From an uncultured Clostridia bacterium (GTDB taxonomy: Bacteria > Bacillota > Clostridia > Christensenellales > Borkfalkiaceae), in contig CANREF010000007.1 in the NCBI GenBank assembly GCA_947629575.1, positions 1 through 64,000 of the forward strand: a DNA stretch of 64,000 nt. The letters are read 5' to 3'. Below, piece after piece: positions 1 to 64,000 of the stretch. The notes under the pieces were generated by a model. The model saw nothing but the letters and a program-made list of their open reading frames with translations. It was not told where the DNA came from and did not search any database. The position numbers and the translations under genes are program-made. Positions within the stretch are counted from its first letter, which is position 1; every line of letters begins with the position of its first letter.

Positions 1-59
1 TCCGTTGTCCCTCCTCTCCCCAAAAAAATACTTCGTCTTTTTTTGGAGACCCCTTTTGC
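1..59 (-). repeat. Structured element next to rnpB, copy 2 (cut by window edge)
   Basis: Read on the minus strand, this is base-for-base the same as the first 59 nt of the element at 153-270, at an offset of 211 bp. It holds the first hairpin, with A7 and T7 arms around a GACGAAGTA loop. The rest lies beyond the left edge, so a longer tandem array is possible. It follows the partial rnpB 3'-end copy at 126-154 and the hairpin at 92-125. Confidence 0.75.
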
Positions 60-91
60 TCGACAGAACCCGTCTTACTTCTTATCTTATT

Positions 92-154
92 ACATAGCCG
101 CCCCGCGAATGCGGGGCGGCTATGTGATCCGACCGGACCTGTAAGCCGGGTTCT
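92..154 (-). repeat. Partial duplicate of the rnpB 3' end plus hairpin
   Basis: Positions 126-154 repeat exactly the last 29 nt of the rnpB gene (335-363), 209 bp away. On the minus strand this copy is followed by a perfect 15-bp-arm hairpin at 92-125. That hairpin differs completely in sequence from the one following the real gene at 301-336 but sits in the same place. This looks like duplication of the gene end together with its downstream hairpin slot, not a second functional RNase P RNA. Confidence 0.8.
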
Positions 155-270
155 TCGTCGGGACAAACTTCGCTTTCAGCCCTTCCCGCTCCGCGAAAAG
201 GGCATCTTCGCTCCGTTGTCCCTCCTCTCCCCAAAAAAATACTTCGTCTTTTTTTGGAGACCCCTTTTGC
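153..270 (-). repeat. Structured element next to rnpB, copy 1 (about 118 nt)
   Basis: Minus-strand order: hairpin 1 (226-259; A7/T7 arms, loop GACGAAGTA), then a 7-bp stem pairing 216-222 with 160-166 and enclosing hairpin 2 (179-203; GCCCTT/AAGGGC arms), then an ending CGACGA. The same architecture and the same loop core occur at 32671-32778 beside tRNA-Pro. It sits between two copies of the rnpB 3' end. It has no convincing protein-coding capacity. I do not recognise it as a known RNA family. Confidence 0.6.
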
Positions 271-300
271 TCGACAGAACCCGTCTTAGTCTTGCTCTTA

Positions 301-336
301 TCACAAAGGCGTCCCCACACGGGGACGCCTTTGTGA
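301..336 (-). terminator. Hairpin at the 3' end of rnpB
   Basis: Perfect 16-bp inverted repeat (TCACAAAGGCGTCCCC, 4-nt loop) directly abutting the RNase P 3' end. There is no T-run after it on the minus strand, so it may act as a processing or stability hairpin rather than a classic intrinsic terminator. Confidence 0.6.
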
Positions 337-725
337 TCCGACCGGACCTGTAAGCCGGGTTCTGTCGAGCGCGGTCATTTATCTACGCCTACCGTCGCCG
401 ATAGGCTCAAGCGTTATTCACGGACTTCCTCGGGCGGGCAACCCTTGTGAAGAAGCCCCAAACTTGCATCGGACGGGGTTTACATGGCACGGGGCGTTAC
501 CGTCCCGTCGGTGAGCTCTTACCTCGCCTTTCCATCCTTACCCGCCGCCGCGGAGATCTCTCCCCGTGGGCGCCCTTTCAAAAGGGATTCGGCGGGCGGT
601 CTATTTCTGTTGCACTTTCCTTAAAGTCACCTTCACCTGACGTTATCAGGCGTCCTGCCCTGCGATGCCCGGACTTTCCTCATCGCGAATTTCTTCGCGC
701 CGCGACCGCGTAGTCCGCTCGGATC
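335..725 (-). ncRNA. rnpB: RNase P RNA, bacterial type A
   Basis: Catalytic RNA of ribonuclease P, which removes 5' leaders from tRNA precursors together with the RnpA protein. The minus strand carries the conserved 5' block GAGGAAAGTCCGGGC just inside the start and the 3' block ACAGAACCCGGCTTA near the end. The ends pair as helix P1 (GATCCGA with TCGGATC), which fixes the gene at 335-725, 391 nt, a normal type A length. A TATAAT box at 732-737 puts the start of transcription at about 725. It is divergent from pyruvate kinase. The downstream side carries unusual partial copies of its own 3' end. Confidence 0.95.
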
Positions 726-731
726 ATGTAC

Positions 732-786
732 ATTATAGCACATTTTTCGGAAAAGTACTTGATTTTTTGCGAAAGTATGATAAAAT
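732..786. promoter_or_regulatory. Divergent promoters for rnpB and pyruvate kinase
   Basis: On the minus strand TATAAT (732-737) lies 7 nt from the RNase P 5' end; its -35 is poor. On the plus strand TTGATT (759-764), 16 bp, TAAAAT (781-786) drives pyruvate kinase, giving a short leader with AGGGGG before the ATG. The two promoters overlap in about 55 bp. Confidence 0.7.
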
Positions 787-815
787 ATTGCCGTAAAAAT
801 TTCAGGGGGCAAAAC

Positions 816-2228
816 ATGAAAAAAACAAAGATCGTCTGTACGCTCGGTCCTGCTTCCGAGACCGAAGAAGTCATATCCGCCATGGCCGACGCGGGCATGA
901 ACGTCGCGCGTATCAATTTCTCGCACGGCACGCATGAAGAACATGCAAAAAAGATCGAAGTCATCAAAAAAGTCCGTGAGGAAAAGGGCATTCCCCTCCC
1001 TATCATGCTCGACACCAAGGGGCCCGAATTTCGCATCAAGACCTTCAAAAACGGGAAGGTCTTCCTCAACGAGGGGGACACGTTTTCCTTCACCGCCGAG
1101 GAGATCGAGGGGGACGAGAAGCGGGTCTCCGTCTCTTACAAAAACATCTGCTCGGAGATGCAGCCGGGAGACAAAATTTTGCTCAATAACGGGCTCATGG
1201 TATTCGAAGTGACCGAAGTAAAAGCGCCCGACGTCATCTGCAAGGTCGTCATCGGCGGCGAACTTTCCAACCGCAAGAGCATGTTCTTCCCCGAGAAGGA
1301 GCTCGACCTCGTATACCTCTCCGAACAAGATAAGTCCGATCTTCTCTTCGGCATCGAGCACGAGGTGGACTTTGTGGCGTGCTCCTTCGTCTCCAAGGCG
1401 CAGGACATTCTCGACGTCAGGAATTTCCTCAAGGAACACGGCAGCAGGGACATCGACCTCATCGCGAAGATCGAAAACCGCGCGGGCGTGAACAACCTCG
1501 ACGAAATTTTGAAGGTCTCGGACGGGATCATGATCGGCCGCGGCGACATGGGGGTGGAGATCCCCTATGAGGAACTGCCCGACATTCAGAAGTCGATCAT
1601 CAGCGCTTGCCGCATCGCGGGGAAGAGATGTATCACGGCGACGGAGATGCTTGAGAGCATGATCCACCAGCCCCGCCCCACCCGTGCCGAAATTTCCGAC
1701 GTTGCGAACGCCGTTTACGACGGTTCGAGCGCCATTATGCTCTCGGGCGAGACGGCCGCGGGCGAATACCCCGTACAGGCGGTCGCCGCCATGGCGCGCA
1801 TCGCCATGCAGGCGGAGCAAAAGATCGACTACATCCACCGCGTGGAGGACGACAAGTATCTCATCCGCAGTCTCTCGGAAGCCCTCTCCCACTCGGCTTG
1901 CCTTCTCGCCCACGACGTGAAGGCGAAGGCGATCGTCGTGTGCACGAGAACGGGCGGAACGGCGAGAATGGTCTCCCGCTTCCGTCCCAATATCGACATC
2001 ATCGGCATGACGACGGACGTCAAGAGCTACCGAAAACTCGCCCTCTCATGGGGAGTGCTCCCCGTTTTGAGCGAGGAATATTTCTCGGTGGACGTTCTGT
2101 TCCACTTCGCAAAGCGCGCGGCAATGGAGAGCGGGCTCGTGAAGAAGGGAGACGTCATCGTCATCACGGGCGGCACGCCCAACGGCAAGAGCGGGAATTC
2201 CTCCCTCATCAATCTCGAAACGGTATAA
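816..2228 (+). CDS. pyk: Pyruvate kinase
   Basis: Transfers phosphate from phosphoenolpyruvate to ADP, the last ATP-forming step of glycolysis. The 470-residue protein starts KKTKIVCTLGPAS, has the barrel sequence GRGDMGVEIP near residue 243 and the active-site signature ITATEMLESM soon after, followed by SGETAAGEYP. It ends after the regulatory C domain and lacks the extra PEP-utiliser domain seen in Bacillus enzymes. The start at 816 is chosen for the AGGGGG site 6 nt upstream and the N-terminus typical of the family; an in-frame ATG at 726 would add 30 unrelated residues. It stands alone, with its own promoter and terminator. The last codons are part of a 21-bp tandem repeat. Confidence 0.97.
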   Translation: MKKTKIVCTLGPASETEEVISAMADAGMNVARINFSHGTHEEHAKKIEVIKKVREEKGIPLPIMLDTKGPEFRIKTFKNGKVFLNEGDTFSFTAEEIEGDEKRVSVSYKNICSEMQPGDKILLNNGLMVFEVTEVKAPDVICKVVIGGELSNRKSMFFPEKELDLVYLSEQDKSDLLFGIEHEVDFVACSFVSKAQDILDVRNFLKEHGSRDIDLIAKIENRAGVNNLDEILKVSDGIMIGRGDMGVEIPYEELPDIQKSIISACRIAGKRCITATEMLESMIHQPRPTRAEISDVANAVYDGSSAIMLSGETAAGEYPVQAVAAMARIAMQAEQKIDYIHRVEDDKYLIRSLSEALSHSACLLAHDVKAKAIVVCTRTGGTARMVSRFRPNIDIIGMTTDVKSYRKLALSWGVLPVLSEEYFSVDVLFHFAKRAAMESGLVKKGDVIVITGGTPNGKSGNSSLINLETV

Positions 2229-2295
2229 CGATTTATATATACGGTATAACGATTTATATGTGGAAAGCCCTCCCGCACGGGAGGGCTTTCTTATT
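2220..2295 (+). terminator. Tandem 21-bp repeat and terminator after pyk
   Basis: ACGGTATAACGATTTATAT occurs at 2220-2238 and again at 2241-2259; the first copy includes the stop codon of pyk. It is followed by an intrinsic terminator with arms 2264-2274 and 2279-2289 (AAAGCCCTCCC) and a T-rich tail. Confidence 0.85.
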
Positions 2296-2300
2296 TTCTC

Positions 2301-2658
2301 GCGAAAAATCTTGCTACGCAATCTTTTCCGCGAGGAAAAATGCTTTTCTATCAATGCAATCGGCTCTCAAAATCGCTTTGTAAAAACAAAAAGCGCGAAG
2401 TATCGCGCAAATGTTGTCCCGCAGCGAAGAAGCGTGGTTCTTCTCGCGGAAGTGATTTTGTCATTTCGAGCCGCGCGGAACGCGTGTGTCGAGAAATCTC
2501 ATCCTTATTTTTTGCGAAAAATCTTGCTACGCAATCTTTTCCGCGAGGAAAAATGCTTTTCTATCAATGTAGTCGGCTCTCAAAATCGCTTTGTAAAAAC
2601 AAAAAGCGCGAAGTATCGCGCGAATGTTGTCCCGCAGCGAAGAAGCGTGGTTCTTCTC
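2301..2658. repeat. Two direct copies of a dispersed intergenic repeat
   Basis: A segment of about 146 bp at 2301-2446 recurs at 2514-2658 (213-bp period) with few changes. Each begins with a hairpin (TCGCGGAAAAG against its complement around TTGCTACGCAA) that also appears at 57525-57567 and 60050-60090, and each ends in GAAGAAGCGTGGTTCTTCTC, also present inverted at 52155-52180. The 68 bp between copies resembles the common TCATTTCGAGC...GAGAAATCTC intergenic palindrome. No gene is seen in 2229-2669. Confidence 0.8.
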
Positions 2659-2669
2659 AAACGGGGAGG

Positions 2670-4385
2670 TCACCACCTGCCGCCGGGGCCGCCGCCCGGG
2701 AAGCCGGGGCGCGTACCGGGGCCGCCCGGCTGCGTGGAAGAGCCCACCAAAGTGATGACCCCCGTCACCGTAAAATCGACAAGTTTCGTCTCCCCGCCGT
2801 AGATCGAATAGCTCTTTCCCGTTTCGAGTTCGGGACAGGAGAGAATGACCGATTGACATGCCTTTGCACACTCATAGGAGAAGATCTCGCCGCCTTCCCC
2901 CGTGAGCGCGAGATAAGTGCCCGCCGCGACCGCGCTTTGCTGCGCAAAGGAAACGACGTTCTGCGCCGAATTGTTCGCGGGCGTCTCGACCATGCCGAGC
3001 GCCCCCACCGCAAACAGGTAACCGCCGTTCACCAAAATGCCGCCGTCCGAATCGAGCGCGCAGTTGTCTCCGCGGGTAGAGCCCGAGACGAACGTCCTGC
3101 CGCCCGAAAAGAGCATCGTGCCGTTGCTGTCGACGCCGTCTCCCTCGGCGTTCACATAGATCTCTCCGCCGCTGATGATGAGGTGGCAGTTGGAATTGGG
3201 ACGGCCGGGCACGGATTGAGTTCCGTCGGCGGCGTTGATCCCGTCGTCCACGGCGTTCACCGTCATCTTTCCGCCCGAGATCTCCACTTTCGCGCCCTCG
3301 ACCCCCTCATAGCTCCTGCGCACGGTGAGTTCTCCGCCCCGATAGGCGAGCAGTTCTTCGCAGTGAAGGGCGTCGTCGCCCGCCGTAATATCGAGAGTGC
3401 CGCCGAGCACGTACAGATCTCCGTCCGAATGGATGCCGTCGTCGTTGGCGTTCACCGTGACCGTTCCGCTCTCGATCGCGATGAGATAGTCTTTTACCGT
3501 AAGCTCGGTATCGTCTGCTCCCCAATCGAGCGCTCCCGCCTTGATGCCCTTCCCGTCGCCGCTGTCGGAAGAAACCTCGGTGATGGTCGAAGGCGCGCCG
3601 CCGTTGGTGGTGATGTTGACGTCGCTTTCCCCCTTGATATAGACATAGCTGTCCGCCTGAATGCCGTCGTCCTTGACGGTCGCTTTGAGCGTTGCGCCGT
3701 AGAGCACGACAAAGCCCGTCTCATAGGTGAACGCTGGAGCTTCGGTGAGATCGTCATATGCCGAGATCTCGGCGTGCAGCCCGTCGCTTTGGGCGGTGAT
3801 ATCCAAACTCGCCCCTTGTACGGTGATCGAATCCGCCTTGATCGCATTCTTTTGGGAAATGATCTTCAGACTTCCCTCCCCGTTGATGACAAGCGCGCCC
3901 GCCACGTCGACCGCGTTCTTGTTGTCCGTCTCCTCCGTGTTCTCGAGGGTATTCTCACCCACGAGGGTGAGGGCGAGCGGATAGTCGCTCTCGATGACCT
4001 TTTTGTCGTTGGTAAGAATGGCGTTTTCGAGAATGAGCCGCACGCCCTCCGCCTTCACGGAGATCTTGCCCGCAAAGCTGCCGCTCACCTTATATTCCCC
4101 CGCGGCGGTGATCTTGCCGCCTTCGGGAAGGCTCTCCCCTTCCGTGCCGCTCCCGGCGGTCTCGCCGCCGCCCGTCACTTCCTCGGGAAGTTCTCCCGCG
4201 TCCGCGTCGGGGAGCGTCTCCACCGTTCCCCCGCCGCCGAGCACGTCGCCCGGGTTTATAAAACCGCCCGACTGCGTTCCGCCTCCCGTTCCGTTTCCCG
4301 TTCCGCCCCGGGTCGCGGGAGCACCGCATGCCGACAGGAGCGCGAGCGCGGCGATCCCCGCAAGAAGGGCAAATTGCTTTTTCAT
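2670..4385 (-). CDS. Carbohydrate-binding beta-helix lipoprotein (Cthe_2159 type)
   Basis: A 571-residue exported protein. A signal peptide with the lipobox LLSAC (lipidated Cys about residue 20) is followed by a Gly/Thr-rich linker to about residue 85, then a long run of short beta-strand repeats such as ITVQGASLDITAQSDGLHAE and GIHSDGDLYVLGGTLDITAG. The repeats match the right-handed beta-helix family founded on Cthe_2159 of Clostridium thermocellum, known to bind acidic plant polysaccharide. The C-terminus is Gly/Pro-rich. The inferred role is cell-surface attachment to polysaccharide, not hydrolysis. Upstream lie GGAGGT and a candidate promoter (TTGAAT, 16 bp, TACAAT). It is divergent from the two-component system at 4555. 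Confidence 0.85.
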   Translation of the reverse strand: MKKQFALLAGIAALALLSACGAPATRGGTGNGTGGGTQSGGFINPGDVLGGGGTVETLPDADAGELPEEVTGGGETAGSGTEGESLPEGGKITAAGEYKVSGSFAGKISVKAEGVRLILENAILTNDKKVIESDYPLALTLVGENTLENTEETDNKNAVDVAGALVINGEGSLKIISQKNAIKADSITVQGASLDITAQSDGLHAEISAYDDLTEAPAFTYETGFVVLYGATLKATVKDDGIQADSYVYIKGESDVNITTNGGAPSTITEVSSDSGDGKGIKAGALDWGADDTELTVKDYLIAIESGTVTVNANDDGIHSDGDLYVLGGTLDITAGDDALHCEELLAYRGGELTVRRSYEGVEGAKVEISGGKMTVNAVDDGINAADGTQSVPGRPNSNCHLIISGGEIYVNAEGDGVDSNGTMLFSGGRTFVSGSTRGDNCALDSDGGILVNGGYLFAVGALGMVETPANNSAQNVVSFAQQSAVAAGTYLALTGEGGEIFSYECAKACQSVILSCPELETGKSYSIYGGETKLVDFTVTGVITLVGSSTQPGGPGTRPGFPGGGPGGRW

Positions 4386-4517
4386 AACCGACCTCCGATC
4401 TTCTTTTCTTCCATTGTAAAACTTTTTTCGGAAAATTCAAGCAAAAAATAAACAAGTTGAACAGATTTTTTCAAACTTTCACCTGTTTTTCGCAAAGAGC
4501 CCTTTCAAAAAAACCGC

Positions 4518-4546
4518 TTGCCAAATCCATATAAACGTGCTATAAT
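4518..4546 (+). promoter_or_regulatory. Promoter of the two-component operon (leaderless)
   Basis: TTGCCA (4518-4523), 17 bp, TATAAT (4541-4546). Only 8 nt separate the -10 box from the ATG at 4555, so transcription should start at or within two bases of the start codon. No ribosome site is present. Confidence 0.7.
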
Positions 4547-4554
4547 TTCCACAG

Positions 4555-5796
4555 ATGAAAAAGTTTTCCTTCCTTCCCAATGAACAGAACCTCGGAGAAT
4601 TGATCCGCCTCGGAAAAATTCTCGTTTTCTGTCTGCTCATTGTGGTGGAGATCATCGTAGCGGCGAACAACCACGGGAGAGTGGTCGGGATCAACGCGCT
4701 TTGGGTCATCATCCCCACCGAAGTCGCGCTCGCCGCCGAAAACGCGGTGAAGATGTGGGGGCTCAAAACCTTTAAGAGCAAGATCGCCTGTTATGTGATC
4801 GATGTGCTGCTCCTGCTCGTGCTCACCTATTTCACGAACGGCGCGCTCATCTCCACACTCTACATCATCATCCTCACCGAATTTTATTTCAGCCAAAAGG
4901 ATATGCGCGGGAGCATCGCGATGGGCGTCTCGAGCGTGGTGCTCTTCCTCGTGGTGTTCGCCGTGAGCAGTGCGCTGAAGGGACAGATCGAGGACGTAGC
5001 CGCCCTCGTCGCGGGCGCTTTCAACGACCTCATCATCCTCACCCTTCACTTCCTCATCGTCAATTTCACCCTTCAGATCTATCGCAAAAACATCGAGATC
5101 GCAAAGACGGTGGACGAGCTCAACGAGGCGAACGAAAAACTTGTCCGCGCAAACGCCGAACTGCGCGCCATCACCGCGCTCGAAGAGCGCCAGCGCATCG
5201 CCAAGGACATTCACGACACGGCGGGGCATTCTATTACGACCGTCATCATGCAGACGGAGGCGGCAAAGCTCGTGATCGACAGCGATCCCGCAGAGGCAAA
5301 GCGCAAACTCTCCGCCGCAAATCTTCAGGCAAAGCACGCCCTCGAGGAACTGCGGGAGAGCGTCCACCTCCTCTCGGGGGTGGAAAAACGCCCCACCCTC
5401 AAGGACGCGCTTTTGAATATCGTACACGAATCCACGGACGGGACGGACATCACCATCCGCAGCGAGATCGAAGATATCGACCTGTGTGACGCAAAGAGCC
5501 GCTTTCTGTGCAATTCCCTCAAGGAAGGGATCTCCAACGGCCTTCGGCACGGCGGGGCGACCGCCTTTTGGTTCGAGTGCAAACAGGAGGGAGAAAACCT
5601 CGCCTTTCTGCTCTCGGACAACGGCAGGGGGATGAAACTCTCCTCCTTCCGCGAAGGGTTCGGCTTGAAGGGGATGCAGAAGCGCGCCGAGACCCTCGGC
5701 GGGAGCGTGTGGTTCGACACAGAGCCGGACGAAGGATTTGAGATCCACATCAGCCTGCCGCTCGACGGCAGTCATAAACAGGAGGAAGGAATATGA
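4555..5796 (+). CDS. Sensor histidine kinase (NarL/DesK class)
   Basis: Membrane sensor that autophosphorylates and passes phosphate to the regulator encoded immediately downstream. The 413-residue protein has about six hydrophobic segments in residues 20-175, a coiled-coil linker (180-208), a HisKA_3 dimerisation helix with the phospho-acceptor His220 in ERQRIAKDIHDTAGHS, and an HATPase domain with N-box EGISNGLRHG (324-333), G1 DNGRG (355-359) and G2 GFGLKG (368-373). There is no large extracellular domain, so the signal is probably membrane-borne or intramembrane. Its stop overlaps the next start (ATGA), indicating translational coupling. No ribosome site: the -10 box ends 9 nt before the ATG. 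Confidence 0.93.
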   Translation: MKKFSFLPNEQNLGELIRLGKILVFCLLIVVEIIVAANNHGRVVGINALWVIIPTEVALAAENAVKMWGLKTFKSKIACYVIDVLLLLVLTYFTNGALISTLYIIILTEFYFSQKDMRGSIAMGVSSVVLFLVVFAVSSALKGQIEDVAALVAGAFNDLIILTLHFLIVNFTLQIYRKNIEIAKTVDELNEANEKLVRANAELRAITALEERQRIAKDIHDTAGHSITTVIMQTEAAKLVIDSDPAEAKRKLSAANLQAKHALEELRESVHLLSGVEKRPTLKDALLNIVHESTDGTDITIRSEIEDIDLCDAKSRFLCNSLKEGISNGLRHGGATAFWFECKQEGENLAFLLSDNGRGMKLSSFREGFGLKGMQKRAETLGGSVWFDTEPDEGFEIHISLPLDGSHKQEEGI

Positions 5797-6437
5797 TCAA
5801 AGTTTTGCTCGCAGACGATCAGGCGATCCTTGCGGACGGCGTGAAGAGCGTGCTCGAGACCTGTGAGGAGATCAAAGTGGCGGGGATCGCCCGTGACGGA
5901 TTCGAGGCGGTCAGGCTCACCGACGAGCTCCTGCCCGACGTCGTTCTCATGGACATCCGCATGCCCAACATGAACGGCGTCATCGCAACGCGGGAGATAA
6001 AGCGCGCCCATCCCGAAGTCAAAGTGCTCGTGCTCACCACCTTCGACGACAGCGACTATATCTTAAACGCCATAAACAACGGCGCGAGCGGGTATCTTCT
6101 CAAGGATACGAGCTCCTCCGCCCTCATCGACGCCATAAAAAACGCCTATGAAGGGGACACCATCCTTCCCGCCAAGATCGCCCGCCGCATTGCGGACGCG
6201 GCGCGGCTCGTCTCCAACGACCGCGAGATCAAGCTCAAGCGCGCCTACTCCTTCTCGGACAGGGAGGTGGAGATCGCGCTCATGCTCTGCGAAGGTTTTA
6301 CGAACAAACAGATCGCCTCCGCTCTCAAACTCACGGACGGAACTTCCCGTAACTATATCTCCGCCATCTACGAAAAGACGGGCAGCGACAACCGCGCCGC
6401 CGCCGTCGAAAAGATGAAGGCGCTCCTGCAGAGCTGA
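5793..6437 (+). CDS. LuxR/NarL-family response regulator
   Basis: The 214-residue partner of the kinase at 4555. The receiver domain (1-120) has the acidic pocket DD (8-9), phospho-acceptor Asp54 in VVLMDIRMP, Thr82/83 and Lys104 in GYLLKDTSS. The helix-turn-helix region near 150-205 reads SDREVEIALMLCEGFTNKQI, as in GerE-type DNA-binding domains, with ...SRNYISAIYEKTG as the recognition segment. The start overlaps the kinase stop by 4 nt. It likely controls a membrane or stress regulon; no neighbouring target is obvious. A weak GC-rich hairpin with a T-run follows at 6524. Confidence 0.93.
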   Translation: MIKVLLADDQAILADGVKSVLETCEEIKVAGIARDGFEAVRLTDELLPDVVLMDIRMPNMNGVIATREIKRAHPEVKVLVLTTFDDSDYILNAINNGASGYLLKDTSSSALIDAIKNAYEGDTILPAKIARRIADAARLVSNDREIKLKRAYSFSDREVEIALMLCEGFTNKQIASALKLTDGTSRNYISAIYEKTGSDNRAAAVEKMKALLQS

Positions 6438-6523
6438 AAGCCCCTTCCCCCCGCGAGGCGAAAGGGACGCAGATCTTGCCGTCAAAGGAATTTCGAGAAA
6501 TTTGATACGTTAAACTTTATTTT

Positions 6524-6551
6524 GCGTCCTGCGGAAGCGGGGCGCATTTTT
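6524..6551 (+). terminator. Terminator after the two-component operon
   Basis: GCGTCCTGC/GCGGGGCGC imperfect hairpin with a GGAA loop, followed by ATTTTT. It lies between the regulator and the dipeptidase promoter. Confidence 0.55.
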
Positions 6552-6595
6552 CATCCGATTTCGGAAAAATTTCACCTGCCCGAAGGAAGGAAACC

Positions 6596-6624
6596 TTGAC
6601 ATCTTCCGCCGTTTATGGTAAAAT
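6596..6624 (+). promoter_or_regulatory. Promoter of the dipeptidase gene
   Basis: TTGACA (6596-6601), 17 bp, TAAAAT (6619-6624), about 30 nt before the ATG, with AAGGAG in between. Confidence 0.8.
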
Positions 6625-6653
6625 GAAGACATCCCCCACAAGGAGAAGATCTC

Positions 6654-7925
6654 ATGATGAATTACTTTGAAGAGGCGGTCAAGAGCATTTCGGAAAGCGT
6701 TCGCATCGACTCTTCGCTCTCCAAATATTCTTCGAAATTCCCCTTCGGTCAGGGGGCGGCAGACTGTCTTGGACACTTCCTCGCCTTGGCGCAGAAGCTC
6801 GGCTTCCAGACGGCAAATTACGATAATTATATCGGCGAAGTCATCTACGGTGACGGCGCAAAGGAGTTTGCCGTCCTTTGCCACCTCGACGTCGTTCCCG
6901 CGGGGGACGGCTGGACGAAAGACCCCTTCGGCGGCGTCGTGGAGGATGGCTGCATCTGGGGAAGGGGCACCGTGGACGACAAAGGCCCCGCGATCTGCTG
7001 TCTGTATGCGCTCAAGGCGCTCAAGGACAGGGGGTTCGTCCCCTCCCGCAGGATAAAACTCATCGTCGGCTGCAACGAAGAAAACGGTTGGGGCTGTATC
7101 GAACACTATAAGGAAGTCGCCCACATGCCCGAAGAGGGCTTCTCGCCCGACGCCGATTTCCCCGTCATCTATGCCGAAAAGGGCATTTTGCAGCTTCGCC
7201 TGCACTTCCCCCTTCCCCGCGCGCCCTTCCTTCATCTCGAAGGCGGCAAGCAGGGAAATATGGTCTGCGACCGCTGCGAGGCGACGCCCCGTTCCCTCAC
7301 CGTCACCAAGGCGCGGGAACTCGGGCTCACCATTCAGGGGAAGAAGATCGTCTCCCTCGGCAAGAGCGCCCACGGCTCTACGCCCGACCTCGGCAAAAAC
7401 GCCATTCTGCCCGTTCTCCGCTTCTTCGAAAGCAAGAGCGAGGTCATCGGGCGGATCATCGACTGCTTGTTCAACGACGTGTACGGGTTGAAGACCCTCG
7501 CGGATGAGACGGGGCGGCTCACGATGTCTCCGAACGTTATCAAATACCGCAAGGGACAGGTACTGGTCCTCACCGACATCCGCTATCCCGCCACCGTGCC
7601 CGTAGAGACCGTTCTCGATCTTGTGAAAAAGTTCGGCGTAAAATACGAGACGGTGCACTTCCAGCCCCCCCTCTTTCACGACAAGAAGAGCCCGCTCATC
7701 CAAACCCTGCTCACGGCGTTTGAAGAGTGCACGGGCAGGCACGCCTCCCCTATCGCCATCGGCGGAGGGACGTATGCGAGAGCGCTCGAATGCGGCGTCG
7801 GTTTCGGGCCCGAAATGCCCGGGGATACCCCCTGCATCCATATGGCGGACGAGCATATCTCTCTCGACCGCGTAAAGCTCCTGCTCGAGGTCTATGAAAA
7901 GGCGATCGAACGGTTGACGAAATGA
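6654..7925 (+). CDS. M20 family metallo-dipeptidase (PepV-like)
   Basis: Cytoplasmic zinc peptidase expected to cleave dipeptides such as Xaa-His or Ala-containing ones. The 423-residue protein has the di-zinc ligands His77 (LCHLDVVPAG, with Asp79), Asp108/109 (GRGTVDDKGP), the Glu142-Glu143 pair (NEENGWG) and Asp168 (SPDADFPVI, the PepV/Sapep signature), with His in the HMADEHI segment near the C-terminus. A lid domain interrupts the catalytic domain. The length is a little under PepV (about 470). Two ATGs lie in tandem at 6654 and 6657; AAGGAG fits either. It is a single-gene unit with its own promoter and a strong bidirectional terminator. Confidence 0.92.
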   Translation: MMNYFEEAVKSISESVRIDSSLSKYSSKFPFGQGAADCLGHFLALAQKLGFQTANYDNYIGEVIYGDGAKEFAVLCHLDVVPAGDGWTKDPFGGVVEDGCIWGRGTVDDKGPAICCLYALKALKDRGFVPSRRIKLIVGCNEENGWGCIEHYKEVAHMPEEGFSPDADFPVIYAEKGILQLRLHFPLPRAPFLHLEGGKQGNMVCDRCEATPRSLTVTKARELGLTIQGKKIVSLGKSAHGSTPDLGKNAILPVLRFFESKSEVIGRIIDCLFNDVYGLKTLADETGRLTMSPNVIKYRKGQVLVLTDIRYPATVPVETVLDLVKKFGVKYETVHFQPPLFHDKKSPLIQTLLTAFEECTGRHASPIAIGGGTYARALECGVGFGPEMPGDTPCIHMADEHISLDRVKLLLEVYEKAIERLTK

Positions 7926-7951
7926 CCGCTTCCGAATTCAAACCACATTAT

Positions 7952-7990
7952 AAAGCCGCCCTTCCGCAAATGCGGAAGGGCGGCTTTCTT
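7952..7990. terminator. Bidirectional terminator
   Basis: Perfect 17-bp arms AAAGCCGCCCTTCCGCA (7952-7968 and 7971-7987) with an AA loop, between the convergent dipeptidase and the YjdF-like gene. Confidence 0.9.
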
Positions 7991-7997
7991 TCATGCT

Positions 7998-8657
7998 CTA
8001 TTGCCGTTTCATTTTCTTTCTGCGGTCGATCAAAAACTTCTTCACGGCATACAGCACGAAGAAGAACAGTGCGCCCGCCGTGGCAACGCACATATCCACC
8101 ATGGTGTCGGTGAGCGGGTTCTGCTTCTCGTAGATCAGCCGCCTCACATCCTGCATGTCGCTATCGAAGACATAGCTCGCGCCGAATTCGTACACTTCCC
8201 AAAGGGCGGCGAAGGAGAGCACGAGCATCACCATGACGATGCAATCGATCAAGCCCGGTTTTTCATGTTTGATGCGGATATAGAGATAGTAGAGCGTCGC
8301 GCCCGCCAGCGTTCCGAAAAAGGCGTGGAAGGCCGTATCCCACCAAGGGAATCTCCCGTAAAAACCCAGCGTCGAGCCCAAATCGAAGGTCATGACCGCA
8401 TGGGCGCACATCAATATGATGAGAAGCCTCGGAAGCTGCAACTTCAGCCATCGGTTGACGAAGACGACGCCAAAGGGAATGACGGCGATCACGGGAAGCC
8501 CGATCGTCGTACTGAAATACCGTGCGGGCATGACGGTGAAATACAACACCGTCGTGATGACCGTCATAAGCAGGGCGACGATCGCCGGCAGATAGTCGAG
8601 GAACATCCCCTTTCCCTTCTCATCTGTGACAAGTTCTGCATTTTCCACACGTTCCAT
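7998..8657 (-). CDS. YjdF-like (DUF2238) integral membrane protein
   Basis: A 219-residue protein with about six membrane helices. The family hallmarks are GFYGRFPWWDTAFHAFFGTL in the middle and ALWEVYEFGASYVF later, placing it with the YjdF/DUF2238 membrane proteins of unknown function; the conserved polar residues within helices suggest transport or a lipid-related role but this is not established. The start at 8657 is chosen for AAGGAG 6 nt upstream; an earlier in-frame start would overlap the upstream gene. It lies 19 bp after the MarR gene and is probably co-transcribed with it. Confidence 0.8.
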   Translation of the reverse strand: MERVENAELVTDEKGKGMFLDYLPAIVALLMTVITTVLYFTVMPARYFSTTIGLPVIAVIPFGVVFVNRWLKLQLPRLLIILMCAHAVMTFDLGSTLGFYGRFPWWDTAFHAFFGTLAGATLYYLYIRIKHEKPGLIDCIVMVMLVLSFAALWEVYEFGASYVFDSDMQDVRRLIYEKQNPLTDTMVDMCVATAGALFFFVLYAVKKFLIDRRKKMKRQ

Positions 8658-8676
8658 AGCAAACTCCTTTTGGATC

Positions 8677-9108
8677 TCAGCCCCCGATGAGCCCGAGGGC
8701 ATTTCCGTTGACGATCCCGAAACAGCGGTGCATTACCGAAAATTCTTCCTCAGTGAGCCCCCTCTCCAAATGTTTTGTCAGAAGGTCGTTTTCCCTTTTC
8801 CAATCCTCCATGATCGCGACCGCCTTATCGGTAAGGGTCAGGATCACCTTTCTTCTGTCGCTCTTCACTTCCTTCCGCTCGAGCAAGCCGAGCTGCACAA
8901 GGCTCTCCACATGCACCGAAATGGTGTTCTTCTTGAATTGCCTCTCGTGCTCGATATCCGTCGCCGTCGCGTCGGGACAAAAATACAGATAGGTGAGGAT
9001 CTCCACGTCGATGCACATCAGGTTGTGCCCCTTGGCGATCCGCTCGTCCTGCTTCCGCCTCGCCAAAAACACGTTGCGGATACATTCCAAAAATAAATTA
9101 TCGCCCAT
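8677..9108 (-). CDS. MarR-family transcriptional regulator
   Basis: A 143-residue winged-helix DNA-binding protein. The helix-turn-helix and wing are seen in TATDIEHERQFKKNTISVHV and LVQLGLLERKEVKSDRRKV, followed by LTLTDKA, the usual MarR order. The start at 9108 has GGAGAGGAG just upstream. It has its own promoter (9161-9189) and is followed after 19 bp by the membrane protein, its likely target. Two direct AATTAG repeats lie between the -10 box and the gene and may be its binding site (inference). Confidence 0.9.
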   Translation of the reverse strand: MGDNLFLECIRNVFLARRKQDERIAKGHNLMCIDVEILTYLYFCPDATATDIEHERQFKKNTISVHVESLVQLGLLERKEVKSDRRKVILTLTDKAVAIMEDWKRENDLLTKHLERGLTEEEFSVMHRCFGIVNGNALGLIGG

Positions 9109-9160
9109 TCTCCTCTCCTGTAACTTCAAAAATGAATTGTCCCTAATTGAACTAATTCTC

Positions 9161-9189
9161 ATTATAGTCCTCTTCCCCTCTCTTGTCAA
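9161..9189 (-). promoter_or_regulatory. Promoter of the MarR-YjdF operon
   Basis: On the minus strand TTGACA (9184-9189), 17 bp, TATAAT (9161-9166). Direct repeats AATTAGTTC and AATTAGGGAC follow just downstream, a plausible autoregulatory operator. Confidence 0.8.
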
Positions 9190-9218
9190 GCGTATGGCGC
9201 AGAAAAATCGGAAGAATA

Positions 9219-9245
9219 TAAAAAAAGACGGCGGACGCCGTCTTC
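9219..9245 (-). terminator. Terminator of the ABC exporter operon
   Basis: AAGACGGCG/CGCCGTCTT hairpin followed by seven Ts on the minus strand; it separates the exporter from the MarR unit. Confidence 0.9.
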
Positions 9246-9256
9246 CGAAGTATGGG

Positions 9257-10153
9257 TCAGTGTTTCTTTTTGGAGCAGAGGAGCACATACAGCCCTATGA
9301 AAAGACAAGCCGCCGCCGCGAGCACGAGATAGCTTGTCCACGCGGGCACGGCGTTCCCGAAGAAATACAAATTGCAGTCGAAGCCGTCCCTCAATCCCTT
9401 CACGATCTGCGCGGCTGCGTCGGCAGGCAGTCCCGCACCCGCTTCCCCGACGGCGCTCCCCATGAGGTGGGAATGCAGAAGCCCCGTGCCGTACGTTCCC
9501 GGCAGGAACATGATCGCGTTTTTGAGCCCCGCGGCGAGACTTCCGATGGGCATGTACGCCCCGCACAGAAATCCGTATGCCGCCGAGACCGTCGCCTGTA
9601 TCCCCGTGACCGCCCCCTGAGAGTGCAGGAAGTGGCAGACGACGGAGGAGAGCGCCGTTCCGAAGAGGGTCAGAAGCAGGGTGTCGGCAAGCGTGAGAAA
9701 GACGTCCGCCGCGGTCAGATGCCAGCCCGCGATCCCGATGTAGAGAAAGCCCGCAAGGAGGGATACGAAGCAGATGATCGCCGTGACAAAGAAGGTGGAG
9801 AGGAAGTAGCCGAGGGCGACGAGGGAGCGCGGCACGGGGGAAACGAGGATGTCGCTCGCCTGTCCGTTCACGCGATCCTGTACCATAATGGTATTGGCGG
9901 TGAACGCGATGGTCACGGCGCAGACGGCAATGAGAGAGGAGATGAGCCAGCCCGCCGCGATGCTCTCGACGAGCGCGTCCGAAAGGGCGAAGCCCGTAGC
10001 CACCGAGCGAATGGAATCGCGGTAGACGTTCCCCAAAAAGGCGACAAACAAAAAGAGCAGAATGAGCGGCGCCATGAGGGAAACGAAAAAGACGCCCTTG
10101 TCGCGGAAATATACTTTACAGTTCCTTGCAATGAGATAGGATAATGTTTTCAT
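9257..10153 (-). CDS. ABC-2 type transporter permease
   Basis: Membrane half of an ABC exporter. The 298-residue protein has about six helices: one near residues 21-43, a loop, then 65-90, 105-130, 145-165, 172-200 and 265-290, as in ABC-2 permeases of drug, antibiotic or polysaccharide export systems. The ATG at 10153 has GAAGGA 8 nt upstream; a TTG five codons earlier is less likely. Its ATPase is encoded upstream, but a 314-bp gap filled with repeats separates the two genes, an unusually long space within such a pair. Confidence 0.9.
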   Translation of the reverse strand: MKTLSYLIARNCKVYFRDKGVFFVSLMAPLILLFLFVAFLGNVYRDSIRSVATGFALSDALVESIAAGWLISSLIAVCAVTIAFTANTIMVQDRVNGQASDILVSPVPRSLVALGYFLSTFFVTAIICFVSLLAGFLYIGIAGWHLTAADVFLTLADTLLLTLFGTALSSVVCHFLHSQGAVTGIQATVSAAYGFLCGAYMPIGSLAAGLKNAIMFLPGTYGTGLLHSHLMGSAVGEAGAGLPADAAAQIVKGLRDGFDCNLYFFGNAVPAWTSYLVLAAAACLFIGLYVLLCSKKKH

Positions 10154-10175
10154 TTTAAGTTCCTTCAAAACGGGG

Positions 10176-10280
10176 AAGGGTCGTTGCCCCCTCCTAAGGA
10201 GGGGGGTAGGGGGGTGGTGTCCTTGACTTCTGATAATTCACCACCTCAGTCACCTACGGTGACAGCTCTCCTAAGGAAGG
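10176..10280. repeat. GC-rich intergenic repeat (CACCACCTCAGTCAC family)
   Basis: CCCCCTCCTAAGGAGGGGG palindrome, then CACCACCTCAGTCACC.ACGGTGACAGCTC. The same family occurs at 49860-50035, 52028-52140, 57415-57500 and 59497-59581. Together with the element at 10285-10415 it fills the gap between exporter permease and ATPase genes. Confidence 0.8.
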
Positions 10281-10284
10281 GGGT

Positions 10285-10415
10285 GCGTCATGCTGAGCGG
10301 GAAACGCATTTACGCAGTCCTTTCAAGCTCTCCCCGAAGCATCTAATGTCCCTCCGCGAGATTCTTCGGGGACAACTTTCGGTTTTCATGTCACTTGGTC
10401 ACCTCAGAATGACGC
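10285..10415. mobile_element. Possible MITE between exporter genes
   Basis: A 131-bp segment bounded by near-perfect 13-bp inverted ends, GCGTCATgCTGAG and CTCAGaATGACGC, with no coding capacity. The ends belong to the widespread TCATyCTGAGC type of intergenic palindrome. It appears inserted inside the exporter operon. Confidence 0.55.
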
Positions 10416-10467
10416 GGGGGGCGGGGGAGGAGCGTTGCATCTTCCTCAGGAGGGGGCACGGGCTCCC

Positions 10468-11370
10468 TTACCCGTTCTCGCCGCGCTTGCCTGTGACGGC
10501 GAGGAACACGTCGTCCATCTTTCCCTTGACGATCTCGTAGTCGCGGAATAGCTGCGGATATTTCAGAATGAGCTGCGTTGCGGCGGCGGTATCCTTGACC
10601 GCGATGCGGAAGGCTTCCCCCGCCCGCTCATACCGAAGCCCCAACGCGCGGAGCTCCTCTTCGCCCACTCCGTAAAGGTTGATAAAGTCCCCCGTGTAGC
10701 GGTTTTTGAGCTCGAGCGGCGTGGCGTTCGCCAAGATCTTTCCGCCGTCGAGAATGACGACCCGATCGGCATCCGCCGCCTCTTCCATGTAATGGGTGGT
10801 GAGAAAGACCGTCATCCCACGCACCTTTCGGATGGCGTTCACCGTCTCCCAAACTCCCTTGCGCGTCTGCGGGTCGAGCCCCGTCGTCGGCTCGTCCAAG
10901 ATCAGAATTTCGGGACTGTGCACGAGCGCGCGGGCGATGTCCGTCCTGCGGCGCTGCCCGCCCGACAGCTTCCCCACGGGGCGTTTCAAGAGTTCCTTCA
11001 AATCGAACAATGTCACGATTTCTTTGCAACGTCTCTCAAATTCCGTGCCCGTGATGCCGTAGAGCGCGGCGCGGTATCTGAGGTTGTCCCTCACCGAGAG
11101 GGACTTATCGAGCGCACTGTTTTGGAACACGACCCCGAGTTTTTCGCGGACCGCGGCGGGCGCGTCGTCTACGTCTCTCCCGTCCACCTTCACCGAACCG
11201 CTTGTGCGCTTCTGCTCGCCGCACAGAATGGAAATGGTGGTGCTCTTGCCCGCGCCGTTCACGCCGAGAAAGGCAAAGAACTCCCCCCGCTTCACCGTGA
11301 AAGAGATGTCGTCCACCGCCTTCACATCGCCGTAATATTTTTTCAGATGTTCTATTTCGATGATGTCCAT
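10468..11370 (-). CDS. ABC transporter ATP-binding protein
   Basis: Energises the permease encoded downstream. The 300-residue protein has Walker A GVNGAGKST (36-44), the Q-loop FQNSALD, signature LSGGQRRRTD, Walker B ILILDEPTTGLD and the H-loop THYMEEA. The C-terminal extension after residue 230 is the type found with ABC-2 exporters of drugs or lantibiotics. The promoter at 11424-11452 carries palindromic boxes. The first gene of a two-gene operon. Confidence 0.95.
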   Translation of the reverse strand: MDIIEIEHLKKYYGDVKAVDDISFTVKRGEFFAFLGVNGAGKSTTISILCGEQKRTSGSVKVDGRDVDDAPAAVREKLGVVFQNSALDKSLSVRDNLRYRAALYGITGTEFERRCKEIVTLFDLKELLKRPVGKLSGGQRRRTDIARALVHSPEILILDEPTTGLDPQTRKGVWETVNAIRKVRGMTVFLTTHYMEEAADADRVVILDGGKILANATPLELKNRYTGDFINLYGVGEEELRALGLRYERAGEAFRIAVKDTAAATQLILKYPQLFRDYEIVKGKMDDVFLAVTGKRGENG

Positions 11371-11394
11371 GATCTTCCTGTCGGCAAAACCAAA

Positions 11395-11452
11395 AAAATA
11401 ACAACCGTTATATAACGATCGTTATTTTATCATATCAAACGGAAAGTGTCAA
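11395..11452 (-). promoter_or_regulatory. Exporter promoter with palindromic operator
   Basis: On the minus strand TTGACA (11447-11452), 17 bp, TAAAAT (11424-11429). Overlapping the -10 and the start of transcription are a perfect palindrome ATAACGATCGTTAT (11412-11425), a second, CGTTATATAACG (11406-11417), and outer arms AAAATAAC/GTTATTTT (11395-11402 and 11421-11428). This is the layout of a repressor site, as used by TetR- or MarR-type proteins. No regulator is encoded in the operon itself. Confidence 0.75.
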
Positions 11453-11461
11453 CCGTTCACT

Positions 11462-13900
11462 TTATTCCGCGGGCTTATACTTGAGGGCGAAGACCGCCTT
11501 GGGCGCGGACTTCACCGCCTTGACCGCCCTGCCCCGCCCCGAAGTGACGTCGATGGGCACGTCTTCGGTGGAGATCTCCGTCATCTCGTCCTCCGTCTCC
11601 ACGGCGAGCATATAGGGAACGGTGACGTAGTTCGCAAAGAGGATGACCTCCCCCTCTTTGAGCGCGGCAATGCGCACTCCCTTACAGTTGCGGTTGAGGG
11701 GATCTACCTGCGCGGCGATGACCCGTTTGAATCTGCCGCCCGAGATCGCGGTGACGATCTCCCCTTCGCCGTCGATCTGGGAGGCGAAGATCACCTCGTC
11801 GCCCTCCTTGACGTTCATTCCCTTGACGCCGCCCGCGATCCTGCCCTGCACGGGGATATCGTCCTTCTTCGCGTTGAGGCACATCCCTCCGCGCGTGACG
11901 AAGAAGACTGTCTCGTTCTCGTCCTCGACGTCCGTCTGAACGGCGACAACTCTGTCCCCCTCGCCGAGCTTGATCGCCTGAAAGGCGTTCTTGGCGACCG
12001 AATAATCGCTCCAAGCCGACTTTTTGAGCATCCCCTTCTTTGTGACGAAGAGGAGTTCCCCCTCCTTTTGGGAAGCGGGGAATACCGCCACGGGACGTTC
12101 TCCCTTTTCGGCGTCCTCCGCAAGTTCGGAAAGGGGCGTTCCCGCGTCGGAGAACTTGCAGTTGCAGTCCCCCGCGACGATGCGGTAGCAGTTGCCGAGG
12201 TCGGTGAACACAAAGGCGTCCTCATCGGAGAGAATGGGACAGTATTCCCCGAGCAGTCCGCTCGGGCGGGTCTTGTCCGTGACCGCCTTGTTCGCCGCGG
12301 CAAAGTTCTTTTCGCTCACGCATTTGAGCGTGCCCTTGCCCGAGATGCCGAGGAAGCTCTTCACCCCCGGTTCGCGGATATCGGTGCGCTCGGCGTCGGC
12401 GTCCTTTTCGTCATAGACGAGGGTGGACTTCCGCGGCGTCTTGTACTTTTTCTTGATCTCGAGGATCTCCTCTTTCACGACGTCGAGCTGCAGCTTCTGG
12501 CTTCCGACGATCGCCGTGAGCTTCTCGATGAGCGCCTTGAGCTGTTTCAATTCCTCCTCGAGTTTGAACACTTCGAGCTTGGTGAGGCGGGCAAGGCGGA
12601 GATCGAGAATGGCCTGCGCCTGCCGCTCGGAGAGGTCGAAGCGCTTGCGCAGCTTCTCCCGCGCGTCGGCGGTGGAATCCGCGCCCTTGATGATCTTGAT
12701 GACCTCATCGATGTTGCGCACGGCGATGATGAGCCCTTCCAAGATATGGCAGCGCTCCTTCGCCTGCGCAAGGTCGAACTTCGTGCGGCGGAGCACCACT
12801 TCGCGCTGGTAATTGACGTAGTACTTCACGATCTCGGCAAGTCCCATGAGGAGGGGCTTCCCTCCCGCGATGGCGACCATGTTGATCCCGAAAGTCGTTT
12901 CGAGGTCGGTGTATTTATAGAGCACCTTCAGAATGGCGGGGATATCCGCATCGCCGCGCACCTCGATGACGGCGCGCATTCCGCTGCGGTCGCTCTCGTC
13001 GGTGACGCGGGAAATGGAGGAGAGCGCCTCCTTCTTCTCCTCGCGCAGTTCGGCGATACGGCGGAGCAGGTTCGCTTTGTTGACCTGATAGGGAAGCTCG
13101 GTGATGACGATGAGTTTCCTGTCCCCCTCCCCCGCCTCGACGCGGATGCGGGCGCGGAGGGTGATCTTCCCCTTCCCCGTTTTATATGCCTCCTCGAGCT
13201 CGTTCGCGATGATGTAGCCTCCCGTGGGAAAGTCGGGCGCGGGGATGTATTTCATGAGCTCTTGGAGCTTGATCGAGGGCTTGTCGATATAGGCGACAAC
13301 GCCGTCGATGGTCTCGGCGAGGTTGTGCGGGGGGATATTCGTCGCGAGCCCCACCGCGATGCCCGACGCGCCGTTCACCAAAAGATTGGGGAAGCGCCCG
13401 GGGAGCATATCGGGCTCTTTCAAGGAATCGTCGAAGTTGAGCGAGAAGGAGACGGTGTTCTTGTCGAGGTCGCGCAGAAGTTCGAGCGCGAGGGGCTCCA
13501 AGCGGGCCTCTGTATAGCGCATCGCCGCCGCGGGATCGCCGTCCACCGAGCCGAAATTGCCGTGACCGTTCACGAGCGGTCTGCCCATGTTGAAGTCCTG
13601 CGCCATGCGCACCATGGCGTCGTAGACCGAGCTGTCGCCGTGAGGGTGGTATTTGCCCATGCAGTCGCCGACGATACGCGCCGACTTCTTGTGCGGCTTA
13701 TCGGGCATGAGCCCCATTTCGTACATCGTATAGAGAATTCTGCGCTGGACGGGTTTCAATCCGTCCTCCACGCGGGGCAGAGCGCGGTCCATGATGACGA
13801 ACTCCGCATACGGGAGCATGGAATTGGGAAGGACTTCCTCAAGGGGCAGACGGAAGAGCGTCCCCGTCGGCTGTTCCTGCGTCTTCTCAGTTTTCTTCAT
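11462..13900 (-). CDS. parC: Type II DNA topoisomerase subunit A (probably topoisomerase IV ParC)
   Basis: DNA-cleaving subunit of a type II topoisomerase. The 812-residue protein has the winged-helix segment [19 protein letters not shown] (75-94), the DNA-linking Tyr129 in [12 protein letters not shown], a coiled-coil tower and a C-terminal beta-pinwheel. The canonical GyrA-box (QRRGGRG) is not seen in the first blade, which favours ParC over GyrA; gyrase is presumably elsewhere. Ser and Asp at the two usual quinolone-contact positions are retained. Its start lies within the end of the B subunit (14-bp overlap), so the two are co-translated. Confidence 0.88.
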
Positions 13901-15947
13901 CTGTGCCCTCCTTTGCGGGCTTTACCCGCTGCATGAACGAATCGGTCTTGTTGAAGTTCGCGTTGCGGTTCAGATATTCCTTTCTGCCCTCCACCTTGTC
14001 GCCCATGAGCATGGTGATCATGCGGTCGGCTTCGGTCGCGTCCTCGAGCGTCACCTGCGTGAGGTTGCGCCGCATGGGATCCATCGTCGTCGTCCAGAGT
14101 TGTTCGGCGCTCATCTCGCCCAAGCCTTTGTAGCGCTGGATGAGGTATCCCTTCCCCACCTTCTCGATCTTTTCCTGCAATTCGTTGTCGTCATAGGCAT
14201 ATTCCTCGACGGAGCTGTTCTGCTTATAGACCTTGTAGAGGGGTGGCATCCCAATGTAGACGTGCCCCGCGTTCACGAGTTCGCGCATGTAGCGGAAGAA
14301 GAAGGTGAGCAGGATGCAACGGATATGGAAGCCGTCCTGATCGGCGTCGGAGAGGATGATGACCTTGTGGTAGTTGAGCTTGTCGAGGTTGAAGTCGTTG
14401 CCGAGCCCCGCGCCGAGCGCGGAGATGATCGTGCGGATCTCCTCGTTGGCGAGCACCTGATCGAGCCGCTTCTTCTCGACGTTGAGGGGCTTGCCGCGAA
14501 GGGGCAGAATGGACTGGTATTGCCGTACCCGCGCTTGCTTTGCGGTGCCGCCCGCGGAGTCCCCCTCCACGATGAACAGTTCGTTGAGTTCGGGCTTTTT
14601 GCCCGTGCAGGCGGCGAGCTTTCCGACGAGCATGAGCCCGTCGATGCTGTTCTTGGCGCGGGCATTGTCCTTTGCCTGCCGCGCCGCGAGCCGCACCCGC
14701 GCCGCTCCCTGCGCCTTCTTCAATATCTCGTCGAAGGACTTCTTATAGCCGTTCTGCCCCGCAAGGGTGCGCAGGCCCTCGACGACCGCGCTCTCGACGG
14801 GCGTCTTTGCCTCGGGATTGCCGAGCTTGGTCTTGGTCTGCCCCTCGAACTGCACGTTCTTCATCTTGATAGAGAGAACTGCGGTGAGCCCTTCGCGGAA
14901 GTCGTCGCCGAGATAGTTCGCGTCCTTGTCCTTGAGCGCCTTCATCTCCCGCGCATAGTCGTTGAGCATACGGGTGAGCCCGCTGCGGAAGCCGATCTCG
15001 TGGAATCCCCCCTCGGGCGTGGGGATGTTGTTCACGAAGGAAAAGAGGTTTTCGGTGTACTCCCCCGTGTGCTGGATGGCGAATTCGATGAGGATGCCGT
15101 CCTTCTCCGTCCTGTAATAGAGAGGCTTTGCGTAGAGGGTGGTCTTCCCCTCGTTGAGCGATTTTACAAAGTCGGACACGCCGCCGTCGTAATGGAATTC
15201 CACGCTGTACGGCTGCGTCGCGCCCGCGAGGTCGAGCTGTTCGATCTCCTCCCCTTCCTCCGCGGCGCGGAATTCGTTCATCGTGATGCGCTCGTCGGTG
15301 AGACGGATGGTGAGTCCCTTGTTCAGAAAGGCGAGCTCATTGAGACGGTTGGAGACCGCCGAGAGCTGGAAATCCACAGTGGTAAAAACGGTGTCGTCGG
15401 GCATAAAATGCACGAACGTACCGTGTTTTTTTGTCTTTTGCTTGGTATCCTGCAGGGGGGCGACGGGCACGCCCGACTCCACCTTTTTCTTCTTCACATC
15501 GTAGGCGGAGCGGAACTCCATTTTGTAGGTAGTGCCGCCCTTGTAAACTTCCACTTTGAGCCATTTGGAGAGCGCATTTGTGACGGAAGCGCCCACGCCG
15601 TGCAGCCCGCCCGAGTAGGAATAGTTGTGCTCGTCGAACTTCCCGCCCGCATGGAGCTGGGTGAAGACGACCTGCACGCCCGAGACCTTCATCTTGGGAT
15701 GGATGTCCGTGGGAATTCCTCTGCCGTTGTCCTCCACGGAGGCGCTCCCGTCCTTGTGGAGGATGACTTCGATCTTGTCCGCAAAGCCGTTTGCCGCCTC
15801 GTCGATCGCGTTGTCCACAATCTCCCAGAGGATATGGTGAAGCCCCTTGCTGCCCGTAGAGCCGATGTACATGCCGGGACGCAGCCGCACCGCCTCGAGC
15901 CCTTCGAGAACGGTGATGTCCCCCGCATCATAATGATTTGCCGCCAT
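13887..15947 (-). CDS. parE: Type II DNA topoisomerase subunit B (probably topoisomerase IV ParE)
   Basis: ATPase subunit partnering the A subunit downstream. The 686-residue protein has the GHKL ATP site EIVDNAIDE (42-50) and DNGRGIP (73-79), the GGLHGVG loop (113-119), the TOPRIM motif EGDSAGG (461-467), an acidic DADQDG (usually DADVDG) and the closing QRYKGLGEM. The start at 15947 (AANHYDAGD) fits the family N-terminus; earlier in-frame codons run through the promoter. The ribosome site GAGGT is weak. First gene of a two-gene operon. Confidence 0.9.
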
Positions 15948-15980
15948 AGTTACCTCGAAATATAGTAATTTTCCGAAAGA

Positions 15981-16009
15981 ATTATACCACATCTTGGGAT
16001 TTTTGGCAA
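15981..16009 (-). promoter_or_regulatory. Promoter of the topoisomerase operon
   Basis: On the minus strand TTGCCA (16004-16009), 17 bp, TATAAT (15981-15986), about 34 nt before the start codon. Confidence 0.75.
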
Positions 16010-16133
16010 ATACTTTCCGCCATAATATGACATTTTTCGCAAGCCGCTTCCTTATCCCCGCCCCGCCCGAAGGAGCAGGAAGGGGGAAATCTTCGCAGAG
16101 GAGAAAAATCCCGAAAAATTTTTTGTTTCCCGG

Positions 16134-16162
16134 TTGACTTATCATGAAAAAATCGCTATAAT
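16134..16162 (+). promoter_or_regulatory. Promoter of the PFOR gene
   Basis: TTGACT (16134-16139), 17 bp, TATAAT (16157-16162), followed by a 75-nt leader ending in GGAGG. The rest of the gap 15948-16243 holds the divergent topoisomerase promoter; nothing else is seen. Confidence 0.85.
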
Positions 16163-16243
16163 ATTTGCGGCGTTTAATGGGTACATGCCCACACGCGCGA
16201 TAAAAATTCAAAAATTATATTTTTTATGGAGGTTTTTTGAGAA

Positions 16244-19200
16244 ATGACCAAGATGACGATCGACGGCAATACCGCCGCTTCCCATGTCGCTTATGCGTTC
16301 TCGGAAGTGGCAGCCATCTACCCCATCACACCCTCCTCTCCCATGGCGGAATCTGCCGATGAATGGGCGACGCAGGGCAGATTGAACATGTGGGGGCAGA
16401 AGCTCCGCATCACCGAGATGCAGTCCGAAGGCGGTGCCGCGGGCGCCGTACACGGCTCTTTGGCAGCCGGCGCACTCACCACCACTTATACCGCTTCACA
16501 GGGGCTTTTGCTCATGATCCCCAACATGTACAAGATCTCGGGCGAACTTCTCCCCATGGTCATGCATGTCTCCGCACGCGCTCTCGCGGCACATTCCCTC
16601 AACATCTTCGGCGATCACTCCGACGTGATGGCCTGCCGCCAGACAGGTTTTGCGATGCTCTCGAGTTGCTCCGTTCAGGAAGTGATGGATCTTGCGACCG
16701 TTGCGCACCTCTCCACCCTGCGCGCCCGCGTTCCCTTCCTCTCCTTCTTCGACGGCTTCCGCACCTCCCACGAGGTCAGCAAGATCGACGTCATCGACTA
16801 TGACGAACTCAAAGCCCTCTTCGACAAGAAGGGACTTGCAAAAGACGTTGCCGCCTTCCGCTCCCGCGCCCTCAACCCCGAACATCCCGTCCAGCGCGGC
16901 ACGGCGCAGAACGGCGATACTTATTTCCAGAACCGCGAGACAGCGAACAGCTACTATGCCGCAGTTCCCGGCATCGTGCAGGAGATGATGGACGAAGTTT
17001 CCGCCCTCACGGGAAGGAGCTATCACCTCTTCGACTACGTGGGCGCAAAGGACGCGACCGAGATCGTCGTCATCATGGGCTCGGGCGCGGAGACCGTGGA
17101 AGAGAGCATCAACAAGCTCAACGCGCAGGGCAAGAAGTACGGGCTCATCAAAGTCCGTCTGTACCGTCCCTTTGTCTCCGACGCCTTCATCGCGGCCATC
17201 CCCAAGACGGTCAAGAAGATCGCCGTCCTCGACAGGACGAAAGAACCCGGCTCTCTGGGCGAACCCCTCTACCTCGACGTGTGCACCGCGCTCCTCGAAA
17301 AGGGCGTGAGCGGCATCAAGGTCGTCGGCGGCAGATACGGCCTCGGCTCGAAGGAATTCAACCCCTCCATGGTCCTCTCCGTCTATAAGAACCTCGACAA
17401 GGACGAACCCAAGAACCACTTCACCGTCGGCATCACCGAGGATGTGACGAACAGCTCCCTCGACTTCTCCGAGAAGTTCGACGCTGCTCCCGCGGGCTCT
17501 ACTTCCTGCAAGTTCTACGGGCTCGGCTCGGACGGCACAGTGGGCGCGAACAAGAACTCTATCAAGATCATCGGCGACCATACCGATATGTATGCGCAGG
17601 CTTACTTCTTCTACGATTCCAAGAAGTCGGGCGGCATCACCGTCTCCCACCTCAGATTCGGCAAGACGCCCATTCAGAGCGAATATCTCATCGACGCGGC
17701 CGACTTCATCGCCTGCCACAACCCCTCTTACGTCATCCGCTACGATATGGCGAGCGACCTCAAAGAGGGCGGCTCTTTCCTCCTCAACGCGCCTTGGACG
17801 ACGGTGGAAGAGCTCGAGCACAACCTTCCCGCCAAGATGAAGAACCTGCTCGCGAAGAAACACGCCAATCTCTACGTCATCGACGCCATTGCGATCGCGC
17901 GCAAGCTCGGCCTCGGCGGCAGAACGAACACCATTCTGCAGTCGGCGTTCTTCCTCATCAACGAACAGATCATGCCCTATGGCGACGCTGTCGACTATAT
18001 GAAAAAGATGGCATACAAGTCCTTTGCGAGAAAGGGCGACGCCGTTGTGCAGATGAACTACAATGCGATCGACTCCGCGAAGGAACACCTCGTCAAGGTG
18101 GAGATCCCCGCCTCGTGGGCGACCACGGCGGAGGGCGCGGAGATGGTGAAACTTGCGGACAACGACTATTTCCGTTCCGTGATCGCTCCCATCCTTGCCC
18201 TCGAGGGCGACAAGCTCCCCTCCTCGGCGTTCAATGCGGACGGCTCTGTGCCCACCGGAACTACCAAGTTCGAAAAGCGCGGCGTCGCCGTCACCGTTCC
18301 GAAGTGGAACATCGACAAGTGCATCCAGTGCAACCAGTGTTCCTTTGTCTGCCCCCATGCCTGCATCCGTCCCTATCTCGTGGAAGAGGGGAAGGAAGTT
18401 CCCGCCGAATTTGCGACGAAACCCGCACTGCAGGCAAAGGGCTATAACTTCCGCGTGCAGGTGAGCCCGCTCGACTGTATGGGCTGCGGCGTCTGCGCCG
18501 ACGTGTGCCCCGTCAACAAGAAGGCGAAAGCGGACGCCGAGAAGAACGGCGCAAAGGCAGATCCCGCCGCTTGCGCGCTCAACATGGTGCCTTTTGCAGA
18601 ACTCGAGGAAGTGGAGGCGAAGAATTGGGAATTCGCGCAGGAGCTTCCCGACGTTCCCAAGGAAGTCACCGCCAAGATGGCGGACGTCAAGAAGTCCCAA
18701 TTCACCCATTCCCTCTTCGAATTCTCGGGCGCTTGCGCGGGCTGCGGCGAAACTCCCTATGTGAAGGTCGTCACCCAGCTCTTCGGCGACAGGATGATCG
18801 TTGCCAACGCTACGGGCTGTTCCTCCATTTACGGCGGTTCTTCCCCCACCTGCCCCTACACGACGAACAAACAGGGCCACGGTCCTGCATGGGCGAACTC
18901 CCTGTTCGAGGACAATGCGGAATACGGCTACGGTATGCACCTCGCCTATAAGGCAAGAAGGGGCGCGCTCGCAGAGAAGATCGTGAAACTTTCCGAGATG
19001 TGGAAGGAATATCCCGAATGCGTCGCTCCGCTCACGGCATGGCTCGAGGGCTGCGACGACGCAGAGGCGAGCAAGACCGCTTCTGAAGCGCTCATCAAGG
19101 AACTCGAAGAGTGCCGCAAGGAATGTGAGGGCGAAGAACTTTCGCTCGTGGACGAGATCCTTGCCGACAAGGACTGCCTCGTGAAGAAGTCCTTCTGGAT

Positions 19201-19831
19201 CATCGGCGGCGACGGTTGGGCGTATGACATCGGCTACGGCGGACTCGATCATGTGCTCGCGTGCGGCGAGGACGTGAACGTGCTCGTGCTCGACACCGAG
19301 GTGTATTCCAACACGGGCGGACAGGCAAGTAAGTCCACCCCCATCGGCGCGGTGGCGAAGTTCGCTTCCAGCGGCAAGCGGGTCAAGAAGAAGGACCTCG
19401 GCATGATCGCGGCTTCCTACGGATATGTGTATGTCGCACAGTGCGCGATGGGCGCCGATCAGGCGCAGCTCGTGAAGGCGCTCAAAGAGGCGGAAGCCTA
19501 TCACGGACCTTCCCTCATCATTTGCTATGCGCCCTGCATCAACCACGGCATCAATATGATGAAGTCGCAGGCGGAGGAAAAGAACGCGGTGGAATGCGGA
19601 TATTGGCAGCTCTATCGCTACAATCCGACGCTCGCGGCAAAGGGCGAAAATCCCTTCACCCTCGACAGCAAAGATCCTACGGGCGACTATCAGGCGTTCA
19701 TTTTGGGCGAGACCCGCTACGCTTCCCTCAAGAAGACGCAGCCCCAGCTCGCGGATGAGCTCTTCAAAAAGACGGAAGAGAGCAGTATGGAGCGCCTTGC
19801 GGGTTACAAGAAAATGGCAGGGAAAGAGTAA
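16244..19831 (+). CDS. nifJ: Pyruvate:ferredoxin (flavodoxin) oxidoreductase
   Basis: Oxidises pyruvate with CoA to acetyl-CoA and CO2, reducing ferredoxin or flavodoxin; the central step of anaerobic pyruvate use. The single 1195-residue chain has the usual order: N-terminal TPP-family domain I, domain II and the CoA-binding part, then two ferredoxin-type [4Fe-4S] motifs (CIQCNQCSFVCPHAC near 692 and CMGCGVCADVCPVN near 744), a further cluster Cys pair in CAGCGETPY near 831, and the TPP site GGDGWAYDIGYGG near 987. The length is normal for the homodimeric enzyme. GGAGG precedes the ATG. Single-gene unit with its own terminator. The very regular codon use suggests high expression. Confidence 0.98.
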   Translation: MTKMTIDGNTAASHVAYAFSEVAAIYPITPSSPMAESADEWATQGRLNMWGQKLRITEMQSEGGAAGAVHGSLAAGALTTTYTASQGLLLMIPNMYKISGELLPMVMHVSARALAAHSLNIFGDHSDVMACRQTGFAMLSSCSVQEVMDLATVAHLSTLRARVPFLSFFDGFRTSHEVSKIDVIDYDELKALFDKKGLAKDVAAFRSRALNPEHPVQRGTAQNGDTYFQNRETANSYYAAVPGIVQEMMDEVSALTGRSYHLFDYVGAKDATEIVVIMGSGAETVEESINKLNAQGKKYGLIKVRLYRPFVSDAFIAAIPKTVKKIAVLDRTKEPGSLGEPLYLDVCTALLEKGVSGIKVVGGRYGLGSKEFNPSMVLSVYKNLDKDEPKNHFTVGITEDVTNSSLDFSEKFDAAPAGSTSCKFYGLGSDGTVGANKNSIKIIGDHTDMYAQAYFFYDSKKSGGITVSHLRFGKTPIQSEYLIDAADFIACHNPSYVIRYDMASDLKEGGSFLLNAPWTTVEELEHNLPAKMKNLLAKKHANLYVIDAIAIARKLGLGGRTNTILQSAFFLINEQIMPYGDAVDYMKKMAYKSFARKGDAVVQMNYNAIDSAKEHLVKVEIPASWATTAEGAEMVKLADNDYFRSVIAPILALEGDKLPSSAFNADGSVPTGTTKFEKRGVAVTVPKWNIDKCIQCNQCSFVCPHACIRPYLVEEGKEVPAEFATKPALQAKGYNFRVQVSPLDCMGCGVCADVCPVNKKAKADAEKNGAKADPAACALNMVPFAELEEVEAKNWEFAQELPDVPKEVTAKMADVKKSQFTHSLFEFSGACAGCGETPYVKVVTQLFGDRMIVANATGCSSIYGGSSPTCPYTTNKQGHGPAWANSLFEDNAEYGYGMHLAYKARRGALAEKIVKLSEMWKEYPECVAPLTAWLEGCDDAEASKTASEALIKELEECRKECEGEELSLVDEILADKDCLVKKSFWIIGGDGWAYDIGYGGLDHVLACGEDVNVLVLDTEVYSNTGGQASKSTPIGAVAKFASSGKRVKKKDLGMIAASYGYVYVAQCAMGADQAQLVKALKEAEAYHGPSLIICYAPCINHGINMMKSQAEEKNAVECGYWQLYRYNPTLAAKGENPFTLDSKDPTGDYQAFILGETRYASLKKTQPQLADELFKKTEESSMERLAGYKKMAGKE

Positions 19832-19853
19832 AATTTCTCATAACGTATAGGAA

Positions 19854-19892
19854 AAAACGGTCCGTCGGAATATCCGACGGACCGTTTTTCAT
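19854..19892. terminator. Bidirectional terminator after PFOR
   Basis: AAAACGGTCCGTCGGA (19854-19869) pairs with 19873-19888, with T-runs on both sides. It serves PFOR and the convergent serine hydrolase. Confidence 0.92.
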
Positions 19893-19923
19893 ATGAGCTT
19901 TTTTAGAAAATAAGGAAAAGGGT

Positions 19924-21027
19924 TCAGCTCAGAAATTCCCGCATGACGGCGCGTTCGAAGGCGAGCGTGTGCGGAGCGCCCGCTCCGCCGTAAGTGGACG
20001 AATTGTGCATGTACACCGCCGTGAGATCGTTTGCGGGATCTACCCAAAAATGAGTGCCGAAAGCGCCGCTCCAACCGAACGACCCCGCCGTAAGGGGCTG
20101 GTCCTCATTGCGCAAAGAGAGGGCGCGCACCCCCAACCCCCAGTTGAAGATCGGATAGATCCCCCCGATGCTCTCATCGAGCTGCGGTTTCGACATTTCG
20201 ATCGCGCTCTCCTGCGTCAGGATCTCCCGCTCCCCCTTTCTTGCGCGGCGGAGCATTTCCGCAAAGCGCACATAGTCGCCGAGCGTCGAGAGCAGTCCCG
20301 CGCCGCCGCCCGTGTACCCCAAGGGGAAATCGTTGAAATTTCTGAGCGCCTCTTCCTCGATCAGTTCGCCCCCCTCCGCGCGGTAGTTCGAAGCGATGGT
20401 CTCCCACGCGCGGCCGGTGAGCAGATAGGAGGTCTCCTCCATGCCGAGCGGCGCAAAAATGCGGTCATGCACGAATTTTCCGTAAGAGATCCCCGACGCA
20501 AGTTCCACGATGCGCGCCACGATGTCCAGCCCGACGACGGCGCTGTAAAACTGCGCCGTTCCGGGACGAAAGTCCATGAGCATCCCCGCATAACGCTCCA
20601 CCGCGGTCGCGAGCGTATCACCGTCGCGCGGGCAAAAAGCGGCGTACTGCATCTCTCCCGCCTCCCCCGCGCCGATCCCCGCGGAATGGGTGAGCAGCTG
20701 ACGCAGGGTGAATTCCCCCGCGAGCTCGCCCGCCGTGAGTTTCCCCCCGCCGATGACGGCAAGGCGCATCTTCCCGAATGCGGGAAGGAACTTCGCCGCG
20801 CTGTCATCGAGCGAAAAGAGCCCGTCCTGTACGCACAAGAGAGCCGCAACGGTGGTGACGGGCTTCGTCATGGAGGCGAGGCGGAACGCCGTGTGTTCGC
20901 CGACGGGCACGTCTGCCCTCGCCACCCCCGCAAATCCACGGAACAGACATTTGCCGCCGCGGTAAACGGCGGCGGCACACCCCGCCACTTTGCGGGAACT
21001 CACCATCTTATCCAAAAATTCTTGCAT
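19924..21027 (-). CDS. Serine hydrolase of the beta-lactamase/esterase (class C) family
   Basis: A 367-residue serine beta-lactamase-fold protein. The nucleophile motif SMTK (Ser52-Lys55) sits where expected, a Tyr in TAQFYSAVVG takes the YxN place, and the third box is GSFGWSGAFGTHFWVDP, typical of EstB-like esterases and penicillin-binding-like hydrolases rather than true AmpC enzymes. There is no signal peptide, so it is cytoplasmic. The start at 21027 has GAGAGGT upstream. The substrate is unknown; a role in ester or amide hydrolysis is inferred, and antibiotic resistance is not implied. Confidence 0.85.
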   Translation of the reverse strand: MQEFLDKMVSSRKVAGCAAAVYRGGKCLFRGFAGVARADVPVGEHTAFRLASMTKPVTTVAALLCVQDGLFSLDDSAAKFLPAFGKMRLAVIGGGKLTAGELAGEFTLRQLLTHSAGIGAGEAGEMQYAAFCPRDGDTLATAVERYAGMLMDFRPGTAQFYSAVVGLDIVARIVELASGISYGKFVHDRIFAPLGMEETSYLLTGRAWETIASNYRAEGGELIEEEALRNFNDFPLGYTGGGAGLLSTLGDYVRFAEMLRRARKGEREILTQESAIEMSKPQLDESIGGIYPIFNWGLGVRALSLRNEDQPLTAGSFGWSGAFGTHFWVDPANDLTAVYMHNSSTYGGAGAPHTLAFERAVMREFLS

Positions 21028-21044
21028 CGTGTTACCTCTCCGAT

Positions 21045-21073
21045 ATTGTAACATTTTTCCTTGGGCTTGTCAA
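21045..21073 (-). promoter_or_regulatory. Promoter of the serine hydrolase
   Basis: On the minus strand TTGACA (21068-21073), 17 bp, TACAAT (21045-21050). Confidence 0.8.
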
Positions 21074-21083
21074 ATACCAAAAA

Positions 21084-21117
21084 AACAGACCTACCCGCGA
21101 ACGGATAGGTCCTTTTT
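21084..21117. terminator. Terminator at the end of the phage-head operon
   Basis: GACCTACCC/GGATAGGTC hairpin around GCGAAC, with T-runs on both strands. It lies immediately after the stop of the last phage gene (minus strand), showing that the head operon ends here. Confidence 0.85.
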
Positions 21118-21609
21118 TCAGCAGTAAGACGCCAACAGATCGTACAACGTCTGATAGTATTCGCCGAGATAACTTCGGGCGAGAGAGTCCGCGCCGTAGG
21201 CAGCCAGCCGCGCCTGCGGGTTGGTCGTCACGTGCATGTAGTAATCGCGCACAACGAGGAACCGCTGGGGGTAGTCGAGATTGTAATTGGGATTCTCGGG
21301 ATAGCGATATTTCCCGTTCTCGTTTTCGTCGCCGTAGAGGGATTCGAGGGCAAGGCGGTGGAGAAGATCCTCCCGCACAACGTCCACCTTTTGCTCGGTC
21401 TCGGCGTCCGTTTCCGCACAATAGCACTGATAGGTGGTCGCCCGCGCCACATGGTTGGTGAGCAGTTTCAGGCGCACCTTCTCCTTCTTCTTCTCCCCCG
21501 CCGCAACGATCGCGTCCTTTTCCGCCTGCGCGGCACGGATCATCGCATACTGTAATTGGCTGAGATTCTGATATTCGGGCGCGGAGGTATCGATGATGTC
21601 GATCACCAT
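21118..21609 (-). CDS. Phage protein of unknown function, last gene of the head operon
   Basis: A 163-residue soluble protein, not recognised. It is rich in charged helices (residues 12-50 and 65-95), followed by YRYPENPNYNLDYPQRFLVVRDYYMHV. Its start overlaps the end of the upstream gene by 7 bp, so it belongs to the operon. By position, after the hub-like protein, it would correspond to a tail-needle or head-completion factor in P22-type phages, but no sequence similarity supports that. The operon terminator follows directly. Confidence 0.6.
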   Translation of the reverse strand: MVIDIIDTSAPEYQNLSQLQYAMIRAAQAEKDAIVAAGEKKKEKVRLKLLTNHVARATTYQCYCAETDAETEQKVDVVREDLLHRLALESLYGDENENGKYRYPENPNYNLDYPQRFLVVRDYYMHVTTNPQARLAAYGADSLARSYLGEYYQTLYDLLASYC

Positions 21610-22886
21610 TTTGCCACCTCCTCCCTGAAGTCGAACACGACCGCGCGGATACAGGCGTTTTCCTCAATGGTACGCACGTCGAGCGAAAAACCTCTTCCGC
21701 GGACGGGAAGGGGAAAGCGCAACATCTCGCCCGCTCTGCCGTACACCGCACGCTTCATGCCGTACTCCCCCTTTGCCTCCACGCGGAAGTTCCCCTCTCC
21801 CTCGATCATGATGCCGTCGAGAAATTTATTGCGCGGAGCGAGCCCGGGGAAGACGGGTCCTGTCTTCAGAACGCACTCCCTGCGGCGCATGGCGGGAAGC
21901 CCCCGCTCGGTCAGGGAATACAGTTTCCCCTCCTCTGAAAACAGGAGCTTTTCGCCGCCCGCGAGCTGTTCGGCGCGCATACGGATGAGATGACCGCTCC
22001 GACGGGCGGGCTCTACGCACCAGATACAGCGCTCGTCCATGGCGCGGACGGCGGCATAATACTTTCCGCCCGCCGTTGCCGTGACCGCTTCGGTGAGATC
22101 GGCAAAGGCGTCGCCGCAGCCCGAAAGCCGCACGCACTTCCCTTCGCCGAGACAGTAAAGGCCGTTCTCCGCGAGAAAGAGCACCTCCCCGCCGCACGGG
22201 CGCACCGTCCCCTTCCCGATCTTTCCGCCCGCGTAGGGCAGTTCCTCCGCGCGGTAGGAGAGCTCGTCTCCCGGCGTCGTAATGCGCGCAACGCCCCGTT
22301 CGCGGAAGGCATAGAGGCGGTCGTCGAAGGAGACGAGGGTATGGATGTCCCCCAAGGGCGAGGGAAGTTCCACTTCCCCCGCCCCGCGCAGGGCGATGTC
22401 CGTCTCCAAGGGAGAGAGGGGCTTCGTCCAGCACAGCTTAGAACCGCTTGCAAAAAAGAGCCGCTCGCCGTGCACACATCCGCATTTCGCCCCGTTCATG
22501 ACGCGCTCCGCCTCCCCGTCCGCCGTGAGGAGGAAGCAATCGGCGTCGGTTACGGCAAAATACATAGTCGCGCCCTGCGGGGAGACATAGGAAAGGACGG
22601 TATGGGGCGCGGAGGCGAGCGGAAAACGCAACCCGTCCGCCGAAAGAGCGCCGTCGCGGTAGATAAATTGGGTGAGGACATGTCCCGAGGCGGTCAAGAG
22701 AAGATCGCCCGCCCCGAGCGCTTCCTCGAATTTTGCCCCTTCCGCACAGCAGATCCCCCTGTCCGTCTCGCGAAAATGCAACCCGTTTGCGCGGATCGCG
22801 CTCTCTGCGCCGCCGAACAGCGTCAAAGTGCGGCGGGCGGTACGATGCCGAAGGACGGGGGCGCACAGCTCTTTTTCGTAGATCAT
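21603..22886 (-). CDS. Phage virion protein, candidate gp10-like DNA-stabilisation hub
   Basis: A 427-residue protein made of repeated short beta-strand units (for example HTLVSFDDRLYAFRERGVA, GEVLFLAENGLYCLGEG, EKLLFSEEGKLYSLTERG), consistent with a beta-propeller-like fold. In P22 the gene after the head-tail adaptor gp4 encodes gp10, a 472-residue packaged-DNA stabilisation protein of similar design; position, size and repeat pattern fit, but this is inference. The start at 22886 has AAGGAGGT upstream and overlaps the preceding stop as ATGA. Confidence 0.55.
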   Translation of the reverse strand: MIYEKELCAPVLRHRTARRTLTLFGGAESAIRANGLHFRETDRGICCAEGAKFEEALGAGDLLLTASGHVLTQFIYRDGALSADGLRFPLASAPHTVLSYVSPQGATMYFAVTDADCFLLTADGEAERVMNGAKCGCVHGERLFFASGSKLCWTKPLSPLETDIALRGAGEVELPSPLGDIHTLVSFDDRLYAFRERGVARITTPGDELSYRAEELPYAGGKIGKGTVRPCGGEVLFLAENGLYCLGEGKCVRLSGCGDAFADLTEAVTATAGGKYYAAVRAMDERCIWCVEPARRSGHLIRMRAEQLAGGEKLLFSEEGKLYSLTERGLPAMRRRECVLKTGPVFPGLAPRNKFLDGIMIEGEGNFRVEAKGEYGMKRAVYGRAGEMLRFPLPVRGRGFSLDVRTIEENACIRAVVFDFREEVAKW

Positions 22887-23437
22887 GCCCACCTCCTTGA
22901 CCGCACCGAAAGGCGTTTGTGCAACGTATTGGCGGCACGCAGGGCGTCGCGGAATTTCTTCTCCCACATCGCGGCTTCCCCGTACTGTCCGCCCGTGAGG
23001 CAGAATTCACAGCATATGCCGAAGGAGAGCAGGCGCGCGGAAATCTTTTCGCCCACTTCCCAGTCGTCTCCCCACTCCTTCTCTTTGGGCGAATATGTAT
23101 AAGAAACCTTGATACGTCCATCGTTTTTTTGTACAAAGAGTGCGGAAACAGAGGTCTCGAAGGAGAGCGGAGCGCCGCCATTTTCCCAAACCCCCAGCAC
23201 CTCCACCGGGCAGCGGGAGAAGCGGGAGAAGGGAATTTCTCCCTCCTCCGCCCCCAAGATGTCCTCCCGTTTGAGAGGGAAGTAGTCGAGCGCGATCTCG
23301 TTCTCGACAAGGTTATAACAGCGCAGAAGAGAGGCAAGCTCGCCCGCGGGCTCTGCCGCACAGTTCTCCGCCTGTGCGACGAGATCCTCCCTGCCCAAAT
23401 TCGCCGCGGCGAGCGAAATCACGTTCCTGACCTTCAT
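22883..23437 (-). CDS. Phage head-tail connector (gp4-like adaptor), probable
   Basis: A 184-residue mainly helical protein directly after the major capsid gene. The N-terminal part (NVISLAAANLGREDLVAQ, then LLRCYNLVENEIALDYFPL) matches the general pattern of helical head-completion adaptors that contact the portal: short alpha-helical bundle and extended C-terminal arm. The assignment rests on position and size rather than on a recognised motif. It is 9 bp after the capsid gene and overlaps the next gene by 4 bp. Confidence 0.6.
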   Translation of the reverse strand: MKVRNVISLAAANLGREDLVAQAENCAAEPAGELASLLRCYNLVENEIALDYFPLKREDILGAEEGEIPFSRFSRCPVEVLGVWENGGAPLSFETSVSALFVQKNDGRIKVSYTYSPKEKEWGDDWEVGEKISARLLSFGICCEFCLTGGQYGEAAMWEKKFRDALRAANTLHKRLSVRSRRWA

Positions 23438-23446
23438 GCTCTCTCC

Positions 23447-24592
23447 TTATTTCTCTTCGATCCCCGTAAGACAGCCCTGTCCGCAGGGACGGTAGCACAT
23501 CAGTTCGGCATACTTGACGAGGGTCGCCGTATAGACGGGCTTCCCCGCGATCTGCTTTAAGATCTTGCCGTCCTCCCCCTCGAGCCACTGCCAATCGCAG
23601 AGCTGGTGAAGGGCGAAATCGTCGGTGTTGATGAGATACATCGTACCGGCGGGGCAGAAGCGGTCTGCGACGACGGGGATGCCGTTGAAGGAGAGCGCCG
23701 TGTGCCCGCCTTCGAGAGCGAGCGGTTCCATTCTGCGATAGGCGGCGAGCGCCTCGATGAGGGCGCGGCGGACGCCGAAGGAGCAGAGGATGAAGTTGAT
23801 CTTCCCGCCGCCGATTTCTTCCACGGCGTCGATCGAGGCCTGCAAATTGGTCTCGGTGATCTCGCCGAACGAATCCTTGGCGTAGGGCTTGAGCCAGCTG
23901 TTCTTGCTCTTGTCGAGCCCGTAGAGAGTGCCCGTCTCGGCAAAGATCGCCTTGAGCCCCGTGAGTTCGAGCCCGTAAGAATTCTGCACGACAAGGAAGT
24001 CCCCTGCGGCGAGAGTGCCGTCGGAGAGGGTGATCTTCTTGTTCGCGCGGTCGATGGAAGTGACGGTGACGCCCCCCTGCTTGAGGGTCTTTCCCGAGGC
24101 ATAGATATCGACGATCATTCCCTCGGAGAGATATTGCACGCTGTCCACGACGTTGCCGTCCGAAACGGAGGAGACGGTGGCAAGAGTGCCGCTGCCGTCA
24201 CCGAAGAGCATCCTGCCGAAGTTGTAGGAAGAGCTCTTCACGAGCGCGTCCATTTCATCGTTGAGCAGATTGACGAAAGCGCCCTCGCTGTTCGCAGAGG
24301 CGCGGATCGCCTTATCCGAGATCTCGATCGTACCGTAGAGGTTCTTGAGGGTGGAGACGAGCTGGGCATAGTTGCCGCTTCCCGCCTTGGGGAGAGCGCC
24401 TTCTTCCGTGCCCGCGCCGATGCCGCCTGAGAGCCCGTAGCGCACCAGCTTGCGCACGTCTCTTCCCCACACATCCGAAGTCGTCTTGTTCACGGCGGCA
24501 AGGAAGGGGTTCGCCGACTTGTCGAGCTGCTCGCCCACCACGTCGAGATAGTACGATTTGAGAACGCTGTCCGCAGTTTGAGTTGTTACCAT
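23447..24592 (-). CDS. Phage major capsid protein
   Basis: A 381-residue shell protein. The N-terminus (SVLKSYYLDVVGEQLDKSANPFLAAVNKT), the middle GGGKINFILCSFGVRRALIEAL and ALSFNGIPVVADRFCPAGTMYLINTDDF near residues 305-335 are characteristic of HK97-fold capsid proteins that pack the P-domain against a C-terminal strand. It lies in the expected place after the scaffold gene (12-bp gap). A natural AAGGAG site precedes the start. No protease gene is seen, consistent with a separate scaffold rather than a cleaved delta domain. Confidence 0.88.
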   Translation of the reverse strand: MVTTQTADSVLKSYYLDVVGEQLDKSANPFLAAVNKTTSDVWGRDVRKLVRYGLSGGIGAGTEEGALPKAGSGNYAQLVSTLKNLYGTIEISDKAIRASANSEGAFVNLLNDEMDALVKSSSYNFGRMLFGDGSGTLATVSSVSDGNVVDSVQYLSEGMIVDIYASGKTLKQGGVTVTSIDRANKKITLSDGTLAAGDFLVVQNSYGLELTGLKAIFAETGTLYGLDKSKNSWLKPYAKDSFGEITETNLQASIDAVEEIGGGKINFILCSFGVRRALIEALAAYRRMEPLALEGGHTALSFNGIPVVADRFCPAGTMYLINTDDFALHQLCDWQWLEGEDGKILKQIAGKPVYTATLVKYAELMCYRPCGQGCLTGIEEK

Positions 24593-24604
24593 AAAGTTTT
24601 CTCC

Positions 24605-25018
24605 TTAATGATTTTTTTTGAGATAGCCGAGCGCGAGCTTGCCCGCCTCGGCGAGCGTTTTGGGACGGTCACCGGGGGCGGGAACGCCTCCGCCGCCCGT
24701 CATGAGCGGCACTCCCCGAAGGGATCTCAGATAGTCCGAGAGCACATGGGCGCGCACCTCCTCATTGTCCATGACCGCGCGGTAGAGCGCTTCGCTCCCG
24801 CTCTCCGCAGTTTTCTCGGGCTCGGGCGAGGGCGCATTGGCTTGTCCCTCTTGAATGGGGGTCTCCGCCGCCTTATTCTCCTCGAGCGCCTTGAGGCGCC
24901 GGCTGCGGCGGGTGAATTCCGCCTCCAGCTCCGTGTAAGCCTTCAGAAGGGCGTCGACGCTCTTGAATTTTCCGAGATCGGGCGTTTTGCCCTCCGTCTG
25001 TACGTTATCCTCTTCCAT
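24605..25018 (-). CDS. Phage scaffolding protein, probable
   Basis: A 137-residue highly charged protein. A helical segment (KFKSVDALLKAYTELEAEFTRRSRRLKALEEN), a low-complexity acidic middle (residues 55-80) and a short basic C-terminus are the standard design of a capsid scaffold, which directs shell assembly and then leaves. Position between portal and capsid agrees. The start at 25018 (AAGGAG 6 nt upstream) overlaps the portal end by 14 bp. Confidence 0.75.
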   Translation of the reverse strand: MEEDNVQTEGKTPDLGKFKSVDALLKAYTELEAEFTRRSRRLKALEENKAAETPIQEGQANAPSPEPEKTAESGSEALYRAVMDNEEVRAHVLSDYLRSLRGVPLMTGGGGVPAPGDRPKTLAEAGKLALGYLKKNH

Positions 25019-26873
25019 TTTCTTCTCCTTGATCTTTTTGCAGGGCGCGGTGGGAGGCAATGTGGCGCACGAGCCTTTGCTTGTTCCCCTCGTCCTGTTC
25101 GCCCCCCGACAGGAGGGCGCGGGTGTGTTCGGTGATATGGAGGGCGTGATCGTCATACCCGTCGGCGGGGACGTCCTCCTCCTTGAGCAGAACGTTCTCC
25201 CGTTCCGCCTTGCGCAGATGCAATTTGCTCACGTCCCGCGCCGTCTCGAGATTGCCGAACCCGAGCGCGTCGAGCACCTTGTTCCGCACTTCGTCGCCGA
25301 GGTGGGTCACGTCGCCGAGCAGCCCCGTGGAGAGGATCTGCAGCATCTCCTCCTTCTCCTGCTCGGGAGTGCGTTCATAGCCCGTCTCAAACTGTACGTC
25401 GTCGGCGGAGAGGTCGCTTCCGCTGAAATAGAAGAGCTCCGTCTTTCCGCCCGTTCCCGTCATGCGGAGCATCCTTTGCGCCGAGGAAAATTGTTTATAG
25501 AGGTGCAGGATCTGTTTTCCCGTCTCCTTCACCGCCCGTTCCATGCTCTCCACGGTCATCTGCATCCGCGCCGTGTCCTGATCGAGCAGGAGCTGAAGCC
25601 CGACTGCCGACATGACATGGGTGGGATTTGCCGAATTGCGGGAGATCTCGCTCATCCCCGAAAAGAGGATGAACTCGTTGGCGATGCGCTCCTCCTCCGC
25701 CTCGAATTCCGCGGGAATAGAGCCGCAGTCGAGGAAATGAGGCTCTTGTGAGCCCTGGCGATACACGAGCACCTTGCCGGGATAGAGCCCCTCCTCTGCG
25801 ATCTCCTCCGCATCCACCGAGCCGTCCTCCACGGCGATGACGCCCGCCGTGAGCCTGTTCAAAAATTCGTGCTTGCGGTTACGCACCGCGTTATAGGCGC
25901 GCTGGAGGGGGATCATGCGGTCTACGACGGAAGTGCCGAAGAAAGCGCCCGCAAGTTCCACGCAGGTCTGCCTTACAAAGGGGAACACCCTCTCCCCGCG
26001 GTCTCCGTTCTTGTAGGGCAGAGGGCCCTCATAGAGGAGGACGTCCCCCGCCGCGATCTCGAGCCGCCCCTCGGGATAGTCCTCGGTGGGACGGGTATAG
26101 CGCTCGATGAGCACTTCCCGATCCTCGGGAACGGGGCGTTCGTCGCCGTCCATGGGGCGCTTCCAACCGCTTGCCGAGGAATAGGGAGCGAGCGGAAATT
26201 CCTCTATCCGCCGCCCCGGCAGTTCCACGCCGAATTTCTCCTTGATCTCCGAGACGGGCACCGCCTTGGCGTGGATGAGGCTCTTCACCTCTCCGAGCCC
26301 CTCGGCGGAGAGAGAGTCGGGATAGATCTCGAAGGGGGAGATCGCCACCACGTTCACATCCCCCTCGCGAAGGGAATGCCCCGTCTCGTCCGTGCCGATG
26401 ATGTTGCCGTCGTCGAAATTCCAAACGATCTTATAAAATGCCGTACCGCAGCTCTCCGACCAGAGGGTGGCGCGCGTGATAACGCGGTCGAGATCGATAC
26501 GGTTTTTTACCGACTGCAAGATCCCGGAGGCGATGCGCGCCGTCTTGACGTCCTCCTCCGAATCGGAGAAGGCGCGCACATTGAGCGCGGGACGCACCTT
26601 CGCGAGCCTTGCAAGGCGGGTATCCACGGTGGGCGCGATGTGGTTGAAAGAGCGGCGGGACTGCCAATAAAAGGCGCTGTCTTCCTCCTCGAGCTCTCCC
26701 ATGGGCGAGATGTCGCAGAACTGGTTTCCGCTCAAAAAATTCATATTGAGCTGCCAGCCCCGTTCGAGCTGCCGCCGTGCCCGCTGGCGGGCGGTGAAAT
26801 CGGCAACGATCTCCCGCGCAAGATCTTTCTTACGCTTCTCCTCCCGCTTCATTGCTTCCTGTTCCTTGTTCAT
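25005..26873 (-). CDS. Phage portal protein, P22-like
   Basis: Forms the DNA-entry ring of the head. The 622-residue protein starts with a charged helix, then WQLNMNFLSGNQF..., a region YWQSRRSFNHIAPTVDTRLARLAKVRPALNVR (partly seen in many podovirus portals), QTCVELAGAFFGTSVVDRMIPLQRAYNAVRNRKHEFLN near 280-320 and a C-terminal part with long helices. These features and the length match P22-type rather than SPP1/HK97-type portals. Its start lies 44 bp inside the preceding small gene. Confidence 0.85.
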   Translation of the reverse strand: MNKEQEAMKREEKRKKDLAREIVADFTARQRARRQLERGWQLNMNFLSGNQFCDISPMGELEEEDSAFYWQSRRSFNHIAPTVDTRLARLAKVRPALNVRAFSDSEEDVKTARIASGILQSVKNRIDLDRVITRATLWSESCGTAFYKIVWNFDDGNIIGTDETGHSLREGDVNVVAISPFEIYPDSLSAEGLGEVKSLIHAKAVPVSEIKEKFGVELPGRRIEEFPLAPYSSASGWKRPMDGDERPVPEDREVLIERYTRPTEDYPEGRLEIAAGDVLLYEGPLPYKNGDRGERVFPFVRQTCVELAGAFFGTSVVDRMIPLQRAYNAVRNRKHEFLNRLTAGVIAVEDGSVDAEEIAEEGLYPGKVLVYRQGSQEPHFLDCGSIPAEFEAEEERIANEFILFSGMSEISRNSANPTHVMSAVGLQLLLDQDTARMQMTVESMERAVKETGKQILHLYKQFSSAQRMLRMTGTGGKTELFYFSGSDLSADDVQFETGYERTPEQEKEEMLQILSTGLLGDVTHLGDEVRNKVLDALGFGNLETARDVSKLHLRKAERENVLLKEEDVPADGYDDHALHITEHTRALLSGGEQDEGNKQRLVRHIASHRALQKDQGEENGRG

Positions 26874-27126
26874 ATTTCTCCTTTAACTGCTCAAGCAGCC
26901 GTTCCTTTTCCGCCTCCAATTCCTCATCGGAGAGGGCGGAATAATCTTGCCGTTCGAGGAGCAGCTTCATCGCTTTGAGATCGGGAGGCACATCCTTCCG
27001 CGTCTCCTTGCGCTTGACGAGCTTGAGCTCCCCGTCCTCTACGCCGTATTCCTCCGTGACCTCCTCGAGGGAAAACCCGAGCGCCACCTTGAGAACGGCG
27101 TCCTTCAGCTTGTCATCTTGCTTCAT
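26830..27126 (-). CDS. Small phage protein between terminase and portal
   Basis: A 98-residue, highly charged, probably coiled-coil protein: KLKDAVLKVALGFSLEEVTEEYGV at the start reads like a small helix-turn-helix, and the C-terminal half is Glu/Lys-rich. It lies 3 bp after the terminase stop and overlaps the portal start. A small-terminase or portal-helper role is possible, since no other small terminase subunit is present; not recognised from sequence. Confidence 0.6.
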   Translation of the reverse strand: MKQDDKLKDAVLKVALGFSLEEVTEEYGVEDGELKLVKRKETRKDVPPDLKAMKLLLERQDYSALSDEELEAEKERLLEQLKEKYEQGTGSNEAGGEA

Positions 27127-27129
27127 GTT

Positions 27130-28551
27130 TTACCTTCTTTTGAGCTGCCTGATGCGCCGATCCTTGTCCTTTCGGATGGGAGACTTCTCCATGGGCGGAC
27201 GGGCGGGACGGGGGCGGGTCATGAGATAATATCTGAGCTCGTCCATCGCATGGTCGTCCCGCTTTACAGGGCTTTCGCCGCTCCCCCAAAAATAGCTCTT
27301 GAACTCGCGGATCATGTTCACACAGCTCTCGAATATATACAGATCGGGCAGATCGTTCTTCGGATTCAAATAGCTTTTGACCTGCATGATCCCGCTGAAC
27401 ACATCCTTGTTTACGTTCGTATCCACGAGGATGCCGCGTTCATAAAACAGCTCGGAGACGCTCTTTGCGGAGGCAAGGGTGCGCTGTCCTGCGGCAGGAT
27501 CGATGAGCGCTCTGAGCCGTCCCGCCCCGTCCCTCTTCCAGCCGAGCTTTTCCGAAATGTCGAACAGGGCGCGCGCATGGAAATCCACGTCCTCCCCCGC
27601 CGCATAGTGCTCCGCGGCCACATAGACGTTTCCGTCGTAGTCCACCGCATACCAATGCGCCGAGAGAGGATTCTTGAGCCCAGGGTCGATGGAGATGACG
27701 TCCTGCCATTCGGGGGGAAGGGGGAAGGGCGGGATGACGTGGACGCTCTCGTCGAACTCGGGATAGACGAGCCCGGCACGGGTGCAGAACCGCCCGTACC
27801 GTCGCGCCTGCAGGGTGGTCTCGTCCATGGTGTTCTGCAAATGGGCGATCTCCCTTTCGGAGAGAAAGGGATTGTCCGCCCATTCCATGAACTCGTACCA
27901 GATCTCGGGGTCGCGCTTGGGGTTGAGATAGATCTCGTCATAGAGAAAGGTCAAGCCTTTGAGCGGGGTCATCGTGCCGAAGATCTCCCCTTCGCGATCC
28001 AGAAGGCGCATGACGCATTCCTCGTAGATCTCCCGCGGCGGCTCTTCGTCGAACCATACAAAGTCGAGCGAACTGCCCTGAAATTTTTCCCTGCCCTGAT
28101 CGCAGCTCTTGAACCCGATGACGGAAGTGCCGCCGAACACGTTTTTCACGATGATCTGATCTACGATCCCGTGCTCGGGGCTGTCCTTTCTGCCGCTCTG
28201 CATCACGATGTCCTCGATCCAATCGGGGCGGAGATAGTGCAGGACCTTCTGCTGGGCGACGTCCCTCTGCACCTGCATGGAGAGGGAGACGACCCATCCG
28301 AACACGTTTTTCCTGTTCTCGCGGTAGGGATGCGCGCCCCGCGCCAGCCAGACCGTTTCGACGGCGCCGCACTCGGTTTTCCCCGAACGGTTTCCGCCGA
28401 ATACCCACCTGTTGCGCTTGAGGCACTTGTGGAAGGCGAGCTGCTTTAAGTGCACCCTCTCCCCCGTGTTGTAATCCGCCAACGCGTCCGATTCCCTTCT
28501 CCGCCGCTGGATCTCTTCGATCTGCTTGATTTTCTCTATAATCTCGTCCAT
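27130..28551 (-). CDS. Phage terminase large subunit
   Basis: DNA-packaging motor and nuclease. The 473-residue protein has Walker A GGNRSGKT (52-59), Walker B DFVWFDEEPP (Asp168/Glu169 pair), coupling segment GTMTPLKG, and the RNase H-like nuclease acid SIDPG near residue 284 plus DDHAMDELRY close to the C-terminus. Length and motif order are those of terminase_6 type proteins. First gene of a seven-gene head operon. Codon use is like that of the host genes around it, so the insertion is not recent or the donor was similar. Confidence 0.9.
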   Translation of the reverse strand: MDEIIEKIKQIEEIQRRRRESDALADYNTGERVHLKQLAFHKCLKRNRWVFGGNRSGKTECGAVETVWLARGAHPYRENRKNVFGWVVSLSMQVQRDVAQQKVLHYLRPDWIEDIVMQSGRKDSPEHGIVDQIIVKNVFGGTSVIGFKSCDQGREKFQGSSLDFVWFDEEPPREIYEECVMRLLDREGEIFGTMTPLKGLTFLYDEIYLNPKRDPEIWYEFMEWADNPFLSEREIAHLQNTMDETTLQARRYGRFCTRAGLVYPEFDESVHVIPPFPLPPEWQDVISIDPGLKNPLSAHWYAVDYDGNVYVAAEHYAAGEDVDFHARALFDISEKLGWKRDGAGRLRALIDPAAGQRTLASAKSVSELFYERGILVDTNVNKDVFSGIMQVKSYLNPKNDLPDLYIFESCVNMIREFKSYFWGSGESPVKRDDHAMDELRYYLMTRPRPARPPMEKSPIRKDKDRRIRQLKRR

Positions 28552-28604
28552 TTTCGATAAAATAAATTTTTTCCTGCGGCGTCCGATGAGGTAAGATAGC
28601 GGCT

Positions 28605-29285
28605 ATGAAACGTCTCATGGCACTTCTTCTCCTTGCGGGCGCTCTGCTCTTTCCCCCCGCCTCTCCCCGCGCCGCACGCGCGGAGGAGGCGGAGCGCTAT
28701 GCGGTCGCGGCACAGGAGGGAGTTTGGTTTTATGCGGCGGAAAACGAGGAGAGCGGGCTCTTTCAGATCCCCTACACCTACTATGTCCGCGTGCTCAAGG
28801 AGGGCACTCTCTATACCGCCGTGCAGTATCTCGACAACGTTGCCCCCTACCGCGCCGTCACGGGATTTTGCAAGACGGATGAACTCACCTTCGTGGATTT
28901 CATTCCCGAGCGCCCCTACCTGCGCCGCGAGATCACCGTGGTGTACCGCGTCGCGGGGGAAGCGCTCATGGGAGGCGGCGCCTTCGACAAGCTCGAAAAG
29001 ACCTTCGTCTATTACGGCACGAGCTATTCGGGCACCGCACGCTTTTTCTATGTCATGGCAGACGGCATTTTCGACTACGTTCCCGCCACACAGGAGATCG
29101 TGTACGACCTCAATACCGATTACCTCAAGCCCTCATCCGCGGAAGACCCCGCGCCCGAGCCTGCGCCATCCTCCTCCCCTTCGGTGATACAGGTGATCGT
29201 GATCTGCGGCGCGGGAGTTGCGCTCATCGCGATCGCGGCATTCGTCCTGCGCGGAAAACGCCTCGCGCCCGCAGAAGAATTCTGA
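28605..29285 (+). CDS. Secreted, C-terminally membrane-anchored protein with SH3-like domain
   Basis: A 226-residue protein with a signal peptide (cleavage near ARAEE, residue 28), an extracellular region of short strands (VWFYAAENEES..., YYVRVLKEGTLYTAVQYLDN) reminiscent of a bacterial SH3 domain, a Pro/Ser-rich linker, and one membrane helix (about 193-215) with a short basic tail. It is on the opposite strand to the phage genes and lies between the ArpU-like regulator and the terminase, the usual place of a phage moron gene; alternatively it is a host surface gene. The same design recurs in the protein at 29942. A TAAGAT box 7 nt upstream and no ribosome site suggest a leaderless mRNA. Confidence 0.7.
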   Translation: MKRLMALLLLAGALLFPPASPRAARAEEAERYAVAAQEGVWFYAAENEESGLFQIPYTYYVRVLKEGTLYTAVQYLDNVAPYRAVTGFCKTDELTFVDFIPERPYLRREITVVYRVAGEALMGGGAFDKLEKTFVYYGTSYSGTARFFYVMADGIFDYVPATQEIVYDLNTDYLKPSSAEDPAPEPAPSSSPSVIQVIVICGAGVALIAIAAFVLRGKRLAPAEEF

Positions 29286-29779
29286 AAGACGAGCAGACGG
29301 CTGCTGCGCTTCCCCGTAACGCCCTGCTCCCGCCCCTCTTCCAGTGCGCGGTAGACCCTGACGAAGGGAGGGAAACTGCCGAAATGGGCAAAATATCCCT
29401 CTTCGAAATATCCCCTTGCGATGAGCATCCCCTTTATTTTCGAGAGCAAAAGATGTTGAAGACGGAAATACTGCCGCTCCGAACAGGCGACAAACGTGGG
29501 ATTTTCCGCCGCCCCCTTCTTGCGCAGATATTTATACTCGAACAGCTCCCGCTCCCCGTCCGAAAGCGTCCCGACGATCTCGTCGAGCGTCTCTCTCAGG
29601 GCGACGATGCGCTCCTTGAGAAGGAGCATGTCCGCGATATTTTCCGCCAAAGAGAATGCGTCGGCGCGCATGCGGTAGGAGAGCGCCGCCTTGAGTTCCA
29701 CGCTGCGCGCGAGCTCTTCCTCGATCGCCCGCAACCGCGGATAGAGATACAGATACACCTTAACATAGAGAAATTTCAT
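29120..29779 (-). CDS. ArpU/sigma-like phage transcription regulator with antisense-derived C-terminus
   Basis: A 219-residue protein. Residues 1-165 (IVALRETLDEIVGTLSDGER.., then FVACSERQYFRLQHLLLSKIKG) resemble the region-4-like helix-turn-helix of ArpU/RinA late-gene regulators, which usually lie just upstream of the terminase. The last 55 or so codons run antisense to the membrane-anchor end of the gene at 28605-29285 and read as low-complexity peptide, as if an original stop near 29285 were lost. The start at 29779 has GGAGG. It would activate the head operon. The identity of the family is moderately certain. Confidence 0.6.
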   Translation of the reverse strand: MKFLYVKVYLYLYPRLRAIEEELARSVELKAALSYRMRADAFSLAENIADMLLLKERIVALRETLDEIVGTLSDGERELFEYKYLRKKGAAENPTFVACSERQYFRLQHLLLSKIKGMLIARGYFEEGYFAHFGSFPPFVRVYRALEEGREQGVTGKRSSRLLVFQNSSAGARRFPRRTNAAIAMSATPAPQITITCITEGEEDGAGSGAGSSADEGLR

Positions 29780-29805
29780 CCTTGCCTCCGTCGCCAAAAC
29801 AAAAT

Positions 29806-29821
29806 GCAAACATTTGTTTGC
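29806..29821. promoter_or_regulatory. 16-bp palindrome upstream of the phage regulator
   Basis: GCAAACATTTGTTTGC (7-bp arms, TT centre, one mismatch-free stem) 27 bp before the regulator start, with a T-rich stretch on its plus-strand side. It could be an operator for the minus-strand gene or a terminator for the plus-strand gene. Confidence 0.5.
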
Positions 29822-29906
29822 TTTTTTATTTTATCACGGAATCCTGACAGATGGGTGCGTGTATGCCTGATTTTTTTGGGATTTGCGAAAAAATTTTCCG
29901 AAGCGG

Positions 29907-29935
29907 TTGTCTTTTTCACGCGCGCGTGATATAAT
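29907..29935 (+). promoter_or_regulatory. Promoter of the propeller surface protein (leaderless)
   Basis: TTGTCT (29907-29912), 17 bp, TATAAT (29930-29935), with only 6 nt before the ATG at 29942. The expected transcription start is the A of the start codon itself. The spacer contains the palindrome CACGCGCGCGTG. Confidence 0.75.
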
Positions 29936-29941
29936 GAACGC

Positions 29942-32452
29942 ATGAAACGGATGATGAAGTTATTGGGGGCGGCAGCGGTGCTCGTCGCTGCGGGAGGGCT
30001 TCTGTGGAGCAGCGAAGCGCAGACCGCAGAGGCCGCGGCGGAAGGATCTGCCCTCTTTCTTCCCTCGGGCTACGAACAATATCTTGCCCTCGAAAAACCT
30101 GTGGACGTTGCGATGAGCGAGGAACACATCGCGATCGCGGACGGCGCATCCCTCTATCTCTACGATCGGGAGGCGGGGGTCTACACCCTCTACCGTCATA
30201 AAGTGCAGTCGCAGGAACAGGAGCAGGAAGTCAATATCTCCAAGGTGCAGTTTACGCCTGACGGCAGGCTGTTCTTTTCGGACGCCGATTCCCACCTCTT
30301 CCTCTATGATTTCGGGAAAGGCACCGCCGCCATGCAGAGCAATGTCATCTGCGCGACCTTCTTCATCGACGGCGACACCCTCTATGCTGCGTCCGTCACC
30401 AATACCGACACCTCTCTCTATGCCTTCGACCACCGCAAGCCGGGGCTCGATTTTTCACAGGACGCAAGGCGCATCGGGGTCATCTCCAACTCGGTAAAGA
30501 CCCCCTGCCTGTTCGTGCTGGACGGCGTTCTCTACAGCGCGGCGGACGGGATCGTGCACTACTGCGCCCCGCCGTGGGACAAGCCCATCCCCCTCACCCT
30601 TGCGGGAAAGACTTCCGTGCAAAACCTCACTTCGGTGGCGGTTTTCGGCGGGAACGTCTATTATACCGTCAGCGGGAGCACCTCCTCGGAAGAGGACGGG
30701 CTCTACCGCGCCGTCCTCGACGAATCCTCCGAGCTCATCCTTGCGGGGAGCGGCTATAACGCGCTCACCGTTTACGGCGGCAATCTGTACTGCGTGAAGG
30801 GAAACACCGTGCGGGAACTGAAGGAGGAGGACGGGAAACTTCTGCCCACGGGATACGAGATCGCCTCCTCGTCCGATTCGGTCAACCGCCTTTCGGGCGC
30901 GAAAGACACCGTGCGGGCGCGCGATCTGCTCGTGACTTCCGACTGCGGAAACGAACGCGTCTCCGTATGTGATCTGAGCACGGGAAAATACAGTATTTTG
31001 GATACGGGCGCCGCAAGCCATGTCGCCACGGACGGCGATGTGATCGCAGCGTCGGTCGGGAATACGGTCAAGCTCTACCGCTACGGCGAAAAGACCCCCT
31101 ATTACGAACACACGGCGGCAAATAATGTCACGGGGATCTCCGTCGTCTTCGGCAGATGCTATTATGTGAGCGAGCACCACTACGGCGTGGCGGAGGAGGG
31201 CTTTGAGGAATTTACCCGCTCCAACTCCCCCACCGCGCTCACGAGCGACGTGTTCGGGAATCTGTACGTCGCGGATCAGCAACTCCATGTCACAAAATAT
31301 ACCGAGGCGGAATTCCTCGACCCCGAGGCGGAGGGAACGCCCGCGCAATATTCCGACGCGGACGGAACTGTCACGGAATTGAGGCTTCCCGAGGGCTATC
31401 TCTCTCTGCGGGCGGACTTCGACGGCAATCTCTACTATCTGTATGAGAACGCGCTCTACTGCAACGGCGCGCGCATCAAGCCCGCGGACACGGGCGAGTA
31501 TGTTTACCGCAAGGAGGGCTCTCCTCTGCCGCAGCCCGTCTCCTTCGCGCTCGGCTATGAGGACAACGGGATCTACTTCCAATACGGGGACTATATCGTC
31601 CTCGACGGGAATGTGACCTTCCCCACCCTTTCCACCATCCTCTCGGTCGGTGCGCACAAGGACGTCTTTTCCACCCCCAACGGGGAGACGGTCTCCCTTA
31701 CGGACGTGCGCGCGGGTGCGACGGGCATCGGCGTGGACGCAGGCGGCTTGGGCAATGAAACGCCCTACTTCCCCTATGCGGGCTATGCGCGCACAACGGG
31801 GGGGAGAGCGGTCGTGCTCTGCCGCCGCGACAAGTTCTGTTTCACCGCGCTGTATGAAAATTACGAATACAAGGTCGCGCTGTTCCGCGCCGAGGACTGC
31901 ACCGACGTCTCCCCCGAATGGTCTCCCTCCGCGCCGAAAACGCAGTACGTGACGAGCGAAGTCGCCCTGTCCTACTTCCCCTGCCTCACGCAGCCGCTCA
32001 CGATCGAACGGCTTCCGCGCGCGACGGAGGTCACCGTGTACGGCACACTGCAAAGCGCGGGATTTGAATTCGCCTACGTGCTTTGCGGGGAAAAGTGGGG
32101 ATATCTTCCCATCAATTATCTGACGGAGAGCTCCCCCATCCCGCCCGAAGCCGAGGAGTACTACATCGGGTATCTCAAAGCGAGCGACGAAGGAGTGACC
32201 TTCCATTCCGCAGTGGGCGATCTTCTCGTCAAGGACGAGACCGTCGTAAAGGTCTATGAAAAGAGCAACGGACTGTGCCGCGTCACGTTTGAAAAGGACG
32301 GTGTAGAGTACTACACCGAGGTGACGAAGAACATGCTGCGCACGGGAAATCCCGACACGCTGCGCATCAGTCTCATCATCGTACTGAGCGTGGTCGCGGT
32401 GGGCATCGTGACGGCGTATATCGTATTCCTTCCGCGCAGGAAAAAGGATTGA
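29942..32452 (+). CDS. Large surface protein: propeller-like repeats, SH3-like domain, C-terminal anchor
   Basis: An 836-residue exported protein. A signal peptide (residues 1-30, AEAAAEG) is followed by a long series of propeller-type strands such as MSEEHIAIADGASLYLYDREAG, VYYTVSGSTSSEEDGLYRAVLD and LTSDVFGNLYVADQQLHVTKY to about residue 600. A region with PLTIERLPRATEVTVYGTLQ..WGYLPINYL near 690-730 looks SH3-like, and a membrane helix (about 805-828) with an RRKKD tail anchors it outside the cell. Function unknown; wall binding or scaffolding is inferred. It has the same overall design as the protein at 28605. Its strong promoter lies 6 nt from the ATG with no ribosome site. Followed by a GC-rich terminator. 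Confidence 0.8.
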   Translation: MKRMMKLLGAAAVLVAAGGLLWSSEAQTAEAAAEGSALFLPSGYEQYLALEKPVDVAMSEEHIAIADGASLYLYDREAGVYTLYRHKVQSQEQEQEVNISKVQFTPDGRLFFSDADSHLFLYDFGKGTAAMQSNVICATFFIDGDTLYAASVTNTDTSLYAFDHRKPGLDFSQDARRIGVISNSVKTPCLFVLDGVLYSAADGIVHYCAPPWDKPIPLTLAGKTSVQNLTSVAVFGGNVYYTVSGSTSSEEDGLYRAVLDESSELILAGSGYNALTVYGGNLYCVKGNTVRELKEEDGKLLPTGYEIASSSDSVNRLSGAKDTVRARDLLVTSDCGNERVSVCDLSTGKYSILDTGAASHVATDGDVIAASVGNTVKLYRYGEKTPYYEHTAANNVTGISVVFGRCYYVSEHHYGVAEEGFEEFTRSNSPTALTSDVFGNLYVADQQLHVTKYTEAEFLDPEAEGTPAQYSDADGTVTELRLPEGYLSLRADFDGNLYYLYENALYCNGARIKPADTGEYVYRKEGSPLPQPVSFALGYEDNGIYFQYGDYIVLDGNVTFPTLSTILSVGAHKDVFSTPNGETVSLTDVRAGATGIGVDAGGLGNETPYFPYAGYARTTGGRAVVLCRRDKFCFTALYENYEYKVALFRAEDCTDVSPEWSPSAPKTQYVTSEVALSYFPCLTQPLTIERLPRATEVTVYGTLQSAGFEFAYVLCGEKWGYLPINYLTESSPIPPEAEEYYIGYLKASDEGVTFHSAVGDLLVKDETVVKVYEKSNGLCRVTFEKDGVEYYTEVTKNMLRTGNPDTLRISLIIVLSVVAVGIVTAYIVFLPRRKKD

Positions 32453-32462
32453 CGAAAAACCT

Positions 32463-32494
32463 ATCCGCCCCGCGCCTTTCGGCGCGGGGCGGAT
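32463..32494 (+). terminator. Terminator hairpin after the surface protein
   Basis: ATCCGCCCCGCGCC pairs with its complement across a TTTC loop. The T-run is missing, so termination may be partial. Confidence 0.7.
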
Positions 32495-32555
32495 ATATCG
32501 ATCGGAGCGTCGGCAGTTTCTCGGAAATTTTTTTGGAAAAGACGGGAGAAATCAC

Positions 32556-32583
32556 TTGACACTTTCCGTGGATTTGATATAAT
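32556..32583 (+). promoter_or_regulatory. Promoter of the tRNA-Pro region
   Basis: TTGACA (32556-32561), 16 bp, TATAAT (32578-32583). It reads first into the broken tRNA copy at 32646 and then into the intact tRNA. The rest of the gap 32453-33007 is taken up by these tRNA features and their terminator. Confidence 0.8.
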
Positions 32584-32645
32584 AGAAAATGCTTTTACAA
32601 AAGTAGCCTCCCTTTAAGGGGTCAGCGGTAAACGGCATCATATAC

Positions 32646-32798
32646 TGAGGTGTAGCGCAGTTTGGTAGCTGCAAAGGTTTCCCGCAAAAAGGCGAAGCAT
32701 TTTTGTGGGAGGAGGAGACGCCGAGGGCAAACGGAGCTTTTCGGAAGAAAAGCGTGAGAAGCACTCGTGCGGCGACGAGGTTAGGGACCAAGAGGTCG
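32646..32798 (+). pseudogene. Broken tRNA-Pro copy split by a structured insert
   Basis: Positions 32646-32669 match the first 24 nt of the intact tRNA-Pro exactly. A 109-nt insert follows, then 32779-32798 matches its anticodon-stem, loop and variable region (20 nt). The D-stem 3' half is missing and the copy stops before the T-arm; the complete tRNA begins 5 nt later. It cannot fold as a tRNA. The insert is the structured element described next. Confidence 0.85.
32671..32778 (+). repeat. Structured element inserted in the broken tRNA copy
   Basis: About 108 nt. Hairpin 1 at 32681-32709 has CCCGCAAAAA/TTTTTGTGGG arms around GGCGAAGCA; a CGCCG/CGGCG stem (32719-32723 with 32770-32774) encloses hairpin 2, GCTTTTC/GAAAAGC (32736-32753); it ends CGACGA. 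The same order of hairpins, loop core and end occur in the element beside rnpB (153-270), although the stem sequences differ, which is the pattern of a conserved RNA structure. Confidence 0.6.
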
Positions 32799-32802
32799 AT
32801 AT

Positions 32803-32879
32803 TGAGGTGTAGCGCAGTTTGGTAGCGCGCTTGGTTAGGGACCAAGAGGTCGCGTGTTCAAGTCACGTCACCTCAACCA
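32803..32879 (+). tRNA. tRNA-Pro, anticodon AGG
   Basis: A complete 77-nt cloverleaf. The acceptor stem TGAGGTG pairs perfectly with CACCTCA; D-stem GCGC/GCGC; anticodon stem CTTGG/CCAAG around the loop TTAGGGA, giving anticodon AGG with G37; T-stem GCGTG/CACGT with loop TTCAAGT; discriminator A and an encoded CCA (32877-32879). The D-arm GCGCAGTTTGGTAGCGC is the proline type. A at position 34 is unusual for a bacterial proline tRNA. A long terminator follows at once. Confidence 0.93.
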
Positions 32880-32936
32880 AAACACCATATCTTGTAGTGG
32901 ATTCTTAGAATTACTACAAGATATGGTGTTTTTCTT
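32879..32936. terminator. Terminator after tRNA-Pro
   Basis: AACACCATATCTTGTAGT (32881-32898) pairs with 32913-32930, 18 bp perfect, followed by TTTTT. It ends the tRNA transcript and also protects the end of the integrase gene from the other side. Confidence 0.9.
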
Positions 32937-33007
32937 TGCATTTGCAAAGAAAAAGATCGATAAAAACGTGGTTTTTTGGGTAGTAAATTGGGTTGTAACC
33001 TCAGGAT

Positions 33008-34003
33008 CTACTCATCGTCTTTCGGGAAAAATCGCAGTTTTTTGATTTCTTCGAGCTGAAATTCTTCCGAAAAGTGTTTGTAAACGGAGCTCGTCATGTC
33101 GCTGCGGTTAACGTGCCCCGTCCAAACGTCTACGAGCGCTTTCGGAATCCCCATCTCTTGGCAATACGTCGTAAAGGTATGTCGCAGATCGTAGAGATGG
33201 TGCGCGGGAAAATCCCGCTTGAACACGTTGGACATCACTTTGTTGTCGGTCGCGAGCTCCTTCTCAGAAAGTGGCAGGTATTTTCTTAGCTCGGGCGCGA
33301 TCGGGATCTTGCGATAGGTCTGCTTCTGACCTTTGTAGCATTTCCCATTCGCCACAGTGACAAAGTTCTCATCAAAAGTTGCACTGTGCAGTTCGTTCCT
33401 ACGGATTCCGGTGTAAAGGAAGAGGATGAATTGCTTTCGATAGTGCGAAGTCTCGCATCTCTGGATGAAAGATATGACCTCTCCTCGGGAAAGCGCTGCA
33501 CCATTCTTTTTCTGGTGCTTCGGGATCTTGACAAACTCCACGGGATTCTGTCTGATGATCCTCTCCCCTATTGCCGCTCGCAAAATCTCTTTCAGAAAAA
33601 CTTTTACACTTTCGGCGGTCCTTTCTTTTCCCTGCGCGAGGATCCCATTCAAAAGCTCCTGACATCTCATCGGGGTGATGTTTTTGATCGGCACTTCCCC
33701 GAGCTGCGGAAGAATGTGAATCTTGAGCTGCCGAAGAAGCGTGGCATACGTCTCCTCTTTGACGTTTACCTTTTTCACCGTTTCAAAGTATCGGAGTGCA
33801 AAATCTCCGAAAAGCTGTTGCTTCCTTGGCGCTGCTTGCTCTTTCTTTTCTTCATTCACGCTCCGGGCCCAATCCCGGAAACGCTCATGAACTGCTTTTT
33901 TGGTTTTTGCTGTAAATTGAACGTTGTACCCCTCCCGACGATAACGGATTTGGTATAGTCCGTCGGGTGTGATTCGGAGTTTCCCATCTTTAAGACGCGG
34001 CAT
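33008..34003 (-). CDS. Tyrosine-type site-specific integrase
   Basis: Recombinase of an integrated element. The 331-residue protein has an N-terminal arm-binding part (GLYQIRYRREGYNV.., AP2-like), a SAM-like core-binding domain (65-160) and a catalytic domain with Arg201 (LYTGIRRNE), YDLRHT (Arg274), His297 (WTGHVN) and nucleophile Tyr308 (SSVYKHF). The position, 129 bp from the 3' end of tRNA-Pro and pointing towards it, is typical of elements integrated at tRNA genes. The start at 34003 follows AGGAGGAG; a TTG at 34105 would add 34 residues without a good site. The left att site is not resolved. Confidence 0.9.
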   Translation of the reverse strand: MPRLKDGKLRITPDGLYQIRYRREGYNVQFTAKTKKAVHERFRDWARSVNEEKKEQAAPRKQQLFGDFALRYFETVKKVNVKEETYATLLRQLKIHILPQLGEVPIKNITPMRCQELLNGILAQGKERTAESVKVFLKEILRAAIGERIIRQNPVEFVKIPKHQKKNGAALSRGEVISFIQRCETSHYRKQFILFLYTGIRRNELHSATFDENFVTVANGKCYKGQKQTYRKIPIAPELRKYLPLSEKELATDNKVMSNVFKRDFPAHHLYDLRHTFTTYCQEMGIPKALVDVWTGHVNRSDMTSSVYKHFSEEFQLEEIKKLRFFPKDDE

Positions 34004-34101
34004 TTTTGCTATCTCCTCCTGCGAATAGTCAAGCGCCGTTTCTCGGGATTTCGTTTCACTGCCGAAATTTGGAAAAAGTATGCCGTCACGCTCTTCGATG
34101 T

Positions 34102-34257
34102 TCAAAGGCCGCGGCGGGTTGCTTGGATTTTTTTTACTTCAGATTCATACGCGAGCGTGAGCGCAGGCGCATATGCCAAATCCTGATAAAGCTTTCCGAG
34201 CGCAGTCATCGCGCTCATCAGCAGTTCCAACCGTTCTTCATCTGTCAAGAATGCCAT
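34102..34257 (-). CDS. Small protein upstream of the integrase, possible recombination-directionality or regulator protein
   Basis: A 51-residue protein (MAFLTDEERLELLMSAMTAL...) with a good AAGGAG site 8 nt before its ATG. It lies 98 bp before the integrase start and is probably co-transcribed. It is helical and charged, without a helix-turn-helix that I can recognise. By position it could be an excisionase-type factor, but this is only inference. Confidence 0.55.
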   Translation of the reverse strand: MAFLTDEERLELLMSAMTALGKLYQDLAYAPALTLAYESEVKKIQATRRGL

Positions 34258-34271
34258 ATAAAATCTCCTTT

Positions 34272-34297
34272 GGGAAATTTCCCTAAGAGAAATTATA
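34272..34297 (-). promoter_or_regulatory. Probable promoter and operator of the integrase unit
   Basis: On the minus strand TATAAT (34292-34297) with a poor -35, followed at the start of transcription by the perfect 12-bp palindrome GGGAAATTTCCC (34272-34283) and then AAGGAG. Confidence 0.5.
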
Positions 34298-34319
34298 TCA
34301 AATAGGTTATTAAATAAAT

Positions 34320-34348
34320 TTAATCAACTTTTTGCAAAAGTTGATTAA
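34320..34348. terminator. Terminator after the small membrane protein
   Basis: TTAATCAACTTTT pairs perfectly with AAAAGTTGATTAA (34336-34348) across TGC. It ends the Xre operon on the minus strand. Confidence 0.75.
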
Positions 34349-34364
34349 GTCTTTATCGAACATT

Positions 34365-34661
34365 TTATTTTTCGTTAGTTTTGTTCCATGCTTGCGCGGT
34401 TTGAATGAGCATAGATTTTTGCTTGTCATCAAGTTTTCTGAATTCTTTTAAGAGTTCTTGCTCTTGCTCCGAATCTTCATTCGATTTTTGTGATTCCTGT
34501 TTTTTGCCATTACAAACGTGTTTCGTCACAAGCGCCGTGATAAAAATTGCTATAAAGACTATGAGTGCCGCAACTGTGATGATCGGTCCCCAAGCGGTTG
34601 TTTCTTTGTAAGCAGGCGGAGAAATGCCGCCTATGTTTAAGAATAGCAAAAATAAATTCAT
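34365..34661 (-). CDS. Small single-pass membrane protein
   Basis: A 98-residue protein with a membrane helix at about residues 27-48 (IITVAALIVFIAIFITALVT) and a charged, probably coiled-coil C-terminal half inside the cell (QESQKSNEDSEQEQELLKEF). Its start overlaps the stop of the Xre gene as ATGA, with GGAG before it. Co-expression with the regulator suggests a role in sensing or in immunity to the element, but its function is not recognised. Confidence 0.65.
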   Translation of the reverse strand: MNLFLLFLNIGGISPPAYKETTAWGPIITVAALIVFIAIFITALVTKHVCNGKKQESQKSNEDSEQEQELLKEFRKLDDKQKSMLIQTAQAWNKTNEK

Positions 34662-35014
34662 TTTTTTCTCCTTTGAATGATTTCTGTACTTTCACCCTGC
34701 CAAGTTTTGATCAAATTTTGAATCATGTCTTTGAGGGGCTGTGCCAGTCCGCGGTAGTCTTGTATTAACTTCTGTTCTTCCGCAGAGTACTCCGGTGCGC
34801 TCCCGAGAACGGGAGCACCGAGATCGTCGGTGCGGCCAAGGAGATAGTCTATGGAAACGTCTAAAGTGTCCGCAATTTTTATCAATAAAGTTTCATCGGG
34901 AAAAGTTTTACTATTTTCATAGTCGCTGTAAGTTTGCTGGCTTATATGCAATAATTCTGCCATTGCTGTTTGTGTATATCCCGCTTCTTTTCGCATTTCC
35001 TTTAGATTTTTCAT
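34658..35014 (-). CDS. Xre-family (Cro/CI-type) repressor of the element
   Basis: A 118-residue regulator. The helix-turn-helix (residues 1-60) is the standard Cro/CI form: MRKEAGYTQTAMAELLHISQQTYSDYENSKTFPDE, then LIKIADTLDVSIDYLLGRTDD. The C-terminal part is short and helical, without a peptidase domain. The start at 35014 has TTGGAG. It is transcribed away from the cassette operon, and the region between them holds three copies of its likely ACCGA...TCGGT operator, one inside the spacer of the opposite promoter. It probably represses the cassette and itself. Confidence 0.88.
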   Translation of the reverse strand: MKNLKEMRKEAGYTQTAMAELLHISQQTYSDYENSKTFPDETLLIKIADTLDVSIDYLLGRTDDLGAPVLGSAPEYSAEEQKLIQDYRGLAQPLKDMIQNLIKTWQGESTEIIQRRKK

Positions 35015-35049
35015 TTTTTTACTCCAACATAAAAAAATTTTACAACAAA

Positions 35050-35121
35050 TTTCGGTAAAACAGTTGACATAACCGAGAATTTCGGTTATTATTATATCAG
35101 TTTTACCGAGTTTTTCGGTTA
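35050..35121 (+). promoter_or_regulatory. Cassette promoter with Xre operators
   Basis: TTGACA (35064-35069), 17 bp, TATTAT (35087-35092). The spacer contains the inverted repeat ATAACCGAGAATTTCGGTTAT (about 35069-35089). A second copy, TTACCGAGTTTTTCGGTTAT, lies over the start of transcription (35102-35121) and a half-site TTTCGGTAAA lies upstream (35050-35059). This layout should give tight repression by the divergently encoded Xre protein. Confidence 0.8.
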
Positions 35122-35170
35122 TCATACGCGCGGGCGCGCGGAGTGGCTGCAGGTTAACCTGCGAAAAATA

Positions 35171-35255
35171 TCCCGGAACTTGGCAGCCCACGGTGCATAG
35201 GCGATGAAAGACCTTTATGGAACCGTGGAGAGAGGTTCAATTCCTCTATCCGGGA
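35171..35255 (+). ncRNA. tRNA-like structured leader RNA (candidate)
   Basis: An 85-nt segment in the leader of the cassette transcript. A 7-bp closing stem TCCCGGA (35171-35177) with TCCGGGA (35249-35255) encloses an arm with CCACGGT/ACCGTGG (35188-35194, 35222-35228) and a perfect T-arm: AGAGG, loop TTCAATT, CCTCT (35231-35247), matching the tRNA consensus GGTTCAANTCC. There is no D-arm and no standard anticodon loop, and the 3' end is ACG, not CCA. It is preceded by the 14-bp palindrome GCAGGTTAACCTGC (35149-35162). It looks like a tRNA mimic, not a tRNA. Confidence 0.5.
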
Positions 35256-35267
35256 CGTTTTCCTGAC

Positions 35268-35293
35268 CGGGGCAGGGGGAAAACTCTGCCCCT
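35268..35293 (+). terminator. Leader hairpin of the cassette operon
   Basis: GGGGCAG/CTGCCCC hairpin with a purine-rich loop, 12 nt upstream of the first start codon. No T-run; it may be an attenuator or a stability structure. Confidence 0.5.
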
Positions 35294-35305
35294 AAAGGAT
35301 AGGAT

Positions 35306-35350
35306 ATGAAAATAAAAGCTCGAAGGAGCGAAAAGGAGATAAGCAGATGA
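35306..35350 (+). CDS. 14-residue leader peptide of the cassette
   Basis: ATG with GGAT upstream, encoding MKIKARRSEKEISR, whose TGA overlaps the ATG of the next gene (ATGA). The second half of the ORF doubles as the ribosome site (AAGGAG) for that gene. Its shortness and its strong basic content fit a translational-coupling leader; it may be by chance. Confidence 0.35.
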   Translation: MKIKARRSEKEISR

Positions 35351-35715
35351 ATAAGGCAACAAGGCACGAACTCCACGCACATGCGGATGATTTGCGGAAT
35401 ATGCGGAGAGAGCTCTTCGAAATTCTGGATCGGGAAAGTGATCCGGAGGCGAGGCTGAAATTATCCGAAGCAAGTGAGCTGTGTGATTCCGCAGTCGAAG
35501 CTCTCAATTTGGCGATCGAATGCGGCGATGAGGTACAGCTCCGGGAACGCAAACCGCGCAGAGAGCGCAAAGACTTCACCGAGACGCCGCCCCTTATGGC
35601 TTCCGAAGAAGATCCGGAGGGGCAAGCGCCGAGCAATATCGATGCCTCGGGAACGGGGAAACGGCATAAAAAGGGAGAAGGAAATGAAGAGAAGACGCCA
35701 TTGGACGAAAGCTAA
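35347..35715 (+). CDS. Cassette protein 1, soluble, unknown
   Basis: A 122-residue protein, not recognised. Residues 1-60 form a helical pair (ATRHELHAHADDLRNMRRELFEILDRE, then ARLKLSEASELCDSAVEALNLAIECGDE); the rest is basic and disordered. No signal or membrane segment, so it acts in the cytoplasm. First substantial gene of the cassette; AAGGAG precedes the ATG. It overlaps the next gene by 32 bp. Confidence 0.65.
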   Translation: MNKATRHELHAHADDLRNMRRELFEILDRESDPEARLKLSEASELCDSAVEALNLAIECGDEVQLRERKPRRERKDFTETPPLMASEEDPEGQAPSNIDASGTGKRHKKGEGNEEKTPLDES

Positions 35716-35959
35716 CTGGGCTTGGCTGGACAATACGCTCCGCCTTGCACGGATTTCGGAAGATGCGTCGCATCTGAATGAGGATTTTGAGGCGGGGCGC
35801 GCGCAAGCGCGAGAGCCCCCACAAATAATAGGGTCAACGCTTCACCATTTGGATGATCGGGCGTCAAACGGCGTGGAAAGATCCGCGGAAAGCGGTCAAA
35901 CCGATCAAAATTTCGGAGAAATCTTATGCAAAAAGTTAAATTCAATGGCAAGCTCCTGA
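35684..35959 (+). CDS. Cassette protein 2, small, unknown
   Basis: A 91-residue protein (MKRRRHWTKANWAWLDNTLRLA...) with GGAGAAGG before the start. It overlaps the genes on both sides by about 32-34 bp, in a different frame, which suggests translational coupling. Basic N-terminus, helical middle, no membrane segment. Not recognised; a real gene is supported by ribosome site and tiling, but not by homology. Confidence 0.5.
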   Translation: MKRRRHWTKANWAWLDNTLRLARISEDASHLNEDFEAGRAQAREPPQIIGSTLHHLDDRASNGVERSAESGQTDQNFGEILCKKLNSMASS

Positions 35960-36390
35960 AGAACATACTCCTCGCGCTTGTATTCCTCGCGTTGGTAGGA
36001 GCTGTTATCGGGCTCGCGATACAGAGAGACAGAACGGTAACAGAACGCTTGGGCGGTGAAGCCTACACCATCGGACTTATCGATGAGGTCGGAGAAGACA
36101 AAGATGGCAACACCGCGATCCGCACGCGAGACGGCGTAACAGTTAGAGGATTGAAATGCACGCTTGCCAAAGATGCTAAAATCAAATTTCAGCTTTTTTT
36201 CTACGATGAAGCGGGGAAATTCATCTCTGCAAGCGCAGAGCTCACAACTGACTACGACGGTTCGGCAGTTCCGGGGACGGCGGAAACAGTCCGCATCATG
36301 ATCACGCCTACGGAAGATGAGGATGGAAAAATCACCCTCGTAGAGGTGCTTGGTTATGCCAAGCAGCTCGCAGTAAGCTATGAAAAATAA
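35926..36390 (+). CDS. Cassette protein 3, exported single-pass protein
   Basis: A 154-residue protein with an N-terminal membrane helix (residues 12-33, NILLALVFLALVGAVIGLAI) not followed by a clear cleavage site, then an extracellular beta-rich domain (GLKCTLAKDAKIKFQLFFYDEAGKF, ..VRIMITPTEDEDGKITLVEV). GGAG precedes the ATG. It is the first of four exported proteins in the cassette. Not recognised. Confidence 0.7.
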   Translation: MQKVKFNGKLLKNILLALVFLALVGAVIGLAIQRDRTVTERLGGEAYTIGLIDEVGEDKDGNTAIRTRDGVTVRGLKCTLAKDAKIKFQLFFYDEAGKFISASAELTTDYDGSAVPGTAETVRIMITPTEDEDGKITLVEVLGYAKQLAVSYEK

Positions 36391-36405
36391 AAAGGAGAAA
36401 AGAAA

Positions 36406-37539
36406 ATGAAAGAGCTTAAGAAACAAACCAAAGGCTGGCTGGGGATCATAGGAATCCTGCTGGCAGTAATTCTTGCGCTTGGCATTACGCTGGGCGTAGC
36501 AACGAAATGGGGCAAGGATGTCGAAAACCTGAAGCCCCAAAAGGAAGCGGATGTGACCGCGCAGAGCGGTTTTGAAATCGAAGAAGAAGAGTTCGGCAGC
36601 GGGATCTCTCTCACGAGCTCATTGATCAGCCCCGCCCAATATGCCGAATACGGCATCTCCCCCATAGCCGAAAGTGCACAGTCGGTTAAAGCAAAGATCG
36701 AAGGTGACGATACCGAAGGCTTGAAGGTCGTATGGACGCTTTCGTGGAAAGAAGGTACGAGCGGAAAATGGGGAAACGGAAAAGATGTAAGCGACTATGT
36801 GACCGGAAGCGCCTCGAGCGATACGCTTACATATAATTTGAGTTGTTCCCAACCTTTCGGCGAAACCATCGTTTTGAAAGCCGCACTCGAAGTTGATCCT
36901 TCCAAAAGCGTAACGAGAAATCTTCAGTACAAGCAAAGCTACGGCGGCAATATCACCGGAAGTCTTTCCTATACAAACAGTTCGAAGAGCGGCGCGAACC
37001 TCACATGGGGACTGAACGATGACACCGTAACGGTAAATTTCCCCGGCACTGTAACCGGGACGACGGAGTTTGACAGCCTGTACGGCGCAAGCGGGAGCGG
37101 CACGACAACTTTCTCGATAAAGACAGAGCTCTCGCAAGTTTACACGATCGCAGCAGAGGTGACCGATGTCAAGGCAGAGGTTTCACCCACCGAGCAATTC
37201 CGCACTGCCGTAACCGGCGCGGGCGGCACGATGTCTACGGAGGCAGGGTCCTATGCGCTTCTTGGAACGGGAACAGGCGCCGATGCGAGCATTACGACAA
37301 AAGTCGCGAATGTGCTCCTTTTAACCTCTGTGGGAAGCCTGAATTTCAACACGTTGAAGTCTTCGCTCAAGGCGCTTGGCGAAACCGTTACCCTTCTCAA
37401 CATAAAATTGTCGGCAACGGTTAACGGGCAACTTCAAACCAGAAGCATAGCGATCCGCTTCAACGCAGCAAGCTTCGGCTCCATTGGCGGAAGCATCGGA
37501 TGGACCGATGATGGCGGCGACGTCATTTTCGGCGGATAA
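36406..37539 (+). CDS. Cassette protein 4, exported, Ig-like domains
   Basis: A 377-residue protein with an N-terminal membrane helix (GWLGIIGILLAVILALGITLG), then a region with WTLSWKEGTSGKWGNGKDVSDY near residue 109 that resembles an Ig-like beta-sandwich unit shared with the proteins at 37600 and 38859. The remainder is Ser/Thr/Gly-rich beta sequence with small repeats, like a surface adhesin or pilin-type shaft. AAAGGAG precedes the ATG. No sortase motif. Function unknown; display on the cell surface is inferred. Confidence 0.7.
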   Translation: MKELKKQTKGWLGIIGILLAVILALGITLGVATKWGKDVENLKPQKEADVTAQSGFEIEEEEFGSGISLTSSLISPAQYAEYGISPIAESAQSVKAKIEGDDTEGLKVVWTLSWKEGTSGKWGNGKDVSDYVTGSASSDTLTYNLSCSQPFGETIVLKAALEVDPSKSVTRNLQYKQSYGGNITGSLSYTNSSKSGANLTWGLNDDTVTVNFPGTVTGTTEFDSLYGASGSGTTTFSIKTELSQVYTIAAEVTDVKAEVSPTEQFRTAVTGAGGTMSTEAGSYALLGTGTGADASITTKVANVLLLTSVGSLNFNTLKSSLKALGETVTLLNIKLSATVNGQLQTRSIAIRFNAASFGSIGGSIGWTDDGGDVIFGG

Positions 37540-37547
37540 AGACAGAT

Positions 37548-37579
37548 GGGCATCCGGCTTGAATTCAAACCGGATGCCC
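37548..37579 (+). other. Perfect hairpin between cassette genes
   Basis: GGGCATCCGG (37548-37557) pairs with CCGGATGCCC (37570-37579) around CTTGAATTCAAA, itself nearly palindromic. It lies 9 bp after one stop and 20 bp before the next start and may be a processing or partial-termination site within the operon. Confidence 0.65.
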
Positions 37580-37599
37580 CCCTCTCGGGGAGGACGCAC

Positions 37600-38817
37600 A
37601 TGAAGGCTATACGCAAATTATCTATAATGCTCTCGTTACTCTTAACTTTCGTGATTCTTCTGCCTTTCGCGGGATGCACCAAAATCCCCGGCGAAAATCA
37701 CATGGGGATACTCGTATCCGAAGAGGTGCAAAGGGAAAATAATCTACGACTTTTAAGCAAAGGAATAGATGATCCCGATCGATCCGCCCCGATATATGGC
37801 GGGCAATCTTACCTTTTCGAATTACAAATATTGCCTGATAACGATCCCGAAGCACTGCGCAGCGCAAAGTTTACGCTCGCATGGGATGGAGAGTACGATA
37901 CTCCGATAGAGGACTGTCTTACTCTTGACGACCATGGCGATGGAACTTGCACTGTAGATTTTATCGCTCCTTTTTCCACGCCCGCCCTCTTGAACGCCGA
38001 GGTCATGCTCGGCGGAGGGAAACAGACCGCATCGCGTCGATTACACTGCCTTGGCGGAGCACGTTACGCCGATAATGAAAGAGATCTGCCCACGCTTTTA
38101 CATATCGAATATGTAGACAACATCGGTGATGGAGACAGAAGTTTTTCTTGGACTTTTTATCAGGGCGGCTTAGAAAAAAGTGAGAGCTCTCCTTTCGACA
38201 TCGAAGATAATGCGGAGTTTTTAGCTCGATTCGACATTCATGAGGATGATATAACTGGGAAAATCGATGAGGATAAAGCTCAAAATGCGAGCTATTCCGG
38301 ATATTTCTTCGTAAGCGCCGCTATCCCCTTCATAGATGGTGATGACACGCCATACGATCTGGAACGAATGGACTACGTATTGCCGCTCGTTACATTTGGT
38401 GCGTCCGATGATGATTACAGAAGCGCGCTCTGGAGCATGGGCGCTTATCACTATGGACAAGTAGATTACGGTGATTACGGTGAAGCAGACACGAATTCTA
38501 TTTATACCCTTTCGGACTGGAATCGGATACCGAAAGGTCAAGAAGTCTCATGGATAGAAGACCTTTGGGATATTAGGGATAGACCGTCTGAAGACATCAC
38601 CTATTGCGTATTTTATCTGAATGAAAGATTCGACTTTGAACGGATGCTGGATATTGCATGTGTAGGTTCCGGAATAAATTTCTTCGAGCTTTTTTCGCAA
38701 GACTTCTTCATACGCGATATAAATCTGCAATTTGGTTACTCCCAAAATGTAGATGATGGAGCTATAGTTGACTTTAGCCATGAACTGAGAATAACCCGCG
38801 GCCAGTTACAAAGTTAA
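37600..38817 (+). CDS. Cassette protein 5, lipoprotein
   Basis: A 405-residue lipoprotein: signal peptide with the lipobox PFAGC (Cys about residue 26). The region FTLAWDGEYDTPIEDCLTLDD, ..CTVDFIAPFSTPALLNAEV.. lines up with the Ig-like unit of the neighbouring proteins. The remaining sequence is acidic and Tyr-rich, without recognised domains. The start at 37600 follows GGGAGG; the region is more AT-rich than the core genome. The final third (IEDLWDIRDRPSEDITYCVFYL.) has no recognised fold. It is probably exposed on the outside of the membrane. Confidence 0.7.
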   Translation: MKAIRKLSIMLSLLLTFVILLPFAGCTKIPGENHMGILVSEEVQRENNLRLLSKGIDDPDRSAPIYGGQSYLFELQILPDNDPEALRSAKFTLAWDGEYDTPIEDCLTLDDHGDGTCTVDFIAPFSTPALLNAEVMLGGGKQTASRRLHCLGGARYADNERDLPTLLHIEYVDNIGDGDRSFSWTFYQGGLEKSESSPFDIEDNAEFLARFDIHEDDITGKIDEDKAQNASYSGYFFVSAAIPFIDGDDTPYDLERMDYVLPLVTFGASDDDYRSALWSMGAYHYGQVDYGDYGEADTNSIYTLSDWNRIPKGQEVSWIEDLWDIRDRPSEDITYCVFYLNERFDFERMLDIACVGSGINFFELFSQDFFIRDINLQFGYSQNVDDGAIVDFSHELRITRGQLQS

Positions 38818-38858
38818 AATGGCGCAGATAAAACGACCTTACAGATAAGGAGACCTCA

Positions 38859-39548
38859 ATGAAACGAAAAAGATCTTTTGTATGGAGCGTCCTTCTCGTC
38901 CTGCTGATCATTGCCGCGGCGGTCCTTGTACTCCGTTATTTCAAACGCAGCGAAGCTCCGCATGAACATACGGATAGCAACGGCGATTATCGCTGTGACG
39001 ATTGCGGAGAGATCCTTGAGCACGAACACACCGACAAAAAAGATGGTGATGGGATGTGCGACATCTGCGGGGAACAGCTCCCCCCGCATGAACATACGGA
39101 TAGCGACGGCGATTATCGCTGTGATGATTGCGGAGAGATCCTTGAACACGAACACACCGACCAAAAAGATGGTGATGGGATGTGCGACATCTGCGGGGAA
39201 CATATGCCTGATCCTCCGATCCATAAAGAGCCCTCTATTCGGTTTGAAGACGGGGAAGAGGACATCGTATTTAGTAATGATCCCATTCCGACGAAACCCA
39301 CCGTCGCGCTCGATAAGCAGCGTCTTATTTTCCCCACGACAGAAAGCTGTACGCTCAACGCAACAATTCGCGGCGAATCGAACGGAGTACTCGACTGGAC
39401 GGTTATGTGGGTAGATCCCTCTTCCGAATGGGCAAATGGTAAAGACGTCACAGATTATATCACACTTTCCGCATCTACGACGGCTGCGACTGTTCATTTT
39501 CAGAAAGACTTCGGCGAGCAAATAAAAATCCTTTGCTCCCTAATATGA
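38859..39548 (+). CDS. Cassette protein 6, exported, Cys-rich tandem repeats plus Ig-like unit
   Basis: A 229-residue protein with an N-terminal membrane helix (residues 8-28), two 42-residue repeats, each with HEHTD..GDYRCDDCGE and HEHTD..GDGMCDICGE (CxxC pairs that can bind a metal or form disulfides), then the Ig-like unit LDWTVMWVDPSSEWANGKDVTDY. It stops just where the matching unit in the protein at 36406 continues, so the C-terminus may be truncated. Its TGA overlaps the next ATG. AAGGAG precedes the start. Confidence 0.7.
   Translation: MKRKRSFVWSVLLVLLIIAAAVLVLRYFKRSEAPHEHTDSNGDYRCDDCGEILEHEHTDKKDGDGMCDICGEQLPPHEHTDSDGDYRCDDCGEILEHEHTDQKDGDGMCDICGEHMPDPPIHKEPSIRFEDGEEDIVFSNDPIPTKPTVALDKQRLIFPTTESCTLNATIRGESNGVLDWTVMWVDPSSEWANGKDVTDYITLSASTTAATVHFQKDFGEQIKILCSLI
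38961..39207 (+). repeat. 126-bp coding tandem repeat
   Basis: The unit beginning CATGAACATACGG at 38961 recurs at 39087 (126 bp, 42 codons) with only a handful of changes. The DNA identity points to recent duplication within the Cys-rich protein. Confidence 0.9.
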
Positions 39549-39778
39549 ATAGACAACTCGACAAACTTTTTAGTTATGATGAGGCGGCTTTCAATGATGT
39601 TTATAGATATTTGACAAAATTGTCAAATTACTACAAAGAAAGTAGTCAAAAGAAAGGTGTTGAGTATAATGTCATGATTAAACAAAAAATTGATACTGCG
39701 ATTTTAGATGATGCAATATCAACTTATAAAACTTTGGTTTCTGATAAGGAATTCAAAATGTTAAAAATAGACAGCTAA
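39545..39778 (+). CDS. Last gene of the cassette, small AT-rich protein
   Basis: A 77-residue helical protein (MNRQLDKLFSYDEAAFNDVYRY...) coupled to the upstream gene by an ATGA overlap. It has no ribosome site of its own and is markedly more AT-rich than its neighbours. Not recognised; it may mark the right-hand part of the element. Confidence 0.45.
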   Translation: MNRQLDKLFSYDEAAFNDVYRYLTKLSNYYKESSQKKGVEYNVMIKQKIDTAILDDAISTYKTLVSDKEFKMLKIDS

Positions 39779-39843
39779 TAGCATGACCCCGAAGAAAGTT
39801 CGCTACATTTTCTTCCAAAAACTTCAACTTACACACAAGGTGC

Positions 39844-39915
39844 TCAACCACGATGGGCGGAAGTGACAGTTAAAACCGCCAAAAGTACCAACCAAAATTT
39901 CTTTTTCATTTCCAT
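39844..39915 (-). pseudogene. Truncated exported-protein gene (signal-peptide remnant)
   Basis: A minus-strand ORF of 23 residues, MEMKKKFWLVLLAVLTVTSAHRG, that is just a signal peptide and a stop. AAGGAG precedes the ATG and a near-consensus promoter (TTGACT 39967-39972, 17 bp, TATAAT 39944-39949) drives it. It is divergent from the Xre gene at 40019. This looks like the front end of an exported or lipoprotein gene cut off by the neighbouring element, unless it is a genuine short peptide. Confidence 0.55.
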
Positions 39916-39928
39916 TCTCCTTATTTAA

Positions 39929-39982
39929 CGGAATTCCGACAATATTATAACGAAAATATGGTAATTAGTCAACAGAATTCTG
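39929..39982. promoter_or_regulatory. Two palindromic boxes around a divergent promoter
   Basis: CGGAATTCCG (39929-39938, just downstream of the -10 box) and CAGAATTCTG (39973-39982, just upstream of the -35 box), 44 bp apart centre to centre. They share nnGAATTCnn and bracket the minus-strand promoter; the likely binder is the Xre protein encoded at 40019. Confidence 0.65.
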
Positions 39983-40018
39983 CTACTTTCTTAACGATAA
40001 TTCGATTAAAATAAAAGT

Positions 40019-40321
40019 ATGGACATTATAGAAAGAATAAAAGAATTGCGCGACGAACGCGGTTGGAGCACCAATCGTCTCGCACTCGAAGCGGAATTAA
40101 CGCAGTCAACGGTATCGGCAATACTTTCAACTCCCAACTCGCTGCCGAGCCTCTATACGCTCACGCACCTTTGCGAGGCGTTCGGCATGACCCTCGCCCA
40201 ATTCTTTTTGGAGGACGAGCAGAGCGAGCTCGTGAGCGCGCAGGAAAAGCTACTCATAGAGCAGTACCGCAAACTTCCCGAGCGGAAGAAAAAGGCGGTG
40301 CTTGCGCTGCTGGAAGATTGA
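40019..40321 (+). CDS. Xre-family transcriptional regulator
   Basis: A 100-residue protein: helix-turn-helix in IKELRDERGWSTNRLALEAELTQSTVSAIL with LPSLYTLTHLCEAFGMTLAQFF, then a short helical tail. It belongs to the small Xre regulators with only a DNA-binding domain and a dimer tail. It has no ribosome site; a TAAAAT box (40007-40012) lies 6 nt before the ATG, so the mRNA is probably leaderless. It is divergent from the truncated gene at 39844 and probably controls both through the palindromic boxes. A terminator follows. Confidence 0.88.
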   Translation: MDIIERIKELRDERGWSTNRLALEAELTQSTVSAILSTPNSLPSLYTLTHLCEAFGMTLAQFFLEDEQSELVSAQEKLLIEQYRKLPERKKKAVLALLED

Positions 40322-40330
40322 ACCGACCCA

Positions 40331-40358
40331 ACGGACCGACTGTGCGGTCCGTTTTTTA
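40331..40358 (+). terminator. Terminator after the Xre gene
   Basis: ACGGACCG/CGGTCCGT hairpin followed by six Ts. Confidence 0.9.
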
Positions 40359-40404
40359 TTTGCCCTGCGCGGGGAGCAAATTTTTCAAAAACCCTCTGCA
40401 AATA

Positions 40405-40434
40405 TTGGACGAAATTCCAAAGATATGCTATAAT
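40405..40434 (+). promoter_or_regulatory. Promoter of proS
   Basis: TTGGAC (40405-40410), 18 bp, TATAAT (40429-40434), with CAGGAG before the ATG at 40458. Confidence 0.75.
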
Positions 40435-40457
40435 ATCGGCGATACAGGAGTTTATTT

Positions 40458-41888
40458 ATGGCAAAAGATCAATTCGTTTCTCAGATCGCGGACATCGAAA
40501 CAGACTTTCCGCAGTGGTACACAGACGTGGTGGTAAAGACCAAGCTCGTGGACTACGGCCCTGTAAAGGGCACAATGGTGATCCGTCCCTACGGCTACGC
40601 CATTTGGGAGAACGTCCAGCGCGAGCTCGACGCCCGTTTTAAGCAGACGGGTGTGGAAAATGCCTACTTCCCCCTCTTCATCCCCATGAGTTTCATGACG
40701 AAGGAAGCTGAGCACGTGGAGGGGTTTGCGCCCGAGGTGGCAGTCGTCACCCATGCGGGCGGAGCCAAGCTCGACGAACCCCTCGTAGTGCGCCCTACGT
40801 CCGAGACGATCATCGGGCACATGATGGGCAAGTGGGTGGAGAGCTGGCGGGATCTTCCCCTCCGCATGAACCAATGGTGTAACGTTGTGCGCTGGGAAAA
40901 GACGACCCGTCCCTTCCTGCGCACGAGTGAGTTCCTCTGGCAGGAGGGGCACAGCGTATTTGCAACGGGCGAGGAAGCGGAAGCCGAGACGCTCAACATG
41001 CTCCGCCTCTATGAGGAATTTGCGCACTCCGTACTGTGTATGCCCGTTCTGACGGGGCGCAAGACGGAAAAGGAAAAGTTCGCGGGCGCGGTGGCGACTT
41101 ACGGAATGGAAGCCATGATGCACGACGGGAAGAGCCTGCAATCGGGCACGACCCACTACATGGGGCAGAATTTCGCCAAGGCGTTCGGGGTGCAGTTCAC
41201 GGGAAAGGACGGCGCACTGCAGCACGGTTACACCATGAGCTACGGGGTCTCCACCCGTCTCATCGGCGCGCTCATCATGACCCATGGCGACGCGCGCGGG
41301 CTAGTGCTTCCCCCTCCCGTTGCGCCCGTGCAGGTCGTCATCGTCCCCATCGCTTCCAAGAAGGAGGGTGTGCTCGAAGCCTGCAACGCGCTTGCAGACC
41401 GTCTCAAGAAGGCGGGCGTCCGCGTGAAGCTCGACGACAGCGACAATTCCCCCGGCTGGAAGTTCAATGAATGGGAGATGAAGGGCGTGCCGCTGCGCAT
41501 TGAACTCGGTCCGCGCGACATCGAGAGCGGCAAGATGACCGTGTTCCGCCGCGATACATTGGAAAAGCAGGACTGCTATCTCCTTGCGGATGCGGAAAAA
41601 GCGGTGGAAGAACTGCTCCGCCAAATCTGCGAAGATCTGTACGCGAGGGCGGAGACGAGGATGCGCGAACGCATCGTGAACGCAGACACCCTCGACGAAC
41701 TTCTGAAAGAGGTAGACGGCGGCAATTTTGTCCGCGCGGGCTGGTGCGGCTGCCGCGAATGCGAGGACAAGGTGAAGGAATTTGCGCAGGCCACGGCGCG
41801 GGTCATAGACAAAGAGAACACCGCAAAAAAGTGCGTCGTCTGCGGAAAACCCTCCCTCCATACGGTATTTTTTGCAAGGGCGTACTGA
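40458..41888 (+). CDS. proS: Prolyl-tRNA synthetase, type 3 (archaeal/eukaryote-like)
   Basis: Charges tRNA-Pro with proline. The 476-residue class II enzyme lacks the editing (INS) domain of the long bacterial form and carries the C-terminal zinc-binding extension (WCGCRECEDKVKE.., KKCVVCGKPS) and a C-terminal Tyr (ARAY) typical of type 3. Motif 2 is MNQWCNVVRWEKTTRPFLRTSEF and motif 3 is in GVSTRLIGALIMTHGDARGL. The start is set by CAGGAG and the promoter. It is the likely partner of the tRNA-Pro(AGG) gene 8 kb away. Single gene. Confidence 0.97.
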   Translation: MAKDQFVSQIADIETDFPQWYTDVVVKTKLVDYGPVKGTMVIRPYGYAIWENVQRELDARFKQTGVENAYFPLFIPMSFMTKEAEHVEGFAPEVAVVTHAGGAKLDEPLVVRPTSETIIGHMMGKWVESWRDLPLRMNQWCNVVRWEKTTRPFLRTSEFLWQEGHSVFATGEEAEAETLNMLRLYEEFAHSVLCMPVLTGRKTEKEKFAGAVATYGMEAMMHDGKSLQSGTTHYMGQNFAKAFGVQFTGKDGALQHGYTMSYGVSTRLIGALIMTHGDARGLVLPPPVAPVQVVIVPIASKKEGVLEACNALADRLKKAGVRVKLDDSDNSPGWKFNEWEMKGVPLRIELGPRDIESGKMTVFRRDTLEKQDCYLLADAEKAVEELLRQICEDLYARAETRMRERIVNADTLDELLKEVDGGNFVRAGWCGCRECEDKVKEFAQATARVIDKENTAKKCVVCGKPSLHTVFFARAY

Positions 41889-42240
41889 GTTTCGCACATT
41901 TCTTTGCTCACTCCCCCCCTTGCCCACCGATACGTCATCCCGAGCGGAGCGAAGCGAAGTCGAGGGATCTCGTTCTATAAGCAAACTGCGGGGTGTCGTT
42001 CGAAAAGAAATGTGCGAGGAAACGCACTACCGCGCCTTAACACGCTTGTCCTCTCGTTCGTTTCAAAGGACAATAAGGCAAAAGTAATTGCCAAATTGGG
42101 TCGCCCACGGCGGAAGTCAATTCCGCCTAAGGCACATGATTTTGGAACTCGCCCCACCCCCGTCACTCGCTTTGCTCGTGCCACCCCCTCCCACGGAGGG
42201 AGCTTAGAAACCGCGACGGTGCACAAAATCAAAAAGAGGT
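41889..42240. repeat. Composite intergenic repeat between proS and asnS
   Basis: This 358-bp gap holds CGCACATTTCTTTGCTCACT, the TCATCCCGAGCGGAGC...GTCGAGGGATC palindrome, GTGTCGTTCGAAAAGAAATG, and TTGCCAAATTGGGTCGCCCA with the CGGCGGAAGTCAATTCCGCC palindrome. The same blocks, partly inverted and reordered, form 59695-60045. No coding gene or promoter is clear; the asnS ribosome site AAGAGG lies at its right end. Confidence 0.75.
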
Positions 42241-42246
42241 TTTTAT

Positions 42247-43620
42247 ATGAAACATATCGATATTTATGACGTATTGAACAACCCCACGCTCATCGGGCAG
42301 GAGACCGTGGTCTGCGGCTGGGTGCGCACCTTCCGCGATTCGGCGCAGGTCTCCTTTCTGGAACTCGCCGACGGCACGAGCTTCCCGCGTCTGCAGGTCG
42401 TCATCGACAAGAGCGCCCTCACAGTCGATCCAGAATGCACCAAGCTCGGCGCGAGCGTGCGCGTCAAGGGCATGGTCGTCAAGGCGTTCAAGGGGGAAGG
42501 AAACGAACTCAACGCCTCTTCCGTGGCCCTTCTCGGCAAGTGCCCGCCCGAGTATCCCATCCAAAAAAAGCGCACCACGCTCGACTTTTTGCGCACCATC
42601 CCCCACTTGCGCCTCCGCACGAACACCTTTCAGGCAGTGTTCCGCGTCCGCTCCGTGGCGGCACAGGCGATCCACCGCTTCTTCCACGAGCGCAGGTTCT
42701 TCTACATGAACACCCCCCTCGTCACGGCGAGCGACTGCGAGGGCGCGGGCGAGATGTTCCGCGTGACCACCCAGCCGTGGAATGCGTCCTATAAGACTGA
42801 AGAGGAGTACTATAAGAATGACTTCTTCGGCGTGAAGGCGGGGCTCTCCGTCTCGGGACAGCTCGAGGGCGAAGTCGCGGCGACCGCGCTCGGCAAGATC
42901 TATACGTTCGGGCCCTCTTTCCGCGCGGAAAATTCCAACACGGCGCGGCATCTCGCCGAGTTCTGGCATGTAGAGCCCGAGATCGCCTTCGCCGAGCTTC
43001 CCGACGTCATCGAGATCGCCGAAGAACTGCTCAAATATCTCATCCGCGCGGTGCTCGCCGAATGCGCCGAAGAGACCAAATTCTTTGATACGTTCGTAGA
43101 AAAAGGGCTCATCGACAAGCTCACGCACGTTGCGGAGTCGGACTTCGCGGTGTGCGAATACACCGAGGCGATCGAGATCCTCAAAAAGGAAAACGCCCGC
43201 TTTCAGTTCCCCGTGGAATGGGGCAGCGACCTGCAAAGCGAGCACGAAAGATTCCTCACCGAAGAGGTGTTCAAGCGCCCCGTGTTCGTGACGAACTATC
43301 CCAAGGAGATCAAGTCCTTCTACATGAAGCAGAACGCCGACGGCAAGACGGTCGCGGCGACCGACCTGCTCGTCCCGGGCATCGGGGAGATCATCGGCGG
43401 AAGCGAAAGAGAGGCGGACTACGAAAAACTCCTGACGGCGATGAAGGAGCGCAAAATGGATCTGGACGCCTATAAGCAATACCTCGACCTGCGCGTCTTC
43501 GGAAGCGTGCCGCACGGCGGATTCGGGCTCGGCTTCGAGCGGTTCGTGATGTACGTGACGGGCATGGAAAACATCCGCGACGTCACCCTCTTCCCGCGCT
43601 GGACGAAGAATATCATGTAA
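42247..43620 (+). CDS. asnS: Asparaginyl-tRNA synthetase
   Basis: Charges tRNA-Asn. The 457-residue enzyme has an N-terminal anticodon-binding OB fold (VVCGWVRTFRDSAQVSFLEL..) and a class II catalytic core with motif 1 HRFFHERRFFYMNTPLVTASDCEGAGEMF, motif 2 FRAENSNTARHLAEFWHVEPE and motif 3 HGGFGLGFERFVMYVTG.NIRDV.LFPR. The GAGEMF and IPHGG-type residues separate it from aspartyl and lysyl enzymes. Length is normal. Preceded by a repeat-filled gap, with no clear promoter; a terminator follows at 43634. Confidence 0.97.
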   Translation: MKHIDIYDVLNNPTLIGQETVVCGWVRTFRDSAQVSFLELADGTSFPRLQVVIDKSALTVDPECTKLGASVRVKGMVVKAFKGEGNELNASSVALLGKCPPEYPIQKKRTTLDFLRTIPHLRLRTNTFQAVFRVRSVAAQAIHRFFHERRFFYMNTPLVTASDCEGAGEMFRVTTQPWNASYKTEEEYYKNDFFGVKAGLSVSGQLEGEVAATALGKIYTFGPSFRAENSNTARHLAEFWHVEPEIAFAELPDVIEIAEELLKYLIRAVLAECAEETKFFDTFVEKGLIDKLTHVAESDFAVCEYTEAIEILKKENARFQFPVEWGSDLQSEHERFLTEEVFKRPVFVTNYPKEIKSFYMKQNADGKTVAATDLLVPGIGEIIGGSEREADYEKLLTAMKERKMDLDAYKQYLDLRVFGSVPHGGFGLGFERFVMYVTGMENIRDVTLFPRWTKNIM

Positions 43621-43633
43621 AACGACACATATA

Positions 43634-43672
43634 AAAACGGGGAAAGAGCAAAACTCTTTCCCCGTTTTCACT
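43634..43672. terminator. Terminator between asnS and DegV genes
   Basis: AAAACGGGGAAAGAG pairs with CTCTTTCCCCGTTTT (43654-43668). It lies between convergent genes and has A- and T-runs on both sides. Confidence 0.9.
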
Positions 43673-43683
43673 TGTTTGAAAGA

Positions 43684-44577
43684 TCAGAATTCGTTCCGTT
43701 CGCTCTTGGAAATATACCCGAGGGCGAACGCGCCCGGTCCGACATGAGAGCCGATGACCGGCCCCATGATCTGGGTGTGAGGCTCGATGCCGAATTTTTC
43801 CCTCACATATTCCGTCAGCTCGTTTGCGACGGGCTCGTTGTCGGTATGGACGATGAACACATAGTTGTACGCAGGATCGGGCCCCTCTTTTTCGAGCTTT
43901 TCCTTGATGAAGGCGATTGCTTTCTTCATGCCGCGCACTTTGCCGATGGGCTCGAGTTTCCCCTCTTTGTTGAAGGAAATGATGGGCTTTACGTTGAGCA
44001 CGCTGCCGATCGCGGCGACCGCGGGGGAGATGCGCCCTCCCTTTTTCAGATATTTGAGATCGTCCGCCACGATGAAGTGCTGAATATGCAGGCGGAGGGA
44101 ATTGCACAGCTCGAGCGTCTCCGCGGCGGTCATGCCCTTGTTCCTGCAGCCGAGAGCAATGCGGACGAGGCAGCCCTGCCCCACCGTGGCGGTGAGAGGA
44201 TCGCAGACATAGACGTTGAACTTGGGATGGTCTTTCTTAACATCCGCCGCCGCCTGCGCCGCCACCTCGCGGGTGCGGGCAAGTCCCGAGGAGATCGTGA
44301 AGTGCAGCACATCCTCCGCCCCCTCTTCGGCAAGTTTGGTGAAGTGGCGGAAATGGGATTCGTAATTGAGCATCGCCGTCTTGGAAAAAGCGCCGCCGCG
44401 CAGCTCGTTATAAAAATCGACGTACTGCTTGTACTCCGAGAACTCATCGAGCCGCTCATCCATCTTCCCGTCCTTCTCCACATTGAATGTGAGGGGGACA
44501 TGTTTGATGTCGTTTTCTTCAAATTCGCTCATGTAAAGGTCACAAGTCGAATCGCTTGACAGTGTGAATTTGTACAT
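43684..44577 (-). CDS. DegV family fatty-acid-binding protein (second copy)
   Basis: A 297-residue protein of the DegV/FakB fold, which binds one fatty acid and hands it to the kinase FakA. Conserved features: SSDSTCDL (Ser7-Thr10), TSGLARTREVA-type loop with Ser in FTISSGLARTREVA near 90, and CDPLTATVGQG. The start at 44577 follows GGAGAG. It lies 36 bp after a close paralogue (about half the residues shared in key blocks), and the two are co-transcribed. FakA is not in this window. Confidence 0.88.
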   Translation of the reverse strand: MYKFTLSSDSTCDLYMSEFEENDIKHVPLTFNVEKDGKMDERLDEFSEYKQYVDFYNELRGGAFSKTAMLNYESHFRHFTKLAEEGAEDVLHFTISSGLARTREVAAQAAADVKKDHPKFNVYVCDPLTATVGQGCLVRIALGCRNKGMTAAETLELCNSLRLHIQHFIVADDLKYLKKGGRISPAVAAIGSVLNVKPIISFNKEGKLEPIGKVRGMKKAIAFIKEKLEKEGPDPAYNYVFIVHTDNEPVANELTEYVREKFGIEPHTQIMGPVIGSHVGPGAFALGYISKSERNEF

Positions 44578-44613
44578 TTTTCTATACTCTCCGATTTTTT
44601 TATTCACAAACGG

Positions 44614-45504
44614 TCAGAACCGGTTGCGAAGACTTTTTGAAATGTAGCCGAGGGCGAACGCGCCCGGCCCGACATGAGAGCCGATGACCGGTCCCATAAT
44701 GGAAACGTGCGGTTCGATCCCGAACTTTTCCACCACGTAGCGGCGCAACTCTTCCGCGATGGGCTCGTTGTCGGTATGGATGACGTAGATGAGTCCCAGC
44801 TCGTCCGGTCCTTCCGTTTCGAGTTTCTTTTTGATGAAGGAAACTGCCTTGCGTGCGCCGCGCACTTTGTCGAGCATGAACAGCTTCCCCTCGTCGTCGA
44901 AGGAGATGATCGGTTTGATGTCGAGCATCCCGCCGAAGACGGCCGCCGCCGCGGAGACCCTTCCCCCCTTTTTCAGATAGTTGAGATCGTCCGCCACGAT
45001 GAAGTGCTGGATATGCAGGCGGAGGGAATTGACATATTCCGCCGTTTCTTCCATGGTCTTGCCGTCGTCCCGCCACTTGACGGCACACATGACGAGCGCG
45101 CCCTGCCCTATGGTCGCGGTGAGCGGGTCTATGACGGTGACGTTGAATTTCGGGAAATCCTTCTTAACGTCTTCAGCCGCCTTTTTTGCGACCGTCTTGG
45201 TGGGCGAGAGCCCCGAGGAGATCGTGAAATGGAGCACGTCTTCCGCCCCCTCTTTCGCGAGCGCAAGGAAGTGATGATAGTGCTTCTCGTAGTTGAGCAT
45301 GGAGGTGCGGGAATAAGCTCCCGCGCGCAGTTCCCGATAGAAATTTACATACTGCTCATAGGAAGTAAAGGCATCGAGACGGTCCTCCATCTCTCCGTTT
45401 TTTTCCACCGTAAACGTATGGGGCACACAGCGGACGTCGTGTGCGGCAATGTAATCATGATACAGATCGCAGGTAGAATCGGTCGATACCGTAAACAGAG
45501 GCAT
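44614..45504 (-). CDS. DegV family fatty-acid-binding protein (first copy)
   Basis: A 296-residue DegV/FakB-type lipid-binding protein, first gene of the pair. STDSTCDL at the start, FTISSGLSPTKTVA near 90, IDPLTATIGQGALV near 125 and the closing MGPVIGSHVGPGAFALGYISK are family hallmarks and are shared with its neighbour. The ATG at 45504 follows AAGGGTG. Two paralogues in tandem suggest specialisation for different acyl chains (inference). Transcribed from the promoter at 45545-45573. Confidence 0.88.
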   Translation of the reverse strand: MPLFTVSTDSTCDLYHDYIAAHDVRCVPHTFTVEKNGEMEDRLDAFTSYEQYVNFYRELRAGAYSRTSMLNYEKHYHHFLALAKEGAEDVLHFTISSGLSPTKTVAKKAAEDVKKDFPKFNVTVIDPLTATIGQGALVMCAVKWRDDGKTMEETAEYVNSLRLHIQHFIVADDLNYLKKGGRVSAAAAVFGGMLDIKPIISFDDEGKLFMLDKVRGARKAVSFIKKKLETEGPDELGLIYVIHTDNEPIAEELRRYVVEKFGIEPHVSIMGPVIGSHVGPGAFALGYISKSLRNRF

Positions 45505-45544
45505 AATCACCCTTTGCCATGAAAGCATATATGGAGATATTATA

Positions 45545-45573
45545 ATTATATCATATCTTTTCATCGAATGCAA
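45545..45573 (-). promoter_or_regulatory. Promoter of the DegV pair
   Basis: On the minus strand TTGCAT (45568-45573), 17 bp, TATAAT (45545-45550). Confidence 0.75.
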
Positions 45574-45622
45574 GGGCATTTGAGAAATTTGCGAAAATTT
45601 TGCCTTTTTCATTGAAATTCTC

Positions 45623-45651
45623 TTGAAAAAAATTTGCAAAATCGGTATAAT
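45623..45651 (+). promoter_or_regulatory. Promoter of the phosphohexomutase operon
   Basis: TTGAAA (45623-45628), 17 bp, TATAAT (45646-45651), about 32 nt before the ATG at 45684. Confidence 0.75.
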
Positions 45652-45683
45652 ATAGAAAAATAAACGGGAACTCACGGCAAATA

Positions 45684-47180
45684 ATGGCGGACCTTTTTCA
45701 TCTCAAAAACGGAACGGACATTCGGGGAACGGCGCTCGGAGACGGGCCCATTGACCTCACCGACGAGGCGGTGCAGACGATCGTGCGGGCTTTCTGCGTC
45801 TGGCTTGGCGGAAGAGGGGTCTCCTCCCCCGCCGTCGCCATAGGCCGCGACCCCCGTCTTTCGTCCGAGCGGCTCGAGCGGGCTGCCGTGCGCGGAGTTT
45901 GCGCCGCGGGCGGAAGAGCCATCCTCACGGGGCTGAGTTCCACCCCCTCGATGTTTATGCTGCTGCAGGACGAGCCCTGTGCGGACGCCTCGGTCATGAT
46001 CACCGCAAGCCACCTTCCCAAGGAAAAGAACGGGCTCAAATTCTTCGTAAAAGAGGGCAGTCTGGAGGGCGGACAGCTCGATGAAGTACTCTCGATCGCC
46101 GAAACGCTCCCGCCCGCCGAATGGGGAGAGCTTGCAGCGGACGATGGGCGGATATCCCGCCGCCCCTATCTCGAAAAGTATGCCGCCGACCTCGTGCGGT
46201 TCGTCCGCACCGCGACGGGGGAACAGACCCCGCTTGCGGGAAAGCGCATCCTTGTGGACGCGGGAAACGGCTCGGGCGGATTTTATGAACGGCTCGTTTT
46301 AAGGCCGCTCGGCGCGGATACGACGGGTTCTCAATTCCTCGAGCCCGACGGGAACTTTCCCAACCACATTCCCAATCCCGAAAATGCGGAGGCGATGCGG
46401 TCGGTGTGCGAAGCGGTCAAGCGCCACCGTGCCGACTTCGGCGTCATCTTCGACACGGACGTGGACCGCGCGGGCGCGGTCTCTCCCGACGGAGAGGAGA
46501 TCAACCGAAACCGCCTGATCGCGCTCATCTCGGCGATCCTCCTCGAAGAGACCCCGAACGCCGCTATCGTCACCGACTCGGTAACGAGCGACGGGCTCAC
46601 GGCGTTCATAAGGGCGCACGGCGGAGTGCACCGCCGTTTCAAGCGGGGATATAAGAATGTCATCAACGAGAGCAAGCGGCTCAATGCGGAGGGCATAAAT
46701 TCCCCTCTCGCCATAGAGACGAGCGGGCACGCCGCGTTCAAAGAAAATTATTTCCTCGACGACGGCGCCTACCTGATTACCCGCCTCTTGATCGCGCTTG
46801 CGAAGGCGTCGAAGGAAGGACGGGAACTCATGTCCCTCATCGCCGATTTGCCCGAGCCGTCGGAGGCGAGAGAGGTGCGGCTGAAATTTTCGGAAGGAAC
46901 GGACTATAAGACGCTCGGAAAAAAGGTGATCGGGGAACTTACAGCCGAGGCGGAAAAACTCCCCCACCTTTCCCTCGCACCCGACAACTGCGAGGGGGTG
47001 CGGATAAACTTCGACAAGGAGCATGGGAACGGCTGGGCGCTCGTCCGAATGAGCCTGCACGAGCCGATCATGCCGGTCAATGCGGAGAGCGAAGAAAGGG
47101 GCGGCGTTGCAAAAATATTGGCAACGCTCCATAAAATGATGAACGGTTACCGTTTTTTGGACATTGAGAAACTTCTCTGA
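45684..47180 (+). CDS. Phosphoglucomutase/phosphomannomutase family protein
   Basis: Interconverts sugar 1- and 6-phosphates through a phosphoserine. The 498-residue protein has the four-domain alpha-D-phosphohexomutase layout: phosphoserine loop TASHLPKEKNG (Ser near 111; usually TASHNP), the metal loop DTDVDRAGAV near 255 (usually DGDxDR), the sugar loop ETSGHAAFKENYFLDDG near 350 and a C-terminal phosphate-binding domain with NFDKEHGNGWALVRMSLHEP. Substrate preference cannot be read from the sequence. The ribosome site is weak. First gene of an operon with transketolase and a nitroreductase. Confidence 0.92.
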   Translation: MADLFHLKNGTDIRGTALGDGPIDLTDEAVQTIVRAFCVWLGGRGVSSPAVAIGRDPRLSSERLERAAVRGVCAAGGRAILTGLSSTPSMFMLLQDEPCADASVMITASHLPKEKNGLKFFVKEGSLEGGQLDEVLSIAETLPPAEWGELAADDGRISRRPYLEKYAADLVRFVRTATGEQTPLAGKRILVDAGNGSGGFYERLVLRPLGADTTGSQFLEPDGNFPNHIPNPENAEAMRSVCEAVKRHRADFGVIFDTDVDRAGAVSPDGEEINRNRLIALISAILLEETPNAAIVTDSVTSDGLTAFIRAHGGVHRRFKRGYKNVINESKRLNAEGINSPLAIETSGHAAFKENYFLDDGAYLITRLLIALAKASKEGRELMSLIADLPEPSEAREVRLKFSEGTDYKTLGKKVIGELTAEAEKLPHLSLAPDNCEGVRINFDKEHGNGWALVRMSLHEPIMPVNAESEERGGVAKILATLHKMMNGYRFLDIEKLL

Positions 47181-47219
47181 CCGTTCATGCCGATTCGAAA
47201 AAATCAATAAAGGAGCAAT

Positions 47220-49208
47220 ATGAAACAAACGACGATCAATGCACTGCGCATCCTCTCTGCGGAAGCGATCCAGAAGGCGAACTCGGGACATCCCGGGCTT
47301 CCCCTCGGCTCGGCGCCCATTGCCTACACCCTTTGGCAGAACTTTCTGAAGTTCAACAACCGAGACCCCAAATGGGAAGACCGCGACCGATTCATCCTCT
47401 CGGCGGGGCACGGTTCTATGCTCAACTATGCCCTGCTCTATCTCTATGGGTTCGGGCTGACGAAGGACGACCTCAAAAACTTCCGCCAACTCGGCAGTAA
47501 AACGCCAGGCCACCCCGAATACGGTCATACGGTGGGCATCGAGACGACAACGGGCCCGCTCGGACAGGGGATCGCCAATGCGGTCGGCATGGCGGTAGCC
47601 GAAGCCCATCTCGCCGCCCGCTACAACCGTCCCGGCTTTGCCGTCGTGGACCATTACACCTACGCGCTCGTCGGAGACGGGTGTCTCGAAGAGGGCATCT
47701 CCTACGAGGCGTGTTCCTTTGCGGGAACACACGAACTCGGCAAGCTCATTGTGTTTTATGACGACAACGACATCACCATCGAAGGGAGCACGGACATCAC
47801 TTTCAAGGAAGACGTTGCGGCGCGCTTCAAGGCGCAGAATTGGCAGGTCATCACCGTCGATCTTGTGAAAAATCCCGATAACACCCTCATGCTCGCAGGC
47901 GCGATCCGCAAGGCGCAAAAGGAAAAGCGGAAACCGTCGCTCATCATCTGCAAGACGAAGATCGGCTACGGCACTCCCCTCGAGGGCAGCCAGAAGTGCC
48001 ACGGTTCTCCTTTGGGAGAGGAGAATCTGCAAAAGACGAAGGAACATTTCGGCTGGACCTGCGCCCCCTTCGAAGTTCCCGAAGAGGTGATAAAGCACAC
48101 CGCCGCCGCAGGCAAGCGGGGGGCGAAGCGGGAGCGCGAATGGAAGGTGATGCTCGCCGAATACGCCAAGGCATACCCCGCGCTGTACGCGGAATACCGT
48201 GCGGCGATGGACAGCGAAATGCCCGACTTCACCCGCATGGAGGAGCTCTTCGCCTTTGAAAAGCCGATGGCGACAAGGAAGACTTCCGCACAGGTATTGC
48301 AGAAGATCGCGGCCAAACTTCCCTCGCTCATGGGGGGAAGCGCCGATCTCGCCCCCTCCAATCTCTCCGACATGAAGGACGCAGACGGGATCACCTACGG
48401 CGACTTTGCCCCCGGGCACTACGAGGGCAGGAACATCCATTTCGGCATCCGCGAACACGCCATGGCGGCGATCGCAAACGGGATGCAGCTCCACGGCGGC
48501 GTCCGCGCGTACTGCGCGACCTTCTTCATCTTCTCCGACTATTGCAAACATGCGATGCGCCTCTCCGCGCTCATGAACATCCCCGTCATCTACATCCTCA
48601 CGCACGACTCGATCGGCGTCGGGGAAGACGGCCCTACCCACGAGCCCGTGGAACAGCTCATCGCCCTCCGTTCCATTCCGAATATGAAGGTATTCCGTCC
48701 CGCCGATGGGAAGGAGACGGCGGCGGCGTGGATCTCCGCCCTCTCGGGCACTTCCCCCACCGCGCTCGTTCTGACGAGGCAGGATCTCCCCCAGTACAAG
48801 GGAAGCGGGCTCGCCGCGCTCAAGGGGGGATATGTCCTCGAAGATTGCAGCGGAAAGCCCGATCTTCTGCTCATCGCGAGCGGTTCGGAAGTGGAACTTT
48901 GCATGAAGGCGAAGGAACGGCTCGAAACGGAAGGGATCGCAGCGCGGGTCGTCTCCATGCCCTGCATGGAGGAATTCGAAAAGCAATCCCCCGCCTATCA
49001 GGAGAGCGTGCTCCCAGCCGAAGTCAAGGCGCGCGTGTGCGTGGAGGCGGGCAGTCCGTACAGTTGGTATAAATATGCGGGCGACAAGGGCGAGATCGTG
49101 GGCATGACGACCTTCGGCGCAAGCGCCCCCGCAAAACTGCTCTTCGAGAAGTTCGGCTTCACCGTGGACAACGTCATCGAAAAGGCCAAGCTCTCGCTCA
49201 ATAAGTGA
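47220..49208 (+). CDS. tkt: Transketolase
   Basis: Moves two-carbon units between sugar phosphates in the non-oxidative pentose phosphate pathway, using thiamine diphosphate. The 662-residue protein has NSGHPGLPLG (22-31), the TPP/metal motif GDGCLEEGISYEA near 155, and in the second domain LPSLMGGSADLAPSN, FGIREHAMAAIANG, and THDSIGVGEDGPTHEPVEQ. Length is the full-size single-chain form. AAGGAG precedes the ATG; it lies 39 bp after the mutase, so it is probably co-transcribed with it, tying hexose and pentose metabolism. Confidence 0.97.
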   Translation: MKQTTINALRILSAEAIQKANSGHPGLPLGSAPIAYTLWQNFLKFNNRDPKWEDRDRFILSAGHGSMLNYALLYLYGFGLTKDDLKNFRQLGSKTPGHPEYGHTVGIETTTGPLGQGIANAVGMAVAEAHLAARYNRPGFAVVDHYTYALVGDGCLEEGISYEACSFAGTHELGKLIVFYDDNDITIEGSTDITFKEDVAARFKAQNWQVITVDLVKNPDNTLMLAGAIRKAQKEKRKPSLIICKTKIGYGTPLEGSQKCHGSPLGEENLQKTKEHFGWTCAPFEVPEEVIKHTAAAGKRGAKREREWKVMLAEYAKAYPALYAEYRAAMDSEMPDFTRMEELFAFEKPMATRKTSAQVLQKIAAKLPSLMGGSADLAPSNLSDMKDADGITYGDFAPGHYEGRNIHFGIREHAMAAIANGMQLHGGVRAYCATFFIFSDYCKHAMRLSALMNIPVIYILTHDSIGVGEDGPTHEPVEQLIALRSIPNMKVFRPADGKETAAAWISALSGTSPTALVLTRQDLPQYKGSGLAALKGGYVLEDCSGKPDLLLIASGSEVELCMKAKERLETEGIAARVVSMPCMEEFEKQSPAYQESVLPAEVKARVCVEAGSPYSWYKYAGDKGEIVGMTTFGASAPAKLLFEKFGFTVDNVIEKAKLSLNK

Positions 49209-49238
49209 CCGCCTTCCGACCGAAATAAGGAGAAAATT

Positions 49239-49781
49239 ATGGACATCAACGAAATTGAAAATTTGTATCTGCACCGCCAAAGCTGCCGTGAATTTTCGGA
49301 AAAGCCCGTTTCGGAAGAACTCATCCAAAAGATCTGCTCCCTCGCACTGCTCGCGCCGTCGGCGGTAAACGCCCAGCCGTGGCAGCTCATCGCCGTAATG
49401 GGCGAAAAGAAGGACGAATTCGTAAAGGCCGTTCAGCCGATGGGCATGAACAAATTCGCGGGAAAGGCGCAGGCGCTCATCGTCGTCGCACAGGACAAGA
49501 GCGGCGGGATCATGCGCGTCGGGGAAGTCGTAAAAGACAACCCGTATGTAAAAAACGACCTCGGCATTCTCACCGCGCACCTCATTTTGGCGGCGGAGGC
49601 GGCGGGGCTCGGAACTTGCATCTTGGGCGGACGGGACGAGGACAAATTGCGCGCGCTCTTGGGCTTTAAGAAGGACGTGCACATTCCCCACGTCGTGGCG
49701 GTGGGCTACCCCGCCGAGGGATATGAGGTCCGCCCCAAAAAGCGCAAACCCCTCAAGGATACGTTTTTGTTGCTGAAATAA
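49239..49781 (+). CDS. Nitroreductase-family flavoprotein
   Basis: A 180-residue FMN-dependent reductase. The N-terminus HRQSCREFSEKPVSEELIQ and the FMN segment LLAPSAVNAQPWQ (near 45) are diagnostic, with the C-terminal LGTCILGGRDEDKLRALLGF and VVAVGYPAEG. This is the short nitroreductase type common in anaerobes, acting on quinones or nitro-compounds with NAD(P)H; the natural substrate is unknown. It is 30 bp after transketolase and ends the operon. AAGGAG before the ATG. Confidence 0.9.
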   Translation: MDINEIENLYLHRQSCREFSEKPVSEELIQKICSLALLAPSAVNAQPWQLIAVMGEKKDEFVKAVQPMGMNKFAGKAQALIVVAQDKSGGIMRVGEVVKDNPYVKNDLGILTAHLILAAEAAGLGTCILGGRDEDKLRALLGFKKDVHIPHVVAVGYPAEGYEVRPKKRKPLKDTFLLLK

Positions 49782-49793
49782 TTTTGTACATGC

Positions 49794-49820
49794 AAAAGGC
49801 GGGACAAATCCCGCCTTTTT
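49794..49820 (+). terminator. Terminator of the mutase-transketolase operon
   Basis: AAAAGGCGGGA/TCCCGCCTTTTT hairpin with a CAAA loop. Confidence 0.92.
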
Positions 49821-49849
49821 GTTTTGCCTCTCCTATAAAGAACGCCGAG

Positions 49850-50035
49850 TGCCCACCCCCCTACCCCCCTCCAATGGAGGGGGGGTATGGCGCCTCCTTA
49901 GGAGGAGCTGTCGCGGCGGTAGCCGAGACTGAGGTGGTGAGATTATAGAACCAAAGGGACACCACCCCCCTTCCCCCCCTCCAATGGAGGGGGTGGTTGC
50001 TCGCTTACCCCCTCCTCAGGAAGGGGCTTGTGGCA
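49850..50035. repeat. Two adjacent GC-rich intergenic repeats
   Basis: Two units, each with a CCCCCTCCAATGGAGGGGG palindrome; the first has AGGAGGAGCTGTCGC.GCGGTAGCCGAGACTGAGGTGGTG, the family of 10176, 52028 and 59497 in the opposite orientation. No gene in 49782-50040. Confidence 0.75.
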
Positions 50036-50040
50036 TTCTG

Positions 50041-50968
50041 CTATTCGACCCACAAGGTGGCGGAATATTCGCCCCAACCGTTCCTCCAAACCAAGGTGTT
50101 TGCGCCGATCGAGGTCGCTTGCGAGAGGACGGAGGCGGAAAGATAGTCTATACAATAGCTCCCGTCCTTATACTCGATCTGACAAACTACTTTTACATTG
50201 ATATCACTGATCGAAATCCTCGACGGAGAGAGCGTCACACTCTTCACTTCTTTTGAGAAAGAGCCCCCCGAAGCCCCATATTTAGCATTATACGAAACTC
50301 TCTGTACTTTTCCGTCTGACGTAAAGAGAATATACATAAATTTATAATGCTCTATTTCTGTGAGCTCTTGTCGGAGCTTGGCGATCTCTACGTCATATTT
50401 CGCCGCTTCGGACATGGATGAAGAATTTAACATTTTTTCCGTAAGCTCTTCGATCTCATCAAGCCGCTTGCTTACCTTTTTTTCGTAGTAATAATAACCG
50501 GCACTATCCGTCATGTCCGGCTCGCCGAAGACAGCCTCCACGCGTGCCCTGTCCGTCCCGAGCTCGATGCTCTTGATCTTTCCGAGCGAAAAACGGAAAT
50601 CATACGTCCCGAAGAAGCACCCGCTCGTTATGGCAATGACGGCGGCAAGCCCCACCGTAACGCCGCTCAAAACGAGCTTGTGAGTGCCTATCCACATCCT
50701 GGGATAAGATCTCCCCTCATAGGGCTTCCCCGCATTGTATTTTGCAATACTGTAACGGTATACCGTTCGTTCATGACGATATTGCTTATAGGCAGAGCGT
50801 TCTGCGTGATATAACCTGAGTTCCTCTTCGTATGTGGTTGCAGAATTTGACGAAGCTCTTCGAGCTCGCTCCGCACTGCGGACAGATCTTGTCTTCCTGC
50901 CACTTTGTGCCGCACTCGGGACAGAAGTTGCCTTCAAATTCAGTCCCGCATTTCGGACATTTGTTCAT
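50041..50968 (-). pseudogene. Zinc-ribbon membrane protein, frameshifted
   Basis: Two overlapping reading frames make one protein. The front (ATG at 50968, GGAG upstream) has a zinc ribbon, CPKCG.EFEGNFCPECG, and most of a second, CPQCGASSKSFVKFCNH. Near 50835 the frame must shift by +1 to continue as TYEEELRLYHAERSAYKQYRHE, a membrane helix (LSGVTVGLAAVIAITSGCFFG) and a C-terminal region including IKSIELGTDRARVEAVFGEPDMTDSAGYYYY, like the small SmpA/OmlA-type fold. The break falls where the last zinc-ligand Cys would be. It could be a real mutation, a sequencing error or a programmed shift. About 305 residues if repaired. Confidence 0.7.
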
Positions 50969-51053
50969 AAGTTCTTCTCCTTTTCGTTTTTTTGCGGGCA
51001 AAAAAATAAGGACATCCCAATTCGGAATGCCCGCATAGTATCCCGTAATTGGT

Positions 51054-51140
51054 TTGCCTCACAATTTCATTCCAAACGGAAAGAAGGATACACCTATGCC
51101 AAGTAGTACCGTTTGGAATGATTATGAAATTGTGAGGCAA
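51054..51140. repeat. Long inverted repeat
   Basis: The 26-nt arm 51054-51079 (begins TTGCCTCACAATTTCATTCC) is repeated inverted at 51109-51140, with one 6-nt bulge; the loop is 29 nt. Together with the hairpins at 51201-51288 it fills the 341-bp gap 50969-51309. No promoter or gene is seen inside it. Confidence 0.85.
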
Positions 51141-51200
51141 GCATAGTTTAGCATATCTGCGGGAAAAAAGCAATCTTTCGGCGAAAATTTTTCAAAAACC

Positions 51201-51288
51201 TTTTGCTGCCCGCGGGAGCGACGCTCCCGCGGGCGGCAAAAGGAAGAAGTTACAAAGCGCCCGCCTAAGGCAAGCCTTAGGCGGGCGC
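51201..51288 (-). terminator. Two strong hairpins after the rubrerythrin gene
   Basis: GCGCCCGCCTAAGG/CCTTAGGCGGGCGC (51257-51288, CAAG loop) is followed on the minus strand by TTTGT; then a 20-bp hairpin with one mismatch (51201-51241; TTTTGCtGCCCGCGGGAGCG). Tandem terminators for the rubrerythrin transcript. Confidence 0.8.
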
Positions 51289-51309
51289 TCGATTTCAGAT
51301 CGGATATCC

Positions 51310-51858
51310 TCAATAATTTTGAGCGGAAACCTCAAAGAAGCTCTTCGGGTGGGCGCAGACGGGGCAGATTTCGGGCGCCTTTGTGCCGACGATGATGTGT
51401 CCGCAGTTGCGGCATTCCCACACCTTGACCTCGCTCTTTTCGAACACCTGCGCGGTCTCGAGATTGTGCAGAAGGGCGCGGTAACGCTCTTCATGGTGCT
51501 TTTCAATGGCGGCGACCATGCGGAATTTGATCGCGAGCGCCTTGAAGCCCTCTTCCTCGGCAGTCTTCGCGAATCCCTCGTACATGTCCGTCCACTCGTA
51601 GTTCTCGCCGTCCGCCGCTTCCTTGAGGTTCTCGGCGGTGTCGCCGATGCCGCACAGCTCTTTGAGCCACAGTTTGGCGTGTTCCTTTTCGTTATCCGCC
51701 GTCTTCAAAAAGAGCGCGGACATCTGTTCGTAGCCCTCTTTTTTGGCAACGGAAGCAAAATAAGTGTACTTATTGCGCGCTTGCGATTCACCCGCGAACG
51801 CCGCCTGCAAATTCTTCTCGGTTTGAGTGCCTGCATAAATGTTTTTCTTTTCGCTCAT
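51310..51858 (-). CDS. rbr: Rubrerythrin
   Basis: Non-haem di-iron peroxidase of anaerobes, reducing H2O2 with electrons from rubredoxin-like carriers. The 182-residue protein has the ferritin-like four-helix bundle with Glu ligands in [26 protein letters not shown] and [12 protein letters not shown], followed by a C-terminal rubredoxin domain [21 protein letters not shown]. The start at 51858 follows AAGGAG. It has its own promoter (51891-51919) and tandem terminators, and is likely induced by oxidative stress, although no operator is recognised. Confidence 0.97.
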
Positions 51859-51890
51859 GGTTTTTTCTCCTTTCTTCGGAATGTATCTGC

Positions 51891-51919
51891 ATTGTAACAC
51901 GATTCGCCGAAAATTGCAA
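51891..51919 (-). promoter_or_regulatory. Promoter of rubrerythrin
   Basis: On the minus strand TTGCAA (51914-51919), 17 bp, TACAAT (51891-51896). Confidence 0.75.
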
Positions 51920-51944
51920 GATATTTCCGAAAAATCATTGGAAA

Positions 51945-52230
51945 AATGCCCGCCCGCGCATTCTGCGCGGGCGGGCATTCAAGCCCAAAAGAGCCCCTAT
52001 GGGGAAAACCTCTCAGACCTTTCCTCTAAGTTTCACCACCTCAGTCACTTCGTGACAGCTCCTCCTGAGGAGGAGCCTTTTCACTCTCCGTGGAAACGCA
52101 CCTAGCGCCCCCTCCTTAGGAGGGGGATAAAGGGGGTGGTGCTTCCAATCTGTACCGCGAGAAGAACCACGCTTCTTCGCTGCGGGACACAATTTGCCGC
52201 ACACTTGCGGCTTTTTGTTTTTACGGAGCA
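51945..52230. repeat. Hairpin and mixed intergenic repeats upstream of rubrerythrin
   Basis: A 16-bp-arm hairpin (AATGCCCGCCCGCGCA, 51945-51979) is followed by a copy of the CACCACCTCAGTCAC repeat (52028-52140) and by CGCGAGAAGAACCACGCTTC (52155-52175), inverted relative to the copies at 2301-2658. Nothing else is seen in the gap 51920-52317. Confidence 0.75.
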
Positions 52231-52317
52231 GTTATCGGGCGGGCAGATAGTAACTACGGAGCAAACGAACTAACTCCTCGACAAATTCTTTTTTAGGAAA
52301 AGAATTTGTCGAAACTT

Positions 52318-53148
52318 TTATATCAACTTACTTACCGTAGCGCGGTTGCTCTTGGCGACGAACAGATCGAAGCGCGGCTTATCGCTCAGATGAATTCCCG
52401 TGCAGATGACGTCTACGAGGAAGAGCTGCATGATCTTCCCGCGCATGCTCCCCACTTCGGTGGGAGATTGGATGGGCGCAGAGGAAATGACAAGATCGGC
52501 ATACCGTGTGAGCGGAGAGTTCTCATAACAGGTGACGATGATCACTTTCATTCCGCAGGCGCGGGCGATCTCCGCCGCCTCAATGGCGTCCTTCGTGCTG
52601 CCCGAGATGCTGAACAGGATCAGAAGGTCCTCCTCGTTCCGAGAAGAGAGCAGCACATTCTGAAGATGTGCGTCCCGCTCGCAATAGGTGAGCAGCCCCA
52701 TCGTCATGAGCCGATTGTGCAGCTCGAGCGCGGCGAGGTGGGAGTGCCCCGCCCCGAAACAACAGATAGTCCGCGCCGAAGAGATCATATCGTATGCTGT
52801 CTGCAGATCTTCCTCGGTGATGCTCCTGCGGCAATTTTCCACCGCGTCGGCATAAGCGTCCGCGATATCCTCTACATAGCCGATCCCGTCGCGCTCTCTG
52901 TGACCGACTTCCACGATCCCCTGCGCGAGGTTGAGGCGGAATTCCTGATACCCGTTGAATCCGAGCGAACGGCAGAACCGCAGAACGGTCGCTTCCGCAA
53001 CGCCCGTGGCGGCGGCGAGATCGGTGATCGACATGTAGATGACCTGTTTTTGGTCCACCGTTTCAAAATATTCGATGAGTTTCCTCTGACTTTTGGTGAT
53101 CTTTCCTTCTTTGAGGCGGGCAATTTTACTTGCGATACTGTTCGGCAT
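52318..53148 (-). CDS. RpiR/MurR-family transcriptional regulator with SIS domain
   Basis: A 276-residue regulator. The N-terminal helix-turn-helix (residues 1-78) contains ITDLAAATGVAEATVLRFCRSLGFNGYQEFR, and the SIS domain (about 110-250) has FGAGHSHLAALELHNRLMTMG and ILFSISGSTKDAIEAA, where phosphosugars bind. Such proteins sense sugar phosphates and switch uptake or catabolic genes. It is divergent from the ADH-ALDH fusion gene, whose promoter and possible operator lie between them, and the beta-glucosidase lies further on; both are possible targets. Confidence 0.93.
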   Translation of the reverse strand: MPNSIASKIARLKEGKITKSQRKLIEYFETVDQKQVIYMSITDLAAATGVAEATVLRFCRSLGFNGYQEFRLNLAQGIVEVGHRERDGIGYVEDIADAYADAVENCRRSITEEDLQTAYDMISSARTICCFGAGHSHLAALELHNRLMTMGLLTYCERDAHLQNVLLSSRNEEDLLILFSISGSTKDAIEAAEIARACGMKVIIVTCYENSPLTRYADLVISSAPIQSPTEVGSMRGKIMQLFLVDVICTGIHLSDKPRFDLFVAKSNRATVSKLI

Positions 53149-53307
53149 TTCCGACCCTCCCGAGCAATTTACAAAGTAAACACTTCTTTTGGTATACTTC
53201 TTCGCTATCTATTATATAGAAAACCCAAAACGTGTCAAGTGTTTCTCGATTTTTTGTATACGTATTCAAAAATCTGTATATTGATTGTTCACAAAGCGAA
53301 TAAACAG

Positions 53308-53336
53308 TTGACAAACTCTTTCCGCCGCGCTATAAT
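53308..53336 (+). promoter_or_regulatory. Promoter of the ADH-ALDH fusion
   Basis: TTGACA (53308-53313), 17 bp, TATAAT (53331-53336). Upstream AT-rich sequence contains GTATAC twice (53190, 53263) and is the probable control region shared with the RpiR gene. Confidence 0.8.
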
Positions 53337-53361
53337 ATCAAAAAAAACAGCGAGGCAAAAA

Positions 53362-55938
53362 ATGGAAAAGCTGATGCGTACGGGAAGAAAGATCCGATGC
53401 AGGATCTTCCAAGGAATTTTCCGCGTGGCGATCCCCCTTCTGCCCTATCGCAGTCCCAAGCAGTTGAAGAGCTGCGAAGAGGGCGCGCTGCTCGCAAAAG
53501 AGCGGGGCAAGCGCAGGGCGTTCATCGTCACGGACAGGGGCGTAAATGCCCTCGGACTCACGAAGCCGCTCGAAGCGGCGCTATCGGCACAGGGGATCGC
53601 ATACGAGATCTATGACGAAACTTGCGTGAATCCCACCGTGGCGAATGTCGAGGAGGCCTTCAAACGGTATCGGGAAAGGGGCTGCGACCTGCTCATCGCT
53701 GTCGGCGGCGGTTCTCCCATGGACTGCGCCAAGGGCGTTTGCGCGCGGCTCATCAAGCCGAAAAAGTCCCTTCTGAAAATGAAGGGGATACTGAAAGTGC
53801 GGGGGCGCGGCCCGCTCTTCATTGCCGTCCCGACCACTGCGGGAACGGGCAGCGAGACGACGATCGCCGCCGTCATCACGGACGAGAAGACGCATTACAA
53901 ATTCACGATCCTCTCCTTCTGCCTTGCGCCGAAGTACGCGCTTTTAGACCCCGTTATGACAAAAACGCTTCCGCCCGCCCCCACTGCGGAGACGGGAATG
54001 GACGCTCTCACCCACGCCGTGGAGGCATACATCGGCAGGTCCACCACCCGCTACACGCGCAGGCTCGCAGTAAGCGCCGTCAAGCGCATCAAGGATAACC
54101 TTCCCGCCGCCTATTCCGACGGGGATGACCTCTCCGCCCGCAGGGAAATGCAGCTCGCGGCATATGAGGCGGGAATGGCGTTTACCGTATCCTATGTGGG
54201 CTATGTGCACGCGGTGGCGCACTCCCTCGGCGGCGCATATAACGCCCCGCACGGCAGAACGAATGCAACGCTTCTGCCCATCGTGCTGCGCGCCTATGGA
54301 AATTCCTGCACGAAAAAACTTGCGCGCCTCGCCCGAAAGAGCGGCGTCTGCACGGAGAAGGATAACGCCAAATGTAGCGAAAAGTTCATAACGTGGGTCG
54401 AAAATTTGAACACATCGATGAAGATCCCCGCCCGTCTCGACGTCTGGGAGAAGGACGTCCCCCGCCTTGCGGCGAATGCCGACCGCGAGGCAAATCCCCT
54501 CTATCCCGTGCCCAAACTCATGGACAGAGACGCGCTCGAAGAGCTCTACCGCCTCGCCCGCGCAAGGCATGAATACTCGGCGGAAGAGACGCTTTCCATG
54601 CAAAAAGAGTACTTCAAGGCGGGATGGACGCTCGATCTGAAGCGGCGCAGAAGATGGCTTCTGAAGCTCAAGGCGGCGATCCTTTCGCACGAGGAAGAGA
54701 TCCATGCCGCGATCAAGGCAGATCTCGGCAAGAGCGCCGCCGAAAGTTACATGTGTGAAACGGGGCTCACGCTCTCCGAGATCGGCTACATGCTCAAGCA
54801 TATGAAGAAATTCTCGCGGGAAAAGCGGGTGAAAACTCCGCTTGCGCAGTTCCCCGCACGCAGTTACGTGAAGCCCTCGCCCTACGGGTGCGTCCTCATC
54901 ATGAGCCCGTGGAACTATCCTTTCCTGCTCACGATCGAACCCCTTGTAGACGCCCTTGCCGCGGGAAACTGCGCGATCGTGAAGCCCTCGGCATATTCCC
55001 CCGCGACGAGCGCGGTCATCGAAAAACTCTTAAAAGAGGTCTTCCCACCCGAACTCGTCTCCGTGCGGCTGGGCGGAAGAGCGGAAAACAGCCAACTGCT
55101 CGAGCTTCCCTTCGACAAGATCTTTTTCACGGGCAGCATGGCGGTGGGGAAAGAGGTCATGCGCCATGCGAGCGAAAAGCTCATTCCCGTCACGTTGGAA
55201 CTCGGGGGAAAGTCCCCCTGCATCGTCACGGAGAGCGCGGATCTGAAACTTGCCGCAAGGCGCATCGTGTTCGGCAAATTTTTGAACTGCGGACAGACCT
55301 GCGTCGCGCCCGATCATATCTACGCGCATAAAAATATCTCGGAAAAACTGCTCGCCGAGCTGAAGAGGGAGATCGTGCGGCAATTCGGCGCAGAGCCGCT
55401 CAAAAATCCCGATTACGGAAAGATCGTAAACAAAAAGCATTTCGACCGCATCTGCGCGCTCATCGATGAAAAAAAGATCTTCTGCGGCGGGAAGCGGGAC
55501 GAAGCCGCCCTCCGCATCGAACCCACCGTGCTCAGGGACGTTGACCGCGGGGACGCCGTGATGCAGGAAGAGATCTTCGGGCCCGTTCTTCCCGTTCTTA
55601 TCTATGAAAACGACGATGAACTCCTCGCGCAGCTCAACGATACCCCTCTCGCGCTCTATCTCTTCACCAAAGACAAGGCGCAGATCGAAAAATTCACCGC
55701 ACGCGTCTCCTTCGGCGGCGGCTGCGTCAACGACGTCGTTATCCACCTCGCAACTTCCAATATGGGTTTCGGCGGCGTAGGCAGGAGCGGCATGGGCAGC
55801 TATCACGGCCGCGACGGCTTCGATTGCTTCTCGCACAAAAAGAGCATCGTAAACAAGAAATGTTGGCTCGACCTCCCCATGCGCTACCAACCCTACAAGC
55901 GCATTTGGGAAAAACTCATCCGCTTTTTCCTGAAATAG
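53362..55938 (+). CDS. Fusion of iron-dependent alcohol dehydrogenase and aldehyde dehydrogenase
   Basis: An 858-residue two-domain enzyme. Residues 1-400 are a Fe-ADH: GGGSPMDCAKG (115-125), TTAGTGSETT, and metal ligands Asp214 and His218 (GMDALTHAVEAY), His283 and His297 (VHAVAHSLGGAYNAPHG). Residues 405-858 are an ALDH of the class 3 type: SPWNYPF (Asn518), ELGGKSP (Glu613) and catalytic Cys647 in NCGQTCVAPDH, with VNDVVIHLATSNMGFGGVG and SGMGSYHG. Order is reversed relative to AdhE, whose N-terminal half is a CoA-acylating ALDH. It may couple alcohol oxidation to acid formation or detoxify aldehydes. A longer upstream reading frame is not used; the start follows GAGG and the promoter. Confidence 0.9.
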   Translation: MEKLMRTGRKIRCRIFQGIFRVAIPLLPYRSPKQLKSCEEGALLAKERGKRRAFIVTDRGVNALGLTKPLEAALSAQGIAYEIYDETCVNPTVANVEEAFKRYRERGCDLLIAVGGGSPMDCAKGVCARLIKPKKSLLKMKGILKVRGRGPLFIAVPTTAGTGSETTIAAVITDEKTHYKFTILSFCLAPKYALLDPVMTKTLPPAPTAETGMDALTHAVEAYIGRSTTRYTRRLAVSAVKRIKDNLPAAYSDGDDLSARREMQLAAYEAGMAFTVSYVGYVHAVAHSLGGAYNAPHGRTNATLLPIVLRAYGNSCTKKLARLARKSGVCTEKDNAKCSEKFITWVENLNTSMKIPARLDVWEKDVPRLAANADREANPLYPVPKLMDRDALEELYRLARARHEYSAEETLSMQKEYFKAGWTLDLKRRRRWLLKLKAAILSHEEEIHAAIKADLGKSAAESYMCETGLTLSEIGYMLKHMKKFSREKRVKTPLAQFPARSYVKPSPYGCVLIMSPWNYPFLLTIEPLVDALAAGNCAIVKPSAYSPATSAVIEKLLKEVFPPELVSVRLGGRAENSQLLELPFDKIFFTGSMAVGKEVMRHASEKLIPVTLELGGKSPCIVTESADLKLAARRIVFGKFLNCGQTCVAPDHIYAHKNISEKLLAELKREIVRQFGAEPLKNPDYGKIVNKKHFDRICALIDEKKIFCGGKRDEAALRIEPTVLRDVDRGDAVMQEEIFGPVLPVLIYENDDELLAQLNDTPLALYLFTKDKAQIEKFTARVSFGGGCVNDVVIHLATSNMGFGGVGRSGMGSYHGRDGFDCFSHKKSIVNKKCWLDLPMRYQPYKRIWEKLIRFFLK

Positions 55939-55939
55939 T

Positions 55940-55995
55940 GTATTTAGACATTTATCTAAATACATGGGATTTTTATTTAGACATTTGTCGAAATA
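55940..55995. repeat. Two TTTAGACATTT palindromes
   Basis: GTATTTAGA-CATTTA-TCTAAATAC (55940-55963), and a related imperfect copy TATTTAGACATTTGTCGAAATA (55974-55995), right after the stop of the fusion gene. They could be operators or weak terminators. Confidence 0.55.
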
Positions 55996-56012
55996 ATGGA
56001 AATTATAGCAAG

Positions 56013-56035
56013 TCGGCGGCGCACAGCGCCGCCGA
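56013..56035. terminator. Terminator hairpin between convergent genes
   Basis: TCGGCGGCG/CGCCGCCGA with a CACAG loop, followed by CTTTTG on the plus strand. Confidence 0.7.
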
Positions 56036-56051
56036 TCACTTTTGCTTTGAA

Positions 56052-57389
56052 TTATTTGAAGATCTCTTCTCCGTTTGTCTCGATCACTCTTTTGTAGAAG
56101 CCCGCGCTCTTTTTGGGGGTGCGTTCGAGGGTGTCATAGTCCACGTGGATGAGCCCGAACTTTTTGGAGAAGCCCTCCGCCCATTCGAAATTATCGAGAA
56201 GCGACCAATAGAAGTAGCCGTCGATCTCCGCTTCCTGAGCCGCACGGTGGAGAGAGCGCAGATAGCGTTTCAAAAAATCGATGCGGCAGTCGTCGTTGAT
56301 CTCTCCATTAAGATCCTTCCACTCGGTGAGCGCAACGCCGTTCTCGGTGTAGACGACGGGCAGGCGGTATCTGTCCCAAACATAGCGCGCGCCGTAATAG
56401 AGAGAGTCGGGGTGTACCGTCCAGCGCATGTCGGTGAGCGGGTCGGAGGGCGGAACGGTCACGCGGCGGAAGGAATCCCCCTCCCGCTCGATGTAATCGC
56501 CCGAATAGGTATTCACGCCATAGAAATCGAGCTTGCTCTTGATGATATCCATGTCCCTCTCGGGATAGGAAAAGCCGTTCTCCCCTTGCCATAGAGCAAA
56601 CTCCTCGGGATAGTGCCCGAAAAGGAGAGGGTCGGTGTAGTAGTTGACAGAGCCAAAATCTTCGTGGCAGGCGAAGGTCTCCCGCTTTGCGAATTCATAG
56701 TCTTCTTCAGAAGTGGGAAGGAAGGGCCACAACGCCTGCGCCGTGCCGATCTTCACATCGGGAAGGAGACCGCGCAAAATCTTTTCCGCCTTGCCGCAGC
56801 CGAGGAGGACGTTGTGCGCGCACCGCATGACCTCCCCTGCGGGAAGTTCCAAAAAGGGCGCGTGCTTGCCCGCAGAGTGCCCCTCGCCGAGGAACACCTG
56901 CGGTTCATTGATGAGGATGAAGTGATTACAATACTTTCCGAAGAGCTCGCCGCAGATCTTAGCATAGGAAGCAAACCAATCGGAACTCTCGGGAGAGAGC
57001 CAGCCGCCCCTGAGATAGAGCGCATAGGGATGATCCCAATGGAAGAGGGTCATCCACGGCTCGATCTCCGCCTTTTTGAGTTCCTCCAAGAGTTCGAGAT
57101 AAAACCGCTTGCCGTCTTCGGAGATCTTGCCCGTTCCCTCGGGAAGAAGCCTCGCCCAGTTGACGGAAAAGCGGTAGGCCTTGAGCCCGATCTCTTTCAT
57201 GAGCGCAACGTCCTCTTTGAAGCGATGATAATGATCGCACCCGACGTCCCCCGAGTGTCCGTTGAAGATCCGCCCCTTCGTGGCAGAGCCGACGTCCCAA
57301 CCGTTCAGACCCTTATCCGCGGCGTACGCTCCGCCCTCGATCTGATAGGCGGCAGTCGCAGCGCCCCAAACGAAATTTTTTTTGAACAT
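56052..57389 (-). CDS. GH1 family beta-glucosidase
   Basis: Glycoside hydrolase that releases glucose or phosphosugar from beta-linked disaccharides or aryl-glucosides. The 445-residue protein is a full-length single GH1 barrel: FVWGAATAAYQIEGG at the start, acid/base Glu162 in LINEPQ and nucleophile Glu349 in VVYTENG. The final YFYWSLLDNFEWAEGF.KKFGLIHVD is diagnostic. No signal peptide, so it is cytoplasmic. The residues that make 6-phospho-beta-glucosidases are not decisive here. The start at 57389 follows AAGGAG. It lies beyond the fusion gene controlled by the RpiR regulator. Confidence 0.95.
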   Translation of the reverse strand: MFKKNFVWGAATAAYQIEGGAYAADKGLNGWDVGSATKGRIFNGHSGDVGCDHYHRFKEDVALMKEIGLKAYRFSVNWARLLPEGTGKISEDGKRFYLELLEELKKAEIEPWMTLFHWDHPYALYLRGGWLSPESSDWFASYAKICGELFGKYCNHFILINEPQVFLGEGHSAGKHAPFLELPAGEVMRCAHNVLLGCGKAEKILRGLLPDVKIGTAQALWPFLPTSEEDYEFAKRETFACHEDFGSVNYYTDPLLFGHYPEEFALWQGENGFSYPERDMDIIKSKLDFYGVNTYSGDYIEREGDSFRRVTVPPSDPLTDMRWTVHPDSLYYGARYVWDRYRLPVVYTENGVALTEWKDLNGEINDDCRIDFLKRYLRSLHRAAQEAEIDGYFYWSLLDNFEWAEGFSKKFGLIHVDYDTLERTPKKSAGFYKRVIETNGEEIFK

Positions 57390-57414
57390 TGGAATTCTCC
57401 TTTTATATTCTTGT

Positions 57415-57567
57415 TCTCGGCTGCCCCTTGAGGGGTGGGCAAGGTTTTCCCTCGGCTGCCCCTTGAGGGGGAGCTGTTGCGCTTGTGCGACTGAGGGGGT
57501 GTCCTTTTCAAATCGCAACGTTTTTCCTCGCGGAAAAGATTTTGCGCAGCAAAAGATTTTTCGTGAA
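57415..57567. repeat. Intergenic repeats between nadE and the beta-glucosidase
   Basis: TGCCCCTTGAGGGG blocks and GGGAGCTGTTGCGC..GCGACTGAGGGGGTG (degenerate copy of the CAC CACCTCAGTCAC family), then the hairpin TTTCCTCGCGGAAAAG..AAAAGATTTTTCGTGAA (57525-57567), which lies directly after the nadE stop and probably acts as its terminator. Confidence 0.7.
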
Positions 57568-57570
57568 CCC

Positions 57571-59475
57571 TTACAATTCCTCTGCTTCGCGGATCCACAG
57601 GGCGGCGGAAGCGTCGGAGGGCATACGGAAATCCGCGCGGGGAGAAAGGGATACCGAGCCCACCTTCACGCCGTCGGGAACGCAGTTCCGTTTGAACTGC
57701 TGGGCAAAAAACCGCTTGTAGAAATTCACGAGCCACTTCTTCAAAACATCGCGGCTGTACTTTCCCGCAAACGTCCGCTCCGCCACGTACAATGTCTTTG
57801 CGGGGGAATAGCCCCTGCGAAGGAAGCACCACAAATAGAAATCATGCAGTTCGTAAGGTCCTACGATGTCCTCCGTCTTCTGCGCGATGTTCCCCTCCTC
57901 GTCGGGAGGAAGGAGCTCGGGGGAAATTTCCGTACCCAAAATGCTCTTTAACACCACTTCCATTCTGCCGCCGATGCGGTTTGCCTCATAGGCAACGAGG
58001 GACTTTACGAGCGTCTTGGGAACGGAAGAATTGACTGCATACATGCTCATATGGTCACCGTTATAGGTGCACCAACCGAGGGCGAGCTCGCTCATATCCC
58101 CCGTGCCGATGACGAGCCCCTCCGTCTCATTTGCAACGTCCATGAGGACCATTGTGCGGTAGCGCGCCTGTGCGTTTTCGTATACCGTATTGCGATTTTC
58201 GGGGTCGTGCTCGATATCGCGGAAATGGCGGTTGACCGCGCCCGCGATGTTCACCGTGCGAATGGAAACGCCCGACGCCTGCATGAGTGCGTTTGCGTTG
58301 TTCCGCGTCTTTTGGCTCGTGCCGAACCCGGGCATCGTGAGGGCGATGATGTCCCCTCTGTCCTTCCCCAAGAGGTCGAAGGCGCGGCAGGTGACGAGGA
58401 GCGCGAGCGCCGAATCGAGCCCACCCGAAATGCCGATGACCGCCGTCTTGCTGTGGGTATGGGAAAGCCGCCTTGCGAGCGCGCTCGACTGCATGGACAG
58501 GATTAGCCCGCACCGCTTTTCGAGTTCCTTGCCCTGCGGCACGAAGGGAAGCTGCGGGAATTGACGCGAGGAAAGGTCGCCGTCACCGATGAAAACCTGC
58601 GGATCTGTCGCATAGTCGCACTCCACTGAGGAAAAGGTGTTCGTTTTTCTGCGCTCGTTCAAAAGAAATCCGACGTCGATCTCCGCCTCGGCGGTCTCCC
58701 CCGAGAAGGGCAAACTCTCCGCAAGGCAGACGCCGTTTTCGTAGATCAAATTGTTTCCCGCAAATACCATATCCGAAGTGCTCTCCCCCACGCCCGCGCT
58801 CGCATAGACGTAGGCACAGAGATTTTTGCCCGACTGGGCGGCGAGGAGAGTTTTGCGATACTCCCGTTTTCCGATGGTCTCGTTGCTCGCGGACAGATTC
58901 ACGATGATCGTCGCACCGTGCCCGCAATGCTGCGCCGAAGGCGATTCGGACGACCAAAGATCTTCGCAGATCTCGCATGCAACCGCAAATTCGGGACGGT
59001 GAATGTCATACACGATGAAATTGCGATCGAAATAAGCGTAATTGTCCCCGATGCGCACAAGATGGGATCCTTCGGGAGCAGGCGAAAAGTAGCGCGCCTC
59101 GTAAAATTCGTTATAGTTCGGAAGATGGGTCTTCGGAATGACTCCGGAGACCTTTCCGCCGCTGACCGCCGCGGCGCAATTATAGATCTTACCCTCGAAT
59201 GCAACGGGAAGCCCGACATAAACGAGCATTTTCAGTCCCAACGTCGCTTTGGCGATCTCTTGCAAAGCGGCAAGACAGCCGTCGAGCAGCGTCTGTTGCA
59301 AAAAGAGATCGCCGCAGGTGTAACCCGAAATACTCAACTCGGGAAAGACGAGGATCTCGGTGTTCTTTGCGGCTTGTTCTTCGATGATCTCGATAATTTT
59401 TTTTGCATTGAATGCGGGATCGGCGACCCTGAGTTCGGGGCTTGCCGCCGCCACTTTTACAAAACCGTATTGCAT
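57571..59475 (-). CDS. nadE: Glutamine-hydrolysing NAD+ synthetase
   Basis: Makes NAD+ from deamido-NAD+ with glutamine as the nitrogen source. The 634-residue protein is the two-domain form. The N-terminal nitrilase-like glutaminase has the Glu46-Lys115-Cys170 triad (FPELSISGYT, PKTHLPNY, CEICEDLW). The C-terminal synthetase has the ATP P-loop GISGGLDSALAL near 355, GTGDMSELALGWCTYNGDHMSMY and a KSILGTEISPELLP-type segment. The start at 59475 follows AAAGGAG. It lies between repeat-filled gaps, with no clear promoter found; it may be read through from recA side repeats. Confidence 0.95.
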   Translation of the reverse strand: MQYGFVKVAAASPELRVADPAFNAKKIIEIIEEQAAKNTEILVFPELSISGYTCGDLFLQQTLLDGCLAALQEIAKATLGLKMLVYVGLPVAFEGKIYNCAAAVSGGKVSGVIPKTHLPNYNEFYEARYFSPAPEGSHLVRIGDNYAYFDRNFIVYDIHRPEFAVACEICEDLWSSESPSAQHCGHGATIIVNLSASNETIGKREYRKTLLAAQSGKNLCAYVYASAGVGESTSDMVFAGNNLIYENGVCLAESLPFSGETAEAEIDVGFLLNERRKTNTFSSVECDYATDPQVFIGDGDLSSRQFPQLPFVPQGKELEKRCGLILSMQSSALARRLSHTHSKTAVIGISGGLDSALALLVTCRAFDLLGKDRGDIIALTMPGFGTSQKTRNNANALMQASGVSIRTVNIAGAVNRHFRDIEHDPENRNTVYENAQARYRTMVLMDVANETEGLVIGTGDMSELALGWCTYNGDHMSMYAVNSSVPKTLVKSLVAYEANRIGGRMEVVLKSILGTEISPELLPPDEEGNIAQKTEDIVGPYELHDFYLWCFLRRGYSPAKTLYVAERTFAGKYSRDVLKKWLVNFYKRFFAQQFKRNCVPDGVKVGSVSLSPRADFRMPSDASAALWIREAEEL

Positions 59476-59494
59476 AAAAACTCCTTTCGAGAAA

Positions 59495-60092
59495 GTCACC
59501 ACCTCAGTCACCTTCGGTGACAGCTCCTCCAAGGAGGAGCCATTGCCCCCTCCTTAGGAGGGGGATTAAGGGGGTGGTGTTTCTCTAATTACTGCGCGGA
59601 GCAGGGTTCCCCTGCGGCAGCGCACACAATTTGCCGCACTCTTACGGCTTAATGTCCAAGCCAAGCGATTTTGAGAGCCAACTCGGTTGATGCAGGAGGA
59701 AGGTTTCCTCGCACATTTCTTTTCGAACGACACCCCTTCCGTCACGCGCTCTGCGCGTGACACCCCTCTCCGCGGGTAGAAACCCGCGTTCGGTCACCGT
59801 TCGCGCCTCTGGTGCGCTCACTCCTGTCACAGCGCGCCAACGGTTATCAACCGTTGGCAGAATGCGCTGTTCCACCTCAAGGGGTGGGCAAGGGGGGAGT
59901 GAGCAAAGAAATGTGCGAATCCATTCTCAATTACTTGCCTTAGGCGGAATTCACTTCCGCCGTGGGCGACACAATTTGGCAATTACTTTTGCCTTATTGT
60001 CCGATGAAACGAATGAGAGGACAAAAATGTTAAGGCGTAGACGCCCGTTTCCTCACGGAAAAAGATTTTGCGTAGCAAAAGATTTTTCGTGA
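59495..60092. repeat. Large block of dispersed repeats between recA and nadE
   Basis: In order: a copy of the CACCACCTCAGTCAC family with CCCCCTCCTTAGGAGGGGG (59497-59581); CGCAGCGCACACAATTTGCCGC, matching the 52180 region (59600-59650); the CGCACATTTCTTTTCGAACG and GTGGGCAAGGGGGGAGTG blocks shared with 41889-42240 (59695-60045), including the CTTAGGCGGAATTCACTTCC palindrome; and the CACGAAAAATCTTTTGC hairpin (60050-60092) just after the recA stop, which is its likely terminator. No gene or clear promoter is seen in this 619-bp gap. Confidence 0.75.
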
Positions 60093-60094
60093 AC

Positions 60095-61123
60095 TTATTT
60101 CTCTTCTTCGCTTCCCACGACCTGATCGACCGAAGAGCCCTTTGCGGCGACGCGGATCTTCTCCTCGATCTCGGCAGCCATTTCGGGGTTGTCTTTGAGG
60201 AATTGTCTCATTTTTTCGCGACCGTTCGCAACTTTTGTGTCGTTATAGCTGAACCATGCGCCGCTCTTTTTGATGATGTCGTATTGGATACCGAGGTCGA
60301 TGAGACATCCTTCCTGCGAGACGCCCTCGCCGTACATGATGTCGAATTCCGCCTGACGGAAGGGAGGAGCGAGTTTGTTCTTCACGACCTTTGCGCGCGT
60401 GCGGTTGCCCGCTGCGCCTTCGGAATCTTTGAGCGTATCGATCTTCCTGATGTCGATGCGGACGGAGGCATAGAATTTGAGCGCCTTGCCGCCCGGGGTC
60501 ACTTCGGGATTGCCGAACATCACGCCCACCTTTTCCCGCAACTGGTTGATGAAAATGACGCACGTCTTGCTCTTATTGACGATCGCCGTGAGCTTTCTCA
60601 GCGCCTGCGACATGAGCCGCGCCTGAAGTCCCACATGGGAATCTCCCATGTCTCCCTCGATCTCCGCCTTGGGCGTGAGCGCCGCCACCGAGTCCACCAC
60701 GATGATGTCCACCGCGGAGGAACGCACAAGATTGTCCACGATGTCGAGCGCCTGTTCGCCCGTATCGGGCTGGGAGACATAGAGTTCGTTGAGATCCACT
60801 CCCAAGTGCTTTGCGTAGACGGGATCGAGCGCGTGTTCTGCATCCACAAATGCCGCGATCCCCCCCATTTTCTGCGCTTCTGCCACACAATGAAGGGCGA
60901 CCGTCGTCTTGCCCGAGCTCTCAGGCCCGTAGATCTCGATCATCCTTCCGCGCGGAACGCCGCCGATCCCGAGCGCGAGATCGAGGGCGAGACAGCCCGT
61001 GGGAATGACGTCGATGTCGGTATTCCCCGCCTCTTCGCCCAATTTCATGATAGCGCCCTTGCCGTACTGCTTCTCGATCTGAGCAAGAACGGCGTCCAAT
61101 GCTTTGCGTTTTTCTTCGTTCAT
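60095..61123 (-). CDS. recA: Recombinase A
   Basis: ATP-dependent strand-exchange protein and SOS co-protease. The 342-residue protein has [19 protein letters not shown] (P-loop GPESSGKT 65-72), [16 protein letters not shown] (loop 1), the conserved [28 protein letters not shown] around loop 2, and a short acidic tail. Length is normal. AAGGAG precedes the ATG. It is 38 bp after cinA in the order rimO-pgsA-cinA-recA, as in many Clostridia. A LexA box is not seen near the start, since its promoter must lie upstream in the operon. Confidence 0.99.
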
Positions 61124-61161
61124 ATGATTTCTCCTTGATGGTTTTTCAAAACGTTATGCGC

Positions 61162-62235
61162 TCAACGGATCTCTTTATAGGCATGGAAGAGCGCCAGATT
61201 GATCGCCTGTTTGGTGACGGAAGTCCTGTCCCCCGTCAAATGGAATTCGAATACGCGGACGCGTTCGCCCGTTCCTATCGCGATGAAACAAGTCCCCGCA
61301 GGCGTCTTAGTCCCGTCTGACTTTGGTCCTGCGATGCCCGTTGTGGCAATGGCGATGTCGCAGTGCCCCGTCTTGAGCAATCCCGCCGCCATCTCATAGG
61401 CGGTATCTCCCGAGACCGCGCCTTTGGACTGCAGGGTGTAGGGGGAAACGCCGAGCCGCTCCTGTTTAGACAGCCCGTCATAGGTATTCAGACCCTCGTA
61501 AAAGACCTTGCTCGCGCCGGGATTTTTGACGATCTCCTCGCCGACGCCGCCGCCCGTAAACGATTCCGCCGTGGACAAATGCAGACGGTGGAGCTTGAGC
61601 GCTTCAAAGAGCCGCTGCCCGGGCGTGACGTCCTCCATGGCATAGACATACTTTCCGAGCTCGTCTGCCACGATGCGCACCGCCTCATCCACGGCGACCT
61701 TGGGAGAGGCCGAATGATAGGCGATCTCGATCTTTCCCACGCCGTATTCTTCGCTCGTGTGGATGAAGACCCCGCCCTGCTTTGCGGCTTCCTCCGTGGC
61801 GCGGATGACCTCCTCGCGGGGCGCGCCCACCGTCTTGATCACGACGCTGTAGAAGGACTGCCCCCGCTTTCCGTCCACGGCGGGAAGGACCTCTTCGCGC
61901 ACGGCGCATGCCCCCTCTTTCCCCGCGGGAAGAACGGCGTACAGGCAGTTCTTTGCCTGATGCAGCGTCCCGTCGGGGAATTGCTCCCCTGTGACGACTT
62001 CCACTGCCTCCCTTGCCGCAGACAGGAGAACGTCATCGCAGATGAGAAACACGCCGTCGCTCTCTTCCGACAGCCGCGAGAGCGTCGCCTTGACGAGCGC
62101 CGTGTCGTCATATGCGGCGAGCACGACCTCCGAAAGGGGGACGCCGCCCGACAAGAGAGCGTCCGTAACGGCGGGGAATTCCACCGCGCATACGGAACGA
62201 AAATGGTTGCGAAGAACGAGCGCCGTGAATTTCAT
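61162..62235 (-). CDS. cinA: CinA-like protein with divergent N-terminal domain
   Basis: CinA proteins pair a MoaB/MogA-like (COG1058) domain with a C-terminal NMN deamidase (PncC) domain that salvages pyridine nucleotides. In this 357-residue protein the C-terminal domain (about 200-357) is intact: LSTAESFTGGGVGEEIVKNPGASKVF..., GLNTYDGLSKQERLGV, TTGIAGPKSDGTKTPAGTCFIAIG. In place of the usual AESCTGG the motif is AESFTGG. The N-terminal 170 residues keep the CinA outline (LSEESDGVFLICDD) but lack the normal start (GTELLLGQ). The start at 62235 is one base after the pgsA stop. Activity of the N-domain is doubtful. Confidence 0.85.
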   Translation of the reverse strand: MKFTALVLRNHFRSVCAVEFPAVTDALLSGGVPLSEVVLAAYDDTALVKATLSRLSEESDGVFLICDDVLLSAAREAVEVVTGEQFPDGTLHQAKNCLYAVLPAGKEGACAVREEVLPAVDGKRGQSFYSVVIKTVGAPREEVIRATEEAAKQGGVFIHTSEEYGVGKIEIAYHSASPKVAVDEAVRIVADELGKYVYAMEDVTPGQRLFEALKLHRLHLSTAESFTGGGVGEEIVKNPGASKVFYEGLNTYDGLSKQERLGVSPYTLQSKGAVSGDTAYEMAAGLLKTGHCDIAIATTGIAGPKSDGTKTPAGTCFIAIGTGERVRVFEFHLTGDRTSVTKQAINLALFHAYKEIR

Positions 62236-62236
62236 A

Positions 62237-62839
62237 TCATTCCTCGCTCTCTTTGAGGACCTGCTTGTTGCGGAAGATATAATTGCATCCCGAGAGCACG
62301 GTGAGCGCCGTTGCGAGCGCAAGGAAGATAAACCCGATGAGCGCCGCGACAGGACCTGCCGCAATATCCAGGAAGGAAGCGGTGATGATCAGGGTCGCAA
62401 GCGCGATGTCCTGCGTCACCGTCTTGAGTTTTCCGTAAATATCGGCGGCGAGGACAACTTTGCGCTCGGCCGCGACCATGCGGAAGCCGCTCACGATGAG
62501 TTCCCGCGCCAAGATGACGGCGGTGAAGATCCCCGCACAGAGCCTGCCCCAACCGACAAGATATTTTGTCTCGAACACGTCGGGAAAGGCGAGCAGCAAT
62601 ATGAGCGCCGTAGAGACGAGCACCTTATCCGCGATCGGGTCGAGAAATTTCCCCAAATTGGTGACAAGATGACGTTTACGGGCGATATAGCCATCCAAAA
62701 AGTCTGTGCCCGCAGCGAGCACGAAGATGATCCCCGCGATCAAAAAATTATAGGGCAGAATGCCGTCCAAACAGAAGAAGACGGCGAAAACGGGGATCAG
62801 ACAAATGCGTGTCAAAGTGATTTTGTTGGGCAGATTCAT
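62237..62839 (-). CDS. pgsA: CDP-diacylglycerol-glycerol-3-phosphate 3-phosphatidyltransferase
   Basis: Makes phosphatidylglycerol-phosphate, the first committed step to phosphatidylglycerol, in the inner membrane. The 200-residue protein has four or more membrane helices and the CDP-alcohol phosphotransferase signature DFLDGYIARKRHLVTNLGKFLDPIADK, with the four Asp residues that bind metal. The start at 62839 follows AAGGAAGG. It lies 25 bp after rimO and one base before cinA, so it is part of the same operon. Confidence 0.95.
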   Translation of the reverse strand: MNLPNKITLTRICLIPVFAVFFCLDGILPYNFLIAGIIFVLAAGTDFLDGYIARKRHLVTNLGKFLDPIADKVLVSTALILLLAFPDVFETKYLVGWGRLCAGIFTAVILARELIVSGFRMVAAERKVVLAADIYGKLKTVTQDIALATLIITASFLDIAAGPVAALIGFIFLALATALTVLSGCNYIFRNKQVLKESEE

Positions 62840-62864
62840 GGCGATCCTTCCTTGTAAAAAAAAT

Positions 62865-64000
62865 CTATTTTCGGGATAAGGCAGTGCCGTACAGATCGTA
62901 AGGTCCTGCCTCGTCGATGTGCACCGTGTATCTCTTTCCCTGCTCGGCGGCGGGCGCGGTGAAGTAGGTAACACCGTCTATATCGGGCGTCTGAAAGTAC
63001 GTTCTTCCCACAAAGCAGCCCTTCTCATAGTCGATGCCGTCGCAGAGCACTTCCGCCTGCTTTCCGACCGCCCCCCGCAGAAGGGAAGCGGAGATCTCCT
63101 GCTGCGCTGCATAGAGCTCTCTTTGCCACCGCTTTTTCGTGGAAGGGTGGACCTGCCCCTTCAGCTTATAGGCGGGCGTTTCGGGTTCGCGGGAATAGGC
63201 GAAAAAGCCGCAATTGAGGAGCTGCGCTTCCCGCAAGAAGCCGATGAGCGCGCGGTGCTCCTCCTCCGTCTCGGAGGGGAATCCCGCAATGAAGGTCGTG
63301 CGGAGGGCGATCCCGGGGATCTCCTCCTTCAGCTTTGCGATGAGGGCAAGATATTCCGCCCTGCTCCCCTTCCGCCCCATGAGCTTCAAGATCCTGTCCT
63401 CCGAATGCTGCAGGGGAATATCGAGATATTTGACGAGTTTCGGCTCGTCGCGGAGCTCGGCGATGAGTTCCTCCGTGATGCGCTCCGGATAACAGTATAG
63501 CAGACGAATATGACAGATATTGTCAAGTTCGCAAAGTTTTTTCAGCAATGGAACGAGTAAATTTTCTCCGCCGTCCTCGCCGTAGCGGCTCACGTCCTGC
63601 GCGACGAGGATCAGTTCCTCGGTGTGCCCGAGCGACGCCGCCTCCGCAAGGAGGGCTTCCATGGGATAGGAGCGGTACTTTCCGCGGATCTTGGGGATGA
63701 GACAGTAGGTGCAGTGGTTGGAACATCCCTCTGCGATCTTGAGATATTTGTAGTGCTCGGGGGTGGTGATGACGCGCTCGCCCCGTTCTCCGCCGCCGCG
63801 TCCCACGGCATTCACCCGTTCGTTCCGATAGGCGCGCTCCAAGGCGGGAAAGAGCTCGCCCGCATCCGAGATCCCCAAAAAGACGTCCGCCTCTGTGAGG
63901 GCGGGGAAGAGCTCGCCGATGAATTTTTGGGGCAGACAGCCCGCAACGACGATCTTTTCCAGCTTCCCCTTGCGGTAGCCGTTCCCCTCGAGCACCGTCT
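62865..64000 (-). CDS. rimO: Ribosomal protein S12 methylthiotransferase (5' end cut by window)
   Basis: Radical-SAM enzyme that methylthiolates Asp88 of ribosomal protein S12. About 378 residues are visible: the end of the N-terminal UPF0004 domain (KIVVAGCLPQKF), the radical-SAM cluster CSNHCTYCLIPKIRGKYRS, the barrel with DIPLQH and RTTFIAGFP, and a C-terminal TRAM domain (GKQAEVLCDGIDYEKGCFVGRTYFQTPDIDG). The DIDG/FQTPDIDG stretch and overall form favour RimO over MiaB. The gene continues past 64000. First visible gene of the rimO-pgsA-cinA-recA operon. Confidence 0.95.
   Translation of the reverse strand, partial: TVLEGNGYRKGKLEKIVVAGCLPQKFIGELFPALTEADVFLGISDAGELFPALERAYRNERVNAVGRGGGERGERVITTPEHYKYLKIAEGCSNHCTYCLIPKIRGKYRSYPMEALLAEAASLGHTEELILVAQDVSRYGEDGGENLLVPLLKKLCELDNICHIRLLYCYPERITEELIAELRDEPKLVKYLDIPLQHSEDRILKLMGRKGSRAEYLALIAKLKEEIPGIALRTTFIAGFPSETEEEHRALIGFLREAQLLNCGFFAYSREPETPAYKLKGQVHPSTKKRWQRELYAAQQEISASLLRGAVGKQAEVLCDGIDYEKGCFVGRTYFQTPDIDGVTYFTAPAAEQGKRYTVHIDEAGPYDLYGTALSRK

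Follow-up and report, generated by a model that had tools for sequence, protein, structure and literature searches.

Results

A structured element lies within duplicated pieces of two stable-RNA genes

The window, that is, the whole 64,000-nt stretch of DNA from an uncultured Clostridia bacterium that was analysed, carries copies of a structured element, hereafter E, beside rnpB and beside a tRNA-Pro gene. On the rnpB side, where features lie on the minus strand unless stated otherwise, the intact target gene, encoding class A RNase P RNA (335..721; Rfam RF00010, 280.5 bits), is followed by a terminator-like hairpin identified by sequence reading (302..335). Next, on the plus strand (269..283), the region around the rnpB junction recurs as an inverted copy of 15 nt, made up of 7 + 8 nt about the cut point gctcgac|agaacccg. 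E itself occupies 155..268 (104.7 bits), with its core at 155-261 and the leader AAAAGGGG at 261-268, and is composed of a P1 hairpin, GAGGAG at 222-227, a P2 stem at 216-221/161-166, a P3 hairpin, and a terminal CGACGA at 155-160. It is followed by a duplicated rnpB 3' piece (126..154), identical at 29/29 positions to 335-363, which are the last 29 nt of the gene, and by a second terminator-like hairpin (92..125) with a stem sequence unlike that of the first. Then a second inverted 15-nt copy of the junction region on the plus strand (58..72) and a second copy of E (1..57) are found, the latter truncated by the contig start since window base 1 is contig base 1.

On the tRNA-Pro side, where all these features are on the plus strand, the pieces flanking E lie upstream of an intact tRNA-Pro (AGG) gene (32803..32879; found by ARAGORN and as RF00005). 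A truncated tRNA-Pro 5' piece corresponding to nt 1-24 (32646..32669) is followed by E (32670..32778; 85.6 bits), whose leader TGCAAAGG starts at 32670 and whose core spans 32680-32778, and an internal piece of the tRNA, from about nt 31, begins immediately past CGACGA (32779..32798). Unlike the rnpB side, this copy has no inverted target copy. These findings bear out the initial annotation, which had described the two elements as sharing one plan and as sitting inside duplicated pieces of stable-RNA genes. Just downstream of tRNA-Pro, at 33008-34105 on the minus strand, a tyrosine-recombinase-like integrase ORF with an HLYDLRHTF motif was noticed by eye, and tRNA-Pro therefore probably also serves an integrated element as its attachment site. 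Elsewhere in the window, solitary P1-like hairpins, in which the second half of E is absent, are found at 2302-2330 and 2511-2543 (minus).

E folds into two hairpins with strong covariation

Read toward CGACGA, E displays a leader A(n)GGG(G), P1, AGAGGAG, P2 with P3 as inner hairpin, and CGACGA. P1 is a stem with A/T arms and a tip that is mostly C(GNA)G, GNA triloops accounting for 110 of 138 P1 tips. GAGGAG could lie opposite CGACGA and continue P2 through G-C and tandem G.A pairs. In an alignment of 45 copies, compensatory double changes affect 22 of the 27 stem pairs, which upholds the earlier observation that the stems differ in sequence while pairing is kept. In the same number of copies, pairing cells reach 96.1%, versus at most 52.0% on sliding, and double-changed cells number 217, versus 65.1 in shuffles. 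When six copies were folded one by one, each was better than 200/200 shuffles as DNA, and at most 1/200 shuffles was equally good as RNA. For the rnpB-side and tRNA-Pro-side copies, the z scores were -4.05 and -5.28 as DNA and -4.74 and -3.75 as RNA, with 200/200 shuffles worse in every case. No Rfam family was found on E at the gathering score, relaxed searches returning sub-threshold matches alone. It is close to certain that E represents a real family, namely a DNA repeat of about 110 bases with two hairpins that is dispersed in the genomes of many Clostridia.

E is widespread in Clostridia

A nucleotide search using the rnpB copy of E as query gave matches in 16 of 41 genomes, in one genus only. 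Using a covariance model, we found E in 95 of the 101 genomes of the genus, where the copy numbers per genome are to be read as "at least" values, in 53/151 genomes and 33/91 genera at the order level, and in 62/291 genomes and 42/180 genera at the class level. There are 14 model matches in the genome to which the window belongs (G000). The exact core pattern of E occurs in 61 stretches of named records, with carriers named as Angelakisella massiliensis, Oscillibacter valericigenes An411, Lachnoclostridium sp. An196, and Dysosmobacter and Christensenella metagenome-assembled genomes (MAGs). Phage records contain no match to the rnpB copy and, for another copy, one partial match covering 37% of the query. 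Two IMG/VR contigs (L331 and L332) carry E, and no tRNA was detected within the stretches examined.

Several arrangements of E were seen along the way. One E-bearing locus is shared by four named genera (L133, L159, L165, and L182); judging by eye from a small membrane protein, it is apparently located on a conjugative-type element, on which copies of E may travel. Tandem arrays are present in L174, which has four copies and a tRNA-Arg at the end, and in L166, and the inner copies of such arrays seem by eye to be devoid of the CGACGA end. A relaxed profile search detected 104 matches to the left half only of E among the loci.

E is placed with precision at stable-RNA genes

In the genome of the window, the base after GACGA is within a few nucleotides of tRNA or rnpB sequence for 10 of the 14 copies. 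Of the other four, one is truncated at the start of the contig and three lie elsewhere, among them one that adjoins, by eye, a repeated groEL 3' end. Among 155 distinct copies in the fetched loci, the right junction falls on tRNA, rnpB, or tmRNA sequence in 78, and the test used finds no stable RNA there in the other 77; this set is not random because the first loci came via a query containing some rnpB sequence. The corresponding figure is 116 in an enlarged set of 242 copies, which takes in the rnpB survey loci, chosen on account of rnpB. These 116 junctions comprise 69 internal ones and 47 at gene ends, the latter consisting of 18 at a tRNA 5' end (16 at nt 1), 27 at a tRNA 3' end in antisense, and 2 at a tmRNA 5' end. 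Certain points recur, with tRNA nt 1 sense (16) and the tRNA 3' end antisense (27) being joined inside genes by tRNA-Leu nt 26 antisense (15), tRNA-Arg nt 36 antisense (4), tRNA-Pro nt 31, 35, and 36 sense, and tRNA-Thr nt 52 (4). The recurrence of sites across species may in part reflect inheritance of a single event. Junctions with tRNA genes are on both strands (43 sense, 49 antisense), and the junctions with rnpB are sense in 22/22 cases.

Comparable placements are seen in other lineages. In O. valericigenes An411 and one Oscillospiraceae MAG, the tmRNA as delimited by Rfam begins 3 nt past GACGA; at L151 and L161, tmRNA was missed by ARAGORN and found by Rfam above the gathering score. 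E terminates exactly ahead of tRNA-Leu in a Lachnospiraceae record, and directly abuts the 5' end of rnpB, as placed by Rfam, at L311 in another family of the class (genome G434). Class-wide, mostly no stable RNA was recognized at the E junction in the 24 loci inspected. Two of the five copies inspected in a single-contig genome (G222) adjoin tRNA 3' ends. Right flanks without stable RNA are slightly more structured than controls, the folding z being below -2 in 21% of 120 versus 12% of 186.

In a survey of 65 full-length rnpB loci of the genus, two of which have less than 70 nt of downstream sequence, E is present 49-91 nt downstream on the same strand in 19 loci and inside the gene, at about nt 145-159, in 4 (G019, G020, G047, and G062), 3 of which also carry a downstream E, for a total of 20/65 loci. 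In one more genome (G043), E is at +103 from rnpB on the opposite strand. Given some 40 copies in 1.7 Mb, we estimate that chance alone would place less than one E within 500 nt of the 65 rnpB genes. As judged by eye, rnpB sequence starts the right flank of E in 17 of the 19 downstream loci, with 9 junctions at gctcgac|agaaccc, 7 near aaat|gaccgcg, and 1 elsewhere.

It is close to certain that E favours stable-RNA genes. The initial annotation had proposed building a covariance model, listing the neighbours of its hits, and comparing the element with Rfam: this has produced many more copies, strong enrichment at tRNA, rnpB, and tmRNA genes, and no Rfam match at the gathering score. It had also named the grounds on which it should be abandoned (no further hits or covariation, hits scattered without link to RNA genes, or a known Rfam family), none of which came true. 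As a side observation, a second dispersed repeat, gctcgtgccgcgcttag ... gcgcgcggggcg, lies on the right side of E in L125, L014, and L016; in L125 it borders a partial tRNA-Arg copy, a hint of another element with the same habit.

E is often found at the joint of a duplication and next to an inverted copy of its target

The start of the right flank is repeated left of E in 51 of the 155 copies, and 43 of these 51 repeats begin at the first base past GACGA, under a filter that admits repeat starts up to 12 nt off and counts tandem arrays. E therefore often marks the seam of a duplication, with one copy of the gene staying intact, and the duplicated pieces can extend through the terminator into the DNA downstream. 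Since its sites differ and duplications accompany it, it is very likely that E has moved.

Using a loose search (at least 11 nt), we found an inverted copy of the target left of E at 48/69 internal junctions versus 2/47 end junctions. When targets were swapped between gene types as a control, the mean was 2.23 and the maximum 7 over 200 trials, versus 48 for the real targets. Target matches in direct orientation occur near 21/69 internal junctions, as nearby duplication would yield. The cut point is spanned by 41/48 inverted copies and not by the other 7; their total length varies, and the commonest reaches past the cut are 7 nt (14/48) and 13-14 nt (14/48). At either of the two principal junction sites in rnpB, the inverted copy usually matches that site; G064 is an exception, its inverted copy being that of the other site. 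The inverted copy follows the gene variant of its own genome, for rnpB in G009 and for tRNA-Thr in four loci; none was found in L078 and L093 in this stricter own-variant test. The copies of E located within rnpB also lack one, as do the pseudo-tRNA-Pro copies joined at nt 31. In three tRNA-Thr loci (L041, L043, and L301) it is present twice, and because L041 and L043 have one occurrence with no E behind it, the inverted copy may pre-date E.

DNA is tentatively favoured as the substrate, and four candidate helpers have no match in G000

According to PMC4686876, DNA mini-hairpins with a GNA loop show extraordinary stability, the Tm of GCGAAGC being 78 C. In our GNA energy comparison, the energies were nearly equal for all triloops under the parameter sets used. 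The proportion of GT/GU wobble in covarying pairs is similar in E (3.3%) and in rnpB (4.1%), and wobble pairs make up 1.7% in P2 alone. Since tRNA junctions in both orientations and GNA tips favour a DNA-level element, albeit not decisively, we lean towards single-stranded DNA as the substrate. The all-sense rnpB junctions (22) are more naturally predicted by an RNA-level model and count against single-stranded DNA, as does the fact that E folds well as RNA too. The view from which this work started, of a small mobile RNA-structured element that targets stable RNA genes, is supported as to family, covariation, and targeting, whereas present-day mobility and action as RNA are conjectural.

The Y1 transposase model (PF01797) has no match in G000, G001, and G005-G009 and is present in 7/26 genomes; the reverse transcriptase model RVT_1 (PF00078) has none in G000 and is present in 7/26; TnpB (PF07282) is found in 0/26; and IS110 (PF01548) has no match in G000 and occurs in 3/26 genomes, 2 of them over the cut-off. 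We rejected all four as helpers of E, their Pfam models being without a match in G000. The E model gave a best E-value of 0.52 on the Y1 and reverse transcriptase loci, and a search among the loci for a gene-bearing (split) E gave one weak candidate pair only. One option is that G000 lacks the mobilizing activity today.

Discussion

Our preferred reading, to which we assign a probability of roughly 0.4, takes E to be a small mobile element that is non-autonomous and recognized by its folded shape, probably as single-stranded DNA. As a proposal for the detailed mechanism, DNA would be cut at a structured position in a tRNA, rnpB, or tmRNA gene, at one of its ends or at one of the recurring internal points, and the CGACGA end of E would be joined there by an enzyme supplied in trans or by the replication and repair enzymes of the host. 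The opposite end of E would be joined just beyond the gene. With an internal cut, the stretch between both joins would be duplicated, so that one intact gene survives, and the freed 3' strand would fold back before joining, leaving the inverted target copy beside E. Tandem arrays would arise via repeated events at one site.

A bolder and clearly less probable version is that E belongs to a class-wide, gene-less Clostridia family that homes to stable-RNA genes, in which E would be a self-programming guide plus scaffold, internal insertions would be marked by target-complementary sequence, and the enzyme would be unlike known transposition and guide systems. We give slightly less credence to a plainer form, in which the inverted copy functions as a guide. 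E would then be a scaffold that carries sequence complementary to the target on its left and the target on its right, and it would steer an enzyme that cuts or recombines DNA to the parent gene. The presence of the inverted stretch at 48/69 internal junctions, its fidelity to the gene variant of its own genome, and its preferred reach of 7 nt or 13-14 nt (14/48 each) are what a guide would lead one to expect; its near absence at end junctions (2/47), its variable length, the copies that do not cross the cut, and the distribution of TnpB (0/26 genomes) and IS110 (not in G000) are not.

An equally doubtful proposition is retro-insertion, whereby E RNA and stable RNAs or their fragments would be copied by an end-jumping reverse transcriptase and the cDNA integrated at the parent gene, which would put junctions at natural RNA ends such as the tRNA 5' end, the CCA end, and those of tRNA halves. 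Junctions at natural RNA ends (tRNA nt 1, the CCA end) and in the anticodon region fit this scheme, as does an E 3' end that is sharp with a 5' end that is less regular. However, duplicated pieces can run past the terminator into downstream DNA, RVT_1 is absent from G000, G001, G005, and G006 despite 14-34 E model matches in each, and the reverse transcriptase of G009 resembles by eye that of a diversity-generating retroelement. Since reverse transcriptases are present in 7/26 genomes, a helper that has since been lost is possible.

E might instead be inherited vertically as part of stable-RNA operons, with a role in processing or regulation and under selection at leaders and trailers, the duplications being side products; we hold this to be about as improbable as retro-insertion. 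Such a role would suit the exact contact with tRNA nt 1, seen in the Lachnospiraceae record as well as in several species, the compensatory changes in the stems, and the identical rnpB fragment adjoined by a different terminator stem, but it fits poorly with antisense tRNA junctions about as frequent as sense ones (49 versus 43), with the 77/155 copies whose junction shows no stable RNA under the test applied, and with E being inside or close downstream of rnpB on the same strand at just 20/65 loci. Finally, although some copies are near contig ends in draft assemblies, an assembly artefact or chance repeat has almost no chance of being correct, being already contradicted by strong covariation, by identical junctions across many separate assemblies, by the two of five inspected copies at tRNA 3' ends in single-contig G222, and by the E next to tmRNA in O. 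valericigenes strain An411.

E, which on our preferred reading is a mobile element recognized by shape, constitutes a large family of structured repeats that has no model in Rfam 15, and no earlier description of it was recognized among titles and abstract openings of the open-access literature. Its placement at essential RNA genes is unusually exact, even within rnpB, and its many natural junctions make its mechanism readable from them. In these genomes, fragments of tRNA and rnpB may derive from an element and are not necessarily random debris.

Several known systems invite comparison. Repetitive extragenic palindromes (REP/BIME), associated with RAYT transposases of the IS200/IS605-type Y1 class, are short palindromes in high copy number with motifs flanking their hairpins and a likely single-stranded DNA substrate. 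E is similarly short, palindromic, and present in many copies, with short conserved motifs by its hairpins and probably single-stranded DNA as its substrate, but it has two hairpins, a preference for stable RNA, and often long target duplications, and no Y1 transposase is found in G000, G001, and G005-G009. In contrast to the duplication-free insertion of IS200/IS605, 51/155 copies of E have their right flank repeated on the left; no such repeat was found for the remaining copies, so this difference concerns part of the family. Rickettsia palindromic elements are small palindromic selfish repeats also found within RNA genes, and E resembles them by description; they belong to a different phylum, and we know of no target-derived inverted copy in their case. 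In IS110 bridge RNA and TnpB guide RNA systems, target-complementary stretches lie beside a structured scaffold, much as in E, but a TnpB domain is found in 0/26 genomes and IS110 in 3/26, with G000 not among them. Target-primed non-LTR retroelements, which have a sharp 3' junction and an irregular 5' junction and duplicate their target, share all three features with E, in contrast to which G000 has no reverse transcriptase. Lastly, phages and islands integrate at tRNA and tmRNA genes and retain an intact copy. E uses such genes and keeps an intact copy too, but, unlike these integrating elements, it is gene-less, measures only about 110 bp, and enters the 5' end, the 3' end, or the interior in both orientations.
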